NCBI GenBank assembly: GCA_030647325.1
Contig: JAUSJN010000061.1
Location: 1 to 45,131 of the forward strand
Direction: 5' to 3'
Length of the DNA stretch: 45,131 nucleotides
Source: Nanobdellota archaeon
Lineage (GTDB): Archaea; Nanobdellota; Nanobdellia; Woesearchaeales; GW2011-AR9
Shown here: piece after piece, positions 1 through 45,131 of the stretch
How positions within the stretch are numbered: position 1 is the first letter of the stretch
Layout: every line of letters starts with the position of its first letter
Notes under the pieces: model-generated
The model's database searches: none
Seen by the model: the letters and a program-made list of their open reading frames with translations, nothing else
What the model was told of the DNA's origin: nothing
Translations under genes and position numbers: made by a program

Positions 1-69
1 AACAGCCCGTTCAGTAACATTAACTCCTATTCCAACTCTGTCTTCAATAGATAATGTATAGGTTGCCAT
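1..69 (-). CDS. N-terminal fragment of a minus-strand CDS (MATYTLSIEDRVGIGVNVTERAV...), runs off the window
   Basis: Open frame from ATG (rc of 67-69) to the window edge, directly downstream of rps12; too short to identify. Confidence 0.5.
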   Translation of the reverse strand, partial: MATYTLSIEDRVGIGVNVTERAV

Positions 70-71
70 GT

Positions 72-491
72 TTACCTTCTTGCTTTCTCTAACTTACCTT
101 TCAATAAGGCATCTAGACTTTGATCGTTAACTTTGATGACCTGCCATCTGATACAAGGCAAGTCTCCTTTGGAACGGCCCATTTTTCCGCCGATCTGCTC
201 TATGATCACTTCATCGTGTTCGTTGATGAGCTTCTGAGCGCCATCGCCGGGCATAAATGCGGTAATTTGTTTTCCATTCTTTACCAGCTGAACGCGAGCG
301 CACTTTCGCATACCTGAACAAGGCTGCTTAGCTTCAACCTGAATTTTTTCCAGAACGATCGCTTTTGCTTGTGAGGATCCTTCTAAGGGGTCTACTTTCT
401 TTCGTAATTTTGTACGTGAAACTAGCCTAAACTGTCTTCTTCGCTTCTGCAACTTCTTCCCTGCAGATAATCCGTTTGCTTTGTTTCCCAT
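72..491 (-). CDS. rps12: 30S ribosomal protein uS12
   Basis: Protein resembles archaeal S12 ([31 protein letters not shown]); canonical position after nusA in the archaeal rpo operon. Confidence 0.93.
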
Positions 492-492
492 T

Positions 493-909
493 TTATACGA
501 CTTTTATTTGGTGAGGAAAGAACCGTTTTACGGCTCTATTTATAAGTTTTAAGTTCTTCCCCTGCCTTCCGATTAATAAACTTTTTGCTTTTTTATTAGT
601 CTCTTTGATAACTACGGTCTCCTGCTCTTCCGTTATAGACTCTATCCGCAGGGGATAGATGATATTTTTGATGAACTCAGCCACATTATCGCTGAATTCG
701 ATGATCCTTATCTTTCGCTGCAGTTCCTGCTGCAATCGCTTAATATTGCTGGCTCCTTTTCCGATAGCTTTTCCCAGCTCTCCTGATGCGACCACAAAAT
801 AGATGGTCCCTTCTTCATCAGTAAAGCAATCCTTTACCTTGGCTTTAGTTATCTTCTCCATCAGGAGAGATAAGCCCATCGTCTCTTGGTTAAGGATTAG
901 TCGTGTCAA
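493..909 (-). CDS. nusA: NusA-like KH-domain transcription/RNA-binding protein
   Basis: [15 protein letters not shown] and [18 protein letters not shown] are KH GxxG motifs; operon context. Confidence 0.88.
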
Positions 910-911
910 TT

Positions 912-1220
912 TTATTCAGTGGTTGCCAGCACGGCGATAAAGAAGCCTTTCTTGCAGAATAGACCTAACTCTTCATTGTTAAGGTTTAGTTCTATTACTG
1001 GAACTTTGACCAACTTAGCAAAAGTAACCAGATCTTCTTTAAGGTCCTCTGGGCAATTGCTGGCCAGGAATACTTTAGCTAAGCTTTTCGCCCGCAAGTG
1101 TTTCAAGACCCGTTCTTTTCCGATGATAACTTTACCGTCCTGAAGTTTTGCCTTCAGGTCTTTCATGTCTTTTTCAAGGTTTTCTGTAGCCATAATTGTC
1201 ATACTCCTTTGTGCTTTCAT
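912..1220 (-). CDS. rpl30e: 50S ribosomal protein L30e (L7Ae superfamily)
   Basis: 102-aa L7Ae-like ORF between rpoA'' and nusA, canonical archaeal order. Confidence 0.85.
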
Positions 1221-2377
1221 TTCATCTTGGTCACTAACCCAGGCAATCCAGTTCCAACAGGAACTGGCTGGTTGATCATGACGTTTTCTACGACGGAGGT
1301 TAAGTAATCCACTTCTCCTTCCAAGGCCGCGTTAATCAAATGCTTGATCGGTGTCTCGAAGGATGCTCGGGCCAAGACGCTGGCTTTTTCTTTGACTACT
1401 CCGTATCGGGTCACTCCCTTCACTACACCGGTAGCACACATAATATCAGCTACCAGCATGATATGACGAACATCAATGTTTAGTCCTTGAGCTTCAATTA
1501 CTTTGAATACTTCGCGGATGATCGCTTCACGAGCAGCTTCTACACCTAATGTTTCGTAGATTTCATAAATGTCGTTGGTGGTAGTTCTTACTTCATCTAC
1601 TTCTGGAAGAGCTAAAATATCCTTGAGGTTTGTTCCGGAAGTCAGGACGATGTATTCTTCCCCTCGCTTGACCGGCAATACTTGTTTTATGCCTTTGGTC
1701 CCAGTGATCTTGAGCTCTTTGATTTTTTCTTTAAGATTGTAAAGGTCTTTGAGTTCCTGCGTCTTTCCAGTTTTGGCCAGAGTAAGATCATCATCACTGC
1801 TTTCCACGCTGAATCCTTTTGCTTTAGCCTTGATCACTTTGGCTAATTCTTTAGTTGATAAATCGTAATCTGCCAATAAGGTTTTGTTGAGAGTTACTTT
1901 AAGCACCTGATCGAAAATATTCAGAGAATATTCTGATGCTAGTTCGCCGAAGGTGGTCTCTTTGATCTTAGCTGCAAATTTTTTCAGCTTATCAATATCA
2001 TTATTGTACGGTTCTTTGAGGAAGATCTCCATCATCGGGGTCTTGATGTCTTTCCGGGCGTCAAAAATCTCAATGATACGAGGAAGACCAGTGGTAACGT
2101 TCATCTCTGAAACCCCTGCGAAGTGAAAAGTGTTCAAGGTCATCTGCGTACCTGGTTCGCCAATACTTTGCGCACTTACCAGACCGACACATTCACCTGG
2201 ATTAACTTTTGCGTTCTCGTGTGCGGTCACTACTGTTTCCATAACTTTGGTTAAGTCAGATTTAGAGATAGATGCAGGCAGTTGATCTTTCACTTCTTGT
2301 AATACGGAAGGAGAAAGTCTATCTGCGTATTCTTCAACAGTCTTTTCGTGGTCAGCTTTCATCTTAGTTCTCTCCAC
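1217..2377 (-). CDS. rpoA2: DNA-directed RNA polymerase subunit A''
   Basis: [32 protein letters not shown], the conserved beta'-type C-terminal motif. Confidence 0.97.
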
Positions 2378-4937
2378 CTACGATTTGTTGGATGATCTCT
2401 TTGACATCAACAACGCCGTTCTTAGTCTTGGAAACGTCTAATCCGTCTTCTCCGTAGGAGAACTGCACTATTTTTCCGCTGGCATCTCGCACGGAACCAT
2501 CATACGCCACTTTAAGATCCTGCATGGCGTTAGACAATCTTCGGTAGAGGTAACCTGATTTAGGTGTTCTCAGAGCAGTATCCATAAGTGCGTCTCTTCC
2601 AGTCATCGCTCCGAAGAAAAACTCGCTCGGTGTCAAACCGCTCTTGAAATTATTCTTGATGAAACCGCGTGCTTTTGGGCTTAGATCTTTAGTTTTGAAA
2701 TAGGAAAGGGTCCTTCCTTTGAATCCTGATTCAATCCGCTTTCCCCGTAATGCTTGCTGACCTACAACCGCAGTCATCTGCGCGATGTTCAGTGGGTTTC
2801 CTCGGGATCCGCATTTAGCCATGGTCAGGGCAGAGCTATCCTTCGCTTGACGGATAGCGATATCCCCGCTTTTGTTCCTGGCCCGGTTAAGAGCTTCCAA
2901 GATGCGTAATTCTAAAGTTTCAGCTACGGTCCGACCGGGCAGCGCCTGTAATTTTCCTGCGTAAAATTCGTCGATAAGCTTCAAGGATTCATCTTCTGCT
3001 TTCTTGATGGCATTGCTGATCTCTATTTTTGTCTCTTCTAACAATTCAAGATCGCCTACGCCGATGGAGAATCCTCTCCGGGTAAGCACGACAATGCCTA
3101 ATTTGGAAATTTTACCAAGCAAATCAGCAGTGAAAGCTGGGCCGTATTTTCCGTAGACATTCCGAAGCATCAATCCGCTTTCCTGCCCTAGGTTAGATTT
3201 ATCCATCACTCCGGTTTTCAGGTTTCCATTCACGATCTTGACTTGGTTGCCGGCCTTGTCTTCCCCGAGGAAGTTGAAATCTTTCGGAAGTAAAACTGAA
3301 AAGACTTCTTTACCGTCGATCTTCTCTTTGTCAGGCAAAGAAGAAAGGTCTTCCACGCCGCAATTGTACAATAGATCAACCGCTTCATTTCGGGTAAGCA
3401 CTAATTCTTTGGTCAATAAGTAGTTGCCAGTGATCGCATCATGGATGCATCCTACCACGCTTAATCCATAACGCGGGCTGATGATCTGAGTTTCTACCAG
3501 CATCAAGATCCTTGCTTCAGCTCTTGCTTCTTCGTTCTGGGGAATATGGAAGTTCATCTCGTCCCCGTCGAAGTCAGCGTTATAAGGGTTACAGACGGCC
3601 GGGTTGAGGCGGAAGGTATTTCCTGGAAGCACTTTTACCAGATGGCACATCATGCTCATCCTATGTAGAGAAGGCTGCCTGTTGAATAAAGAGATATCTC
3701 CATCGATAAGATGTCTTTCAACAATAAATCCTTCCTCTAACTCTTCCAGAATCTCTTCTTTGGTTTCGTCGGTGATAGTCTTACGTCTTCCGTTCGGCTT
3801 AATGACATAATTAGCGCCAGGATATTTTTTTGGACCGTTTTCTACCAGTTTTTTCAAATGTTCCTTGTTCCATTCAGAAACACGTTCTGGAATAGTAAGC
3901 TGCATAGCGATACTTAAAGGGACCCCGACTTCGTTAAGACTGATCAATGGATCAGGACTGATGACGGTACGAGCAGAGAAATCTGTTCTTTTACCAGCCA
4001 GGTTATGCCTGATACGTCCTTCCTTGCTTTTGATCCTTTCAGAGAGAGTCTTTAATGGCTGTCCTCCACGATGTCGTGCTGGCGGAAGCTGTGCTACTTC
4101 ATTGTCGAAGAAGGTAGTGACGTGATATTGCAATAAGTCCCAGAGATCTTCGATAATAACTTCTGGCGCTCCGGCGTTGATGTTTTCAAACAAGCGCTGG
4201 TTGATCCTGACGATGTCGCCCAGTTTGTGAGTCAAGTCGTCTTCGCTTCGCTCACCGGACTCTAAAGTGATACTTGGCCTCATCGTTACCGGAGGGATCT
4301 GTAATACGGTAAGGATCATCCATTCTGGTCGGAAATTCTTATAGTCAAAGCCGAAGATCATGACATCTTCTTCAGATACTTTTTCTAATCGCGCGCGTAC
4401 TTCGATGGGGCTTAAACGAGCTTCTCCTTCGTAGAAGTTGTATGGTTTTTCAATCTTGATCTTTTCCTGCTTTGCATTGCAGTGCGGGCATTTGTCCTTA
4501 GCCTTGTATTTGCTGACAATCTCTTTTACTTTCCTGCGTCGGGTTTCCAGATCTTCAGTTTCGCCTTCTTTATTGAGGATGGCTACATATTTTTTGACTT
4601 TTTCTTCTGGGATCAGTACTCGACCGCAGGATTTACAAGTTGACCTTAGTAAATCAAGAATCTGACGTACAAATTTAATATGCACAACTGGACGAGCTAA
4701 TTCTATATACCCAAAGTGGCCAAGACTCTCTTTTAATTTTAATCCATCTGTCTTACAGATAAGTCCAGGATCAATTACTCCTAAGCGAAGGTCCATCAAA
4801 CCGCCATCGACGGGATATCCTTCCTTATCATACAATTCAGGAGTGACTATCTTTGCCGCGGCAGCTTCTACCATCATCTTCGGAGAGATAACTTCGAAAG
4901 AGATGCTGTCAATCTTCTTGTGGACTTCTGGATTCAT
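2364..4937 (-). CDS. rpoA1: DNA-directed RNA polymerase subunit A'
   Basis: [15 protein letters not shown] catalytic motif and [20 protein letters not shown]. Confidence 0.98.
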
Positions 4938-4975
4938 TTTTTGGCCTTTGTTTTTTTATTGTTATTATTTATTTT

Positions 4976-6778
4976 TTAGTATTTGCTCTTTAAGTGCAAC
5001 CTAGGGTAAATGCCTAAGGTCCTGATCTCGTCAAGCAACAATTTGAACGCATAGCTCATCTCTATATGGGACATCTCGGAATTTTCTCCATAAAGAGGGG
5101 ATACGGCTCTTCCTTTGCGAGCGTCGTAGTATCCCATCAATCCTGATTTTTCACAGACGGGAATAACAACCTTGTCAGAGTCGAATCTTTCTTTGAGCAG
5201 CAAACTTGCTCCGTGAGCGATGAAAGTATCCTTCTCCATCTCTCCCAGCCGCAGTCCTCCTTCTTTAGCCTTACCCTCGGTAGGCTGCCTGGTCAATAAC
5301 TGGATCGGACCTCGCGCACGGGCCTGCATCTTGTTGGCAACCATGTGCCGTAAGCGTAAGTAGTACATGTTTCCGACGAAAATTCTAGCCATCATTTTCT
5401 TACCGGTCCTTCCGTCGTAAAATACTTCTGTTCCGTCTTCTTGGAATCCTAAACCTGATAACTGTTTTCGCAAGTCTTCTTCTTTTTCTGCTTCAAAGAG
5501 GGTGCCATCAACATATCTTCCCGCCAATGCGCCTACTTTTCCACCTACTAGTTCTATCAAATGTGATACGGTCATCCTTGAGGAAACCCCGTGCGGAGTA
5601 AAGATCAGATCAGGAGTGATCCCACTTTCTGAGAAAGGAAGATCCTGTGGAGGTACTAAGATACCAACTACTCCTTTCTGACCGTGCCGGCTGGTGAACT
5701 TATCTCCAATCTCAGGGATGCGTTCATCGCGCAAGCGAACTTGCACTAATTTGTTCCCTTCTTCGTTTTCAGTAAGCACCACAAAATCAGCGACTCCTTT
5801 TTCTCCATGTTTCAGGTTGATGGAGCTTTCACGCCGGGTTGCTGCAGCCAGGTTGTATTCGTCCATGCTGCTCAAGAATCGCGGAGGACTAGTTTTACCG
5901 ATAACAACATCCCCTTCATTTACTTTAGCCTCGGGGTATAAAATCCCATCGCTTTCCAAGAAGCGGTAATCATGTTCACTACGATATCCTTTGACCTCTT
6001 TGTCAGGGATGGAAACTTCGTCGATCAGTCCTCCAGAGTAGCGTAGTTCTTGTGTTTCTACCGGTCTGAAATAAGTACTTCGTGATAATCCCCGTTCTAC
6101 GGAAGCTTTGCCTAAGATGACTCCGTCTTCCATGTTGTATCCATCATAACTCATCACCGCGACAATCATGTTCTGTCCTGAGGGGTGCTGGCTATATTCA
6201 GTAATATCGTGAATCTTAGTCTTGACAATAGGGAATTGAGGATAGTGCAGCAAGTTGGAATCCATATCCATACGCAAGTGGAAGTTCGCAGCATAGAACC
6301 CTAAGGCCTGCTTTTGGTTCTTGCTTCCGATGATCAGACGAGATGATTGGTTGTAATTTCCGAACGGAACCAGTGAAGTGGTGATCCCGCAGATGGAACC
6401 TGGAGAGATTTCCATGTGCGTATATTCAGGGCTAAGCTCTTCTTCGGAAGAAGCGACCAGCGCATTCTCTTCTTCTGCAGCGTCAAGATATTCTATGACT
6501 CCCTGCCTGATTAAGTCATGCCAGGTGATCTCTCCTTCCTCTAACTGCTTAAGATGTTTCTCAGAAAGCAGGGGCTTTCCTTCTTTGATGATTATTAAAG
6601 GACGGTGCGCTCTTCCTTCATCAGAGTGAAGGTGAACTTCCTGTGCCGCCAGATCATGATAGATGCTGATGTCTTCAGAGATCGATCCTTTGCGCCGAAG
6701 ATCTTTTACTTCGCCTACAAAGTGACTAGGATTATCTACGGTCCCGACGTATTTTGAGTTAAGGTATATGTCTGTCAT
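4976..6778 (-). CDS. rpoB1: DNA-directed RNA polymerase subunit B' (C-terminal half of B)
   Basis: GDKFTSRHGQKGVVG; YNMEDGVILGKASVERGL; RHMVANKMQARARGP. Confidence 0.97.
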   Translation of the reverse strand: MTDIYLNSKYVGTVDNPSHFVGEVKDLRRKGSISEDISIYHDLAAQEVHLHSDEGRAHRPLIIIKEGKPLLSEKHLKQLEEGEITWHDLIRQGVIEYLDAAEEENALVASSEEELSPEYTHMEISPGSICGITTSLVPFGNYNQSSRLIIGSKNQKQALGFYAANFHLRMDMDSNLLHYPQFPIVKTKIHDITEYSQHPSGQNMIVAVMSYDGYNMEDGVILGKASVERGLSRSTYFRPVETQELRYSGGLIDEVSIPDKEVKGYRSEHDYRFLESDGILYPEAKVNEGDVVIGKTSPPRFLSSMDEYNLAAATRRESSINLKHGEKGVADFVVLTENEEGNKLVQVRLRDERIPEIGDKFTSRHGQKGVVGILVPPQDLPFSESGITPDLIFTPHGVSSRMTVSHLIELVGGKVGALAGRYVDGTLFEAEKEEDLRKQLSGLGFQEDGTEVFYDGRTGKKMMARIFVGNMYYLRLRHMVANKMQARARGPIQLLTRQPTEGKAKEGGLRLGEMEKDTFIAHGASLLLKERFDSDKVVIPVCEKSGLMGYYDARKGRAVSPLYGENSEMSHIEMSYAFKLLLDEIRTLGIYPRLHLKSKY

Positions 6779-6779
6779 T

Positions 6780-8258
6780 TTATCTCGCTTCCTGTAGTCC
6801 GATCATTTTTATTTTTTCTAACAATTCATTTTCATCCCGGTTTTGAGTGATGGAACAGAGCATCGCTAAGTTTTTTCTCAACCCAATGTTAGTACCTTCC
6901 GGAGTCTCGATGGGACATAATCTTCCTAAGTGAGTACAATGCAGGGCTCGTGCGTCGAAGTTTTCCTGCGAGGTGGAAAGAGGGCTTACTACTCTTTGCA
7001 GATGCGAGATCATGTCTAGATAATTAGTCCTGCTCATCCTCTGGGAAATTCCCTGCCTTCCGCCTACCCATTCCCCGGTAGCCATGGAGGAATAAAGCCT
7101 GGAAGTCAACAATTTTCCACGGATGATCACTCTGATGGAAGGTAATTTCCCTCTCTTGATGATTCTCTGGAAATTGTACAGGATATCTCCTACTAAGATC
7201 TTGAAGTTGACCCTGAATAAATCGATAAGCAGATCCCCGCTCAGGCGCAGGCGCTTGTTCATGTAGTGATCTTTATCGTCGGCAGACCTGATCCCATTGC
7301 TGACGTCAATGAATTTCTTGAGCATCTTACAAAGGTTCAATGCCTTGGAGCGCATAGCTGGAGGTTCCATCCCTACATTTGGCAAAAGATATTTGTTAAG
7401 TAATTCCTTGGTCCTTTCCATGCGGATCTCTTTTGGCTGCGCGACCCCTATTCTTTTAGCGATATAGTCGATGGCATCTTCTTGAGTTTTAATCTCGACG
7501 AATTCAAACAAGTTCAAGATCACTTCCTCATAGTTCTTTTCCGAGGAGATGGCTTTCATGATCTCTTCGTCTTTCACTAAGCCTAAGGCCTTGAGGATGA
7601 TCACTATCGGCATAGTCTTAACTCTGGTGAAGGTTAAGTAATATAATCCATCTTTCTTCCGCTCAAAGGTGTGCGGTATCTTATATGATCCTTTGCTGGC
7701 GAAATATCTTCCGGAATATCCGCCGGCATCTTCTTCGACGATAAAATTATTTCCGGCCAAATCTTCGACGGTGACAATGACTTTTTCCGTCCCGTTGATG
7801 ATGAAGTACCCTCCTGGGTCAGTGGCGTCTTCTCCACGTTTGATCAGTTCCTCCCTGCTTAGGCCGTGAAGGTGGCAATATTTACTGCGAAGCATGATGG
7901 GGATCTTACCTACTTCGGTGACAAAATTCTCTCTTTGCACATCATTGACATAGGTGCTGACCTCTAGATTGATAGGAGCAGAATAAGAAATCTTCCGCAG
8001 GCGCGCTTCTATAGGATAAATTGGCCTTTTACTGCCGTCAGCTTCAGTTATCTCTGGTTTTCCGACGGTGATGCGGCCAAAGCGAATCTTGAATTTTTCA
8101 ATATTATGCGGGATGATGGCAGGTTCTGCTTCTTTATTCTCTTCGATGACTTCCTGTAATCCTTTTTCGATGAGGATATTAAATGATTGGATATTGCTCT
8201 CTACGAATTTCTTCTCTTCAAAATATTTTTTTATAAGAATTGATCCGTCCATTTTCAC
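6780..8258 (-). CDS. rpoB2: DNA-directed RNA polymerase subunit B'' (N-terminal half of B)
   Basis: RALHCTHLGRLCPIETPEGTNIGLRKNLA; adjacent to rpoB'. Confidence 0.97.
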   Translation of the reverse strand: MKMDGSILIKKYFEEKKFVESNIQSFNILIEKGLQEVIEENKEAEPAIIPHNIEKFKIRFGRITVGKPEITEADGSKRPIYPIEARLRKISYSAPINLEVSTYVNDVQRENFVTEVGKIPIMLRSKYCHLHGLSREELIKRGEDATDPGGYFIINGTEKVIVTVEDLAGNNFIVEEDAGGYSGRYFASKGSYKIPHTFERKKDGLYYLTFTRVKTMPIVIILKALGLVKDEEIMKAISSEKNYEEVILNLFEFVEIKTQEDAIDYIAKRIGVAQPKEIRMERTKELLNKYLLPNVGMEPPAMRSKALNLCKMLKKFIDVSNGIRSADDKDHYMNKRLRLSGDLLIDLFRVNFKILVGDILYNFQRIIKRGKLPSIRVIIRGKLLTSRLYSSMATGEWVGGRQGISQRMSRTNYLDMISHLQRVVSPLSTSQENFDARALHCTHLGRLCPIETPEGTNIGLRKNLAMLCSITQNRDENELLEKIKMIGLQEAR

Positions 8259-8512
8259 TCTTCAACGACCTCACGATAATATACGCTTTTGCCGGCAGTT
8301 TTGCTCTCTCGTTCTATTCTGACGATATCTCCTGCTTTAGCGCTTAAATGCTTGATCGCAGGGTCGTGCTCTATAATTTTAGGCAGATCTTTTGGAGTAA
8401 TATAGTATTTCTGAAGAAGGCTTTCTTTTTCTGTGTCAGCTACTTTGCTATGCTTGCAGACAAGTTGATGAGTGGTAACGTTAAAGCTCATTTTTGTATA
8501 TTTTGCCCCCAT
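8255..8512 (-). CDS. rpoH: DNA-directed RNA polymerase subunit H
   Basis: 85-aa ORF with YYITPKDLPKI and DPAIKHLSAKAGDIVRIER, typical of RpoH; operon head. Confidence 0.93.
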   Translation of the reverse strand: MGAKYTKMSFNVTTHQLVCKHSKVADTEKESLLQKYYITPKDLPKIIEHDPAIKHLSAKAGDIVRIERESKTAGKSVYYREVVEE

Positions 8513-8536
8513 GTTTTTGACTGATTTGATAATAAG

Positions 8537-8629
8537 CGGGCCGGAGGGGATTTGGACCCCCGACCTCCTGATCTCTTCACTTTTACTGGTGTAAAAGTCA
8601 AGCGCTCCACCAAGCTAAGCTACCGGCCC
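8537..8629 (-). tRNA. tRNA-Lys(UUU) with a 19-nt intron (8573-8591) between positions 37 and 38
   Basis: rc folds: acceptor GGGCCGG/CCGGCCC, anticodon stem CTTGA/TCAGG, loop CTTTTA^A after intron removal, T-arm GGGGGTCCAAATCCCC. Confidence 0.92.
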
Positions 8630-8632
8630 ATA

Positions 8633-8768
8633 CGCCCTGGCCGGGATTTTCGTTGATTGTGAATTCATCTCCAACCATTTTTGAACCCGGGTCGAAGCCT
8701 TGCTGCGCAGATTTCCAGTCGAATTCTGACCGACAGGGCTTCATGCTAGGCCACTACACCACCAGGGC
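8633..8768 (-). tRNA. tRNA-Asp(GUC) with two introns: anticodon loop (8701-8730, 30 nt) and T-loop (8647-8679, 33 nt)
   Basis: rc: GCCCTGG...AAGCC-CTGTCG[30]A-GGCTT...CCCGGG-TTCAAA[33]T-CCCGG-CCAGGGC; removal gives a 73-nt cloverleaf. Confidence 0.9.
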
Positions 8769-8933
8769 AGCAGCAACAGCATTCCTTCTACAAATCATTC
8801 GTTTTAGAGAGTGAGGTGTAGAGAATCTGCTGCCATTTTTTAGCTAAAACAGTGGGTTGTTTATAAAGGTTTCTGTTTTTGACTTATTTTTAGTAGTTAC
8901 AAATTGATAGAAGTGTAGATAGAAGTTGATGGA

Positions 8934-8948
8934 AAAGTCCCCCCTCCC
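8934..8948. repeat. Distal attachment repeat of integrated element 1 (AAAGTCCCCCCTCCC)
   Basis: Identical to 15035-15049, which contains the 3' end of tRNA-Tyr. Confidence 0.85.
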
Positions 8949-9016
8949 AGTCTGTTAGTAAAGGTATAAGACCCTAACAATTCTCAAATCGTTATAGTTT
9001 ATTTTATTGTACGAGA

Positions 9017-9478
9017 TTATTTAAAGCTTTTGTTACACAGCTCTTGAAGGAAACTTTTTAGTTCTTCCTGCACAATTTTTCTTATCTTAGATGCTTCTTG
9101 TTCTTCTTTTCTTTTAATTTCCTCTTGTCTTGAGATGTCAGCAGTAAACTCATATATTCCGCTTGCAGTCATACTATTTTGAAGAAGCCCAGTTCTGCTT
9201 AATTCCCGTTGGACAGCGGATTTGAGTTCTCGGTTGCGCAATGCTTCTTCTATTTCTTCTGGCAACTTGCCTTTTTTGCTTATCTGTAATAATTTCTTTA
9301 CGAATTTCTTATCTTCATATTTACGGCTCTGGAACTCCCTATCATAAGATTTTTTCCTTTCCTTGAAGCAGGGCTTACAAAATTCTTTTTTTCTGCCTCT
9401 TATTGCTAGGGTCAATTCGGTGCTGCACTTCTTGCAACGGTACTCTGACTCTTTTACTTTGCCTTTCTTTTGCTCCAT
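9017..9478 (-). CDS. Hypothetical zinc-ribbon protein
   Basis: CKKC...CKPC paired-cysteine motif at the N-terminus, charged helical remainder. Confidence 0.6.
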   Translation of the reverse strand: MEQKKGKVKESEYRCKKCSTELTLAIRGRKKEFCKPCFKERKKSYDREFQSRKYEDKKFVKKLLQISKKGKLPEEIEEALRNRELKSAVQRELSRTGLLQNSMTASGIYEFTADISRQEEIKRKEEQEASKIRKIVQEELKSFLQELCNKSFK

Positions 9479-9589
9479 TTTATGTTAAGTGTTATAACTT
9501 GTTATAAACATTTCTATTTATTACGATAAAATACGAGTAATTTTTTGTCTTGTCAAAATTGATAAATTACGAGGATTACAATCTATTCT

Positions 9590-9712
9590 ATGAGATACAA
9601 AACAATCGCAATAAAGCCGGAATTGAAACAAAGTTTGGACAGCCGGAAACTCTGTCCTACTGAAACATACGACCATCTCATTAGGAGACTCCTTGGAAAT
9701 GATTCCCAATAA
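9590..9712 (+). CDS. Small ribbon-helix-helix/VapB-like protein (MRYKTIAIKPELKQSLDSRKLCPTETYDHLIRRLLGNDSQ)
   Basis: Open frame of 41 codons; 'ETYDHLIRRLL' resembles archaeal antitoxin-type RHH proteins. Confidence 0.55.
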   Translation: MRYKTIAIKPELKQSLDSRKLCPTETYDHLIRRLLGNDSQ

Positions 9713-9821
9713 GTTCCTTGAGATTATGGATAAGAAGCTATCGAGGTATCCGTCCTGGCTGGCGGAAGAACTGCGGCTGGAAATTCTTGACGAATATAGG
9801 AGGATGAACAATGGCCAATAG
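9699..9821 (+). CDS. Small charged protein (MIPNKFLEIMDKKLSRYPSWLAEELRLEILDEYRRMNNGQ)
   Basis: Open frame overlapping the ORFs on both sides; translational coupling layout. Confidence 0.45.
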   Translation: MIPNKFLEIMDKKLSRYPSWLAEELRLEILDEYRRMNNGQ

Positions 9822-9933
9822 GGAACTTTTTATCAGGCTTCTTGACAAGATGCTCAGGAAAATACCGAAGCGATACCGAGCAGAAATCAGAAAGGATATG
9901 ATCGAAAAGTATGACAAGCAACATGGTAATTAG
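9811..9933 (+). CDS. Small charged protein (MANRELFIRLLDKMLRKIPKRYRAEIRKDMIEKYDKQHGN)
   Basis: Open frame overlapping its neighbours; similar pattern to the preceding ORF. Confidence 0.45.
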   Translation: MANRELFIRLLDKMLRKIPKRYRAEIRKDMIEKYDKQHGN

Positions 9934-10870
9934 AAGATACCGATGCTGTACTACATGCGGCAGGACAAAAAGAACCACAACTAAAAGAGAACATTTTATT
10001 TGTCGTTCTTGTCGGGGTTTCACTAGATTTATTGCTGACAAAATATCAGGAGTTGAGAAATTCCCGTTTACGTTGGGGGAAAAGCACTTAGCCATAATCA
10101 TCTGTCTTAAGGAAGAAGCTCTTTCAGCAAAGAAGATTTCTGAGCGGACAATAATCCCTTTGGCAACTGTTTATAGATTAATTTCTCAGTTATTATATGG
10201 GGGATTTATTGGGCAAGCAGGACTGATTTATGAGCTTAAAGAAAAAACAAGAATTATTTTTATCAAATTAGAGGAGTGGGATTTAGAATGGTTGTTTTTG
10301 AGAAAGAAAGAAGGAGATCCGAGGAAAATGAGATTCCACGCTATACAAGGTGAATTTGTAGTTAGCAATCCCCCTAATGATTTTGAGAAGTACTTGCTGA
10401 GAGTATTTAGATTACCTTTCTCTGCTGAAATATTCTGTGTTGGTAGAAATAAGAATCCTACTGGTCTAAAATTTCGTGTTCTCGATTGTAGTGTTGTTAT
10501 GTCTTCACCAACATCAATTTCTGTTACTTTTCCATATATTTGGGTTAATGAAGTGGGAGAGAGTATGGTTGCGCAAGGGTATTGTAAACTTAGTTTATTG
10601 ATAGATGCCCTCGGTACGAAGCTTGAGGAGATTTTTCCTGGACTAAAGATAGATTGTTTTAATCCCTTTAATCTAACCTACCAAGAAATAGCCATTACAG
10701 ACAGTAAATATGCCAAAAGATATTATGAAGAACATGGCTCTCATCTGAAAGAAGAAAAGCTCAAGACGGATAAATCTGAATCATTTGAGACTGAAACTAC
10801 TCAATATAGAACTGCCGCAGAAGATATTGTTGAAGGCATAAGGAGAGAGAAAGCTGAAGATGAACAGTGA
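9911..10870 (+). CDS. Zinc-ribbon plus winged-helix DNA-binding protein
   Basis: CCTTCGR...FICRSC zinc ribbon followed by LSAKKISERTIIPLATVYRLISQL HTH. Confidence 0.65.
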   Translation: MTSNMVIRRYRCCTTCGRTKRTTTKREHFICRSCRGFTRFIADKISGVEKFPFTLGEKHLAIIICLKEEALSAKKISERTIIPLATVYRLISQLLYGGFIGQAGLIYELKEKTRIIFIKLEEWDLEWLFLRKKEGDPRKMRFHAIQGEFVVSNPPNDFEKYLLRVFRLPFSAEIFCVGRNKNPTGLKFRVLDCSVVMSSPTSISVTFPYIWVNEVGESMVAQGYCKLSLLIDALGTKLEEIFPGLKIDCFNPFNLTYQEIAITDSKYAKRYYEEHGSHLKEEKLKTDKSESFETETTQYRTAAEDIVEGIRREKAEDEQ

Positions 10871-11252
10871 GAATCTAGTACCCATCACCAGCACGGAACA
10901 AGCGAGAGAATTGGGGCAAGTGGGCGGCTCTGTTTCTAGCGATAGAAAGCGGTTTGCTGCGCGGCTACGGGAACTGAAGAAGAAAGCGCTGACTGATGAA
11001 GCTGCGGCTGAGATTGTTGAGCTGATTGAGGACTCTTCTGCCAGCGCATTAAGTGCTCTACTGTTCATCAATTCTATAAAAGAAAAGGAACTATCTGTTT
11101 CGGAGCAACTAAAACTTGGTCATTTGATGATTGCATGGCACAAGGCGCACCATGGAGAGGTTCGGCATAATCGAAATGCTAACGTGGGGGTTACATATGA
11201 GACCATCCAAGAGATGATGATGCGAGACCCACCGCCAGAGCAGGAGAAGTGA
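10860..11252 (+). CDS. Hypothetical element-encoded protein
   Basis: 130-aa ORF overlapping the upstream gene by 11 nt; ARELGQVGGSVSSDRKRFAARLRELKKKA. Confidence 0.6.
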   Translation: MNSENLVPITSTEQARELGQVGGSVSSDRKRFAARLRELKKKALTDEAAAEIVELIEDSSASALSALLFINSIKEKELSVSEQLKLGHLMIAWHKAHHGEVRHNRNANVGVTYETIQEMMMRDPPPEQEK

Positions 11253-11479
11253 TTTTCTTTGCTCTTAGATCAACTAAACCAGTAATAACAATGCAATAGA
11301 CTGGGTAGGGGTGAAGTTTTGATGAAAGAAAGAGCAAGTAACTACCTCGCAGAAATTTTCACCAAAATTTCATTTTCCACCAATTAAGGATAATCAACAC
11401 AAGAATCATGATTGCTTGGTCTGCATCTCCAAATTCTGTTAGCTATTTTTAGCCAACCTCTGATAAACCCATGCAAAAA

Positions 11480-12220
11480 TTACTCAGCAGATTTAACTTC
11501 AATTACTTTTGATTTAGTAAATTCTATGTAGTCTGTTAAGGGACCTTTGTTGTAAGTTACAAATTCTCCAGAAAAAACAATTGTATCTCCGATATTAGCT
11601 TCTAATAGTTTATCTTTTTCTTCTGGCGGGAAGAAAGCTTTAACAGCAGGCATTAAATTATAAGGATATTCATACGTCTCCATAGCTACATATTGTGAAG
11701 AAAGTGAAGCTTTATCAATGTTATCAGTATAAAGAGATGTTTTAATTCTTTTACCTTTAAATTCTTTTATTTTTTCTTCTACTTGTAAATCAGATAATCC
11801 TTTAAACTCATTAAATATTTCCGCTGAAGTCATTTCTAGGTCATAATCTTTTTTACATTTATTAGAAGAACATATGCTAGCACTATCACAATCAGAATCC
11901 TTTAGACATTCTGGCTGTTCTTCTGTTTCCTCAACAACTTCATAACCCTCTTCTCCGCCCATCAAAGATATGCCAACTATGAAAAGCACTACGAATACAA
12001 CTATCCTTAACCATCCAGAAAATTCAAGATGAAATTTATCTTTAATAAAATCATGAGTTCGTGGAAGAAGTATTACTCCACTAAGAATGATAAGTAATCC
12101 CCCTATTACATTGTCTGTAAGGCCGAATAGGCCAGCAATAATAACCATAGCTCCAAAGACCCATCCAAGAATAAGCCCGAGGCCTATTTTTATGGTTTCC
12201 TTTTTTTGTTCTTTAGCCAT
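11480..12220 (-). CDS. Membrane protein with two or more N-terminal TM segments and a Cys-rich (CLKDSDCDSASICSSNKC) linker
   Basis: Hydrophobic N-terminal segments; soluble C-terminal beta-rich domain. Confidence 0.65.
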   Translation of the reverse strand: MAKEQKKETIKIGLGLILGWVFGAMVIIAGLFGLTDNVIGGLLIILSGVILLPRTHDFIKDKFHLEFSGWLRIVVFVVLFIVGISLMGGEEGYEVVEETEEQPECLKDSDCDSASICSSNKCKKDYDLEMTSAEIFNEFKGLSDLQVEEKIKEFKGKRIKTSLYTDNIDKASLSSQYVAMETYEYPYNLMPAVKAFFPPEEKDKLLEANIGDTIVFSGEFVTYNKGPLTDYIEFTKSKVIEVKSAE

Positions 12221-12311
12221 GTTAAGAAGATGAATTTTTTTTCAATTATAAATCTTTTGGTCACACTACGGTCTTATTTGGTTAAATACTATTTGGTCTT
12301 ACTTTGGTCAC

Positions 12312-12560
12312 ATGGTGGATACTTACCTCCTAGCCTATGTCCAGAGAGCAAAGAATAGATTGCAGATTCTAAAGCTTCTAGAAACTAAAGAAAAGACCCA
12401 GGCGCAGCTGCACAAAGAAAGCGGGATGTACAGGACGCATGTCCGCAGGACGCTGCTAGAGCTTGAAGGAAAAGGATTAGTGAAGTGCTTGAATCCAAAG
12501 GATAGGCTATACAAAATTTATAAGATTACTGGACAAGGTAAAGTGATCTTGGCAAAATGA
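12312..12560 (+). CDS. Winged-helix transcriptional regulator
   Basis: NRLQILKLLETKEKTQAQLHKESGMYRTHVRRTLLELEGKGLVKC. Confidence 0.75.
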   Translation: MVDTYLLAYVQRAKNRLQILKLLETKEKTQAQLHKESGMYRTHVRRTLLELEGKGLVKCLNPKDRLYKIYKITGQGKVILAK

Positions 12561-12578
12561 ATATAGGTAAGTATAGAA

Positions 12579-13388
12579 TTACTTCTTTTTAATTTGCATA
12601 ATTAAATCTCGTTTGTATTGTTCCCATTGTTCCTTTACCTGGCGCTGATAGGTTAGAAAGATAGTAGACTGTTCAAACTCATCAGCATAAGAAATGAGAC
12701 AATCTTCCAACCGAGGATATTTTTTTATAAAAAATTCAATTTTTTTAAGGTTATCCCCATATGTAAAATTAGTTGATGCAGGAAGAGGTGGCAAAGTTAC
12801 ATCCACCAAAGAGTAAGCTAAATCTTGTTCTAAGCATTCGGAAAGTAAATCTAATTCTATCTCATATCCTTCTGAAGTAAGCTTTATTCTCTTATCTTTC
12901 CCGTTCTGAATATTCCCATGCCTATAGCCCCATAATCCGCATTGGCCATCTGTAACTTCTCTGCTATGTTTGAAATACCTACATAAAACAGAAATCTCAA
13001 ATCTTTCTATCACATATCTGAAATCGCTTATTGCTTTATTACCAACCCTATTTGCCATAACGCAGTGCACGCTAGAATCAGATGTTAAAACCTTAAAGAT
13101 TTCAAGAATATTTTCGAAGGGTATTTTACCAGAGCCATCACAAACTATAACAAAATCTGGGGGAGTAGGCATGTTTTTTAGAACTTCGATAATACCTTTT
13201 CCTTTTGGTTTCCCTTGTAGGAAAGAATTTATCGGAACATAAGTATAATCTGTTCCTGCAAATTTGATTTCTGGTTGTTCAACTCCTAAAATAGATAATT
13301 GTGGACCAATTATTTTTTGAAAGCATTCTAATATCTCAGGGTATTTAGTAGAATTACCTGTAATTGGAAAGATGCAAACTACTTTCAT
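12579..13388 (-). CDS. GT-A fold glycosyltransferase-like protein
   Basis: VIVCDGSGKIP, MANRVGNKAISDF, TDGQCGLWGYRH, SEGYEIELDLL pattern typical of GT2/DPM-like enzymes. Confidence 0.6.
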   Translation of the reverse strand: MKVVCIFPITGNSTKYPEILECFQKIIGPQLSILGVEQPEIKFAGTDYTYVPINSFLQGKPKGKGIIEVLKNMPTPPDFVIVCDGSGKIPFENILEIFKVLTSDSSVHCVMANRVGNKAISDFRYVIERFEISVLCRYFKHSREVTDGQCGLWGYRHGNIQNGKDKRIKLTSEGYEIELDLLSECLEQDLAYSLVDVTLPPLPASTNFTYGDNLKKIEFFIKKYPRLEDCLISYADEFEQSTIFLTYQRQVKEQWEQYKRDLIMQIKKK

Positions 13389-13408
13389 TGTAAGTGAGGA
13401 AAGAACGC

Positions 13409-13669
13409 TTATTGTGAAGTTGCTTCTCTAGTAAACTTTATTACTTCTTCATACGTTCCTGCAATAGTGATATAAGCATTTTCTACAAGAGGGATCTCAT
13501 TAGGAGGATTAACTCCTTTTAGAGCACCATCTGTGGGGTCACGATAGATATACTTCACAAACTGGATAGTCGGGTAAGCTTTTTTTAACTCTCCAATGAA
13601 CTTATAAGTGGTAAGAATCCTGCTTTGATTTAATAGGGGCAGTTCCACTTTTATTGTTTCCTGTATCAT
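13409..13669 (-). CDS. Hypothetical protein
   Basis: 86-aa ORF in element 1. Confidence 0.5.
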   Translation of the reverse strand: MIQETIKVELPLLNQSRILTTYKFIGELKKAYPTIQFVKYIYRDPTDGALKGVNPPNEIPLVENAYITIAGTYEEVIKFTREATSQ

Positions 13670-13748
13670 CTTTCCCTAAATTTATTGAAAACAATGGAGT
13701 ATAAAAAGTCTTCGTTTTCAAATTAGGTAGTTACTATCTACCTAACTT

Positions 13749-14981
13749 TTAGCTCCTCATCTCTTCCAAAATCTCTTGCATCAGCTCTTTCTTAATTACG
13801 CTCTTTATATCCAATAACTGCTGCTCTTTCTTTCTATCTTGTGATTTTAGATCTTCAACAGCTGTTGCACTTAAAGGATGCGTACAATTCTGGCAGTAAT
13901 CGCTCTTAGGCTCATTAGAATACTTACATACTCCGCAGATAGCGTTCTTCTCTTGTTCAACTTCTTCTGTCTTTAGACCGTGAATCTTCTCTATGGCCTG
14001 ACGTTGGTCTTCATCGCTGAGCCGCCCGTAGACCTCGGAGTAGGTTCTAGTTGTAGCATGGCCAAACTCTTTCATAGCTATAGAATCCGCCAATCCTGCG
14101 GTTTTGGACATCACAATAGCTGAATGGCGCAGGTTGTAGAAGTCTAGTGGTTTTTCCATACCTGCTTTCTTTCCAATATCCCAAACCCGCAACTGAAGAG
14201 CCCGGTAGCCATATTCTTCATAGGCAACTATCCTTTGCTTATTTTTCCAATCATTACGCATTTTTATCCATAATGGCGAGTTTTTCTTCTTGAGGGGATG
14301 TTCCCGCCACCATTTCTGCAAATAGGGGCTGCACCTATACAAATGCCTGATTCTTCGGCTGGACTCGGTTTTAGTGCCTCGCACAGAGAGCTTGACGATT
14401 CCATTGCCATTAAACTCAACATCGCCATAGCGCAGGTCTACAAATTCAGAAGGACGCAATCCTGCCTCTGCTTGAGTAGCTATGATGGCCTGCATTTGAA
14501 TATCTGAAGTGGCCGCAACCATCTTCTTAACATCTTCCCAGCTAACCATATCAGCAGGCGTTAAGTCTCTCTTGGCTCTTTTACCATTTTTAATATCAGC
14601 GAACCCCTTAGGCTTCTCTCCTGCGTTTAACCAGCGAATAAAGGCATTAGAAACGTTGATTACGGTTTGGTAGGTTGCTAGAGACATGTTCTTACCGCCG
14701 CGCACTGGGGAAGTCTTAATCCCTGCAAAATAAGAGTTTATCTTTTCCTTCTGGTGCATGTCGGCAACAATATCTGGGGTAAGTCTTAGTACATAGGCGA
14801 TATGCTTCAAGAAAATAGCCTTACGGGAAGGTTTTATCCCTTCAACATCATATTTGTCTAAGAATTTCTTCACATACTCTTTGTTTTGGTCAGAAATAGA
14901 CTGGTCTGAGAAAAACCTCTCTCGTGCAGTCTCAAAGACTTTCTCATAATTGGTTATTGGCAAGTATAAACACCCATGCAT
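13749..14981 (-). CDS. Tyrosine recombinase/integrase of element 1 with C-terminal zinc ribbon
   Basis: AGLRPSEFVDLRYGD, RGTKTESSRR, YNLRHSAIV, FGHATTRTYSEVYGRL; C-terminal CGVC...CQNC; next to the tRNA-Tyr attachment site. Confidence 0.9.
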   Translation of the reverse strand: MHGCLYLPITNYEKVFETARERFFSDQSISDQNKEYVKKFLDKYDVEGIKPSRKAIFLKHIAYVLRLTPDIVADMHQKEKINSYFAGIKTSPVRGGKNMSLATYQTVINVSNAFIRWLNAGEKPKGFADIKNGKRAKRDLTPADMVSWEDVKKMVAATSDIQMQAIIATQAEAGLRPSEFVDLRYGDVEFNGNGIVKLSVRGTKTESSRRIRHLYRCSPYLQKWWREHPLKKKNSPLWIKMRNDWKNKQRIVAYEEYGYRALQLRVWDIGKKAGMEKPLDFYNLRHSAIVMSKTAGLADSIAMKEFGHATTRTYSEVYGRLSDEDQRQAIEKIHGLKTEEVEQEKNAICGVCKYSNEPKSDYCQNCTHPLSATAVEDLKSQDRKKEQQLLDIKSVIKKELMQEILEEMRS

Positions 14982-15034
14982 ATTTGGGCCAATACTTCCT
15001 TATAAACACTGCTGTAGGGGATTACATATAAAGT

Positions 15035-15049
15035 AAAGTCCCCCCTCCC
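15035..15049. repeat. Attachment repeat of element 1 containing the tRNA-Tyr 3' end
   Basis: AAAGTCCCCCCTCCC identical to 8934-8948. Confidence 0.85.
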
Positions 15050-15260
15050 GGACTTTCACCAGTTATCACGATTAGTTTTAGGTGACTAAGCGAATGCAAT
15101 GAGCGCAGTCGCCCCGCCTCCCAAGTGGCGTGACACTTGATTTGAACCGGGGATCCCTCGGTGACTACACGACTGATTGTTTTTCATCCAGTTACGTCGC
15201 TAAGACGGTATGTCAAACAACTGCTACAGCCGAGTGTTCTAGCCGCTAAACTAAGGGGGG
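15039..15260 (-). tRNA. tRNA-Tyr(GUA) with two introns: anticodon loop (61 nt) and an 88-nt T-loop intron (15053-15140)
   Basis: rc: acceptor CCCCCCT/AGGGGGG (C1:G72, as in archaeal tRNA-Tyr), anticodon stem CTCGG/CCGAG with CTGTAG^A, T-arm CCCGG-TTCAAA[88]T-CCGGG; spliced length 73 nt. Confidence 0.9.
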
Positions 15261-15475
15261 ATTTCTTCTCTGAGTTGTGGTGTGTTTATTAAGTTTTTGT
15301 TCAGATGAGCCATTTCTTAAAACAAAAATCTTATAAACCAAAAAGTTTTACTAGAACATCATTACTAGAACATAATGTTCTTAGTATGAATAGAGGATTT
15401 TGAAAAAATCATTCAAAATCCTTCTTTGAAGGCCCAATCTTTTGTACAAGCCTTCAATAAATTAGAGGTGATAGT

Positions 15476-15853
15476 ATGGCAAAGAAGATGATGAGTGGAG
15501 GAAGCCGCGGCATGTTAGGCAGCTGGTCCTTCTTAGTAGGTTTGCTTTTGGCAGTACTTTTAGGAGTGGGACTTACCGGTCCTTACGCAACACAGATGTA
15601 TTGGGTAGTGTTCCTATTAGGTATTGTGGTGGGATTATTGAATATAACTTCCCAGGAAGCGTCAGCATTTTTGACTGCAGGTACGGTGCTGGTCTTGGTT
15701 TCATACCTTGGCGCAGATGTTTTAGGATCCGCAGCACAGGCTGGCTTAGGATTAGATAGTTTAGTTAGTATTCTACAATCAATCCTGACCCTTTTCGTCC
15801 CAGCAACTATCGTAGTTGCGGTGCGAGCAGTATTTGGCTTGGCAAGAAATTAA
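15476..15853 (+). CDS. Conserved archaeal membrane protein
   Basis: 125 aa with several hydrophobic segments, purine-rich sequence upstream of the start. Confidence 0.7.
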   Translation: MAKKMMSGGSRGMLGSWSFLVGLLLAVLLGVGLTGPYATQMYWVVFLLGIVVGLLNITSQEASAFLTAGTVLVLVSYLGADVLGSAAQAGLGLDSLVSILQSILTLFVPATIVVAVRAVFGLARN

Positions 15854-15930
15854 ATTTTTTCTTTTCTTTTTTTTCTTTTTTAGAAGTCTGAAGATAAATT
15901 TTTATAAATGAAGTTCATTCTAATATCTAT

Positions 15931-16164
15931 ATGGATGAAAAGAAGAGAGAAATGCTTGAAAGAGCAGGTTTTGGTAAAAGGCTTATTGACGAACTAGCTA
16001 AGGTAGATGTCTCTGGATTAGAAGAAATCTTACCTGAATTAAGGGAGAAAACACTTGAACATTTGGCTTCTAAGGTTTATAGTAGACCTGAACCAATGCC
16101 GGAAAGATCTTGGTTATCTGATAAGTATCAGCGTGCAGTTGAATTTTTTAGAAAATATCTTTAG
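15931..16164 (+). CDS. Hypothetical protein
   Basis: 77-aa ORF with a TATA-like upstream sequence. Confidence 0.5.
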   Translation: MDEKKREMLERAGFGKRLIDELAKVDVSGLEEILPELREKTLEHLASKVYSRPEPMPERSWLSDKYQRAVEFFRKYL

Positions 16165-16224
16165 GTTGGTTGTAGCAAAAAACAACAAACTTTATTAATA
16201 ATTTACCTTTTGCCATTCTTATAT

Positions 16225-16383
16225 GCGGTAGTAGTATAGTGGTTAGTATTCGGCCTTGCCAGAGATTCCCGAGAAACCAAATGTTTCTGGGCACCGAAAA
16301 TCAAAGATTTTCGAGTGTTTGCAAAAAATCTCGTAAAAGTCTGTAATGAGGCTGTGACCGGGGTTCGACTCCCCGCTACCGCA
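16225..16383 (+). tRNA. tRNA-Gly(GCC) with an 87-nt anticodon-loop intron (16262-16348)
   Basis: Acceptor GCGGTAG/CTACCGC, anticodon stem CGGCC/GGCTG, loop TTGCCA^A, T-arm CGGGGTTCGACTCCCCG; spliced length 72 nt. Confidence 0.92.
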
Positions 16384-16447
16384 CTTCTTTATTTATTCTT
16401 TCTAGCACAGATAATCATTTAAACGAAAACTAAGTCTCTCCTTTTCT

Positions 16448-16547
16448 GCGGCCAGATGCGAAAGAAGAGGTTGAGCTTGTGAAACCCAGCTGGTTAATCG
16501 AATGATAGTAAAACCTGTCTCGCAAGGTCTGGCTGCTTTCTTTTTTA
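16448..16547 (+). ncRNA. Candidate structured RNA upstream of PNP, followed by a T-rich run
   Basis: Nested helices GCGGCCAGA/TCTGGCTGC (16448-16456/16528-16536), TGCGA/TCGCA, AGGTT/AACCT, then TTTCTTTTTT. Confidence 0.5.
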
Positions 16548-16563
16548 TGGAGGAGAAAATAAA

Positions 16564-17496
16564 ATGGTTTCAGGACGTAGAGAATTAAAAGCGTGGTATG
16601 GCTTTCAACAAAATTATGAAAAAAAAGTAAAAGAAGCTGCTGCTTTTCTAGAGCAATTTTTACCTGACCATTTCAGCCCTCAATTTGGAATAACTCTTGG
16701 TTCTGGCTTAGGGGATCTAGCGGATGAGATCATGGCAGATGTGGTAATTCCGTATAAGGATATCCCTCACTTTCCGCAAACGACCGTTCCAGGACATGAA
16801 GGGACATTGATCTTTGGTGAACTGAAGGGTGTTCAATTAGCAGGCCTAAAAGGAAGAAAGCATTACTACGAAGTCGCTGACCTGCCATTTAATGTGGGCA
16901 TGCTGCAAGTGGTTTTCCCAGTACATGTCCTTGCCGAACTAGGTTTTAAGAATTATTTTGCCACTAACGCAGCTGGAGGATTGAATCAGGAATACAATAT
17001 CGGGGATATGATGGTGATCAGTTCCCATATCAATATGATGCCTAATGCTTTGCTGGGAAGGCAGCATGATTTCTCTCGGGTTGATGATGGCCAGCCAGTA
17101 TGGCGTTTTCAGCCCATGAATGGAGCATATGATCAAGAATGGAGTAATTTGCTTCTGAGCGCGGCGGGAATACATGGCCGACACATGCATCATGGGAAGT
17201 ATTTAGCAGTAACTGGGCCGACCTATGAAACTGAAGGAGAATGTCTTGCTTTCAGAGAAGGCATGGGTGCGGATGCGGTTGGCATGTCCACTGCTCCGGA
17301 AGTGATTGTCGCTCGGAATAGAGGGATGAAGTGCGTAGGGATGTCCTGCATCACCAATAAAATTGCTGCTGATGGAACTAATGCGACCAATCATGAAGAG
17401 GTAAAGGCAATCTTGGAATCATCAGAGGTGCGCAACAGGTTGACTAGCACCGTCGCTGATTTCTTTGCCTTGTATAGGGAAAGGAATAATGGATAA
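16564..17496 (+). CDS. Purine nucleoside phosphorylase (PNP/MTAP family)
   Basis: GITLGSGLGDLAD, GRKHYYE, ATNAAGGLN, GPTYETEGECLAFREGMGADAVGMSTAPEVIVARNRGMKCVGMSCITNKIA. Confidence 0.95.
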   Translation: MVSGRRELKAWYGFQQNYEKKVKEAAAFLEQFLPDHFSPQFGITLGSGLGDLADEIMADVVIPYKDIPHFPQTTVPGHEGTLIFGELKGVQLAGLKGRKHYYEVADLPFNVGMLQVVFPVHVLAELGFKNYFATNAAGGLNQEYNIGDMMVISSHINMMPNALLGRQHDFSRVDDGQPVWRFQPMNGAYDQEWSNLLLSAAGIHGRHMHHGKYLAVTGPTYETEGECLAFREGMGADAVGMSTAPEVIVARNRGMKCVGMSCITNKIAADGTNATNHEEVKAILESSEVRNRLTSTVADFFALYRERNNG

Positions 17497-17530
17497 ATAA
17501 TTTTATATATCTCTTCTTCTTTATCTTTTC

Positions 17531-18100
17531 ATGGGATTTTTTAGACGGTGGTCAGCGCTTACTATGTTAGTGATTTTTTTGCTTTTAATAGGTTGTGAGC
17601 AGACTCAATTACAACAGGCTGGATCTTTACCGGCGGTAGAAGTTGCTGAAGGTGAAGAAACAGATGGAACGATCCCGGTGGCAGAGCAAGCTCTTACTTC
17701 TTGTCAATATAACAGCGATTGTAAGGATAATCTGCTGTGCATCGACGGCAGCTGCAAGACCTTGGCCAGCCTGTATAAAACTGATTGTGATAATAAATGC
17801 ACCATCACTGCGGTGAGCGTCAAGACCAGCGACGGGGAGAAATATGATCTGGGCTTGGGGCAGGGAAGTTATACCGCTGCCGGGGCATTGGAATGGAAAT
17901 TGTTGAAGACGCCAGATTATTGCCAGGGAGAAAACCCGTTGGTGGCAGTTAATCTTATCAAGAAAACTACTGGCAAGGTGGTGGGCGAACAAATCTTGAC
18001 GTTACATGAAGGAGATACCAGCGAAGAAGTTACTCATCCGACCGTCAAGAGCGTGAAGTTCACCGCGACGTTAGCTGGGGTGACGGAGAATTGTTCTTAG
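17531..18100 (+). CDS. Secreted lipoprotein-like protein
   Basis: Signal peptide with lipobox-like LLIGCEQ; CQYNSDCKDNLLCIDGSCK motif. Confidence 0.65.
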   Translation: MGFFRRWSALTMLVIFLLLIGCEQTQLQQAGSLPAVEVAEGEETDGTIPVAEQALTSCQYNSDCKDNLLCIDGSCKTLASLYKTDCDNKCTITAVSVKTSDGEKYDLGLGQGSYTAAGALEWKLLKTPDYCQGENPLVAVNLIKKTTGKVVGEQILTLHEGDTSEEVTHPTVKSVKFTATLAGVTENCS

Positions 18101-18123
18101 AATTTTAATCAAATAATAAAAAG

Positions 18124-18395
18124 TGGCCCTACCGGGACTTTCACAGTTATCACGATTAGTTTAAGTGACTAAGCGAATGCAATGCAAGAAATGTGGAAAA
18201 TTACCACATTTCTGCACAGAAAACTGATCGTTGTCAGTTTTCTTGTGAGCGCAGTCGCTCCGCCTCTCAAGTGGCGTGACACTTGATTTGAACCCAGGAC
18301 CTCTGGCTTTCCAAGCAGGATTAATGGTATAGTTACGTTGAACCATTAACGGTCATATAAGACCAGCGCTCTAAACCAGGCTGAGCTATAGGGCC
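18124..18395 (-). tRNA. tRNA-Ile(UAU) with two introns: anticodon loop (47 nt) and a 149-nt T-loop intron (18138-18286)
   Basis: rc: acceptor GGCCCTA/TAGGGCC, anticodon stem CTGGT/GCCAG with CTTATA^A, T-arm CTGGG-TTCAAA[149]T-CCCGG. Confidence 0.87.
18185..18247 (-). repeat. 63-nt paired-hairpin module inserted within the tRNA-Ile T-loop intron
   Basis: Absent from the homologous tRNA-Tyr intron; similar modules at 29866-29923 and 29932-29993. Confidence 0.75.
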
Positions 18396-18598
18396 AATTG
18401 TGATAGAATTACTTTTCTTTAAAAGGTTTGTTGTATTGTTTCTAGATCTGGATCATTTATCTTGGCATTAACAATTTACTTTAAAAGTTTTCTGGCTTTT
18501 TAAATCATTTTTAAAGAGAGTTAAAAATTCCTTTTCTCTACCCGGGAATTACTACAAACTTATATAAAGCAAAAAATAAGCTTTCTTCGTAGGTTTAC

Positions 18599-19462
18599 AT
18601 GAACTTTAATCAAGTTAAGAAATTAATGGACCGCAAGAAGACTTCCCGCTCTGGGGAAAATGGTCATGCCTTAGTGATTGGCGGTTCTGAAGAGAATGTA
18701 GGAGCAGTAGTTCTGGCCGGTCTGGCCGCCTTACGGGCAGGTTGTGACACCGCCACTGCCGCCGCACCGGAGAAGGTAGCCTGGGCCGTTCATCAATATA
18801 CTCCTGATCTGAAGACCTATAAAGTGAAAGGTACAAGTTTTAACATCAAAAATGCTAAAGAGATGGTGAAATATGCTGATAAGTTTGATGCGGTCCTGAT
18901 CGGGAACGGCGTCACCAGAAAAGCAGACAAGTTCTGCCAGTATTTTGTGCATAAGTCCCAAAAACTGAAAGTGATCGACTCCGATGCCTTGAGATCTCTT
19001 TCCTTTAAGGACTTCAACAACAGCATCATCACCCCAAATGAAACAGAACTGGAAGTGATGCTGGTTAACAGCAACAAGGAATTTCTGCTTCCCAAATTGA
19101 GAGAAGCCAACGCCAAGGAGAAGGCAGAGATATTGCAGGGAAATCTACGATACTTTTTACAGAACAACAATGTGTTGCTGGTTAAAGGCCCTACTGATCT
19201 GATCATCTCCGCCAATAAGATCAGCTTTAACCGAACCGGAAATCAAGGGATGACGAAAGGGGGCACAGGAGATATCCTTGCCGGCTTGTCGGCAGGATTC
19301 TTGGCGAAATCCAAGGACCTGTTCAAGAGTGCGGTCGCATCTTCATTTATCAATGGTTTTGTCGGCGATATGTTGTTAAAGAAAAAGAAAGGATATACCT
19401 TCCTTGCTTCTGACATTTTAGATGATTTAGGAAAGATTCAGAGAATACAGAAACAGAAATAA
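18599..19462 (+). CDS. nnrD: ADP-dependent (S)-NAD(P)H-hydrate dehydratase (YjeF C-terminal/carbohydrate kinase-like)
   Basis: SGENGHALVIGGSEEN, GNQGMTKGGTGDILAGLSAGFLAK. Confidence 0.9.
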   Translation: MNFNQVKKLMDRKKTSRSGENGHALVIGGSEENVGAVVLAGLAALRAGCDTATAAAPEKVAWAVHQYTPDLKTYKVKGTSFNIKNAKEMVKYADKFDAVLIGNGVTRKADKFCQYFVHKSQKLKVIDSDALRSLSFKDFNNSIITPNETELEVMLVNSNKEFLLPKLREANAKEKAEILQGNLRYFLQNNNVLLVKGPTDLIISANKISFNRTGNQGMTKGGTGDILAGLSAGFLAKSKDLFKSAVASSFINGFVGDMLLKKKKGYTFLASDILDDLGKIQRIQKQK

Positions 19463-19478
19463 AGATTGAGGTGAAAGT

Positions 19479-19688
19479 ATGGAATGCGGATGTTCGGATG
19501 CAATGTGCATGAAGTGCCATGGTATTAAGAAATTAGTATTAGGCGCTTTAGTTTTAGTCTGGGCTTTGTGGTTGCCAATGCTTGACTGGAGATTGGTCTT
19601 AGGTGGCTTGTTAGTTCTTGCCGGAGTCTTAAAATTAGTCAAACCCAGCTGCGGGCACTGTGATATGCCAGACAAAAAGAAGAAGTAA
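19479..19688 (+). CDS. Small membrane protein with Cys motifs at both ends
   Basis: CGCSDAMCMKCHG start, two hydrophobic segments, CGHCDM end. Confidence 0.6.
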   Translation: MECGCSDAMCMKCHGIKKLVLGALVLVWALWLPMLDWRLVLGGLLVLAGVLKLVKPSCGHCDMPDKKKK

Positions 19689-19762
19689 TTTTTTTATTTA
19701 TTTTCTTTCATTTATTCTTGTGTATACAAAACTTTAAATATAAAAAGAGGTAAATAGAAGAT

Positions 19763-20029
19763 ATGTATACTGATCTGATGTATGGTTTTTACCAGCAGCC
19801 TTTTCATTTCCTGTTCTTGGTAGTGCTTCTTTCCCTGTGGGAATTAGCCTGGAAGGGTTTCGGTTTATGGCATTCTGCGCAGAACAAGCAGAAAGGCTGG
19901 TATATCGCGATGCTATTATTGAATACCGCCGGCCTATTGCCGATTATCTATCTCTGGTGGTTTAAGCCTAAATCTAAGCGGGAAACTCCCTTGAAGTCAG
20001 CGACTAAGTCGGTAAGGAAGAAAAGGTAG
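19763..20029 (+). CDS. DUF5652-like small membrane protein
   Basis: LWELAWKGFGLWHSAQNKQKGWYIAMLLLNTAGLLPIIYL. Confidence 0.75.
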   Translation: MYTDLMYGFYQQPFHFLFLVVLLSLWELAWKGFGLWHSAQNKQKGWYIAMLLLNTAGLLPIIYLWWFKPKSKRETPLKSATKSVRKKR

Positions 20030-20030
20030 T

Positions 20031-20252
20031 ATGCCCACTAAAGAATTCTATGAGAATTTATTGATTCAGTTAGGCGTAAGACACGAGGCCATCACTACAA
20101 AAACTGATGATTCAGATAATGTAGGTTATTTAGTAGCTTCATTACGACTACAGGAGCATGTTGGCGAAATAGTCGGTGTTCATGGTCCAGAGAAAGAAGA
20201 AGATAAATTAGGTGTAAGATACATTACTACTGTTTTCTATAAGCGGAGATAA
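20031..20252 (+). CDS. Hypothetical protein
   Basis: 73-aa ORF immediately downstream of the DUF5652-like gene. Confidence 0.45.
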   Translation: MPTKEFYENLLIQLGVRHEAITTKTDDSDNVGYLVASLRLQEHVGEIVGVHGPEKEEDKLGVRYITTVFYKRR

Positions 20253-20261
20253 ATACTATCA

Positions 20262-21344
20262 TCATTTCATCTCTTCGATCTCAACTTTTCCTTTCTTAGA
20301 ACGTACTGCGTATTCTTTCTGTTCGCTGAAGTGGCACATTCGGGTAACCCACTCAGGCAAGAGGATCCTTTCCCCACGGAAAAGCAGTTGAGTGATCACT
20401 TCCTGAGTAACTTCACCGGAACCGTCTGTTTCAAGTTCTTTCATGACTTTATCACTGACGGTCTTTTTTACCGCATTGACATGCTCTTCGGTCTTCTGGT
20501 GTAAGAAGCGCGCAATCTGGTCGGGAAGGTCAATGTTGGTCACTTCCATAAGCCCCTGTAAGCCCGGAGAAATGTTCGCTTCGATCACTAAAGGTCCGGT
20601 CGGCCCTTCCAATATATCTACTCCACAGATGTCTGCCTTGAGTGCTTTTGCAGTCGCTATAGCAAGATTAGCTATATCCCGGCTGAGTTGTACTGGGACT
20701 CCCTTTCCTCCGGCATGGATATTCGCTCTCTTTTCTTCGGTCTGCGCTTTCCGTTTCATGGCCGCTACCACTTTCTCACCTACCACTAATGCACGGATGT
20801 CCGTCCCGCTGGTATCGATGTATTCCTGGATGATGAAAGGCTGGTTGAGCGCTCCTAATGCGTCTAAGAGCGAGGAAGCAGAACTGATGGAGTCAGCAAA
20901 CATGACTCCTTTGCCCTGGGTCCCTTCTGGGAATTTCATCACGATAGGATAGTTGACTCTTTTCAGTAATTCTTTTGCAGTTTCTATGGTAGAAGAGAGA
21001 TAAGTCCTAGGCATGGGGATATTAAGCTGCTGCATGACCAGATGAGTAAGAAGTTTATTATGGACCGTGGTGAACGTACCGCTGGGGATGGGCATATAAC
21101 TGACTTTCCCTTCCAGCATGGAAGCGATAGAACAAAGAAGATTGGCATACCGGAACGACCCTTTTACGTATACGCAATCATAATTCTCTAAGGGTTTTCC
21201 TTCGTAAAAGATACCGCTTTCTTTTCCCAGGCGGATCTCGATTTTTTTTAATTCCAATGATCCTACCTGATCAAAGTACTTTTTCATGGCCTCGCTGGTC
21301 ATGAGCGAACTTTTGCTTCCTAAAGAGATAAGGGCTGCTTTCAT
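20262..21344 (-). CDS. RimK-family ATP-grasp ligase
   Basis: NYPIVMKFPEGTQGKGVMFADS, FIIQEYIDTSGTDIRALVVG, GVDILEGPTGPLVIEANISPGLQG. Confidence 0.9.
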   Translation of the reverse strand: MKAALISLGSKSSLMTSEAMKKYFDQVGSLELKKIEIRLGKESGIFYEGKPLENYDCVYVKGSFRYANLLCSIASMLEGKVSYMPIPSGTFTTVHNKLLTHLVMQQLNIPMPRTYLSSTIETAKELLKRVNYPIVMKFPEGTQGKGVMFADSISSASSLLDALGALNQPFIIQEYIDTSGTDIRALVVGEKVVAAMKRKAQTEEKRANIHAGGKGVPVQLSRDIANLAIATAKALKADICGVDILEGPTGPLVIEANISPGLQGLMEVTNIDLPDQIARFLHQKTEEHVNAVKKTVSDKVMKELETDGSGEVTQEVITQLLFRGERILLPEWVTRMCHFSEQKEYAVRSKKGKVEIEEMK

Positions 21345-21700
21345 CTTGTTTCTGCCTTTTTGAGAGGATCGATAAGAAAATTTCCTTTTTTGAGGATATT
21401 TTGCCCTAACAATATCCGGTAAGTCATGTGGCTGCGGTCAGCGAGGGTGAATTCTTCTTCCAGTTTTGTTCCTTTCAGGGTTATTTTGACCTTGATAGTC
21501 GGTCTTTTTTTTATGCCTGAAGCGGACCTGACTATTTTAGAACTTATCACTGGACCTAGCTGTAATTCACCAGCCAGGGCGTAATCGATAGAGGAGGAAG
21601 TAGCGCCGGTATCTACCCTGGCCAATACTTCTGCTTCCTTGCCTTTGCTTCCATGCACGGTGACATATTCGATCAATCCTAAAACGACACGTTCTTTCAT
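21341..21700 (-). CDS. RimK-associated retropepsin-like/ATP-dependent zinc protease family protein
   Basis: EVLARVDTGATSSSIDY aspartic-protease-like motif; overlaps the rimK-like gene. Confidence 0.8.
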   Translation of the reverse strand: MKERVVLGLIEYVTVHGSKGKEAEVLARVDTGATSSSIDYALAGELQLGPVISSKIVRSASGIKKRPTIKVKITLKGTKLEEEFTLADRSHMTYRILLGQNILKKGNFLIDPLKKAETR

Positions 21701-21770
21701 GAGAATAGTATTGAATGTTTTTTTATAATACTTTTGCTTGAAATTAGCTTAACAGTTTTCAGAAATCTAT

Positions 21771-21878
21771 CAGAAAACAAAAAGTTTTCTGGAAGATTCC
21801 GGAAAATGGAAATTTTCCGTTATCCAAACGAAAAATAAGATTTTTCGGGGATTTCGGGAAATAGTTCTTCTATTTCCC
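21771..21878. repeat. Run of four consecutive short hairpins upstream of tRNA-Glu
   Basis: CAGAAAAC/GTTTTCTG, CGGAAAAT/ATTTTCCG, CGAAAAAT/ATTTTTCG, GGGAAATAG/CTATTTCCC, all perfect. Confidence 0.75.
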
Positions 21879-21918
21879 CAAAATCTTTTTAAAGCGTCTC
21901 TGGTTTTGCCAGATTAAT

Positions 21919-22021
21919 GCCCTGGTGGTGTAGATAATAGATCTATGATTTATTAGCACTTTCCGGACTATCATACTGCCCTTTCGAGGCGGTGACCCGG
22001 GTTCGAATCCCGGCCAGGGCA
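21919..22021 (+). tRNA. tRNA-Glu(UUC) with a 28-nt D-loop intron (about 21934-21961)
   Basis: GCCCTGG/CCAGGGC, anticodon stem CTGCC/GGCGG with CTTTCGA, T-arm CCGGGTTCGAATCCCGG; removal of 28 nt from the D-loop gives a 75-nt archaeal tRNA-Glu. Confidence 0.88.
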
Positions 22022-22024
22022 CTT

Positions 22025-22927
22025 CTACCCATACACAAATAATAATTCATCAATGATCTCTTGGTCAATGATCCTGTCGCTGCCGATACAAGCTCCTTCT
22101 TTTTGGATGGTGTACGGCACTAATTCCGTCTGATGATACATCACGCTCTGCGAATTGTTGGTATGTCCAAAGCCAAAGGTGTGCAGGATCTCGTGAACTT
22201 CTACCGTGGTATGCCCGCAGCTGCCGATGTAAAAGCCGGAAGCACCATTGCCTGAAGTTTCAGAAAAACCATCAAGGCCGATCAAAGTTACTTTGGCTTT
22301 CTTTATCTTGAAACCTTCCAGCTTGGTGATCTGCGCCGTTCCGGCGGCATGAGAGCAGATTTCCTCAGATTCGTAAATAATTCCTTCTTCTTTGCGGATA
22401 TCTATTTTTTTAGAATAACAGTCCTTGATGAATTCACAGCTGAGCTCGATGTTGGCATCTTGGTCTACTTCTGCGAATTTTACTATGCCATCGGCCGCTT
22501 CTTCAATTTTTTCAAGAGCACGATTTATTTGCCCAACTTCATAATCGCCGCATTCGTCTTCATTCATGATTTGGTAAGTGATAGGCATATTTTCCCACCA
22601 GACCTTCTTTTGGCCATATAATTTTAAGTCTCGGGGAGTAATCTCTGTTTTTGCAGCTAACTCGCCGCTGTAATCAGAACAGGTGCAGAAAAAACTTTTA
22701 TCACTCTGATTGTATTCAAGCTTATCATTCTCTCCTCCTTGGACAAAGCTGCAGTAATCCTTGCAAAAATATATGGTGGTGTTGTCCGGGATGGGAGTCG
22801 CTGGCTCTGGAACTATTGTAGGATCTGTTTTATTTTCTTGAGAATTTGTTTCGTCTACAGCCGGAACGCAACCGTACAATAAGACCATCGCGACGGCAAC
22901 AAAAACAAAGGCATTTGTATATCTCAT
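22025..22927 (-). CDS. Matrixin-like zinc metalloprotease, lipoprotein
   Basis: HTTVEVHEILHTFGFGHTNN (HExxHxxGxxH); LLYGCVP lipobox-like signal. Confidence 0.85.
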   Translation of the reverse strand: MRYTNAFVFVAVAMVLLYGCVPAVDETNSQENKTDPTIVPEPATPIPDNTTIYFCKDYCSFVQGGENDKLEYNQSDKSFFCTCSDYSGELAAKTEITPRDLKLYGQKKVWWENMPITYQIMNEDECGDYEVGQINRALEKIEEAADGIVKFAEVDQDANIELSCEFIKDCYSKKIDIRKEEGIIYESEEICSHAAGTAQITKLEGFKIKKAKVTLIGLDGFSETSGNGASGFYIGSCGHTTVEVHEILHTFGFGHTNNSQSVMYHQTELVPYTIQKEGACIGSDRIIDQEIIDELLFVYG

Positions 22928-22978
22928 CTTTTTTACAATTAATGATTTTTTGGTATTTAAATCTGACTATTTAACCAG

Positions 22979-24121
22979 TTAAGCCCGATAGAATGGGACC
23001 TGATCTTTATTCAAGAAGTTTCGCAAGGTCTCTAAGACGCCTTCATCATCAAGCAAGGTCGAGGTACGGATCTTTCTTCTGGGGATATCGCTTCCTTTGC
23101 TGCTGTTGAGATTGAATCTCTTCCCCATCTCATACCTAAACAATTCTTTTCCTGAACTGCATTCCCCGTAGCAGAACATGTTTATGCTGGGAAGAAGCAT
23201 ATTTCCCAGCAGAGCAAATGCTTTATCATTGTCTCCTTCAAAGTTTCCCCCGTCAGAATAATAGAAGAGGTAGATATTCCATTCTTCAGGAGGATATTCT
23301 TTTTTTATTATCTCTATCGATTTTTGGAAGGCTGAGGAGGCCTGTGTCCCTCCCGCTAATCGTGTGCCGTAAAAAACAGGCCCTTCCACTTCATGGGCAT
23401 CTGTAGTATGTACGATAAACCGCTCTTCAACATTTTCATGATATCTTCCTATGGCTCTTTGCAGCCAAGAATTCGTCAACCGGCATAAACGTCGTTCTTC
23501 TTCTCCCATGGAACCAGAAACATCAAGCATGTAGAAGAGAACAGCATTGGACTGCTGATCTGGTTTGTAGGTCGGCGCTCGATAACGAAAATCCCTAGGG
23601 ATAGGTATGACTGCATCTCCCGGTCGGTATTCTCCGGAGGAACTCATGCGTTTCAGAGCTTCTTTATAGGTGCGCTTAAAATGCCGCTGCACGCCATGCT
23701 CAGCGATAGATCGGTAGACTGGCTTTTGGGCATGGATAGCTTGGTTTCTTTTTGGCTCCATATACGGCAGCCCTAATTCTTCAAACACCATCTCTTCCAA
23801 TTCATTCATGGAGAGTTCAAAATCCATAAGATCGCCGCTATCAGGGCCATCATTTCCCACAGAGCCGGGATGGTTAGAAGAATGTGGGTCGATCACGTCA
23901 CCAATATTTCCCTCGCCCTGAGCGACTCCGCCGATATTTTTCCCATATCTAAATCGCGGTATGTCTATGACCGGAACGGGAATACGGATAGTCTCATTCC
24001 CTCTCTTTGCGATAATTTCCTCTCGAGAGATATATCTCTTCAGGTTTTCTTTCTGCCTGACCTGTCCTTTGATGATATTCTTGAATCTTTCAGAATCGCT
24101 GGTGATGTTACCTATGGACAT
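22979..24121 (-). CDS. DUF444 family protein (YeaH/YhbH-like, vWA domain)
   Basis: VLFYMLDVSGSMGEEERRL, YSDGGNFEGDN; N-terminal RFKNIIKGQVRQKENLKRYI. Confidence 0.88.
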   Translation of the reverse strand: MSIGNITSDSERFKNIIKGQVRQKENLKRYISREEIIAKRGNETIRIPVPVIDIPRFRYGKNIGGVAQGEGNIGDVIDPHSSNHPGSVGNDGPDSGDLMDFELSMNELEEMVFEELGLPYMEPKRNQAIHAQKPVYRSIAEHGVQRHFKRTYKEALKRMSSSGEYRPGDAVIPIPRDFRYRAPTYKPDQQSNAVLFYMLDVSGSMGEEERRLCRLTNSWLQRAIGRYHENVEERFIVHTTDAHEVEGPVFYGTRLAGGTQASSAFQKSIEIIKKEYPPEEWNIYLFYYSDGGNFEGDNDKAFALLGNMLLPSINMFCYGECSSGKELFRYEMGKRFNLNSSKGSDIPRRKIRTSTLLDDEGVLETLRNFLNKDQVPFYRA

Positions 24122-24198
24122 ACCGATCTAGAAACAAAAAATTGAGATATAAATGTTTAGTATTTAGAGTATAGGATTCACTTTAGGTCCATTCAGGT

Positions 24199-24369
24199 TT
24201 TTCTGACGGCTTTGTAGAAAATCTCAAAAAAGTCGCCTTGGCCGTTCAGCAAGTGCTTCTTAGTAAGTATTTTTGTAGGGAAGCACCTACCAACTAGTGC
24301 AAGCAATCACAGTTCTTGCTTCACATCTTGGCCTAGGCGGCGACTTTTTTCTACAGAGCGTTTTCTGAC
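24199..24369. repeat. Large imperfect palindrome flanked by 9-bp direct repeats (TTTTCTGAC); MITE-like or structured RNA
   Basis: TTTTCTGAC at 24199-24207 and 24361-24369; GCTTTGTAG/CTACAGAGC and AAAAAAGTCGCC/GGCGACTTTTTT arms. Confidence 0.6.
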
Positions 24370-24405
24370 AGTAGATTTATAAATTTTTTAGCCTATTTAC
24401 GAGGA

Positions 24406-25470
24406 ATGACTTCTTTTGACTATATTGATACCTATGAAGGCCTGACCGAGGCAGCAGCAGAATGGAAGCAAGCTTCAGAGCTTGCGGTAGATCTGGAATG
24501 TGAAAATAATCTTCATCATTATGGCGCGTATATCTCCTTGATCCAGATATCCACCAAGGACAAGAATTGGGTCATCGATGTGCTGAAGCTGGAAGAGATC
24601 AAGCCTTTGCTGGAAATCCTGGAAGACGCATCTATCCAGAAAATTTTCCACGATGTCAGTTTTGATTTCCGCATCTTACAGGATCAGTTTTCCTGCCATC
24701 CCAGCAATGTTTTTGACACCCAGATAGCTGCGTTATTTTTAGGAAAAGAGCATCTTGGCTTAGGGGATCTGCTGAAAGAATATTTTGGAGTGGAAAAAGA
24801 AAGCAAGTACCAGATGGCAGACTGGACTAAACGGCCGTTGAATACCGAGATGCTTTCCTATGCGGTAAAAGATACCGTACATCTGATCTCTCTCCGCGAC
24901 ATATTGCTCAAAGAGCTGCGCCAGAAAGAACGAGTAAGCTGGGTGGAAGAGGAATGCGCTGCATTCGAAGAAGCAGATTTTACTTACAAGACCCAGACTT
25001 TTCTGGACGTGCGAGGAGTGAGGATGTTTACCCCTGAGCAGCTGGGAGTTTTCCGTGAATTATTCTTGTTCCGGGAACAGCTGGCGAAAAAAGTCAACCG
25101 CCCGGTGCATTTCGTCATTCGCAATGAGCAATTGAAACAATTCTCACATCATCCTCCTGACTGGGAGAAAGTGAAGGGAGTGCACCCTATTGTGCGCAGC
25201 CAGGCCGTACTTTTTAACAAGGCGGTAGAGATGGGAAAAAAAGAGCCTTTTTTTATCCCTGTCCCAGAAAAAAAACGCCTTACCCAGCATCAGAAAGAAC
25301 AGCTGGAGAAATTAAGTGAGTTACAGCAAACCTTAGCGCAGAAGACCGGATTGAAAGCACATCTTATCATGAACAAGGAGCAGATGATCAAGATAGTCTT
25401 GTCGGGAAGATTTGATTGCCTGCGGATGTGGCAAAGAAAGTTGGTTGAAGAGAGTGGATTCAAACTTTAG
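24406..25470 (+). CDS. rnd: Ribonuclease D (3'-5' exonuclease with HRDC-like domain)
   Basis: ELAVDLECENNLHHYGAYISLIQIST, IFHDVSFDFRIL, FDTQIAALFLG, YAVKDTVHLISLRD. Confidence 0.9.
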   Translation: MTSFDYIDTYEGLTEAAAEWKQASELAVDLECENNLHHYGAYISLIQISTKDKNWVIDVLKLEEIKPLLEILEDASIQKIFHDVSFDFRILQDQFSCHPSNVFDTQIAALFLGKEHLGLGDLLKEYFGVEKESKYQMADWTKRPLNTEMLSYAVKDTVHLISLRDILLKELRQKERVSWVEEECAAFEEADFTYKTQTFLDVRGVRMFTPEQLGVFRELFLFREQLAKKVNRPVHFVIRNEQLKQFSHHPPDWEKVKGVHPIVRSQAVLFNKAVEMGKKEPFFIPVPEKKRLTQHQKEQLEKLSELQQTLAQKTGLKAHLIMNKEQMIKIVLSGRFDCLRMWQRKLVEESGFKL

Positions 25471-25491
25471 ATTAAAGAAAAATAAAAAAAA

Positions 25492-25890
25492 TCACATCAA
25501 GCTAAACGGCCAAGGCGTCTGGATCGCCAGCCACATCAATGCAGATCCAAGCAAGGCCATGTTTTTCATGAAGTTTATTTTCTGAGCCATCTGCTCTTCT
25601 TTAGGCATTGCCCAATAATTGTGCATCTTGAAAGTTACGCCCAAGAAGAAAGCTGCTACACATGCTACTCCTACTTGTGGATAGACTCCGGTCAATACAC
25701 TTACTCCGCCCAGCAATAACAGCAATCCAGAGAAAAGCACCGCCCATTTTGCCAAGGGAACATTCTTGGATTTTGCATATCCAGTCAACATATTCCATTG
25801 GAGAAAATGGTTCGCTCCACTCATCACATAGTAACTGCCGGTAATCAATCTTCCAACTAAAAATAATGCTTCATACGCCATAAGATTCAC
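25492..25890 (-). CDS. DoxX-family membrane protein
   Basis: LVGRLITGSYYVMSGANHFLQW..., four hydrophobic segments. Confidence 0.8.
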   Translation of the reverse strand: MNLMAYEALFLVGRLITGSYYVMSGANHFLQWNMLTGYAKSKNVPLAKWAVLFSGLLLLLGGVSVLTGVYPQVGVACVAAFFLGVTFKMHNYWAMPKEEQMAQKINFMKNMALLGSALMWLAIQTPWPFSLM

Positions 25891-25943
25891 CTCTAATCTT
25901 AAGGAAGAAATAAATGCTCTTTAAAAAGTTTGTTGATTTTTAG

Positions 25944-28900
25944 TTACGACTGGCACATGCCCTTGCTGCCGGCGTTGTAAATTGCCTGAACTTCTGAAGC
26001 AGTTAAAACTCTTTCCCAGATCTGGACTTCATCAAGTCCTCCCTGAAAGAATTGCATCGGTGAGACCGTTCTTGCAACTCCAAGGACAAATCCTGATTGT
26101 ACGCCCCAAGGAACAGTTTGGATGGTGCTGGGTGCGCTGGCAATTTCCACGCCATTTGTATATCCTTTAAATCCGTTATCCTTGTCCCAAGTCACGGCAA
26201 TATGCGCCCAGGTATTAGCATTAAGATTGTAAGGAATTACGCCAAAGGCATTCACGCCGTCAGTTGTTCCTCCGATGTAGAATCCTCCTGAGCCGCCAGG
26301 TTGTAAGAACCATATATGACCAAGATCGCTTCCTATTATAACTGAAGTAGAAACAAGGGTTGGCTTTACCCAGGCCGTAAAAGTCAGGGCAGTAAATTCA
26401 CGGCCTTGTTTGGCCTCCACATAATCATCAACGCCGTCAAGACTTAAAGCTTCTCCCACCATACCGGGAACAGAGACAGCCCCTCCTTTTAGGACGCCGC
26501 CGTCATTATTGCCAAATTTATCATTCATATAGCCGTATCCGCTGGCATCGCCAGGCCACCAGCGCAGCATGCTTCCTGTCGCGCAGGCATTACCACAGTC
26601 TCCAGGACAGCTGGAAGTTGACTCATGCCTGATGTCACAAAAATTATCACCGCAATAAGTTGCCTTTCCAGATACTAGTCCGGTGCATTGAGCTGAACAT
26701 GCCTGGCAGGAGATCTGGCCGTACGGACATTCTTCCAGAAGACCATCATCGCATACTTCATTGAGCTCAACTTTTTTATTACCGCAGTAAACGCTATTAG
26801 CACCCTCATCGATGATCTCCTTGCCAGGTTCCGTGCCAGCGAAATTATTTTGGTACATAACAGTATCCCTGGTGTGATTTTCCACAATGTAAATCCCGGC
26901 AGGGACATTTTCTATGGCATTATGGAAAAGCAAGACGGATTTCCATTGGTAAGGCGACTGCTGGAAATGAGCTCCTGTCGGGACAATTCCTATCCCTGCG
27001 CGCCGGAGTAATATATTTATTGACTCGGGCCTGTGATCACGGGTGTCTGATTCTTTAACAGTATTGTGGGAAACTAAGAGGTTATGCCCCATCACCGGAT
27101 TTGGCATATGTGCGCCATACCATAAACTTATACCGCCCATGCTGTGCGGAGATTTATATTCACCGTCAATAAGATTATTACGTATTTCACTTGCATATGT
27201 AATAGCATGGGGAGCAGACGGGGTAAATGCTCCTGTAAGAACTAGAATCCCATTGGTATCGTAAAGATGGTTGCCTTCAATGGTTGAATCTGCGGTCGTT
27301 GCCGCCCAGCCGAGCAGACCGGATTGAATGACCGGATTATTTTTTAGACACCCGCGGATATCTATGAGATTGTCGACCATATAGGCATTCCAAACCGAAC
27401 GTCCCACGCTCACGGTGCTGCCGGAATCAGGGATAACATCCCAGTCGGGAGAAACAGTGATCTGGGGATTTGTGGTATTGGTATAGCTTACAATTTTTCG
27501 CGCTTGACCTAGGCCCTTTCCATCAGTAATAAAAATGAAGTGTTTGTTGTAGAATCCAGGAGTATTTTCCAGCCAGTCGCCGTTGACAGAAACAGTATTT
27601 GCTGTCGCAGCTGCCACATTCTGCATGGAATAAGAAGAGAAACCGGCAACATTTTCGTTTTGGTCAAATACGATTGCTTCACCGTCTCCAGTTTTGTCGC
27701 CGGTGCAGGTTGCTTTGTTGTTAGAGATGAGCAGACGTTCATTATTGCTTAAAGAATGAAAAAAGAAAGCCGCCCTCCAGCCGCCGTTGACGGTTCCGTC
27801 AGCAACATTACCGCTGAAATCCATACGCTGCGCGCCGGTTATTCCGGAAACTAAATTTCCTGAATTGATTGAGACATCTCCGGGAAAAAAAGTATTATTG
27901 ATTACTACCGAATCACGCACCTCGTAATGAATTGTTTTTATGTTGCCACTGCCGCCAAATCCAAGAGATGCGACGGTAGGCTGAAATTTATTATTAACCA
28001 CGAAAATGTTTTTCAGGGGGAAACCCCAGGTGATGACAGCATAATACATGTCTGAAAATCGGTTATTGTACATCATGACATCCTCAATTTCCTTGGGGTC
28101 TGAGGGTAAGACCGTATGCGGAACTTTTCCTAAGGCAAAAAAAGTATAAGAAGTTTGAATCGGCTGGTTGTAACCTTCCGACTGGAAATGGATGTCTCTG
28201 ATTTTATTATGGCCATTAAGAGTAAAGACGGAGAACACATTATTGATATTAAATTTTGGCTCTTTCCACCCCAAGGTTTGTTTTACATTAGTTTTATCAA
28301 TACCTGCACCGACTAAATCAACCCCTTGAGGAACAACGATACCATTATAGTAATAGATATACGTTGTACTGATGCTGGAAACATCTCCTATTTCCCATGT
28401 TCCGGTAGGAAAGAACACCTCTCCTCCACCAGCTGTATTCGCCGCGGCAATTGCCTGCACTATACAAGAAGTATCATCCAGCCCATCATCGGCAGAACAG
28501 CCATAGCTTGAAATATCAAACGATTGTTTTGGCTGTGGATCGGAAAGGACGGTAAAAGTTACGTCCGCGGGAAGATCAATCCAGTCTGCTCCGCCGCGTG
28601 AATACTGAACACTATAAACGCCAGGCTGCATGCTTGCCGGCAGTACCGCTTTAGCAGCGTAATGTTCTATTGCCGTGTCTGGATTGTTGTCCTCAATTAC
28701 AAAAAGTGTATATGTTTCCGAGCCGACCAACCGCAGCTGCGCAGGAGCAGCAGCAGGAACTTTATTTTCAAGATTCCTTCCTATTACTTTAATCTCCCTG
28801 GGAAGTGCTGCAAATTTCTGGGTTGCATAAGCTAGGCTAGGCGTAACCCATAACGGACGAGGATCGTTGATGAGGATCGCTTCGCTCCAGTCGGAATTGG

Positions 28901-29531
28901 GATTTTTCACCCAGAGAGCATAGGCTTGTTTTGTGGTCATTTCTTTCGGCAGAAGAACTGAGATAGAATCAGTTGTAATTCCACCGATATACAATTTTCC
29001 TACTGCTGGAGTGTTGGTGTTTGGTACAATCGCCGGCGGCTGCAAATTATTCGGCTTATCAGATACGGCTCTGTACGCTACAACTGCCCCCGGTTCAAAC
29101 CCGTATCCGGGGATTAACAATAAATCATCCGGATCTGCACGAACGGGACTTTGATAAAATTTGGTGTTGAACACTTGCGGTCCAGCGGAAAGCTGTAAGG
29201 GAACTTGCGGCTCTTCCCGTAGAGGAATGCACTTGGAATTTTCACAGACATAATTTAAAGGACATTCCACACTATCTGTGCATCCTTTCGACGCAGCTTG
29301 AATTCGTTCTTTAGGCACTCCTGCTAACTTTGATGAATATTTAGCAATAGCTTGTCCAGCGAATGCTCCTTTTTCATTCTCCAGATCTTTCAGCAACGCT
29401 TCTCTTTCCTCCGGAGTCAATTTGGCTAATTCTGCTTCCAATTCTTCATCAGTCATTTGCGCAGCGCAGGACACTAAGAATAGAGAGAATAAAAGCAACA
29501 GAAATAACAACGATTTAACTATCCGCCTCAT
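25944..29531 (-). CDS. Large secreted surface protein: pectate-lyase-like parallel beta-helix plus C-terminal LamG/concanavalin-like domain
   Basis: Signal with LFLVSCAAQ lipobox; DGLDDTSCIVQAIAAANTAGGGEVFFPTGTW; C-terminal DGVDDYVEAKQGREFTALTFTAWVKP...GGLDEVQIWERVLTASEVQAIYNAG. Confidence 0.85.
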   Translation of the reverse strand: MRRIVKSLLFLLLLFSLFLVSCAAQMTDEELEAELAKLTPEEREALLKDLENEKGAFAGQAIAKYSSKLAGVPKERIQAASKGCTDSVECPLNYVCENSKCIPLREEPQVPLQLSAGPQVFNTKFYQSPVRADPDDLLLIPGYGFEPGAVVAYRAVSDKPNNLQPPAIVPNTNTPAVGKLYIGGITTDSISVLLPKEMTTKQAYALWVKNPNSDWSEAILINDPRPLWVTPSLAYATQKFAALPREIKVIGRNLENKVPAAAPAQLRLVGSETYTLFVIEDNNPDTAIEHYAAKAVLPASMQPGVYSVQYSRGGADWIDLPADVTFTVLSDPQPKQSFDISSYGCSADDGLDDTSCIVQAIAAANTAGGGEVFFPTGTWEIGDVSSISTTYIYYYNGIVVPQGVDLVGAGIDKTNVKQTLGWKEPKFNINNVFSVFTLNGHNKIRDIHFQSEGYNQPIQTSYTFFALGKVPHTVLPSDPKEIEDVMMYNNRFSDMYYAVITWGFPLKNIFVVNNKFQPTVASLGFGGSGNIKTIHYEVRDSVVINNTFFPGDVSINSGNLVSGITGAQRMDFSGNVADGTVNGGWRAAFFFHSLSNNERLLISNNKATCTGDKTGDGEAIVFDQNENVAGFSSYSMQNVAAATANTVSVNGDWLENTPGFYNKHFIFITDGKGLGQARKIVSYTNTTNPQITVSPDWDVIPDSGSTVSVGRSVWNAYMVDNLIDIRGCLKNNPVIQSGLLGWAATTADSTIEGNHLYDTNGILVLTGAFTPSAPHAITYASEIRNNLIDGEYKSPHSMGGISLWYGAHMPNPVMGHNLLVSHNTVKESDTRDHRPESINILLRRAGIGIVPTGAHFQQSPYQWKSVLLFHNAIENVPAGIYIVENHTRDTVMYQNNFAGTEPGKEIIDEGANSVYCGNKKVELNEVCDDGLLEECPYGQISCQACSAQCTGLVSGKATYCGDNFCDIRHESTSSCPGDCGNACATGSMLRWWPGDASGYGYMNDKFGNNDGGVLKGGAVSVPGMVGEALSLDGVDDYVEAKQGREFTALTFTAWVKPTLVSTSVIIGSDLGHIWFLQPGGSGGFYIGGTTDGVNAFGVIPYNLNANTWAHIAVTWDKDNGFKGYTNGVEIASAPSTIQTVPWGVQSGFVLGVARTVSPMQFFQGGLDEVQIWERVLTASEVQAIYNAGSKGMCQS

Positions 29532-29599
29532 TTATAGAATAAAACTATAAGAGTATATAACTATTTTGTTTTTACATTATAGGGCTTTAAATAAAAAAG

Positions 29600-29735
29600 C
29601 GCCAGCGCTCGGATTTGAACCGAGAATCCCAAAGGGAGCAGTTGACTCTCGGTGGGCTTTATGCCCGCCATTTTGATGCAACTTTCCTAAAGTTGCTTTC
29701 GAGACTGCCGCAGTACCGGGTTGTGCCACGCTGGC
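29600..29735 (-). tRNA. tRNA-Ser(CGA) with a 54-nt anticodon-loop intron (29644-29697)
   Basis: rc: GCCAGCG/CGCTGGC, anticodon stem GCAGT/ACTGC with CTCGAA^A, variable arm TCCCTTTGGGA, T-arm CTCGGTTCAAATCCGAG; spliced length 82 nt. Confidence 0.9.
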
Positions 29736-29865
29736 ATAGAATTTCTGTTAAGAAATTGTTATTTAAATCTGCTTATTCCACTAGTGTACTTCACTAGTGG
29801 TTTTACAACGGGTAAACATAAATTGGAATAAGCAGGGTCCGAACGAGAGACCCGAGCGAAGCATG

Positions 29866-29923
29866 AAATAAAGAAACTACTTTATTTCAGCTCAGAAAAG
29901 AAATCGTTGTTTCTTTTCTTGAG
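29866..29923 (-). repeat. Paired-hairpin module, tandem copy 2
   Basis: rc CTCAAGAAAAGAAACAACGATTTCTTTTCTGAGCTGAAATAAAGTAGTTTCTTTATTT; same architecture as the tRNA-Ile intron module. Confidence 0.7.
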
Positions 29924-29931
29924 CGAGCATG

Positions 29932-29993
29932 CAAGAAATTAAGAAACTACTTAATTTCTGCACAGAAATACAATCGTTGTAGTATTTCTTGTG
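29932..29993 (-). repeat. Paired-hairpin module, tandem copy 1
   Basis: rc CACAAGAAATACTACAACGATTGTATTTCTGTGCAGAAATTAAGTAGTTTCTTAATTTCTTG. Confidence 0.75.
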
Positions 29994-30048
29994 CCACCTA
30001 TCTTTGATCGGTGGTGGTCTCGAGTGATTGACACTTGTTAAAGAAAAA

Positions 30049-30060
30049 CGCCATCGGCCG
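30049..30060. repeat. Distal attachment repeat of element 2 (CGCCATCGGCCG)
   Basis: Identical to the 3' end of tRNA-Ser(UGA) at 44516-44527. Confidence 0.75.
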
Positions 30061-30103
30061 AACCCCTGCTTGATATTTAAGTAGTTATAACGCCATAGCC
30101 TTC

Positions 30104-31243
30104 CTAAGCTGTTTCCTCCGTATATTCTTGTCTCCTTTCCTTAATTTTTGCTTCTTCATTATCTCTAATGGCTTTTACTTGGGCATCCGTTAAATTTCCC
30201 CAGTCTACCTTATGTTCCCACTGTGTATTACTTCTTTCAATAAAGGCGATAATATCTTCTGTATGTTTAATCTTACCGATGTACATAGGCATGAATGCTT
30301 CAATGAATCTGTGATTATGAAGGTCTATTATCAGGTAAAACAAGGCAATCATTATGTGCGGACTATACTCTTTTGGTGGATTTGTATTAAGATAAGTGTA
30401 AAATAAACTATCAAGTGCTTCTTTATGGTTGTTTTTTAACGGCATTTGAACATATTTATCTCCAATCTTATGATAAACATCCCTCTGGCTTGTAGCTGGC
30501 AAAAAAGCGTGAATCATGTGGTAAAAGGTTGAAACAGGATGGACATATTCTCCATGACTAAATACTGGTGGCGAAAACGCAAATTTTACAAGCGAGGGAG
30601 AATATGTAAGCAATATCTTCAAAATTCTTTTTTGATCATTCGTTAAGGAATGAGCTTGTGCCATCGCTTCATGTTTAAGTAAGTCTTTTACAATTTCATC
30701 TTGGTATTTCTCCCATCCTTCTTGAAAATATAAAGTGTTTAGATAGTAACAGTAAATTGACACTTTGTCTTTTTGTAGAAAATATAATGTAACTCTTTTG
30801 AAAGTGGAGTAATCTAAAGCAATGCTCCAATAACTAGTTTTTCCTGTTTTAGGAACTTTTTGAATAAAGTTCTCTTTTAGTTTTGCATTTGCAAATAATT
30901 TTAATGATTTGTCAACAGTTGTTCCACCAATATTATCTTTATTTTCAGCTTTCAATAATGCGGTTGATATTTGTTGTTCTGATAATAAGGCTATTTCCCT
31001 CCATTTTTGTGCTAGTTTTCTTTTGCCTTTAGGAAATTTTTTCTGAGTTTGAATATATTCTTTAAGGCTCTGTATGTTTTTTCTAACTGTTTCTCCGAAA
31101 ACTTCATTACATGAAATATTATTCTCAACCCACTTATGTAGGAGAAATTTTATCCACGGCTTGTATCCCAGAAGCAAAATAAAGACTTTATCCTTCTCCA
31201 GTTCTACTAGAGCTAATTGGCTATTATATGGGTCTTCTCGCAT
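30104..31243 (-). CDS. Hypothetical element protein
   Basis: 379-aa ORF, no motif recognised. Confidence 0.6.
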   Translation of the reverse strand: MREDPYNSQLALVELEKDKVFILLLGYKPWIKFLLHKWVENNISCNEVFGETVRKNIQSLKEYIQTQKKFPKGKRKLAQKWREIALLSEQQISTALLKAENKDNIGGTTVDKSLKLFANAKLKENFIQKVPKTGKTSYWSIALDYSTFKRVTLYFLQKDKVSIYCYYLNTLYFQEGWEKYQDEIVKDLLKHEAMAQAHSLTNDQKRILKILLTYSPSLVKFAFSPPVFSHGEYVHPVSTFYHMIHAFLPATSQRDVYHKIGDKYVQMPLKNNHKEALDSLFYTYLNTNPPKEYSPHIMIALFYLIIDLHNHRFIEAFMPMYIGKIKHTEDIIAFIERSNTQWEHKVDWGNLTDAQVKAIRDNEEAKIKERRQEYTEETA

Positions 31244-31378
31244 TTATTTTAATTAAATTTAATGAATATTTAAGCTTTTCCTTTCCTTACACCTTAGGTA
31301 TATAATTTGGACAAAACATCCACCTTTTCTTTAAATTGGTGCGATTGTGGTTTAAATCCTATTCTTTAATAAGTTCCT

Positions 31379-31534
31379 ATGGAAAAAATCAAAGAAAACG
31401 TTCATGTGTCCATGCTTGGTGGTTACTCTTTTGCCGTTACTTTACCCCGTTCTTGGGTCTTGGCGCATGAAGGCAAAAAAATCTCCATGTTTCTGGATGA
31501 ACAGAACCGTTTGATTCTGATGGGGGTAGAATGA
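31379..31534 (+). CDS. Small SpoVT/AbrB-like protein
   Basis: MEKIKENVHVSMLGGYSFAVTLPRSWVLAHEGKKISMFLDEQNRLILMGVE. Confidence 0.55.
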   Translation: MEKIKENVHVSMLGGYSFAVTLPRSWVLAHEGKKISMFLDEQNRLILMGVE

Positions 31535-31626
31535 TGCTTAAGAAATTATCTCCTGATGAAGAGAAGCAGTTCCCTTTGTTAGTAAGGTTAGCGAGGGAGC
31601 TTTATTTTAGAGGTGATCAGAAGTGA
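31531..31626 (+). CDS. Very small hypothetical protein
   Basis: 32 codons including the stop, overlapping starts/stops with both neighbours. Confidence 0.35.
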   Translation: MMLKKLSPDEEKQFPLLVRLARELYFRGDQK

Positions 31627-31790
31627 ACGCCTCAATCTGTAAAAATTGCAATAAGCCAATTAATCAATATCTGCGTTCAGATGCCGTTTTCTGCTCCTTT
31701 GATTGCCAGCAAGGGCATTACTATGAAACTGTTGTAAAAGCTAGAAAAAGTAAGAAGCAGTCGTTGAATTCTGGTGGTGAGGCTGTGTGA
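31623..31790 (+). CDS. Small zinc-finger protein (GTG start)
   Basis: CKNCNK...FCSFDCQQ; GTGA overlaps upstream and downstream. Confidence 0.5.
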   Translation: MNASICKNCNKPINQYLRSDAVFCSFDCQQGHYYETVVKARKSKKQSLNSGGEAV

Positions 31791-33460
31791 AAGAATCTCA
31801 CGAGGGGTTTTTTAATTACACTCGCAACGAAGTGAAAAATTGTTTGATAGCTCAACCGCAAAAAATCAGTCAAGCAACAGAATTATTGCGCAATTATATT
31901 CTAACATATAACAAAATTTACACAATACGTTCTGATGAAAAAACAGAAATTTGGATTTATGATAATGGTATTTACATTCCACAGGGGCAATCACATATCA
32001 GACAAACCTGTAGGAAAATTTTAGATAAGGCATATTCAAATGCAATTGCAAATCGTGTAATTGCAAAAATAGCAGTAGATACATACATAGACCAAAATGA
32101 TTTTTTTAAAAATGAACCTCCTCATTTGATTCCTGTACAAAATGGAATTTTTGATTTTAAGAAAAAAGAATTATTGCCTTTTTCATCTGAATATTATTTT
32201 TTTAATAAATTACCTATTATTTATGATAAATCGAAAGATTGTCCTAACATTAAAAAGTTTTTCAATGAGATTTTATCTTCAGAAGAAGATTTGGAAGTAG
32301 TCCAAGAACTGTTTGGATATGTTATTTATCGTGAATACAAAATTGAAAAAGCAATAATGTTCTTGGGTTCTGGAAGGAATGGAAAAGGAAAATTATGCGA
32401 TTTATTGAAACGTTTTGTGGGCGCAGAAAACTGTGCAAATATCCCTTTGCAGAATTTTGAAAATGATAACTTTGCCATGTCAGAATTGCATAACAAACTT
32501 GTGAATTTGTCAGCAGACATTTCAAAAACAGCTTTAACGCAAACTGGCAATTTTAAATCATTAACTGGTCGTGATTTGATTTCAGCATCGAGAAAATTTT
32601 TATCAAAAATTCATTTTGTGAACTATGCAAAAATGATTTTCTCAGCAAATGAACTGCCGATAACCAATGATATCACACCAGCATTCTTTTTGCGGTGGGT
32701 GATATTAAATTTCTCATTTCAATTCGTAACAAAAAAAGATTTCACTGGTGATGATATAACAAAATTAGCTGATCCAGAACGTATCGAAAAAATCATCAGC
32801 AATGATGAGATGTCTGGATTGTTTAATTTTGCCGTTAATGGTCTTGAACGGTTATTGCAAAAAGGAGATTTTTCATATTCAAAATCAACCAGTGAAGTAA
32901 AAAAGATATGGCTAAGAAAAAGCAGTAGCATTCAGGCATTTATTATGGATTGCGTTGAAAAAAAGCATGATGCGATTACAACAAAAAGCGAATTTCGTCA
33001 ATCATACAATGAATATTGTAACAAGCATAAGATTACTCCTATTTCCGATAAACTAATCCGTGAAACGCTGGCAACATCATGCGGGATTACCGATGGGCGG
33101 AAAACAGTAGGAGAAGAACAAGTGGTACGTTGCTGGATTGGAATTCTTTTGAAAAATGAAGAAAAAAATGACAGGATTGTCAGCTTTGACATGGTTTCTC
33201 ATCCTATGGGAGAAAAAGGGGGAAATAAAATAGATACTAAAAACCTTAGCAACCTGTCAAACGTGTCAGGAAAAAAATCAATTGTCAGCACTGACAAGGT
33301 TTTTGAAAAAATTACGCTTAAAAATTGCGAAGAAACATATCACAAATGTCAGGACTGCGGAAAATTTCCATGCCATTGGCAAGCACCTGATGGTTCGTAT
33401 CGTTGCAATGATTGTTCAACCGATACGGCAACCTTCGTCTCTGAAGAGGTGGTTGAATAA
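31787..33460 (+). CDS. D5/P4-like SF3 helicase (phage/plasmid replication protein) with C-terminal zinc finger
   Basis: AIMFLGSGRNGKGKLCDLLKRFVG Walker A, NLSADIS, KMIFSANELPITNDITPAFFLRWVIL; C-terminal CQDCGKFPC...CNDC. Confidence 0.88.
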   Translation: MKESHEGFFNYTRNEVKNCLIAQPQKISQATELLRNYILTYNKIYTIRSDEKTEIWIYDNGIYIPQGQSHIRQTCRKILDKAYSNAIANRVIAKIAVDTYIDQNDFFKNEPPHLIPVQNGIFDFKKKELLPFSSEYYFFNKLPIIYDKSKDCPNIKKFFNEILSSEEDLEVVQELFGYVIYREYKIEKAIMFLGSGRNGKGKLCDLLKRFVGAENCANIPLQNFENDNFAMSELHNKLVNLSADISKTALTQTGNFKSLTGRDLISASRKFLSKIHFVNYAKMIFSANELPITNDITPAFFLRWVILNFSFQFVTKKDFTGDDITKLADPERIEKIISNDEMSGLFNFAVNGLERLLQKGDFSYSKSTSEVKKIWLRKSSSIQAFIMDCVEKKHDAITTKSEFRQSYNEYCNKHKITPISDKLIRETLATSCGITDGRKTVGEEQVVRCWIGILLKNEEKNDRIVSFDMVSHPMGEKGGNKIDTKNLSNLSNVSGKKSIVSTDKVFEKITLKNCEETYHKCQDCGKFPCHWQAPDGSYRCNDCSTDTATFVSEEVVE

Positions 33461-34113
33461 TGTCAATAGAAATTTACGGAAAGCTGGAGCAGATAGCTAA
33501 CGAGAGCCATCCTACCCGTCAGCAGATGGCTTTCTTTCTACGGACATTGGCACAGAAGGGTGGACATTCAGCAGAAGAATTGTTGGATTGCATCCAAACA
33601 CAGACTTCTTGGGTAGAGTATACCAGTAAGAAGAACAAGAACGATTTTGTGAACTTTGTCCGATGGGCAACTGGAGATACCTCCCCTCGCTTTTTTTCTT
33701 CATTAAAAAAGAATGAATCACGAACCGAGCCAAAGAAATGGTATTTTAACAAAGGCTTTGCAAGAACAGTAGCACATAATGAGATAGCTTTGGATATTGA
33801 TACAAAAGAAGATTTTGAGAGAGCTGTGAGAATTTTCAATGAACATGAACTAAAAGGAAATTGTAGGACATGGGAAGGAGCTAAAGGAGGTCATGTTTCA
33901 CTTTTATTTTCAGAACCGTTCTCTCTTGAATTTAAGGAGATGGTAAGAATATTTTTTCATGGTGATAAAGGACAAATTAACATTACAGTTGAAGGAAAAC
34001 CACACCAAAACACAGGAAATATAGTAAGAATTATTGCTGAGCATCAGGGATTTAACAGTAAAGAATCATTAAAAATCATGTTCAAAAATGAACAAGGAGG
34101 AATACAACCATGA
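33460..34113 (+). CDS. Predicted archaeo-eukaryotic primase (AEP)-like protein
   Basis: EIALDID (DxD), RTWEGAKGGHVSLLFSEPF, directly downstream of the helicase. Confidence 0.6.
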   Translation: MSIEIYGKLEQIANESHPTRQQMAFFLRTLAQKGGHSAEELLDCIQTQTSWVEYTSKKNKNDFVNFVRWATGDTSPRFFSSLKKNESRTEPKKWYFNKGFARTVAHNEIALDIDTKEDFERAVRIFNEHELKGNCRTWEGAKGGHVSLLFSEPFSLEFKEMVRIFFHGDKGQINITVEGKPHQNTGNIVRIIAEHQGFNSKESLKIMFKNEQGGIQP

Positions 34114-34295
34114 AACAACAACTGAAAGAAGGAGAGAAATATTTGAGCATAAAGTTAGCAGGACATGATTTTGTCACTGCATTTCCAAACCAGAAAACGA
34201 AACCAGAGCAACCAGATTTCAAAGGGGATGGTGTTGCAGTGTGGATAAAAGAGAAACGAGGAATGAAAGAAGAGGAGGTAAAATCTCCTCTTTAG
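34110..34295 (+). CDS. Small hypothetical protein
   Basis: ATGA overlap with the upstream gene. Confidence 0.45.
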   Translation: MKQQLKEGEKYLSIKLAGHDFVTAFPNQKTKPEQPDFKGDGVAVWIKEKRGMKEEEVKSPL

Positions 34296-34304
34296 TTTTT
34301 AATT

Positions 34305-34496
34305 ATGAACCTGAAAAAAATTCGCATAATTCACCCTGTACCAAGCTTTGTTGATCCTATTCGCTTCATACATATTGAAGCAATGGACAAGGGAACTACT
34401 ATAGAGCTACCAGAACCAGTAGCAAATTTGTTGATTAGAAAGAATAGAGCAAAGGAGGTGATTGTAGAAAATCAGTTCTTACAATGGCAGAAATAA
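34305..34496 (+). CDS. Small hypothetical protein
   Basis: 63-aa ORF in the replication module. Confidence 0.4.
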   Translation: MNLKKIRIIHPVPSFVDPIRFIHIEAMDKGTTIELPEPVANLLIRKNRAKEVIVENQFLQWQK

Positions 34497-34562
34497 AAAA
34501 TTTTAATCGATTACCAACGAGCAGATTAAGGAAGAAAAGAAAGAAAAGACTCCGATTAAGAA

Positions 34563-34666
34563 GATGCAATAGCCACTTTAAACAGAAAGTCTTCGGGAAG
34601 TGAGCTAAACACTTCCATCCTCCTTTCTCCCTTCATACGGAAGGGTTTGGTGAAAGCTATTGCATC
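34563..34666 (+). ncRNA. Candidate structured RNA/replication element closed by an 11-bp perfect inverted repeat
   Basis: GATGCAATAGC/GCTATTGCATC enclosing ACTTT/AAAGT, GGAAGTG/CACTTCC and CCCTTC/GGAAGGG hairpins; strand is uncertain. Confidence 0.55.
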
Positions 34667-34702
34667 AATTTCAATTTACAAAAAGAGAAGGTGGAAAGAT
34701 AA

Positions 34703-35161
34703 ATGGTAAATCCAGTCAAGAATCCAAAATTCAGAAGCAGGAAAGGATACAAGCTTGTGATGATGTCGAACAATCAAACAATTTGGTTGCGGGAAGATTC
34801 CCGTCAGATCGCTGAGAAGATTTTGAATCATTTAGAAAATGATCTTCAAAAAATAGGAAAACCACGCAAAGTAACTTTTTCGCAGTTGAGTGAAGAAACA
34901 GGTATTAGAAAAGCAAGTGTATCTTCTGCCTGTTACTTACTGGCATTCCGAAAAGAACCATTAATTCGGATGTGGGCTGATCGAGTGATTAAGAAGAATA
35001 TTTCTTCGCCTAATACAGTAAGAACGTATATGCGCATAAGAATCCTAAAGAAGGCTACGTCCATAGGACGAGTAACGCCTACAAAGAAAATACCTGCATT
35101 AACGCTTACAAAGGAGAAGCTATCTAAACGGTTACTATACAATGGCGAAAAATCAGGATAA
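34703..35161 (+). CDS. Predicted HTH protein
   Basis: KVTFSQLSEETGIRKASVSSACYLLAF. Confidence 0.55.
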   Translation: MVNPVKNPKFRSRKGYKLVMMSNNQTIWLREDSRQIAEKILNHLENDLQKIGKPRKVTFSQLSEETGIRKASVSSACYLLAFRKEPLIRMWADRVIKKNISSPNTVRTYMRIRILKKATSIGRVTPTKKIPALTLTKEKLSKRLLYNGEKSG

Positions 35162-35384
35162 AAGGATCACAGTACGCTTCAACGCCAGAGAACAGGCGGA
35201 GCTAGAACTTCTCAAGAAGACTTTCCACTTGGAAGGCGACAGCGAGGCAGTTAAGATGGCAGTTGAATGGTGCAATAGTTATCTCAAAAATGTCACAAAT
35301 ACGTTTTTCCCGCCTTCCTTTGAGGTCGTGCTTGTGCGGAAACGGAAGACCGAGTCGATAGATCGAAAGGTCTATGATGGCTAA
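35142..35384 (+). CDS. Small RHH-like protein
   Basis: DKRITVRFNAREQAELELLKKTFHLEGDSEAVKMAVEWC. Confidence 0.55.
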   Translation: MAKNQDKRITVRFNAREQAELELLKKTFHLEGDSEAVKMAVEWCNSYLKNVTNTFFPPSFEVVLVRKRKTESIDRKVYDG

Positions 35385-35526
35385 ATCGCCTTATTTTGTC
35401 ACGGAAAGTTGGGCAGATGTCCGACAAAACAGCTCGGAGGCAAAGAAAGAATTGATTAACCCCCCCCCACCCTTAAACTTTTTTTATAGAAAAATTTTAT
35501 TAATAAGGTTAAAAATAAGCTATATA

Positions 35527-35925
35527 ATGGCACTCACAAAGAAGACAGTCAAAATAATATATGATGTATTTAAAGAGCATAAAGCAAAAGCATATGGCTC
35601 ATTGATTATTAGACATTTGAGGGGGGGGCTTGTATATAAGGTTTATTTTGAAATGTTTGGTACAGATAAATTTTCCAAAGAAGTAGCATATATTAAACTT
35701 GTTTTAAAAGATAAAACCGAAGTTACAATTTCACCGATAACCAAATTAGAACAAGCGTTTGCGAAAAATAATCTTGCAGGAATTACGAAGTTTGAATTTG
35801 AAGATAAAAATCCCCCAAAGTTTCTCTATATTCTAAGAGTAGGGGATATGTTTTTTGACTTAACTGAAGATACGGCTAATAGACTTTCCAAAGAACTCGG
35901 CGTAATAATTGATATATTCCCTTAA
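35527..35925 (+). CDS. Hypothetical protein (likely start at 35527; the ORF track extends to 35374)
   Basis: ATG at 35527 after an AT-rich gap; the upstream extension runs through a C9 tract. Confidence 0.5.
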   Translation: MALTKKTVKIIYDVFKEHKAKAYGSLIIRHLRGGLVYKVYFEMFGTDKFSKEVAYIKLVLKDKTEVTISPITKLEQAFAKNNLAGITKFEFEDKNPPKFLYILRVGDMFFDLTEDTANRLSKELGVIIDIFP

Positions 35926-36023
35926 GTTCCGCTAATATTAAAGGCAGGGTTAAAGCATTATAAATAACATAATTTTTAGTTATTAAAACCCTATGGTGGA
36001 AAAAGAGTTATGTTATTAGTTAA

Positions 36024-36716
36024 TTAATCACATTGTGGTATAATCTTGAATTTAGTTGTAATATACATATTAGTCAAAATGTGCTTTGGGATTGTTTCTC
36101 CGTCCGATACTACTTCTATTACAACTCCAGGAGGTGTTGAATCTTCTTCCATGTTTTGACAATATTCTTCGTTTCTTGGATTGGCGCTCATAATTGTCAT
36201 ATGAATACATGCTTCTTTTATGGATTTGTTATTATCAAAATTTAAGGTAATATCCAATAATTTTTTTTGATCATCTTTTTCTATGTTTACATAAGAATTT
36301 TTTACATATTTGTGAAATAAGTCTCCATTATCATCAAATAGGTTTGAGTCGATGTAGTTTTTACCAAAACCAACCGTTCCTAAATCATTAGAAGGCTGAG
36401 CTTGTACCTGAAATTCATTACCGCACTCCCTTTGTTTGATTAAATCTTCATCACTCAGTCCTCCTGATTGACAAGAACAAAGCACTTCTCCTGTTTCTTG
36501 GTCACAACTATAAGAACCAAATGGTTTTACATTATGTTTAGCACAAACTTCAGTACAAAGTAATTTATACCCTTCCTCGACATCTCCACCTCCAAATAAT
36601 ACTGCGCCAAGGTTTGCATCTTTGCAGGTTATTCCTGTTTTATATTTAGTACACCCAGAAAGTAATATTACAACAAGAAGAACAAATAATATCATATATC
36701 CTCTTGAAATTGACAT
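36024..36716 (-). CDS. Lipoprotein
   Basis: ILFVLLVVILLSGCTKY lipobox. Confidence 0.65.
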   Translation of the reverse strand: MSISRGYMILFVLLVVILLSGCTKYKTGITCKDANLGAVLFGGGDVEEGYKLLCTEVCAKHNVKPFGSYSCDQETGEVLCSCQSGGLSDEDLIKQRECGNEFQVQAQPSNDLGTVGFGKNYIDSNLFDDNGDLFHKYVKNSYVNIEKDDQKKLLDITLNFDNNKSIKEACIHMTIMSANPRNEEYCQNMEEDSTPPGVVIEVVSDGETIPKHILTNMYITTKFKIIPQCD

Positions 36717-36905
36717 TTTTTATAATAAATGTTGTGAGGTTATATATTTTTCTACCCAGCTCTAGCCCACTGTCCTTTTTTATCCATTTGGGAAAATGAT
36801 TTCTTTATCCTATATAAATATTAACAGATATTCCAAGACCAAGAAATTGATCAAACCCAAACCTCGCCCAAACATTTAAATAGATATTTTTCTTAAAAAC
36901 AGAAG

Positions 36906-37043
36906 ATGACATATAGCAGATTAGGTACACCTGAGGAAAGAGCAGAATTTGAGATGTTGTGGAAAGACAATATTTCTACTGAACTCAATGGGATCAGGGT
37001 AGCCTTAGAAAGAATTGCAGACATTTTAGAAGACAAGGAATAA
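36906..37043 (+). CDS. Small hypothetical protein (MTYSRLGTPEERAEFEMLWKDNISTELNGIRVALERIADILEDKE)
   Basis: 46-codon open frame including the stop. Confidence 0.4.
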   Translation: MTYSRLGTPEERAEFEMLWKDNISTELNGIRVALERIADILEDKE

Positions 37044-37115
37044 AATGTCTGGGACGGATGGCGTCCCATTTTTCCAATCAAAATGAAAAAAATATTTCTC
37101 TAAGAAGGAACTAAA

Positions 37116-37769
37116 ATGATAGATTTAATTGGTAGTGTCATTCCTATTTTATTTGAATCACCTAGTCTACCTCTAGCATTAGTAGTGTACACTTATCTTC
37201 TTTATATTGCATTTTTTAAAAAAGGCAAATTTATTTTAATAGAAAGCCTAGATGAAATGGGTAGACTGATTATTTTATTTATTGGTCTTTCTATTTTGAC
37301 AATTTCTATAATTGTTGGGATAATATTCCTAAGTAGTATATTATTTGGAACCACCCTCCCCAAAGAATTATTTTTCAATTGGCAGGATGTTATTCTTCCC
37401 CTTTTGGCATTCATATTCATACCTTATCTTTTTAAGAAAGAATCAGAAAAGAAGCACAGAAAATTTGACTTAGGGGATTGGTTTTTTATTATACTTGTCT
37501 TTGATTTAGGGTTAATCATTTTCTCATTAATCAATGCGATATACGCTAAAATATTTGTCACGGCGGAAGTAAGTTCCTTCTTTATGATAACATCCCTATT
37601 TTTAGGATTTTCTTTTTTGCTTAGTGTTGCATACCTCCATGCAGTATTAATTCCAATGTTAAAACTAAGAGAGCAAAAGTATTTTAATAAAAAAGGATTG
37701 AAAATTTGTATTTTTCAAATATTCATCTCTATAATTGCAATTTGTATTTACTTACTCTACAAGTTATAA
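37116..37769 (+). CDS. Multi-pass membrane protein
   Basis: Several hydrophobic segments. Confidence 0.6.
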   Translation: MIDLIGSVIPILFESPSLPLALVVYTYLLYIAFFKKGKFILIESLDEMGRLIILFIGLSILTISIIVGIIFLSSILFGTTLPKELFFNWQDVILPLLAFIFIPYLFKKESEKKHRKFDLGDWFFIILVFDLGLIIFSLINAIYAKIFVTAEVSSFFMITSLFLGFSFLLSVAYLHAVLIPMLKLREQKYFNKKGLKICIFQIFISIIAICIYLLYKL

Positions 37770-37772
37770 GTG

Positions 37773-38390
37773 TTAACCTATATATCTCGGAGGATTTTTT
37801 CTACATTTGTAAGATTCATAATTTTTTCTAATAATTCTTACAATTCTTTGAATGAAGTCTATTAATATTGCACCAACAGAAATAAGAGTTCCAAAAAAGG
37901 CGAAAATGTCAAAAATAGATGAATTGCCTCGATACATTATTTGAAGCTTTTCCAAAAGATTAGGTTTAGGAATTCTTACTCTAACAGCAGTAACATTCTC
38001 AAGAATTACATGAACCCACATTGGTTTTTCTTTATACATGAACTCAAAGACACTATCATTTATCTTGATATTTTGTTGTTCTTGCAACAGATCTCCATCA
38101 ATCTCTTTATAAATATCCATTGTACATTTATCACAAACAACACAACTGCCATAACGTTCACAAATTGACGGACTAAAATGTACTATTGAAGCTAATTCTG
38201 GTTCTTCTGGTGTAAAGTTCCCCGTTAAATATGTTGGTGGGATTATTGACATATATCCTTCCCAGATACCCATTTCCTGATTACTAATGCGACCGTATGA
38301 TAATAGAAACATAGGGAGAAATATTAACAAAAGAAGCAAAAAAATTGGTGAGATCAGAAGTTTCTTTTTATTATTGCTATCCTTATTCAT
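37773..38390 (-). CDS. Membrane protein with extracytoplasmic CVVCDKC motif
   Basis: N- and C-terminal hydrophobic segments. Confidence 0.55.
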   Translation of the reverse strand: MNKDSNNKKKLLISPIFLLLLLIFLPMFLLSYGRISNQEMGIWEGYMSIIPPTYLTGNFTPEEPELASIVHFSPSICERYGSCVVCDKCTMDIYKEIDGDLLQEQQNIKINDSVFEFMYKEKPMWVHVILENVTAVRVRIPKPNLLEKLQIMYRGNSSIFDIFAFFGTLISVGAILIDFIQRIVRIIRKNYESYKCRKNPPRYIG

Positions 38391-38439
38391 AAATAAAATG
38401 TTATCTTTACTTTTTATAAATCTAATTACAATAAGAATA

Positions 38440-38691
38440 CTACAATTTTTTTAATAATGCAAGACCTTCCTTTGTAATTGTAACTTCAATATATGATCTG
38501 CCGTTCTGATCATGCCTAGCAAACTCTTTTTTCGTAACAGCACCAAATAGAATAAGATCATCTACATGGTTTCTTACACTTAGCCAATTACTGCCTGTTT
38601 TTCTTTCCAAATCTCCTAGAGAATGAGGTTTCCCATCTTTTAATGCTTCTAAGACATCTTTTCGTAATGCTTGTGCAGTTCTTTTCGACAT
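38440..38691 (-). CDS. Winged-helix regulator
   Basis: VLEALKDGKPHSLGDLERKTGSNWLSVRNHVDDLILFGAVTKKE. Confidence 0.7.
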   Translation of the reverse strand: MSKRTAQALRKDVLEALKDGKPHSLGDLERKTGSNWLSVRNHVDDLILFGAVTKKEFARHDQNGRSYIEVTITKEGLALLKKL

Positions 38692-38742
38692 ACCACTATA
38701 TTGGGGAAAGCTTTATATAGTAATATTCCACAATAATGTGGA

Positions 38743-38952
38743 ATGAAGGACGAAAGAAGATGGTTATCTGGTGTTTTAATTGCTGTTTTTCTCATAACAT
38801 CTTTATTTCTAACTGCTGGTTGTACACAAGAAGACCCTTGTCAAACAGAGTTTGAGCAATGTAATTATGATTGTGGTGAAGGTGTGTTTAGTTCTATTTG
38901 TAAGGAGAAATGTACTTACAACTATAACAAATGTAAAGAGGGAAATAGATGA
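38743..38952 (+). CDS. Small Cys-rich lipoprotein
   Basis: LFLTAGCTQEDPCQTEFEQCNYDCGEGVFSSICKEKC. Confidence 0.55.
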   Translation: MKDERRWLSGVLIAVFLITSLFLTAGCTQEDPCQTEFEQCNYDCGEGVFSSICKEKCTYNYNKCKEGNR

Positions 38953-39110
38953 AACAACAATTAATCAATCTTTTAGGAGTAATTATTCTATCTTTTGGAA
39001 TTGTATACTTAGAGTTCTATAATGCACTAATTATAGGGACTCCCATGTTACTACTAGGGCTACTTATTGTTACTTCAAACTTAATAATGGTGATAAAAAA
39101 AGAAAAATGA
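38949..39110 (+). CDS. Small two-TM membrane protein
   Basis: MKQQLINLLGVIILSFGIVYLEFYNALIIGTPMLLLGLLIVTSNLIMVIKKEK; ATGA overlaps on both sides. Confidence 0.5.
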   Translation: MKQQLINLLGVIILSFGIVYLEFYNALIIGTPMLLLGLLIVTSNLIMVIKKEK

Positions 39111-40243
39111 AAAAAATAATCATTTCTTTAATACTTATTGTAACCTTTGTAGTCGGTTGTGTTCCTACAACTTGTAATCAGCCATATATTTTGGTTGGAA
39201 ATTCATGTTGTTTAGATCAAAATGATAACGGAATTTGTGATAGTGATGAAACTGTTTTTGAAAAACTAGAGGAAGTTGAAGTCTCTGATATAGCATTAAT
39301 AACAAAAAGAGCCGCAGAATTAGGGTTATATTCCAATGAAGTAGAAGCAGGCTATTCTTTGAATAGAAAAAGTTCAGGAATTTATCAGCTTGATAAAGAA
39401 GATTTTCCAGAATTAAAATTAACTGACTTGAAAGAAACTTTTGTTACAAGTTATACAAAATCTGGTACAGAAACAGAAGGAACAAGATGGCTAACAATGT
39501 ACACGAGAGTCTTTGATACAGTTGAGGGAGCAGAAAAAGGATTTCAAATATTGAAAGACAGTTTTGAAGGAAATCCTTTATTTGAAAAAAAAGATTGGCT
39601 TATTAAGATTGGCGAAGAAAACGTTGTTTTTCTTCATGAGTACAGATATGACTCTTTTTCATATTCAAAATATATCGGATTAATAAGATTAAAGAATACA
39701 ATATCTCAAGTTATATTAAATGTCCCCGCTGGTGTAAAAGCTGGTCAAGAATTAGAAAATTATATGAAAAAGTTAGAATTGAGAACTTTAACAACAGAAG
39801 TTTCGGTACCAGAAGCGGACATGGTTGTAATTTCAAAAATAGGAAACAAAAAAGATAATTTACTGGAAGTAAAAATTAATGGATTTAATAAAGGACAATC
39901 TGTTCCAAGAGAAGAAGCATTTACCAATTCTAAAATAGAAAATGTAGTAGGAACTGAATTCAATTATTTAACTATAAATCTATATTTGAAAAACATAGGT
40001 ATTGAAGATGGTTTTGATACATCTTATTACAATTTTATTTTAAATGATGAAAAGGGGAATTATTATACCGCTGATTACAGAAGCGACGTTGCGGAAGGTA
40101 GTAGAGAAGGAGAATTAATCCCTAAAGGAACAAGTTTTGGAACTGCATACTTCTTTAAAATTTTGAAAGACTCAAAAAATTTTACCTTAACGATTCATGA
40201 TGAAGATGCGGAGATTTATCAAACAGAATTAGTAACAACTTAA
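39107..40243 (+). CDS. Lipoprotein with C-terminal DUF4352-like domain
   Basis: LIVTFVVGCVPTT lipobox; C-terminal Ig-like NLYLKNIGIEDG...NFILNDEKGNYY. Confidence 0.65.
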   Translation: MKKIIISLILIVTFVVGCVPTTCNQPYILVGNSCCLDQNDNGICDSDETVFEKLEEVEVSDIALITKRAAELGLYSNEVEAGYSLNRKSSGIYQLDKEDFPELKLTDLKETFVTSYTKSGTETEGTRWLTMYTRVFDTVEGAEKGFQILKDSFEGNPLFEKKDWLIKIGEENVVFLHEYRYDSFSYSKYIGLIRLKNTISQVILNVPAGVKAGQELENYMKKLELRTLTTEVSVPEADMVVISKIGNKKDNLLEVKINGFNKGQSVPREEAFTNSKIENVVGTEFNYLTINLYLKNIGIEDGFDTSYYNFILNDEKGNYYTADYRSDVAEGSREGELIPKGTSFGTAYFFKILKDSKNFTLTIHDEDAEIYQTELVTT

Positions 40244-40322
40244 AAGACACTAAAATCAATAAAAACAATAGGATTTCCAGCCAGATGTTTCTATCTTTGA
40301 TTCTTCTTTTCACACTGCCATT

Positions 40323-41765
40323 TCAATCTGTGCCTACGTTAATATATTTTGTCAGAGAGACATTTTCCTCTTCTGATTTCTGCAATTTCCTGCTCCTAAT
40401 AGCCTCTCGTCTTAATCTGGCTCTGTACTCGTAAGAACATTTAGGACACCATGTACCACCTTTTATAGCATCTGCTTTAGCTTCCCAAATATGATCATTT
40501 GCACATTGAAATTTAAGCTTAACACTATTTTTGATATATTCCATAGATAAGCATTTTCCTCCTTTACTCTCTGCCAATGCTCGAAGGTTATCTAACTCAA
40601 TTTCTTTGTAAGTGCCAGCTTTTCCAAATTGATTGCTCCATAATTCTTTTTGTTTTTTATCTGAACAAACTGGACACCATGTTCCTTTCTTTATATTACT
40701 AGGAACTGTCCGCCATTTATGGTCTTCAGCACATTCCCATACTAATTTAGTAGAATTATTAATATAATTTTTAGATAAACATTTTCCGCCTCTGCTTTTT
40801 GCAATTTCTTGCATTTCTTCTAAATTTTTAGATGAGTAAACATCAAAAGTTTTATAATCTATTTTCTCAGCATTTACCAAAGGTTTAAAGCCTTCTTTTT
40901 TACATTCTTTTTCAATCCATTCTCCTAATAGTCCATAATTTGTAGGATATGGAACTTGGATTAATATAACACCATTTTCTGAGCATCTCTTTTTTTTCAA
41001 TTCATCATGTTGCTGAATCTTTTCTAAACTAAAGTTTCTGTTGAAATAATGAATAGGCTGAAAATGTTGTTCTCCTTGATATTCAAATGCTAAATTTAAT
41101 TTTTTACAATATCCATCCAATTCAAGATTTTTACCCTTAGAACCTTTCATCCAGATAGGATAACTTTTTGGAAATTTTTCTTTGAAGAAAGTTTCAAAGA
41201 AACTTCTACATATCTTTTCACCAATTCTTGTAGAACAAATTGGACACCACTTATTTTTTTTAATGTTATGAGGGGTCGCTTCCCATTCGTGCTCTTTTTT
41301 ACATTTCCATTTTAAATTAGTTGATGAGCTAATATATTCATCTGATAAGCATTCCCCACCTCTGCTTTTTGCAATTTCTTTCATACCTGCTATGGTTAAG
41401 CGGCACATTTTCTGTCTTTTTTCTTTGGAATATGATATTCCCTTATTCGAAGGGATATGTCCTTTCGGAAAACCCATTTTCTTTCTAATTTCTGGATGAG
41501 CAAATAAAGTTTTTTTCCTAGATTCTACGGCTTTTCTTATGGACTCTTTAGATTGCTTGGTTCCTAACAGGGGGTGTTTGTTTAGCTTATAGTATTCCTT
41601 CATAAATTCGGAATGTTTCTTTTTGTTTTTTTCAGAAACTGGTATTCCTTTATTCCACGTAGTTTTTCCTTTATGAGCTTCACTTAGATTTCTTCTGTGT
41701 TCATCACTTAATTTTTTATCTTTATTCCAAGGAATTCGTTCTTTCTTTAATCTTACGTCAGCCAT
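40323..41765 (-). CDS. Homing-endonuclease-like protein: NUMOD3 repeats, treble-clef zinc-finger repeats and PD-(D/E)xK-like nuclease core
   Basis: WNKGIPVSEKNKKKHSE-type NUMOD3 motifs; three 'AKSRGGKCLS..YI..S.KL.W.C..HEW.A...IK.GTWCP.CS' repeats; LELDGYCKKLNLAFEYQGEQHF. Confidence 0.78.
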   Translation of the reverse strand: MADVRLKKERIPWNKDKKLSDEHRRNLSEAHKGKTTWNKGIPVSEKNKKKHSEFMKEYYKLNKHPLLGTKQSKESIRKAVESRKKTLFAHPEIRKKMGFPKGHIPSNKGISYSKEKRQKMCRLTIAGMKEIAKSRGGECLSDEYISSSTNLKWKCKKEHEWEATPHNIKKNKWCPICSTRIGEKICRSFFETFFKEKFPKSYPIWMKGSKGKNLELDGYCKKLNLAFEYQGEQHFQPIHYFNRNFSLEKIQQHDELKKKRCSENGVILIQVPYPTNYGLLGEWIEKECKKEGFKPLVNAEKIDYKTFDVYSSKNLEEMQEIAKSRGGKCLSKNYINNSTKLVWECAEDHKWRTVPSNIKKGTWCPVCSDKKQKELWSNQFGKAGTYKEIELDNLRALAESKGGKCLSMEYIKNSVKLKFQCANDHIWEAKADAIKGGTWCPKCSYEYRARLRREAIRSRKLQKSEEENVSLTKYINVGTD

Positions 41766-41876
41766 ATCTAAATGGTACGTTAGTGACTTAAAAACTCTTC
41801 TTTAATAGAAATAAATTTAAATGTAGGGTTATCTTAATGTTATCAGGTACAAAAATTACAAAGATGATGTCGTAAA

Positions 41877-43040
41877 ATGATTGATTTACTTAAGCAGAAG
41901 TTAGCGGAAGCAAATGTAAAAATCATCAGAGAGGATAAACTGGAATTTATCACAGAATTAACAGTGGATATAATCCCGGGAATAATGTTAAAGCCTACTG
42001 GCGCAATGAGGAAGGAGTTGTATAATTTTTTTCCTTTCTTCATAAAAAGTCCAGATTCTGGTAAATTTAGACGATATAGAAATAATCTAGAAGAATTGAA
42101 ATTAGAAGTAGCTGCATGGAAAATTTACAGAGATCAAATTCCTATTGTTGAAAAAGTAGCTATCCTTCATTTAGATAGCAAAGAAAATAAAAAATATATT
42201 GTTGAAATAATGATAGAGCCTTTTACCAATGAGGAAGATTGTAAAAAAAAGGGGCATTATGAAGAGGCAAAAATCATTCTGGAAGAAGCTGTATCAAGGT
42301 TTCCAAATGTGGGAGATTTCCAATATCATAATATGGGTTACGATCCTTCAGATGGAAAAATTAAATTCTTTGACGTTTTTCCTCAGGAAGAATTGATGAG
42401 TGATGAATCTTTAAGATGTTTTGTTGAAGATTTGAAGGAGAGATTTTCTAAAGTATACTTGCAAAAAGATTATCCGCTCTTTAAGAAAAATGCTGATAGG
42501 TTCTTGGATTTTTTTAGAGCATTACAGTCAAAAGATGTTATAGATCTCGATAAGAATTTTGATGGATATATTAATGACGGATTAAAGTCTAGAGTATTTT
42601 TAGGGATAGCCGTAGAATTAATCTTGAAGGCAGCTTATTTAAAAAATGGATACTTGATTAATTCCGTGAAAGATAAGAAGGAAGACAATTTCCCGAAAGG
42701 AATTTCAAAACCATACAAAATTAATGAAGTCCCAGATAAAAACATTAAACTAAAAAATACCGTAAGCCTTTCATATCTTCTTGATAATTTACATTTATTC
42801 TTTAAAGAAATTGATTATAAAGAATATATTACTTATGTAAAGAAGGGGATAGAAATTGCAAAAATATGGAGAGATAAAGAAATGCATGTAGGTGGCGGAT
42901 ACCACTTAGAAAATGGCAACGATATAATTGATGTAGGGAGATCTTTATTTAATATATATAAGATAATCTTTAACGAAGATTTAAAACCACTCCTACCAAG
43001 TGGACGAAAGAATTTTTTAGACTATATCAAAAGAAATTAA
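41877..43040 (+). CDS. Predicted kinase-like/HEPN fusion protein (defence candidate)
   Basis: GDFQYHNMGYDPSDGKIKFFDV resembles a kinase catalytic loop (D-x4-N) plus Mg-binding Asp; C-terminal WRDKEMHVGGG matches HEPN Rx4H. Confidence 0.5.
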   Translation: MIDLLKQKLAEANVKIIREDKLEFITELTVDIIPGIMLKPTGAMRKELYNFFPFFIKSPDSGKFRRYRNNLEELKLEVAAWKIYRDQIPIVEKVAILHLDSKENKKYIVEIMIEPFTNEEDCKKKGHYEEAKIILEEAVSRFPNVGDFQYHNMGYDPSDGKIKFFDVFPQEELMSDESLRCFVEDLKERFSKVYLQKDYPLFKKNADRFLDFFRALQSKDVIDLDKNFDGYINDGLKSRVFLGIAVELILKAAYLKNGYLINSVKDKKEDNFPKGISKPYKINEVPDKNIKLKNTVSLSYLLDNLHLFFKEIDYKEYITYVKKGIEIAKIWRDKEMHVGGGYHLENGNDIIDVGRSLFNIYKIIFNEDLKPLLPSGRKNFLDYIKRN

Positions 43041-43080
43041 CCACTTACTTTAGTTGTTATTATACAACAATGAGATTATT

Positions 43081-44403
43081 CTAACTTGATTTACTCCTCA
43101 TCTCCTTAAACTCACTCAGCAACTTTGGATTCTTCGCAATCTCAGAAATGTACTTCAATGTTTCGATAAACTGCTGTTGCTGTTCTGGGTTAGTATAGCT
43201 TGGAATTAAACTCATCAGCTCATCCTTTTGTTTCAGTAGCTCTTCTGCATCCAATTTCTCCTGTTCATATACTTTGGTACTAGTGGGTCTACCGCAGAAT
43301 GGACAATGGTTGTACGAAGAACTGATAAACCGTTGGCAGATACATTTGATCTGTTTCGGTTTCTCCTCTTCCTCAAACTTAATTCCCTTTTCTTTTAACC
43401 AAGCTTCTCGTACTTGCTTATCAGAGATATGCGTATAATTACGTTGCATCTTACTTCCGATGATCCATCCCATACGCTTACATCGTATATCAACAGGAAG
43501 CGTGGAACTTGAATCTAAGGAAGCTCTAGAGTGCCTAAACCAGTGCGGATTATGTTTCTTCGTAATCTCTGCTCTTTCAGCAATTTTCTGGAATAGCTGG
43601 TAAAGCCTCTGATGAGTAAAATGTTCTATTCTTGTCTTTCTACCCTTAACTTTCTTAACATAATAAAATAACGGAAAGTCCTTATTATTTTTACAAGGGT
43701 GGGTAGCACGATGTTCTAACATGAGTGGAACGCTGTCAACTATATCAATAACTCTTTGTTCAGTCTTACTTGTTGGAAGAAAAACCTCTCCAATCCCCCT
43801 ATCATTGACCTTGAAGTGTTTAATTTGGATGGTTGCCACTTCTCCAAAACGTGCACCAATTTCATGGAACAATGCCAAAAGAGCCTTCTCTTGGGTAGTT
43901 TCGCATCCCTTTTCCAGCATGCATTGTAAATCTTCTTCTGTAATGACCTGCTCAGGGTCTATTTTATCTTTCTTATAGTAAAGAGATACGTCTTTCCTAA
44001 GAAACTTATAGATTTTCTTCGTAGTCTCCCTAACTAAGAAATCATTACTTAACAGTCTTTCATCATGATCTTCCAGCCAACTGTAAAACTGCTTCAAAGA
44101 CCTTCTATAATCAGATTTCGTAGCATTGGACTTGTTTGTATTTTGGAGTTGGACAATAACGCCTTGTAGATCAGAAATGGTAGCTTTATCAAAGTCCTTC
44201 TGAAGCCATTCCAGCATGGTTAGAATCTGCCCCCATCTCTTACCTACAGTATATTTTCCAGTAGTGCCTTTAGAAATAAGTGAATTGCCGAACTCCTTTA
44301 GCAGTTCCTTATTTCGTGGGCTAATTTTGTCGCTTTCTTGAATAGTTTTCAGGCACTTGTAATAGTTTGTCTCCCTGTTTGGATATAGTTGTCGTAGTTC
44401 CAT
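43081..44403 (-). CDS. Tyrosine recombinase/integrase of element 2 with C-terminal zinc ribbon
   Basis: EIGARFGEVATIQIKHF, LPTSKTEQR, HWFRHSRAS, MQRNYTHIS; CICQ...CPFC; next to the tRNA-Ser(UGA) attachment site. Confidence 0.9.
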   Translation of the reverse strand: MELRQLYPNRETNYYKCLKTIQESDKISPRNKELLKEFGNSLISKGTTGKYTVGKRWGQILTMLEWLQKDFDKATISDLQGVIVQLQNTNKSNATKSDYRRSLKQFYSWLEDHDERLLSNDFLVRETTKKIYKFLRKDVSLYYKKDKIDPEQVITEEDLQCMLEKGCETTQEKALLALFHEIGARFGEVATIQIKHFKVNDRGIGEVFLPTSKTEQRVIDIVDSVPLMLEHRATHPCKNNKDFPLFYYVKKVKGRKTRIEHFTHQRLYQLFQKIAERAEITKKHNPHWFRHSRASLDSSSTLPVDIRCKRMGWIIGSKMQRNYTHISDKQVREAWLKEKGIKFEEEEKPKQIKCICQRFISSSYNHCPFCGRPTSTKVYEQEKLDAEELLKQKDELMSLIPSYTNPEQQQQFIETLKYISEIAKNPKLLSEFKEMRSKSS

Positions 44404-44515
44404 TTTCCTTTTGTAGCTTCAAGGATAATGGCATTTATTAGCTCTATAATACCAAACAAGGAAAAGAGTATTAAATTTGGCTCTGGCGTTTTAGAAGTTA
44501 ATAAAGTAATAAAAG

Positions 44516-44649
44516 CGCCATCGGCCGGATTTGAACCGGCAATCCTAGAGGGACTGGTTCTCTTTTAGGCGGGCTTTATGCCCGCCGTTTGGTGCAGCTT
44601 TATGAAGCTGCTTCAAGACCAGCGCAATACCGGGTTATGCGACGATGGC
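44516..44649 (-). tRNA. tRNA-Ser(UGA) with a 52-nt anticodon-loop intron (44560-44611)
   Basis: rc: GCCATCG/CGATGGC, anticodon stem CTGGT/ACCAG with CTTGAA^A, T-arm GCCGGTTCAAATCCGGC; spliced length 82 nt. Confidence 0.9.
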
Positions 44650-44689
44650 ATATCCCTGTTTTATAAGAAATAGTTTATAAAAGTTTAGG

Positions 44690-45127
44690 TCAGCAAACCC
44701 TGCCTTTCCCTTTCTGTAGATACTTCTGGTGGTATTCTTCCGCCTTATAGAATCTTTTTGCCGGGACAATTTCAGTTACCGCATTTTTAGGTTTTGATTT
44801 TCCCGCAAGTTTCTTCTGCTCTTCATTATGGTAGAAAATGACTGACCGGTATTGGTTGCCGACATCCAGCCCCTGCCGGTTTAATTGGGTTGGATCATGA
44901 ATTTTCCAGAATGTTTCTAATAATTTTTTATAACTAACTTTTGCTGGATCAAACTCAATCTGGACAACTTCTGCATGTCCGGTTTTACCTCCACACACCT
45001 GTTCATAGGATGGATTTTCAACTTTTCCTCCCATGTAACCGACTGTGGTAGAGATGACTCCTTTAACCTTGCTGAAAATTTCTTCCGGTTCCCAGAAACA
45101 TCCTAAGGCGAAAGTTGCTATTTGCAT
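44690..45127 (-). CDS. msrA: Peptide methionine sulfoxide reductase A
   Basis: [55 protein letters not shown]. Confidence 0.95.
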
Positions 45128-45131
45128 TTTT

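Follow-up and report, generated by a model that had tools for sequence, protein, structure and literature searches.

The T-loop introns of a tRNA-Tyr gene and a tRNA-Ile gene in the window, i.e. the whole 45,131-nt stretch of DNA that was analysed, are probably copies of one archaeal bulge-helix-bulge (BHB) tRNA intron. Its core would be a non-autonomous mobile element, designated E, which inserts with long target duplications, and the introns bearing it would later have been copied between tRNAs. As the same core occurs both in and out of tRNA genes, it provides a concrete means by which tRNA introns, whose spread in archaea has yet to be explained, could have dispersed. The underlying data are genome assemblies, mostly metagenomic, and the genome containing the window is designated G000.

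Both genes lie on the minus strand and were located by pairing searches (acceptor and T-stem in the case of Ile). The pre-tRNA-Ile(UAU) gene (18124–18395) includes a 149-nt T-loop intron at position 59/60 (18138–18286, exactly where the initial annotation had placed it) and a 47-nt anticodon-loop intron at 37/38 (18309–18355). The pre-tRNA-Tyr(GUA) gene (15039–15260), the sole Tyr match of the search pattern in this genome, includes an 88-nt T-loop intron (15053–15140) and a 61-nt anticodon-loop intron at 37/38 (15163–15223). The T-loop introns were delimited by junction reading and in silico splicing, and the ends given for the 37/38 introns are the probable ones as judged by in silico splicing. 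The T-loop junctions of both genes read TTCA-AA^T ... TGAA-AG^T, which defines a 4-bp TTCA:TGAA helix, 3-nt bulges AAT and AGT and a predicted cut at 59/60, in agreement with the BHB and bulges described earlier; the inner helix beside the bulge is short (2 bp plus an internal loop). With the introns in place, ARAGORN detected no tRNA in either gene; once both introns of each had been removed in silico, it returned tRNA-Tyr(gta) and tRNA-Ile(tat). A gene for the splicing endonuclease EndA (PF01974, E = 1.3e-30) is present at G000:C46:9589–9849. As judged from sequence, the two T-loop introns would qualify as archaeal BHB tRNA introns, having a BHB at the junction, a canonical tRNA on removal and an endonuclease gene in the genome. 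A group I intron was rejected, as Rfam gave only tRNA matches up to E = 1 and A, not U, precedes the intron; when the window and eight loci holding E copies were scanned with Rfam, no matches other than tRNA reached the gathering score. Essential single-copy tRNAs of these genomes would depend on the removal of mobile sequence, and standard annotation misses them.

The two T-loop introns were held to be homologous and inserted at the same site, and this is borne out by their cores, which are identical in 97% of columns if the Ile copy is compared without its 61-nt insert. They share the 17-mer AAGTGTCACGCCACTTG, which occurs twice in the window (0.02 occurrences expected) and twice in the whole 958-kb genome. 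The Tyr and Ile genes are neighbours, 3 kb apart, as a simple tandem duplication would leave them. However, their exons and 37/38 introns differ and E is found in Val, Gly, Ser and Arg tRNAs of other genomes, while the common 17-mer is far beyond chance; hence, tandem duplication or chance similarity has a nearly negligible probability.

Element E is 50–60 nt long and forms the 5' part of the intron, CAnnTGTCACGYCAnnTG...GCGACnnGCGCTTCGCTTAGTCAC. Its recurrence at other places was noticed on reading the matches of R1, a covariance model built on the Tyr and Ile introns; R2 is the model of the core (E) only. With R2, E was placed at 15081–15139 in the Tyr intron (59 nt, 69.4 bits) and at 18164–18285 in the Ile intron (63.6 bits), both on the minus strand. 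The Ile copy, composed of hairpin A, a pseudoknot and hairpin B, is interrupted in the loop of hairpin B by a 61-nt double-hairpin insert, DH (18185–18245, minus strand), which is flanked by a 2-bp CA repeat and is missing from the near-identical copies in G002 tRNA-Ile and G000 tRNA-Tyr. DH appears to be a second gene-less mobile element of 53–61 nt with the sequence CAAGAAAAC..GTTTTCTG..CAGAAAT..ATTTCTTG. Besides the copy in the window, it occurs in G000 at C30:19479, C37:4001, C41:45765 and C54:3429, with a 2-bp direct flank repeat in all five copies; a copy in C40 holds a further nested hairpin insert.

The fold of E comprises hairpin A (CAnnTG/CAnnTG), an H-type pseudoknot in which loop A pairs with the linker 3' of this hairpin, and hairpin B, with compensatory changes in all of them. 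Hairpins A and B have 92.6% paired cells and a covariation score of 0.255, as compared with 0.108 in shuffled alignments, none of 500 of which reached the observed score. An MFE-based hairpin B (GGGCGA/TCGCTT, TTGGG/CCTAA) was replaced by GCGACT/AGTCAC on the covariation evidence. The pseudoknot helix occurs as CGC/GCG, CGT/ACG, AACC/GGTT, AATC/GATT, GCAC/GTGC, TCTC/GAGA, TTTCGC/GCGARA and CAAA/TTTG, and permutation of linkers among the sequences never attained the observed pairing in 5000 trials, with the same outcome when one sequence per loop type was used. The pseudoknot is kept in E copies both within and outside introns.

In all 15 parsed E-type T-loop introns, the insertion site is 59/60, the exon and intron form a 4-bp TTCR:YGAA helix, the bulge begins with A, and E begins 0–2 nt past the 5' splice site. 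The first 14 nt of E (5' arm and loop A) pair with a 3' arm located before YGAA. As shown by duplex tests, this arm is CTAATCGTGATAACTG in the Ile intron, followed by TGAAAG that pairs with exon TTCA (together 18138–18159, minus strand), and CTAATCGTGATAACTGG in the Tyr intron, also followed by TGAAAG (together 15053–15075, minus strand). The arms vary in a compensatory manner (TGTCACG/CGTGACA, TTCTTTCG/CGAGAGAA, AACCGCAAA/TTTGCGGTT), and each duplex taken singly is better than at least 94% of shuffles. At 37/38 of tRNA-Ser(CGA), the arm pairing as read by eye is clear in G011 (GTAACG/CGTTAC) and weaker in G008. Since the helix between the arms uses the same nucleotides as hairpin A and the pseudoknot, the intron RNA can adopt one fold or the other, and may switch between them. 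The 3' end of the intron, GGTGAAAG, might also be a duplicate of GGTTCAAA that has since mutated; however, part of this similarity is forced by the BHB alone.

The initial annotation had proposed a search with a covariance model built from the two copies, and R1 did reveal further T-loop introns in related genomes: in tRNA-Val of G001, tRNA-Ile and tRNA-Gly of G002, tRNA-Ser of G010, tRNA-Ile of G013 and G016, and tRNA-Arg of G008. Far from being confined to two copies, E was matched by R2 (E <= 1) in 23 of the 49 genomes examined from the same family, with nine matches in this genome; at E <= 0.001, it was found in nine of 288 genomes of the order, seven of which belong to this family. Beyond what had been noted earlier, the core is not specific to tRNAs. 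It resides at 59/60 of tRNA-Tyr, -Ile, -Val, -Gly, -Ser, -Arg and others, at 37/38 of tRNA-Ser(CGA) in three genera (G008, G016 and G011), and outside introns beside tRNA, 5S rRNA and metK genes. An exact-pattern scan of 85,462 genomes matched mostly 'Candidatus Woesearchaeota', together with other archaeal bins and two single bacterial matches; it gave no match in Thermoproteales, the R2 covariance search having covered the archaeal order of the window. A viral origin of E was rejected, as far as the single exact E pattern tried goes, which matched none of the IMG/VR viral contigs. In G015 (C35, C59, C60, C69 and C80; loci L050, L068, L077, L078 and L076), E lies inside a larger structured repeat with conserved arms such as GTTACCGTCTTCTCGCC...GACGGTAAC, of which the genome has at least five copies.

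Recent spread of the introns between tRNA species had been suggested, and is supported by their distribution within a single genus. The T-loop of tRNA-Tyr is uninterrupted in G001, whereas G002 has an unrelated intron of 27 nt there and G000 has the E intron; in the family as a whole, this site ranges from empty through minimal to occupied by various introns. Likewise, tRNA-Val has the E intron in G001 and a different intron in G000, and tRNA-Gly has E in G002 and an intron of another family (family 2, see below) in G000. The E sequences of Tyr, Ile and Val within the genus are identical or ~90% alike and differ at three sites only. That of G000 tRNA-Tyr is identical to that of G002 tRNA-Ile, and that of G000 tRNA-Ile, with the insert removed, to that of G001 tRNA-Val; the alleles therefore do not track tRNA identity. 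The nearest neighbour of an E copy is in the same genome in nine of 44 cases, against 2.1 expected. Plain gene conversion or recombination through the T-loop, put forward earlier as routes of transfer, is unlikely because only ~8+3 nt of the T-loop are common between tRNA species and the T-stems differ. Retro-homing, the other route named earlier, may or may not have contributed; no reverse transcriptase was found in this genome.

Outside introns, 16 of 27 E copies lie between direct repeats of ~16–60 bp, the first repeat running exactly up to the E start and the second following E, as compared with none of 14 intron copies. The null consisted of anchored random placements in the same locus (~95–138 per locus), which yielded no equally good repeat for any of the 16; it superseded an earlier null that compared tRNA flanks with other tRNA flanks and was not clean. 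The remaining 11 non-intron copies have no clear duplication, which counts against the preferred explanation, although some of them may be old, truncated or insert-bearing. The duplicated targets comprise the 5' part of tRNA genes as far as the D-loop (G000:C34, G001:C14, G010, G044, G050 and G059), 5S rRNA (G050, G063, G044, G011 and G043), the 3' end of metK in G007 (named by eye from sequence) and intergenic DNA; not all are independent, as sister species share the locus seen at C34 and G001:C14. The host gene is complete on one side of the non-intron insertions. As insertion duplicates the target, nearby tRNA, 5S and metK genes thereby survive intact on one side. The insertion sites are suggestive of a general preference for apical hairpin loops (T-loop, anticodon loop, D-loop after GG, 5S helix IV), to which metK is no obvious fit. 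Two further loci in G000, C35:10588–10757 (L005) and C49:3081–3308, have an intact tRNA-Cys and another intact tRNA, respectively, followed by a hairpin element and then by the tRNA 3' end once more; further element families may thus likewise leave long duplications on insertion.

Fragments of tRNAs beside intact tRNAs resemble attL and attR sites, and the window includes two tyrosine-recombinase (Phage_integrase) genes (13749–14981 and 43081–44403, both on the minus strand), with tRNA-Tyr immediately upstream of the first. E might accordingly be an attachment site or leftover of a tRNA-targeting tyrosine-recombinase element. However, the targets are varied (tRNA D-loop, 5S, metK, intergenic) and have no common core, the repeats range from ~16 to 60 bp, and E is a unit of 50–60 nt with a conserved fold of its own, all of which makes integrase scars very unlikely. 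Hardly any probability is given to E as a functional guide or regulatory small RNA that is hosted in introns and retained for its function. The conserved structure with covariation would suit such an RNA, but the site, host gene and copy number vary among species of one genus, no Rfam family matches, and targets are duplicated.

The alternative of ordinary archaeal tRNA-intron transposition, with the whole intron as the mobile unit as in Thermoproteales (for example, by reverse splicing or BHB-guided DNA copying) and non-intron E as debris copied out of introns, is unlikely but has more in its favour. In G001 tRNA-Val, exon TTCG stands opposite the intron end TGAA with a G.U pair, as would be expected if a whole intron, including TGAAAG, had moved from a tRNA with TTCA; the same pair also speaks for recent movement of E-bearing introns under the preferred explanation. 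Furthermore, E starts within 2 nt of the 5' splice site, and family 2 T-loop introns reach 15–16 matches per genome, 15 loci having been parsed as T-loop introns. Against this, the non-intron copies start and stop at hairpins and mostly lack the 3' arm. Moreover, independent compensatory changes have maintained their pseudoknot, and they have long target duplications of their own; so much would not be expected of debris. A point against the preferred explanation is that the 3' arm is found outside introns too, as a CGTGAC-like arm occurs on three non-intron copies (G000:C30:19457–19569, G000:C40:2200–2366 and G001:C60:9259–9309). These three copies lie directly 3' of tRNA genes and end in GCTGGCTGARAGGCCAGC and a T-run.

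The preferred explanation, in which E is the mobile core, can be drawn as follows. Outside introns, E inserts with a target duplication of ~16–60 bp, as the repeats show. When E sits at 59/60 in a T-loop or at 37/38 in the anticodon loop of tRNA-Ser, a 3' arm just upstream of YGAA pairs with its 5' arm and loop A, and this pairing, together with exon TTCR:YGAA, makes a BHB that the encoded EndA should cut. As the BHB would be cuttable by the splicing endonuclease, E insertion in tRNA loops would be close to silent. E-bearing introns were then copied into more tRNA species within the genus, as the discordant alleles and the within-genus presence and absence show. E probably moves as single-stranded RNA or DNA, aided by a trans-acting enzyme. 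The first E intron may have arisen by E landing directly in a tRNA loop, or in a T-loop intron already present; as the intron copies have no duplications, direct birth of an intron by E insertion is not demonstrated.

Eukaryotic introners are mobile elements that have turned into introns spliced via the spliceosome. E is like them in being a mobile element found as a spliced intron, and unlike them in using the BHB/EndA pathway of tRNAs. Tentatively, E could be an archaeal 'introner', a gene-less pseudoknotted single-strand element that inserts with long target duplications of variable length and whose 5' arm can double as a BHB strand, so that loop insertion directly creates, and then disperses, spliceable introns. 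The mobile unit, target rules and donor alleles are directly testable in this lineage, given the duplications, the defined fold and the within-genus presence and absence.

No reverse transcriptase (PF00078) was found in G000, the assembly of which is without ~10% of the genome, and no Y1 transposase (PF01797). PF00078 is present in 10 of 23 E-positive and seven of 26 E-negative genomes. Among the 49 family genomes, E is present in 10 of 17 with a reverse transcriptase and nine of 17 with a Y1 transposase, with ~8 expected. Hence, neither enzyme tracks E, and both were disfavoured as its mobiliser, which counts against the preferred explanation. E might nevertheless be a SINE-like retroposon served by an enzyme encoded in the missing part of the genome or in a partner. 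An IS200/IS605-type element or its MITE was rejected given the lack of PF01797 in G000 and the presence of long target duplications, and a classical DDE MITE because the duplications of ~16–60 bp are not short and of fixed length and the ends of E are not mutual inverted repeats. In the window, a protein encoded at 40323–41765 (minus strand) matches NUMOD3 and DUF4379, which are also seen in some homing endonucleases, and is a possible trans-acting endonuclease.

A full-text literature search, in which few subscription papers were covered, found no such introns or elements described for Woesearchaeota. In Thermoproteales, very similar introns in different tRNAs, spread within a lineage, have been read as the result of transposition by an unknown mechanism (Fujishima et al. 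2010, as related in PMC4090602 and PMC4390854). The near-identical introns in tRNAs of different identity are alike in the two groups, and the differences are that the present introns are from Woesearchaeota and that their pseudoknotted core also occurs outside tRNA introns with long target duplications. In Caldiarchaeum, tRNA-gene disruption and intron gain were ascribed to a mobile element (PMC3293823). Intron gain and a tRNA 5' fragment beside an intact tRNA are features common to both cases, but that element is 1.8 kb long with a recombinase gene, and E is 50–60 nt long and gene-less. Some Asgard archaea have been reported to bear a heavy load of non-canonical introns (PMC11291895). Mitochondrial genomes contain hairpin-forming repeats, among them double-hairpin elements and, in sponges, repetitive hairpin-forming elements (PMC2800124). 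Like E, they are small and gene-less, and the nested DH likewise has two hairpins, a likeness by description; E differs in its conserved pseudoknot, its long duplications and its existence as a spliced intron. E stands a fair chance of being a kind in its own right.

A second family of T-loop introns (family 2), starting with TGCCTGCTACACTAGGCGAACG, is present in G000 in tRNA-Arg (C10), twice on C30, in tRNA-Gly (C47) and on C67. The model of this family, R3, matched in 25 of 49 genomes, with up to 16 matches per genome, and on reading 21 loci, 15 proved to be clean T-loop introns, located in a variety of tRNAs. An antisense non-intron copy at C34:149–205 is associated with a 30-nt repeat, although three of 150 placements in this repeat-rich contig score equally. 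The family looks like the E family.

Other tRNA genes of the window are also interrupted. A tRNA-Asp(GUC) gene (8633–8768, minus strand), missed by ARAGORN and Rfam, includes a 33-nt T-loop intron at the same 59/60 site (8647–8679, minus strand), which lacks E and is of unrelated content. At 16225–16383 (plus strand) lies a tRNA-Gly(GCC)-like gene whose anticodon loop holds a long intron; it gave an Rfam match only when a shorter stretch was searched. A probable tRNA-Glu(UUC) gene at 21919–22022 (plus strand) has a D-loop insert (GTAGATAATAGATC...TATCAT). Altogether, one tRNA in the window was found by ARAGORN and at least six by manual reading. The two recombinase genes, together with a D5_N/DUF5906 protein encoded at 31787–33460, suggest an integrated plasmid- or virus-like element in the window.

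Follow-up and report, generated by a model that had tools for sequence, protein, structure and literature searches.

The interval at 29860–29993 of the window (the whole stretch of 45,131 nucleotides analyzed here, contig JAUSJN010000061.1 of a Nanobdellota archaeon) probably consists of two copies of a ~60-nt non-autonomous mobile DNA element, formed by two hairpins each and nested in a larger repeat; judged from the sequence data, the mobile-element part of this explanation is very probable. The initial annotation had described two paired-hairpin modules at 29866–30036, and these are real, as the CCACC/GGTGG stem, the bulged A, the bulged T, and the compensated feet are all present in the sequence, but its starting point omits 6 nt of module 2. 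The features considered below are the following.

29930–29993, minus strand: module 1, a double-hairpin element with its flanking CA dinucleotides (core 29932–29991; target CA, centre TG); the homologous repeats L022 and L025 of the same genome lack the module
29992–29993, minus strand: left-hand CA of the duplicated target site of module 1
29961–29962, minus strand: central dinucleotide TG of module 1, the reverse complement of CA
29930–29931, minus strand: right-hand CA of the duplicated target site of module 1
29860–29923, minus strand: module 2, a double-hairpin element with its flanking CT dinucleotides (core 29862–29921; target CT, centre AG at 29891–29892)
18183–18247, minus strand: third window module, within the T-loop insertion of a tRNA gene (target CA, centre TG)
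15035–15148, minus strand: homologous T-loop insertion of another tRNA gene, module-free (empty site, single CA)
29767–30036 (outer limits approximate), minus strand: larger dispersed repeat (composite B) hosting both modules, with homologous copies L022, L025, L188, and L198
About 29825–29835 and 29769–29779, minus strand: arms of the second large hairpin of composite B, CTGCTTATTCC / GGAATAAGCAG

The window modules are 64–65 nt long, flanking dinucleotides counted, and the family follows a single formula, [xx] C-A-hairpin1-G-nn-C-hairpin2-T-G [xx], where xx is a 2-bp target duplication and nn is its reverse complement. The hairpin arms are usually (A/T)GAAAnnnnn, terminal inverted repeats are present (CAAGAAA...TTTCTTG or CATGAAA...TTTCATG), and the formula, being identical to its reverse complement, is matched by both strands. 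The rule that the left and right dinucleotides are identical and equal to the reverse complement of the centre is kept by 143 of 177 distinct copies, the chance being 1 in 256 per copy. The rule-breaking copies are mostly one base off: in 14 only the two flanks agree, and in 20 the centre matches one side only, proportions that fit single point mutations, except for an excess of copies with AA/TT flanks. Among the rule-keeping copies, the dinucleotide classes are CA/TG (80 copies), TA (25), CG (14), AG/CT (12), AA/TT (11), and GA/TC (1); YR dinucleotides account for 119 out of 143, compared with a background of 22%, RY dinucleotides are absent, and the base preceding the dinucleotide is a purine in 121 out of 143. 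The feet appear compensated because the duplicated 2-bp target supplies their outer letters and its complement the inner ones: feet CAC/GTG and GCA/TGC represent the CA/TG class, and feet CTC/GAG and AGC/GCT, the CT/AG class.

Two loop classes are seen, ..CGA and ..CTA, with 65 mixed pairs versus 11 and 13 same-class ones, and from this predominance of mixed pairs the element may have two distinct ends. The earlier claim that the CAACGA loop is constant holds for the three window copies but not across the family, where AAACTA is the most frequent of many loop sequences. A scan with the bare formula (CA-hairpin-G-nn-C-hairpin-TG, leaving arm sequences free and imposing no dinucleotide rule) yielded 119 matches across ~1.04 Mb of the collected loci and none after local shuffling of these loci; the loci had been collected by sequence patterns, and diverged relatives are under-sampled among them.

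Gap-free unoccupied counterparts were found among the collected loci for 43 copies. For rule-keeping copies with an empty counterpart, 33 out of 40 empty sites carry exactly one copy of the same dinucleotide, i.e., the target site is duplicated: one dinucleotide in the empty state becomes two in the filled state. In the window, the filled site at 18185 has its empty counterpart at 15043–15148, in another tRNA with the same T-loop insertion. Other occupied and unoccupied pairs are L142 and L120, with flank bases identical in 138 out of 138 positions, and L154 and L099. In two loci of the same genome, L022 (contig 47) and L025 (contig 38), the enclosing repeat is uninterrupted at both module sites, with a single CA and a single CT; the module 2 site holds a module in L198 and none in L188 (1097–1212), L022, and L025. 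Modules are also nested in each other: in L188, a module lies inside the hairpin loop of another one, as seen against the module 1 homologue of L198, and in L163, a module is inserted in the central TA of another module. Most copies (142 out of 166) are free of overlap with any ORF of at least 70 aa. As read from these genome comparisons, the filled and empty sites show precise insertion at a mostly YR dinucleotide, which afterwards flanks the element on both sides, and we infer mobility.

The initial annotation had ascribed the interval to a free-standing RNA or a relic, under selection on RNA (or single-stranded DNA) structure. A structured non-coding RNA, either free-standing or a tRNA-intron relic, that is selected here and whose compensations are RNA covariation would agree with the very stable predicted fold (z = −7.2), the strong covariation, and the location of the third copy within a tRNA gene, but we consider this very improbable. 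The fold energy was rejected as a sign of function, being uninformative for a palindromic repeat. Covariation, looked for as the initial annotation had proposed, is indeed strong: in the alignment of 11 copies from the same genome, each entered on both strands, from which the CM was built, 98.7% of cells are paired, 14 out of 24 pairs change on both sides and none on one side only, and one cell in 528 is G.U (each copy counted on both strands). Across 166 copies, the non-Watson–Crick cells comprise 21 G.T and 29 A.C, with no wobble preference; in nearly all copies, the arms are paired by Watson–Crick bases. Stem changes that are Watson–Crick on both sides, with no excess of G.U, point to DNA rather than RNA; hence, the DNA half of the proposed structural selection agrees with the covariation, whereas the RNA half does not, wobble pairs being no commoner than A.C. 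The element is, moreover, symmetric under reverse complementation, and the model fits both strands equally; copies occur at unrelated sites with empty homologues; and in L198, from a sister species, module 2 is identical, while the module 1 position holds a module with different, fully paired stems. Rfam and ARAGORN applied to the window gave tRNA-Lys as the sole match (at Rfam gathering thresholds), with no Rfam match at the module interval. Agreement with the rule, the existence of empty sites, and the symmetry are each indicative of DNA, and the supposed free-standing RNA or relic likely represents two mobile-element insertions in a dispersed repeat, for which unoccupied homologous sites exist.

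The initial annotation had also likened AAGTGTCAATCACTCGAGA to the start of the T-loop intron. This likeness is weak: homologues of the enclosing repeat start with GTCAATCGAAAACC and have no AAGTG/CACTT hairpin, and the intron homology of AAGTGTCAATC... was dropped due to its absence from the homologous repeats. Two other dispersed repeats with sharp borders and unique flanks are seen in L232–L237 (genome G003) and in L073, L113, L138, and L142 (genome G401), starting with GTATGTATTAAGT and ATCAAAAAAACAATG; they have no obvious target duplication, and some carry the module at one fixed position.

Four tRNA genes on the minus strand of the window are missed by ARAGORN and Rfam (18127–18395, 15035–15265, 29620–29738, and 44512–44652). 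As seen by eye, two of them have an anticodon intron and a long T-loop insertion (TTCAAAT^...AAAGTCC), and the other two resemble tRNA-Ser with anticodon introns. The T-loop insertions at 15035–15148 and 18127–18304 have AAnTGTCACGCCAnTT...TAATCGTGATAACTGTGAAAGTC in common, and an apparent free-standing copy of the T-loop insertion sequence directly follows a tRNA in L016 (about 1800–2220); this intron-like sequence may itself be dispersed. In L163 (G035:C197, 2000–2450), a tRNA-Ser copy is interrupted twice, by a module in its D-loop and by a nested array ahead of the T-arm; the first hairpin loop of this array seems to enclose an intact tRNA-Ser gene.

Further copies, also looked for as initially proposed, are found both in the same genome and beyond it. 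The CM identifies 32 copies in this 958-kb genome (64 matches, both strands) and the module in 34 out of 60 relatives. The strict pattern occurs in 85 stretches of GTDB contigs, almost all from Woesearchaeota or “Nanoarchaeota” MAGs, the exceptions being two Pacearchaeota contigs, one Altiarchaeales contig, where the rule is obeyed, and one Nomurabacteria contig. The latter (L090, MFTJ01000039) carries the archaeal composite repeat together with the module, and is probably a misbinned Woesearchaeota contig. Among 378 genomes of the class, the carriers are confined to the family of the window and one genus of another family, and the module family was not found in some 90 further families of this class; the reversed-pattern control gave 0 matches throughout, and there were 0 strict matches in viral contigs (IMG/VR). 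This patchy distribution suggests horizontal spread and bursts. The genome from the other family, G401, has 68 strict copies. Many of its contigs (JAUYDD, e.g., L120, L126, and L118) end at a module, and assemblies of such archaea may break at module repeats; at one site in this genome, the left and right hairpins are found in several combinations.

In the mechanism that we propose, the single-stranded element would fold through pairing of its central G-nn-C with either of the two flanking dinucleotides, forming a near-continuous rod of hairpin 1, a 4-bp G-nn-C/G-xx-C helix with the bulged A and T, and hairpin 2, and this fold would be recognized by a recombinase or transposase. The central dinucleotide could then be a very short guide matching the element to its target, which is possible, if short of probable. 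Somewhat more tentatively, the element might be a minimal self-guided mobile DNA, in which the centre pairs with a two-base target and thereby selects it, with the two central bases re-set or re-selected upon landing on a new dinucleotide. In L165 and L212, the flanks are TT/AA but the centre is CA/TG, i.e., the parental centre is kept in a non-matching target, and thus strict guide matching is not required. Close hairpin pairs differ in the dinucleotide in 27 out of 39 cases at unrelated sites (the pairs being non-independent) and in none out of 46 at related sites; as the independent clusters in this comparison number only about 7 (at ≤3 differences), we do not claim overwriting of the centre by the target. 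Hairpin lineage and dinucleotide seem to be only loosely tied, which would count against pure guide inheritance.

The pairing of guide and cleavage-site type at the hairpin feet, seen in 143 out of 177 copies as sequence complementarity only, brings to mind the IS200/IS605 family. An IS200/IS605-type MITE moved in trans by a Y1 (HUH) TnpA, via single-strand peel-and-paste with foot guides pairing to cleavage sites, would have a similar outline, with terminal hairpins and internal foot bases complementary to junction bases; in IS608, the target is recognized by base pairing, as foot or guide bases pair with those of the cleavage site (PMC5934647). Genes for Y1_Tnp are present in 14 out of 37 genomes of the family, and these genomes tend to have more copies (Mann–Whitney p = 0.01, uncorrected for phylogeny). 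This origin seems nevertheless rather doubtful. The Y1 transposase is absent from the genome of the window (90% complete) and from carriers G003, G017, and G018, only a 65-aa fragment-like match is found in G401, and the Y1 gene near the L163 modules appears by eye to have different hairpin ends of its own. The IS200/IS605 family would not be expected to leave 2-bp repeats at both ends, unless a shared guide forces them. Given the weak statistical association and several carriers lacking the gene, Y1 was set aside as the mobilizer. Half-module searches in six genomes and a scan for long-loop partners revealed no autonomous copy with a transposase gene between the arms, the genomes being incomplete; only nested modules and one tRNA-Ser cargo were found in hairpin loops or between half-modules, and no multi-copy proteins were seen in the loci of G401.

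An ordinary 2-bp target duplication could also have come first, with the centre matched later by hairpin-templated correction, either template switching or mismatch repair in an extruded hairpin. The 14 copies with equal flanks and an unmatched centre look as uncorrected insertions would, dinucleotides often differ between near-identical hairpins located at unrelated sites (the same non-independent pairs), and the stems are kept perfectly paired. We regard this sequence of events as unlikely, as the bulged A and T between foot and stem persist, while a copied hairpin should lose its bulges; fresh-looking insertions already match (L142, with 100% identical flanks, and the nested module of L188); and the proportions of rule-breaking copies fit point mutations of an initially matched state.

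The archaeal element has its nearest known kinds in double-hairpin elements of fungal mitochondria, GC clusters of yeast mitochondria, and guide pairing of the IS200/IS605 type, by likeness and with no claim of homology. The fungal double-hairpin elements (DHEs), known from Allomyces and Schizosaccharomyces octosporus/osmophilus, are likewise very short, non-coding, dispersed mobile units of two adjacent hairpins, sporadic between relatives, mostly intergenic, and sometimes located in RNA genes (PMC10085805, PMC2800124). Unlike the archaeal element, DHEs are mitochondrial, those of fission yeasts are GC-rich, and those of Allomyces are reported without flanking duplications (PMC2800124); no centre–flank rule was found in the literature consulted. 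Yeast GC clusters (GC42 and others) are palindromic mobile units of ~30–42 nt with flanking repeats AG or ACT, and, like the archaeal element, have stems more conserved than loops and units that merge and shuffle (PMC4478555). In the printed 38-nt and 32-nt clusters, base pairing is possible between the central GGT and each of the ACT flanks (with one G.U), which is the geometry of the archaeal element, a lead read by eye; GC42 has no such pairing. In contrast to the archaeal family, with its six dinucleotide classes and AT-rich stems, GC clusters are mitochondrial, GC-rich, and have few fixed targets.

Bulged hairpins and pairing of foot bases with junction bases are shared with IS200/IS605 ends and MITEs and with REP/BIME elements and their TnpA-REP. 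The archaeal element differs from IS200/IS605 by the lack of a Y1 gene in several carriers, the 2-bp flanking repeats, the single shared central guide, and the reverse-complement symmetry, and from REP/BIME by having no GTAG-type tetranucleotide 5′ of the hairpin in the module alignments. Class II MITEs are similar in being short and non-coding, with terminal inverted repeats (here CAAGAAA/TTTCTTG) and a 2-bp target duplication, but here each end is a closed hairpin, the duplication has its complement at the centre, and no parent transposon was found.

Our literature searches retrieved neither an archaeal element of this kind nor a description of the rule that links its centre to the duplicated target by reverse complementarity. 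Nested insertions are scattered throughout the repeats of these archaea, tRNA introns included, and strong covariation in palindromic repeats need not imply a functional RNA. The rule makes the movement of the tiny hairpin elements of organelles, a long-standing question, directly testable in sequence, since the guide, the target, and the empty site can be read for each copy. If the self-guided reading is true, the geometry of yeast GC clusters, in which the centre pairs with both flanks, would point to a mobility mechanism of hairpin elements shared across domains.
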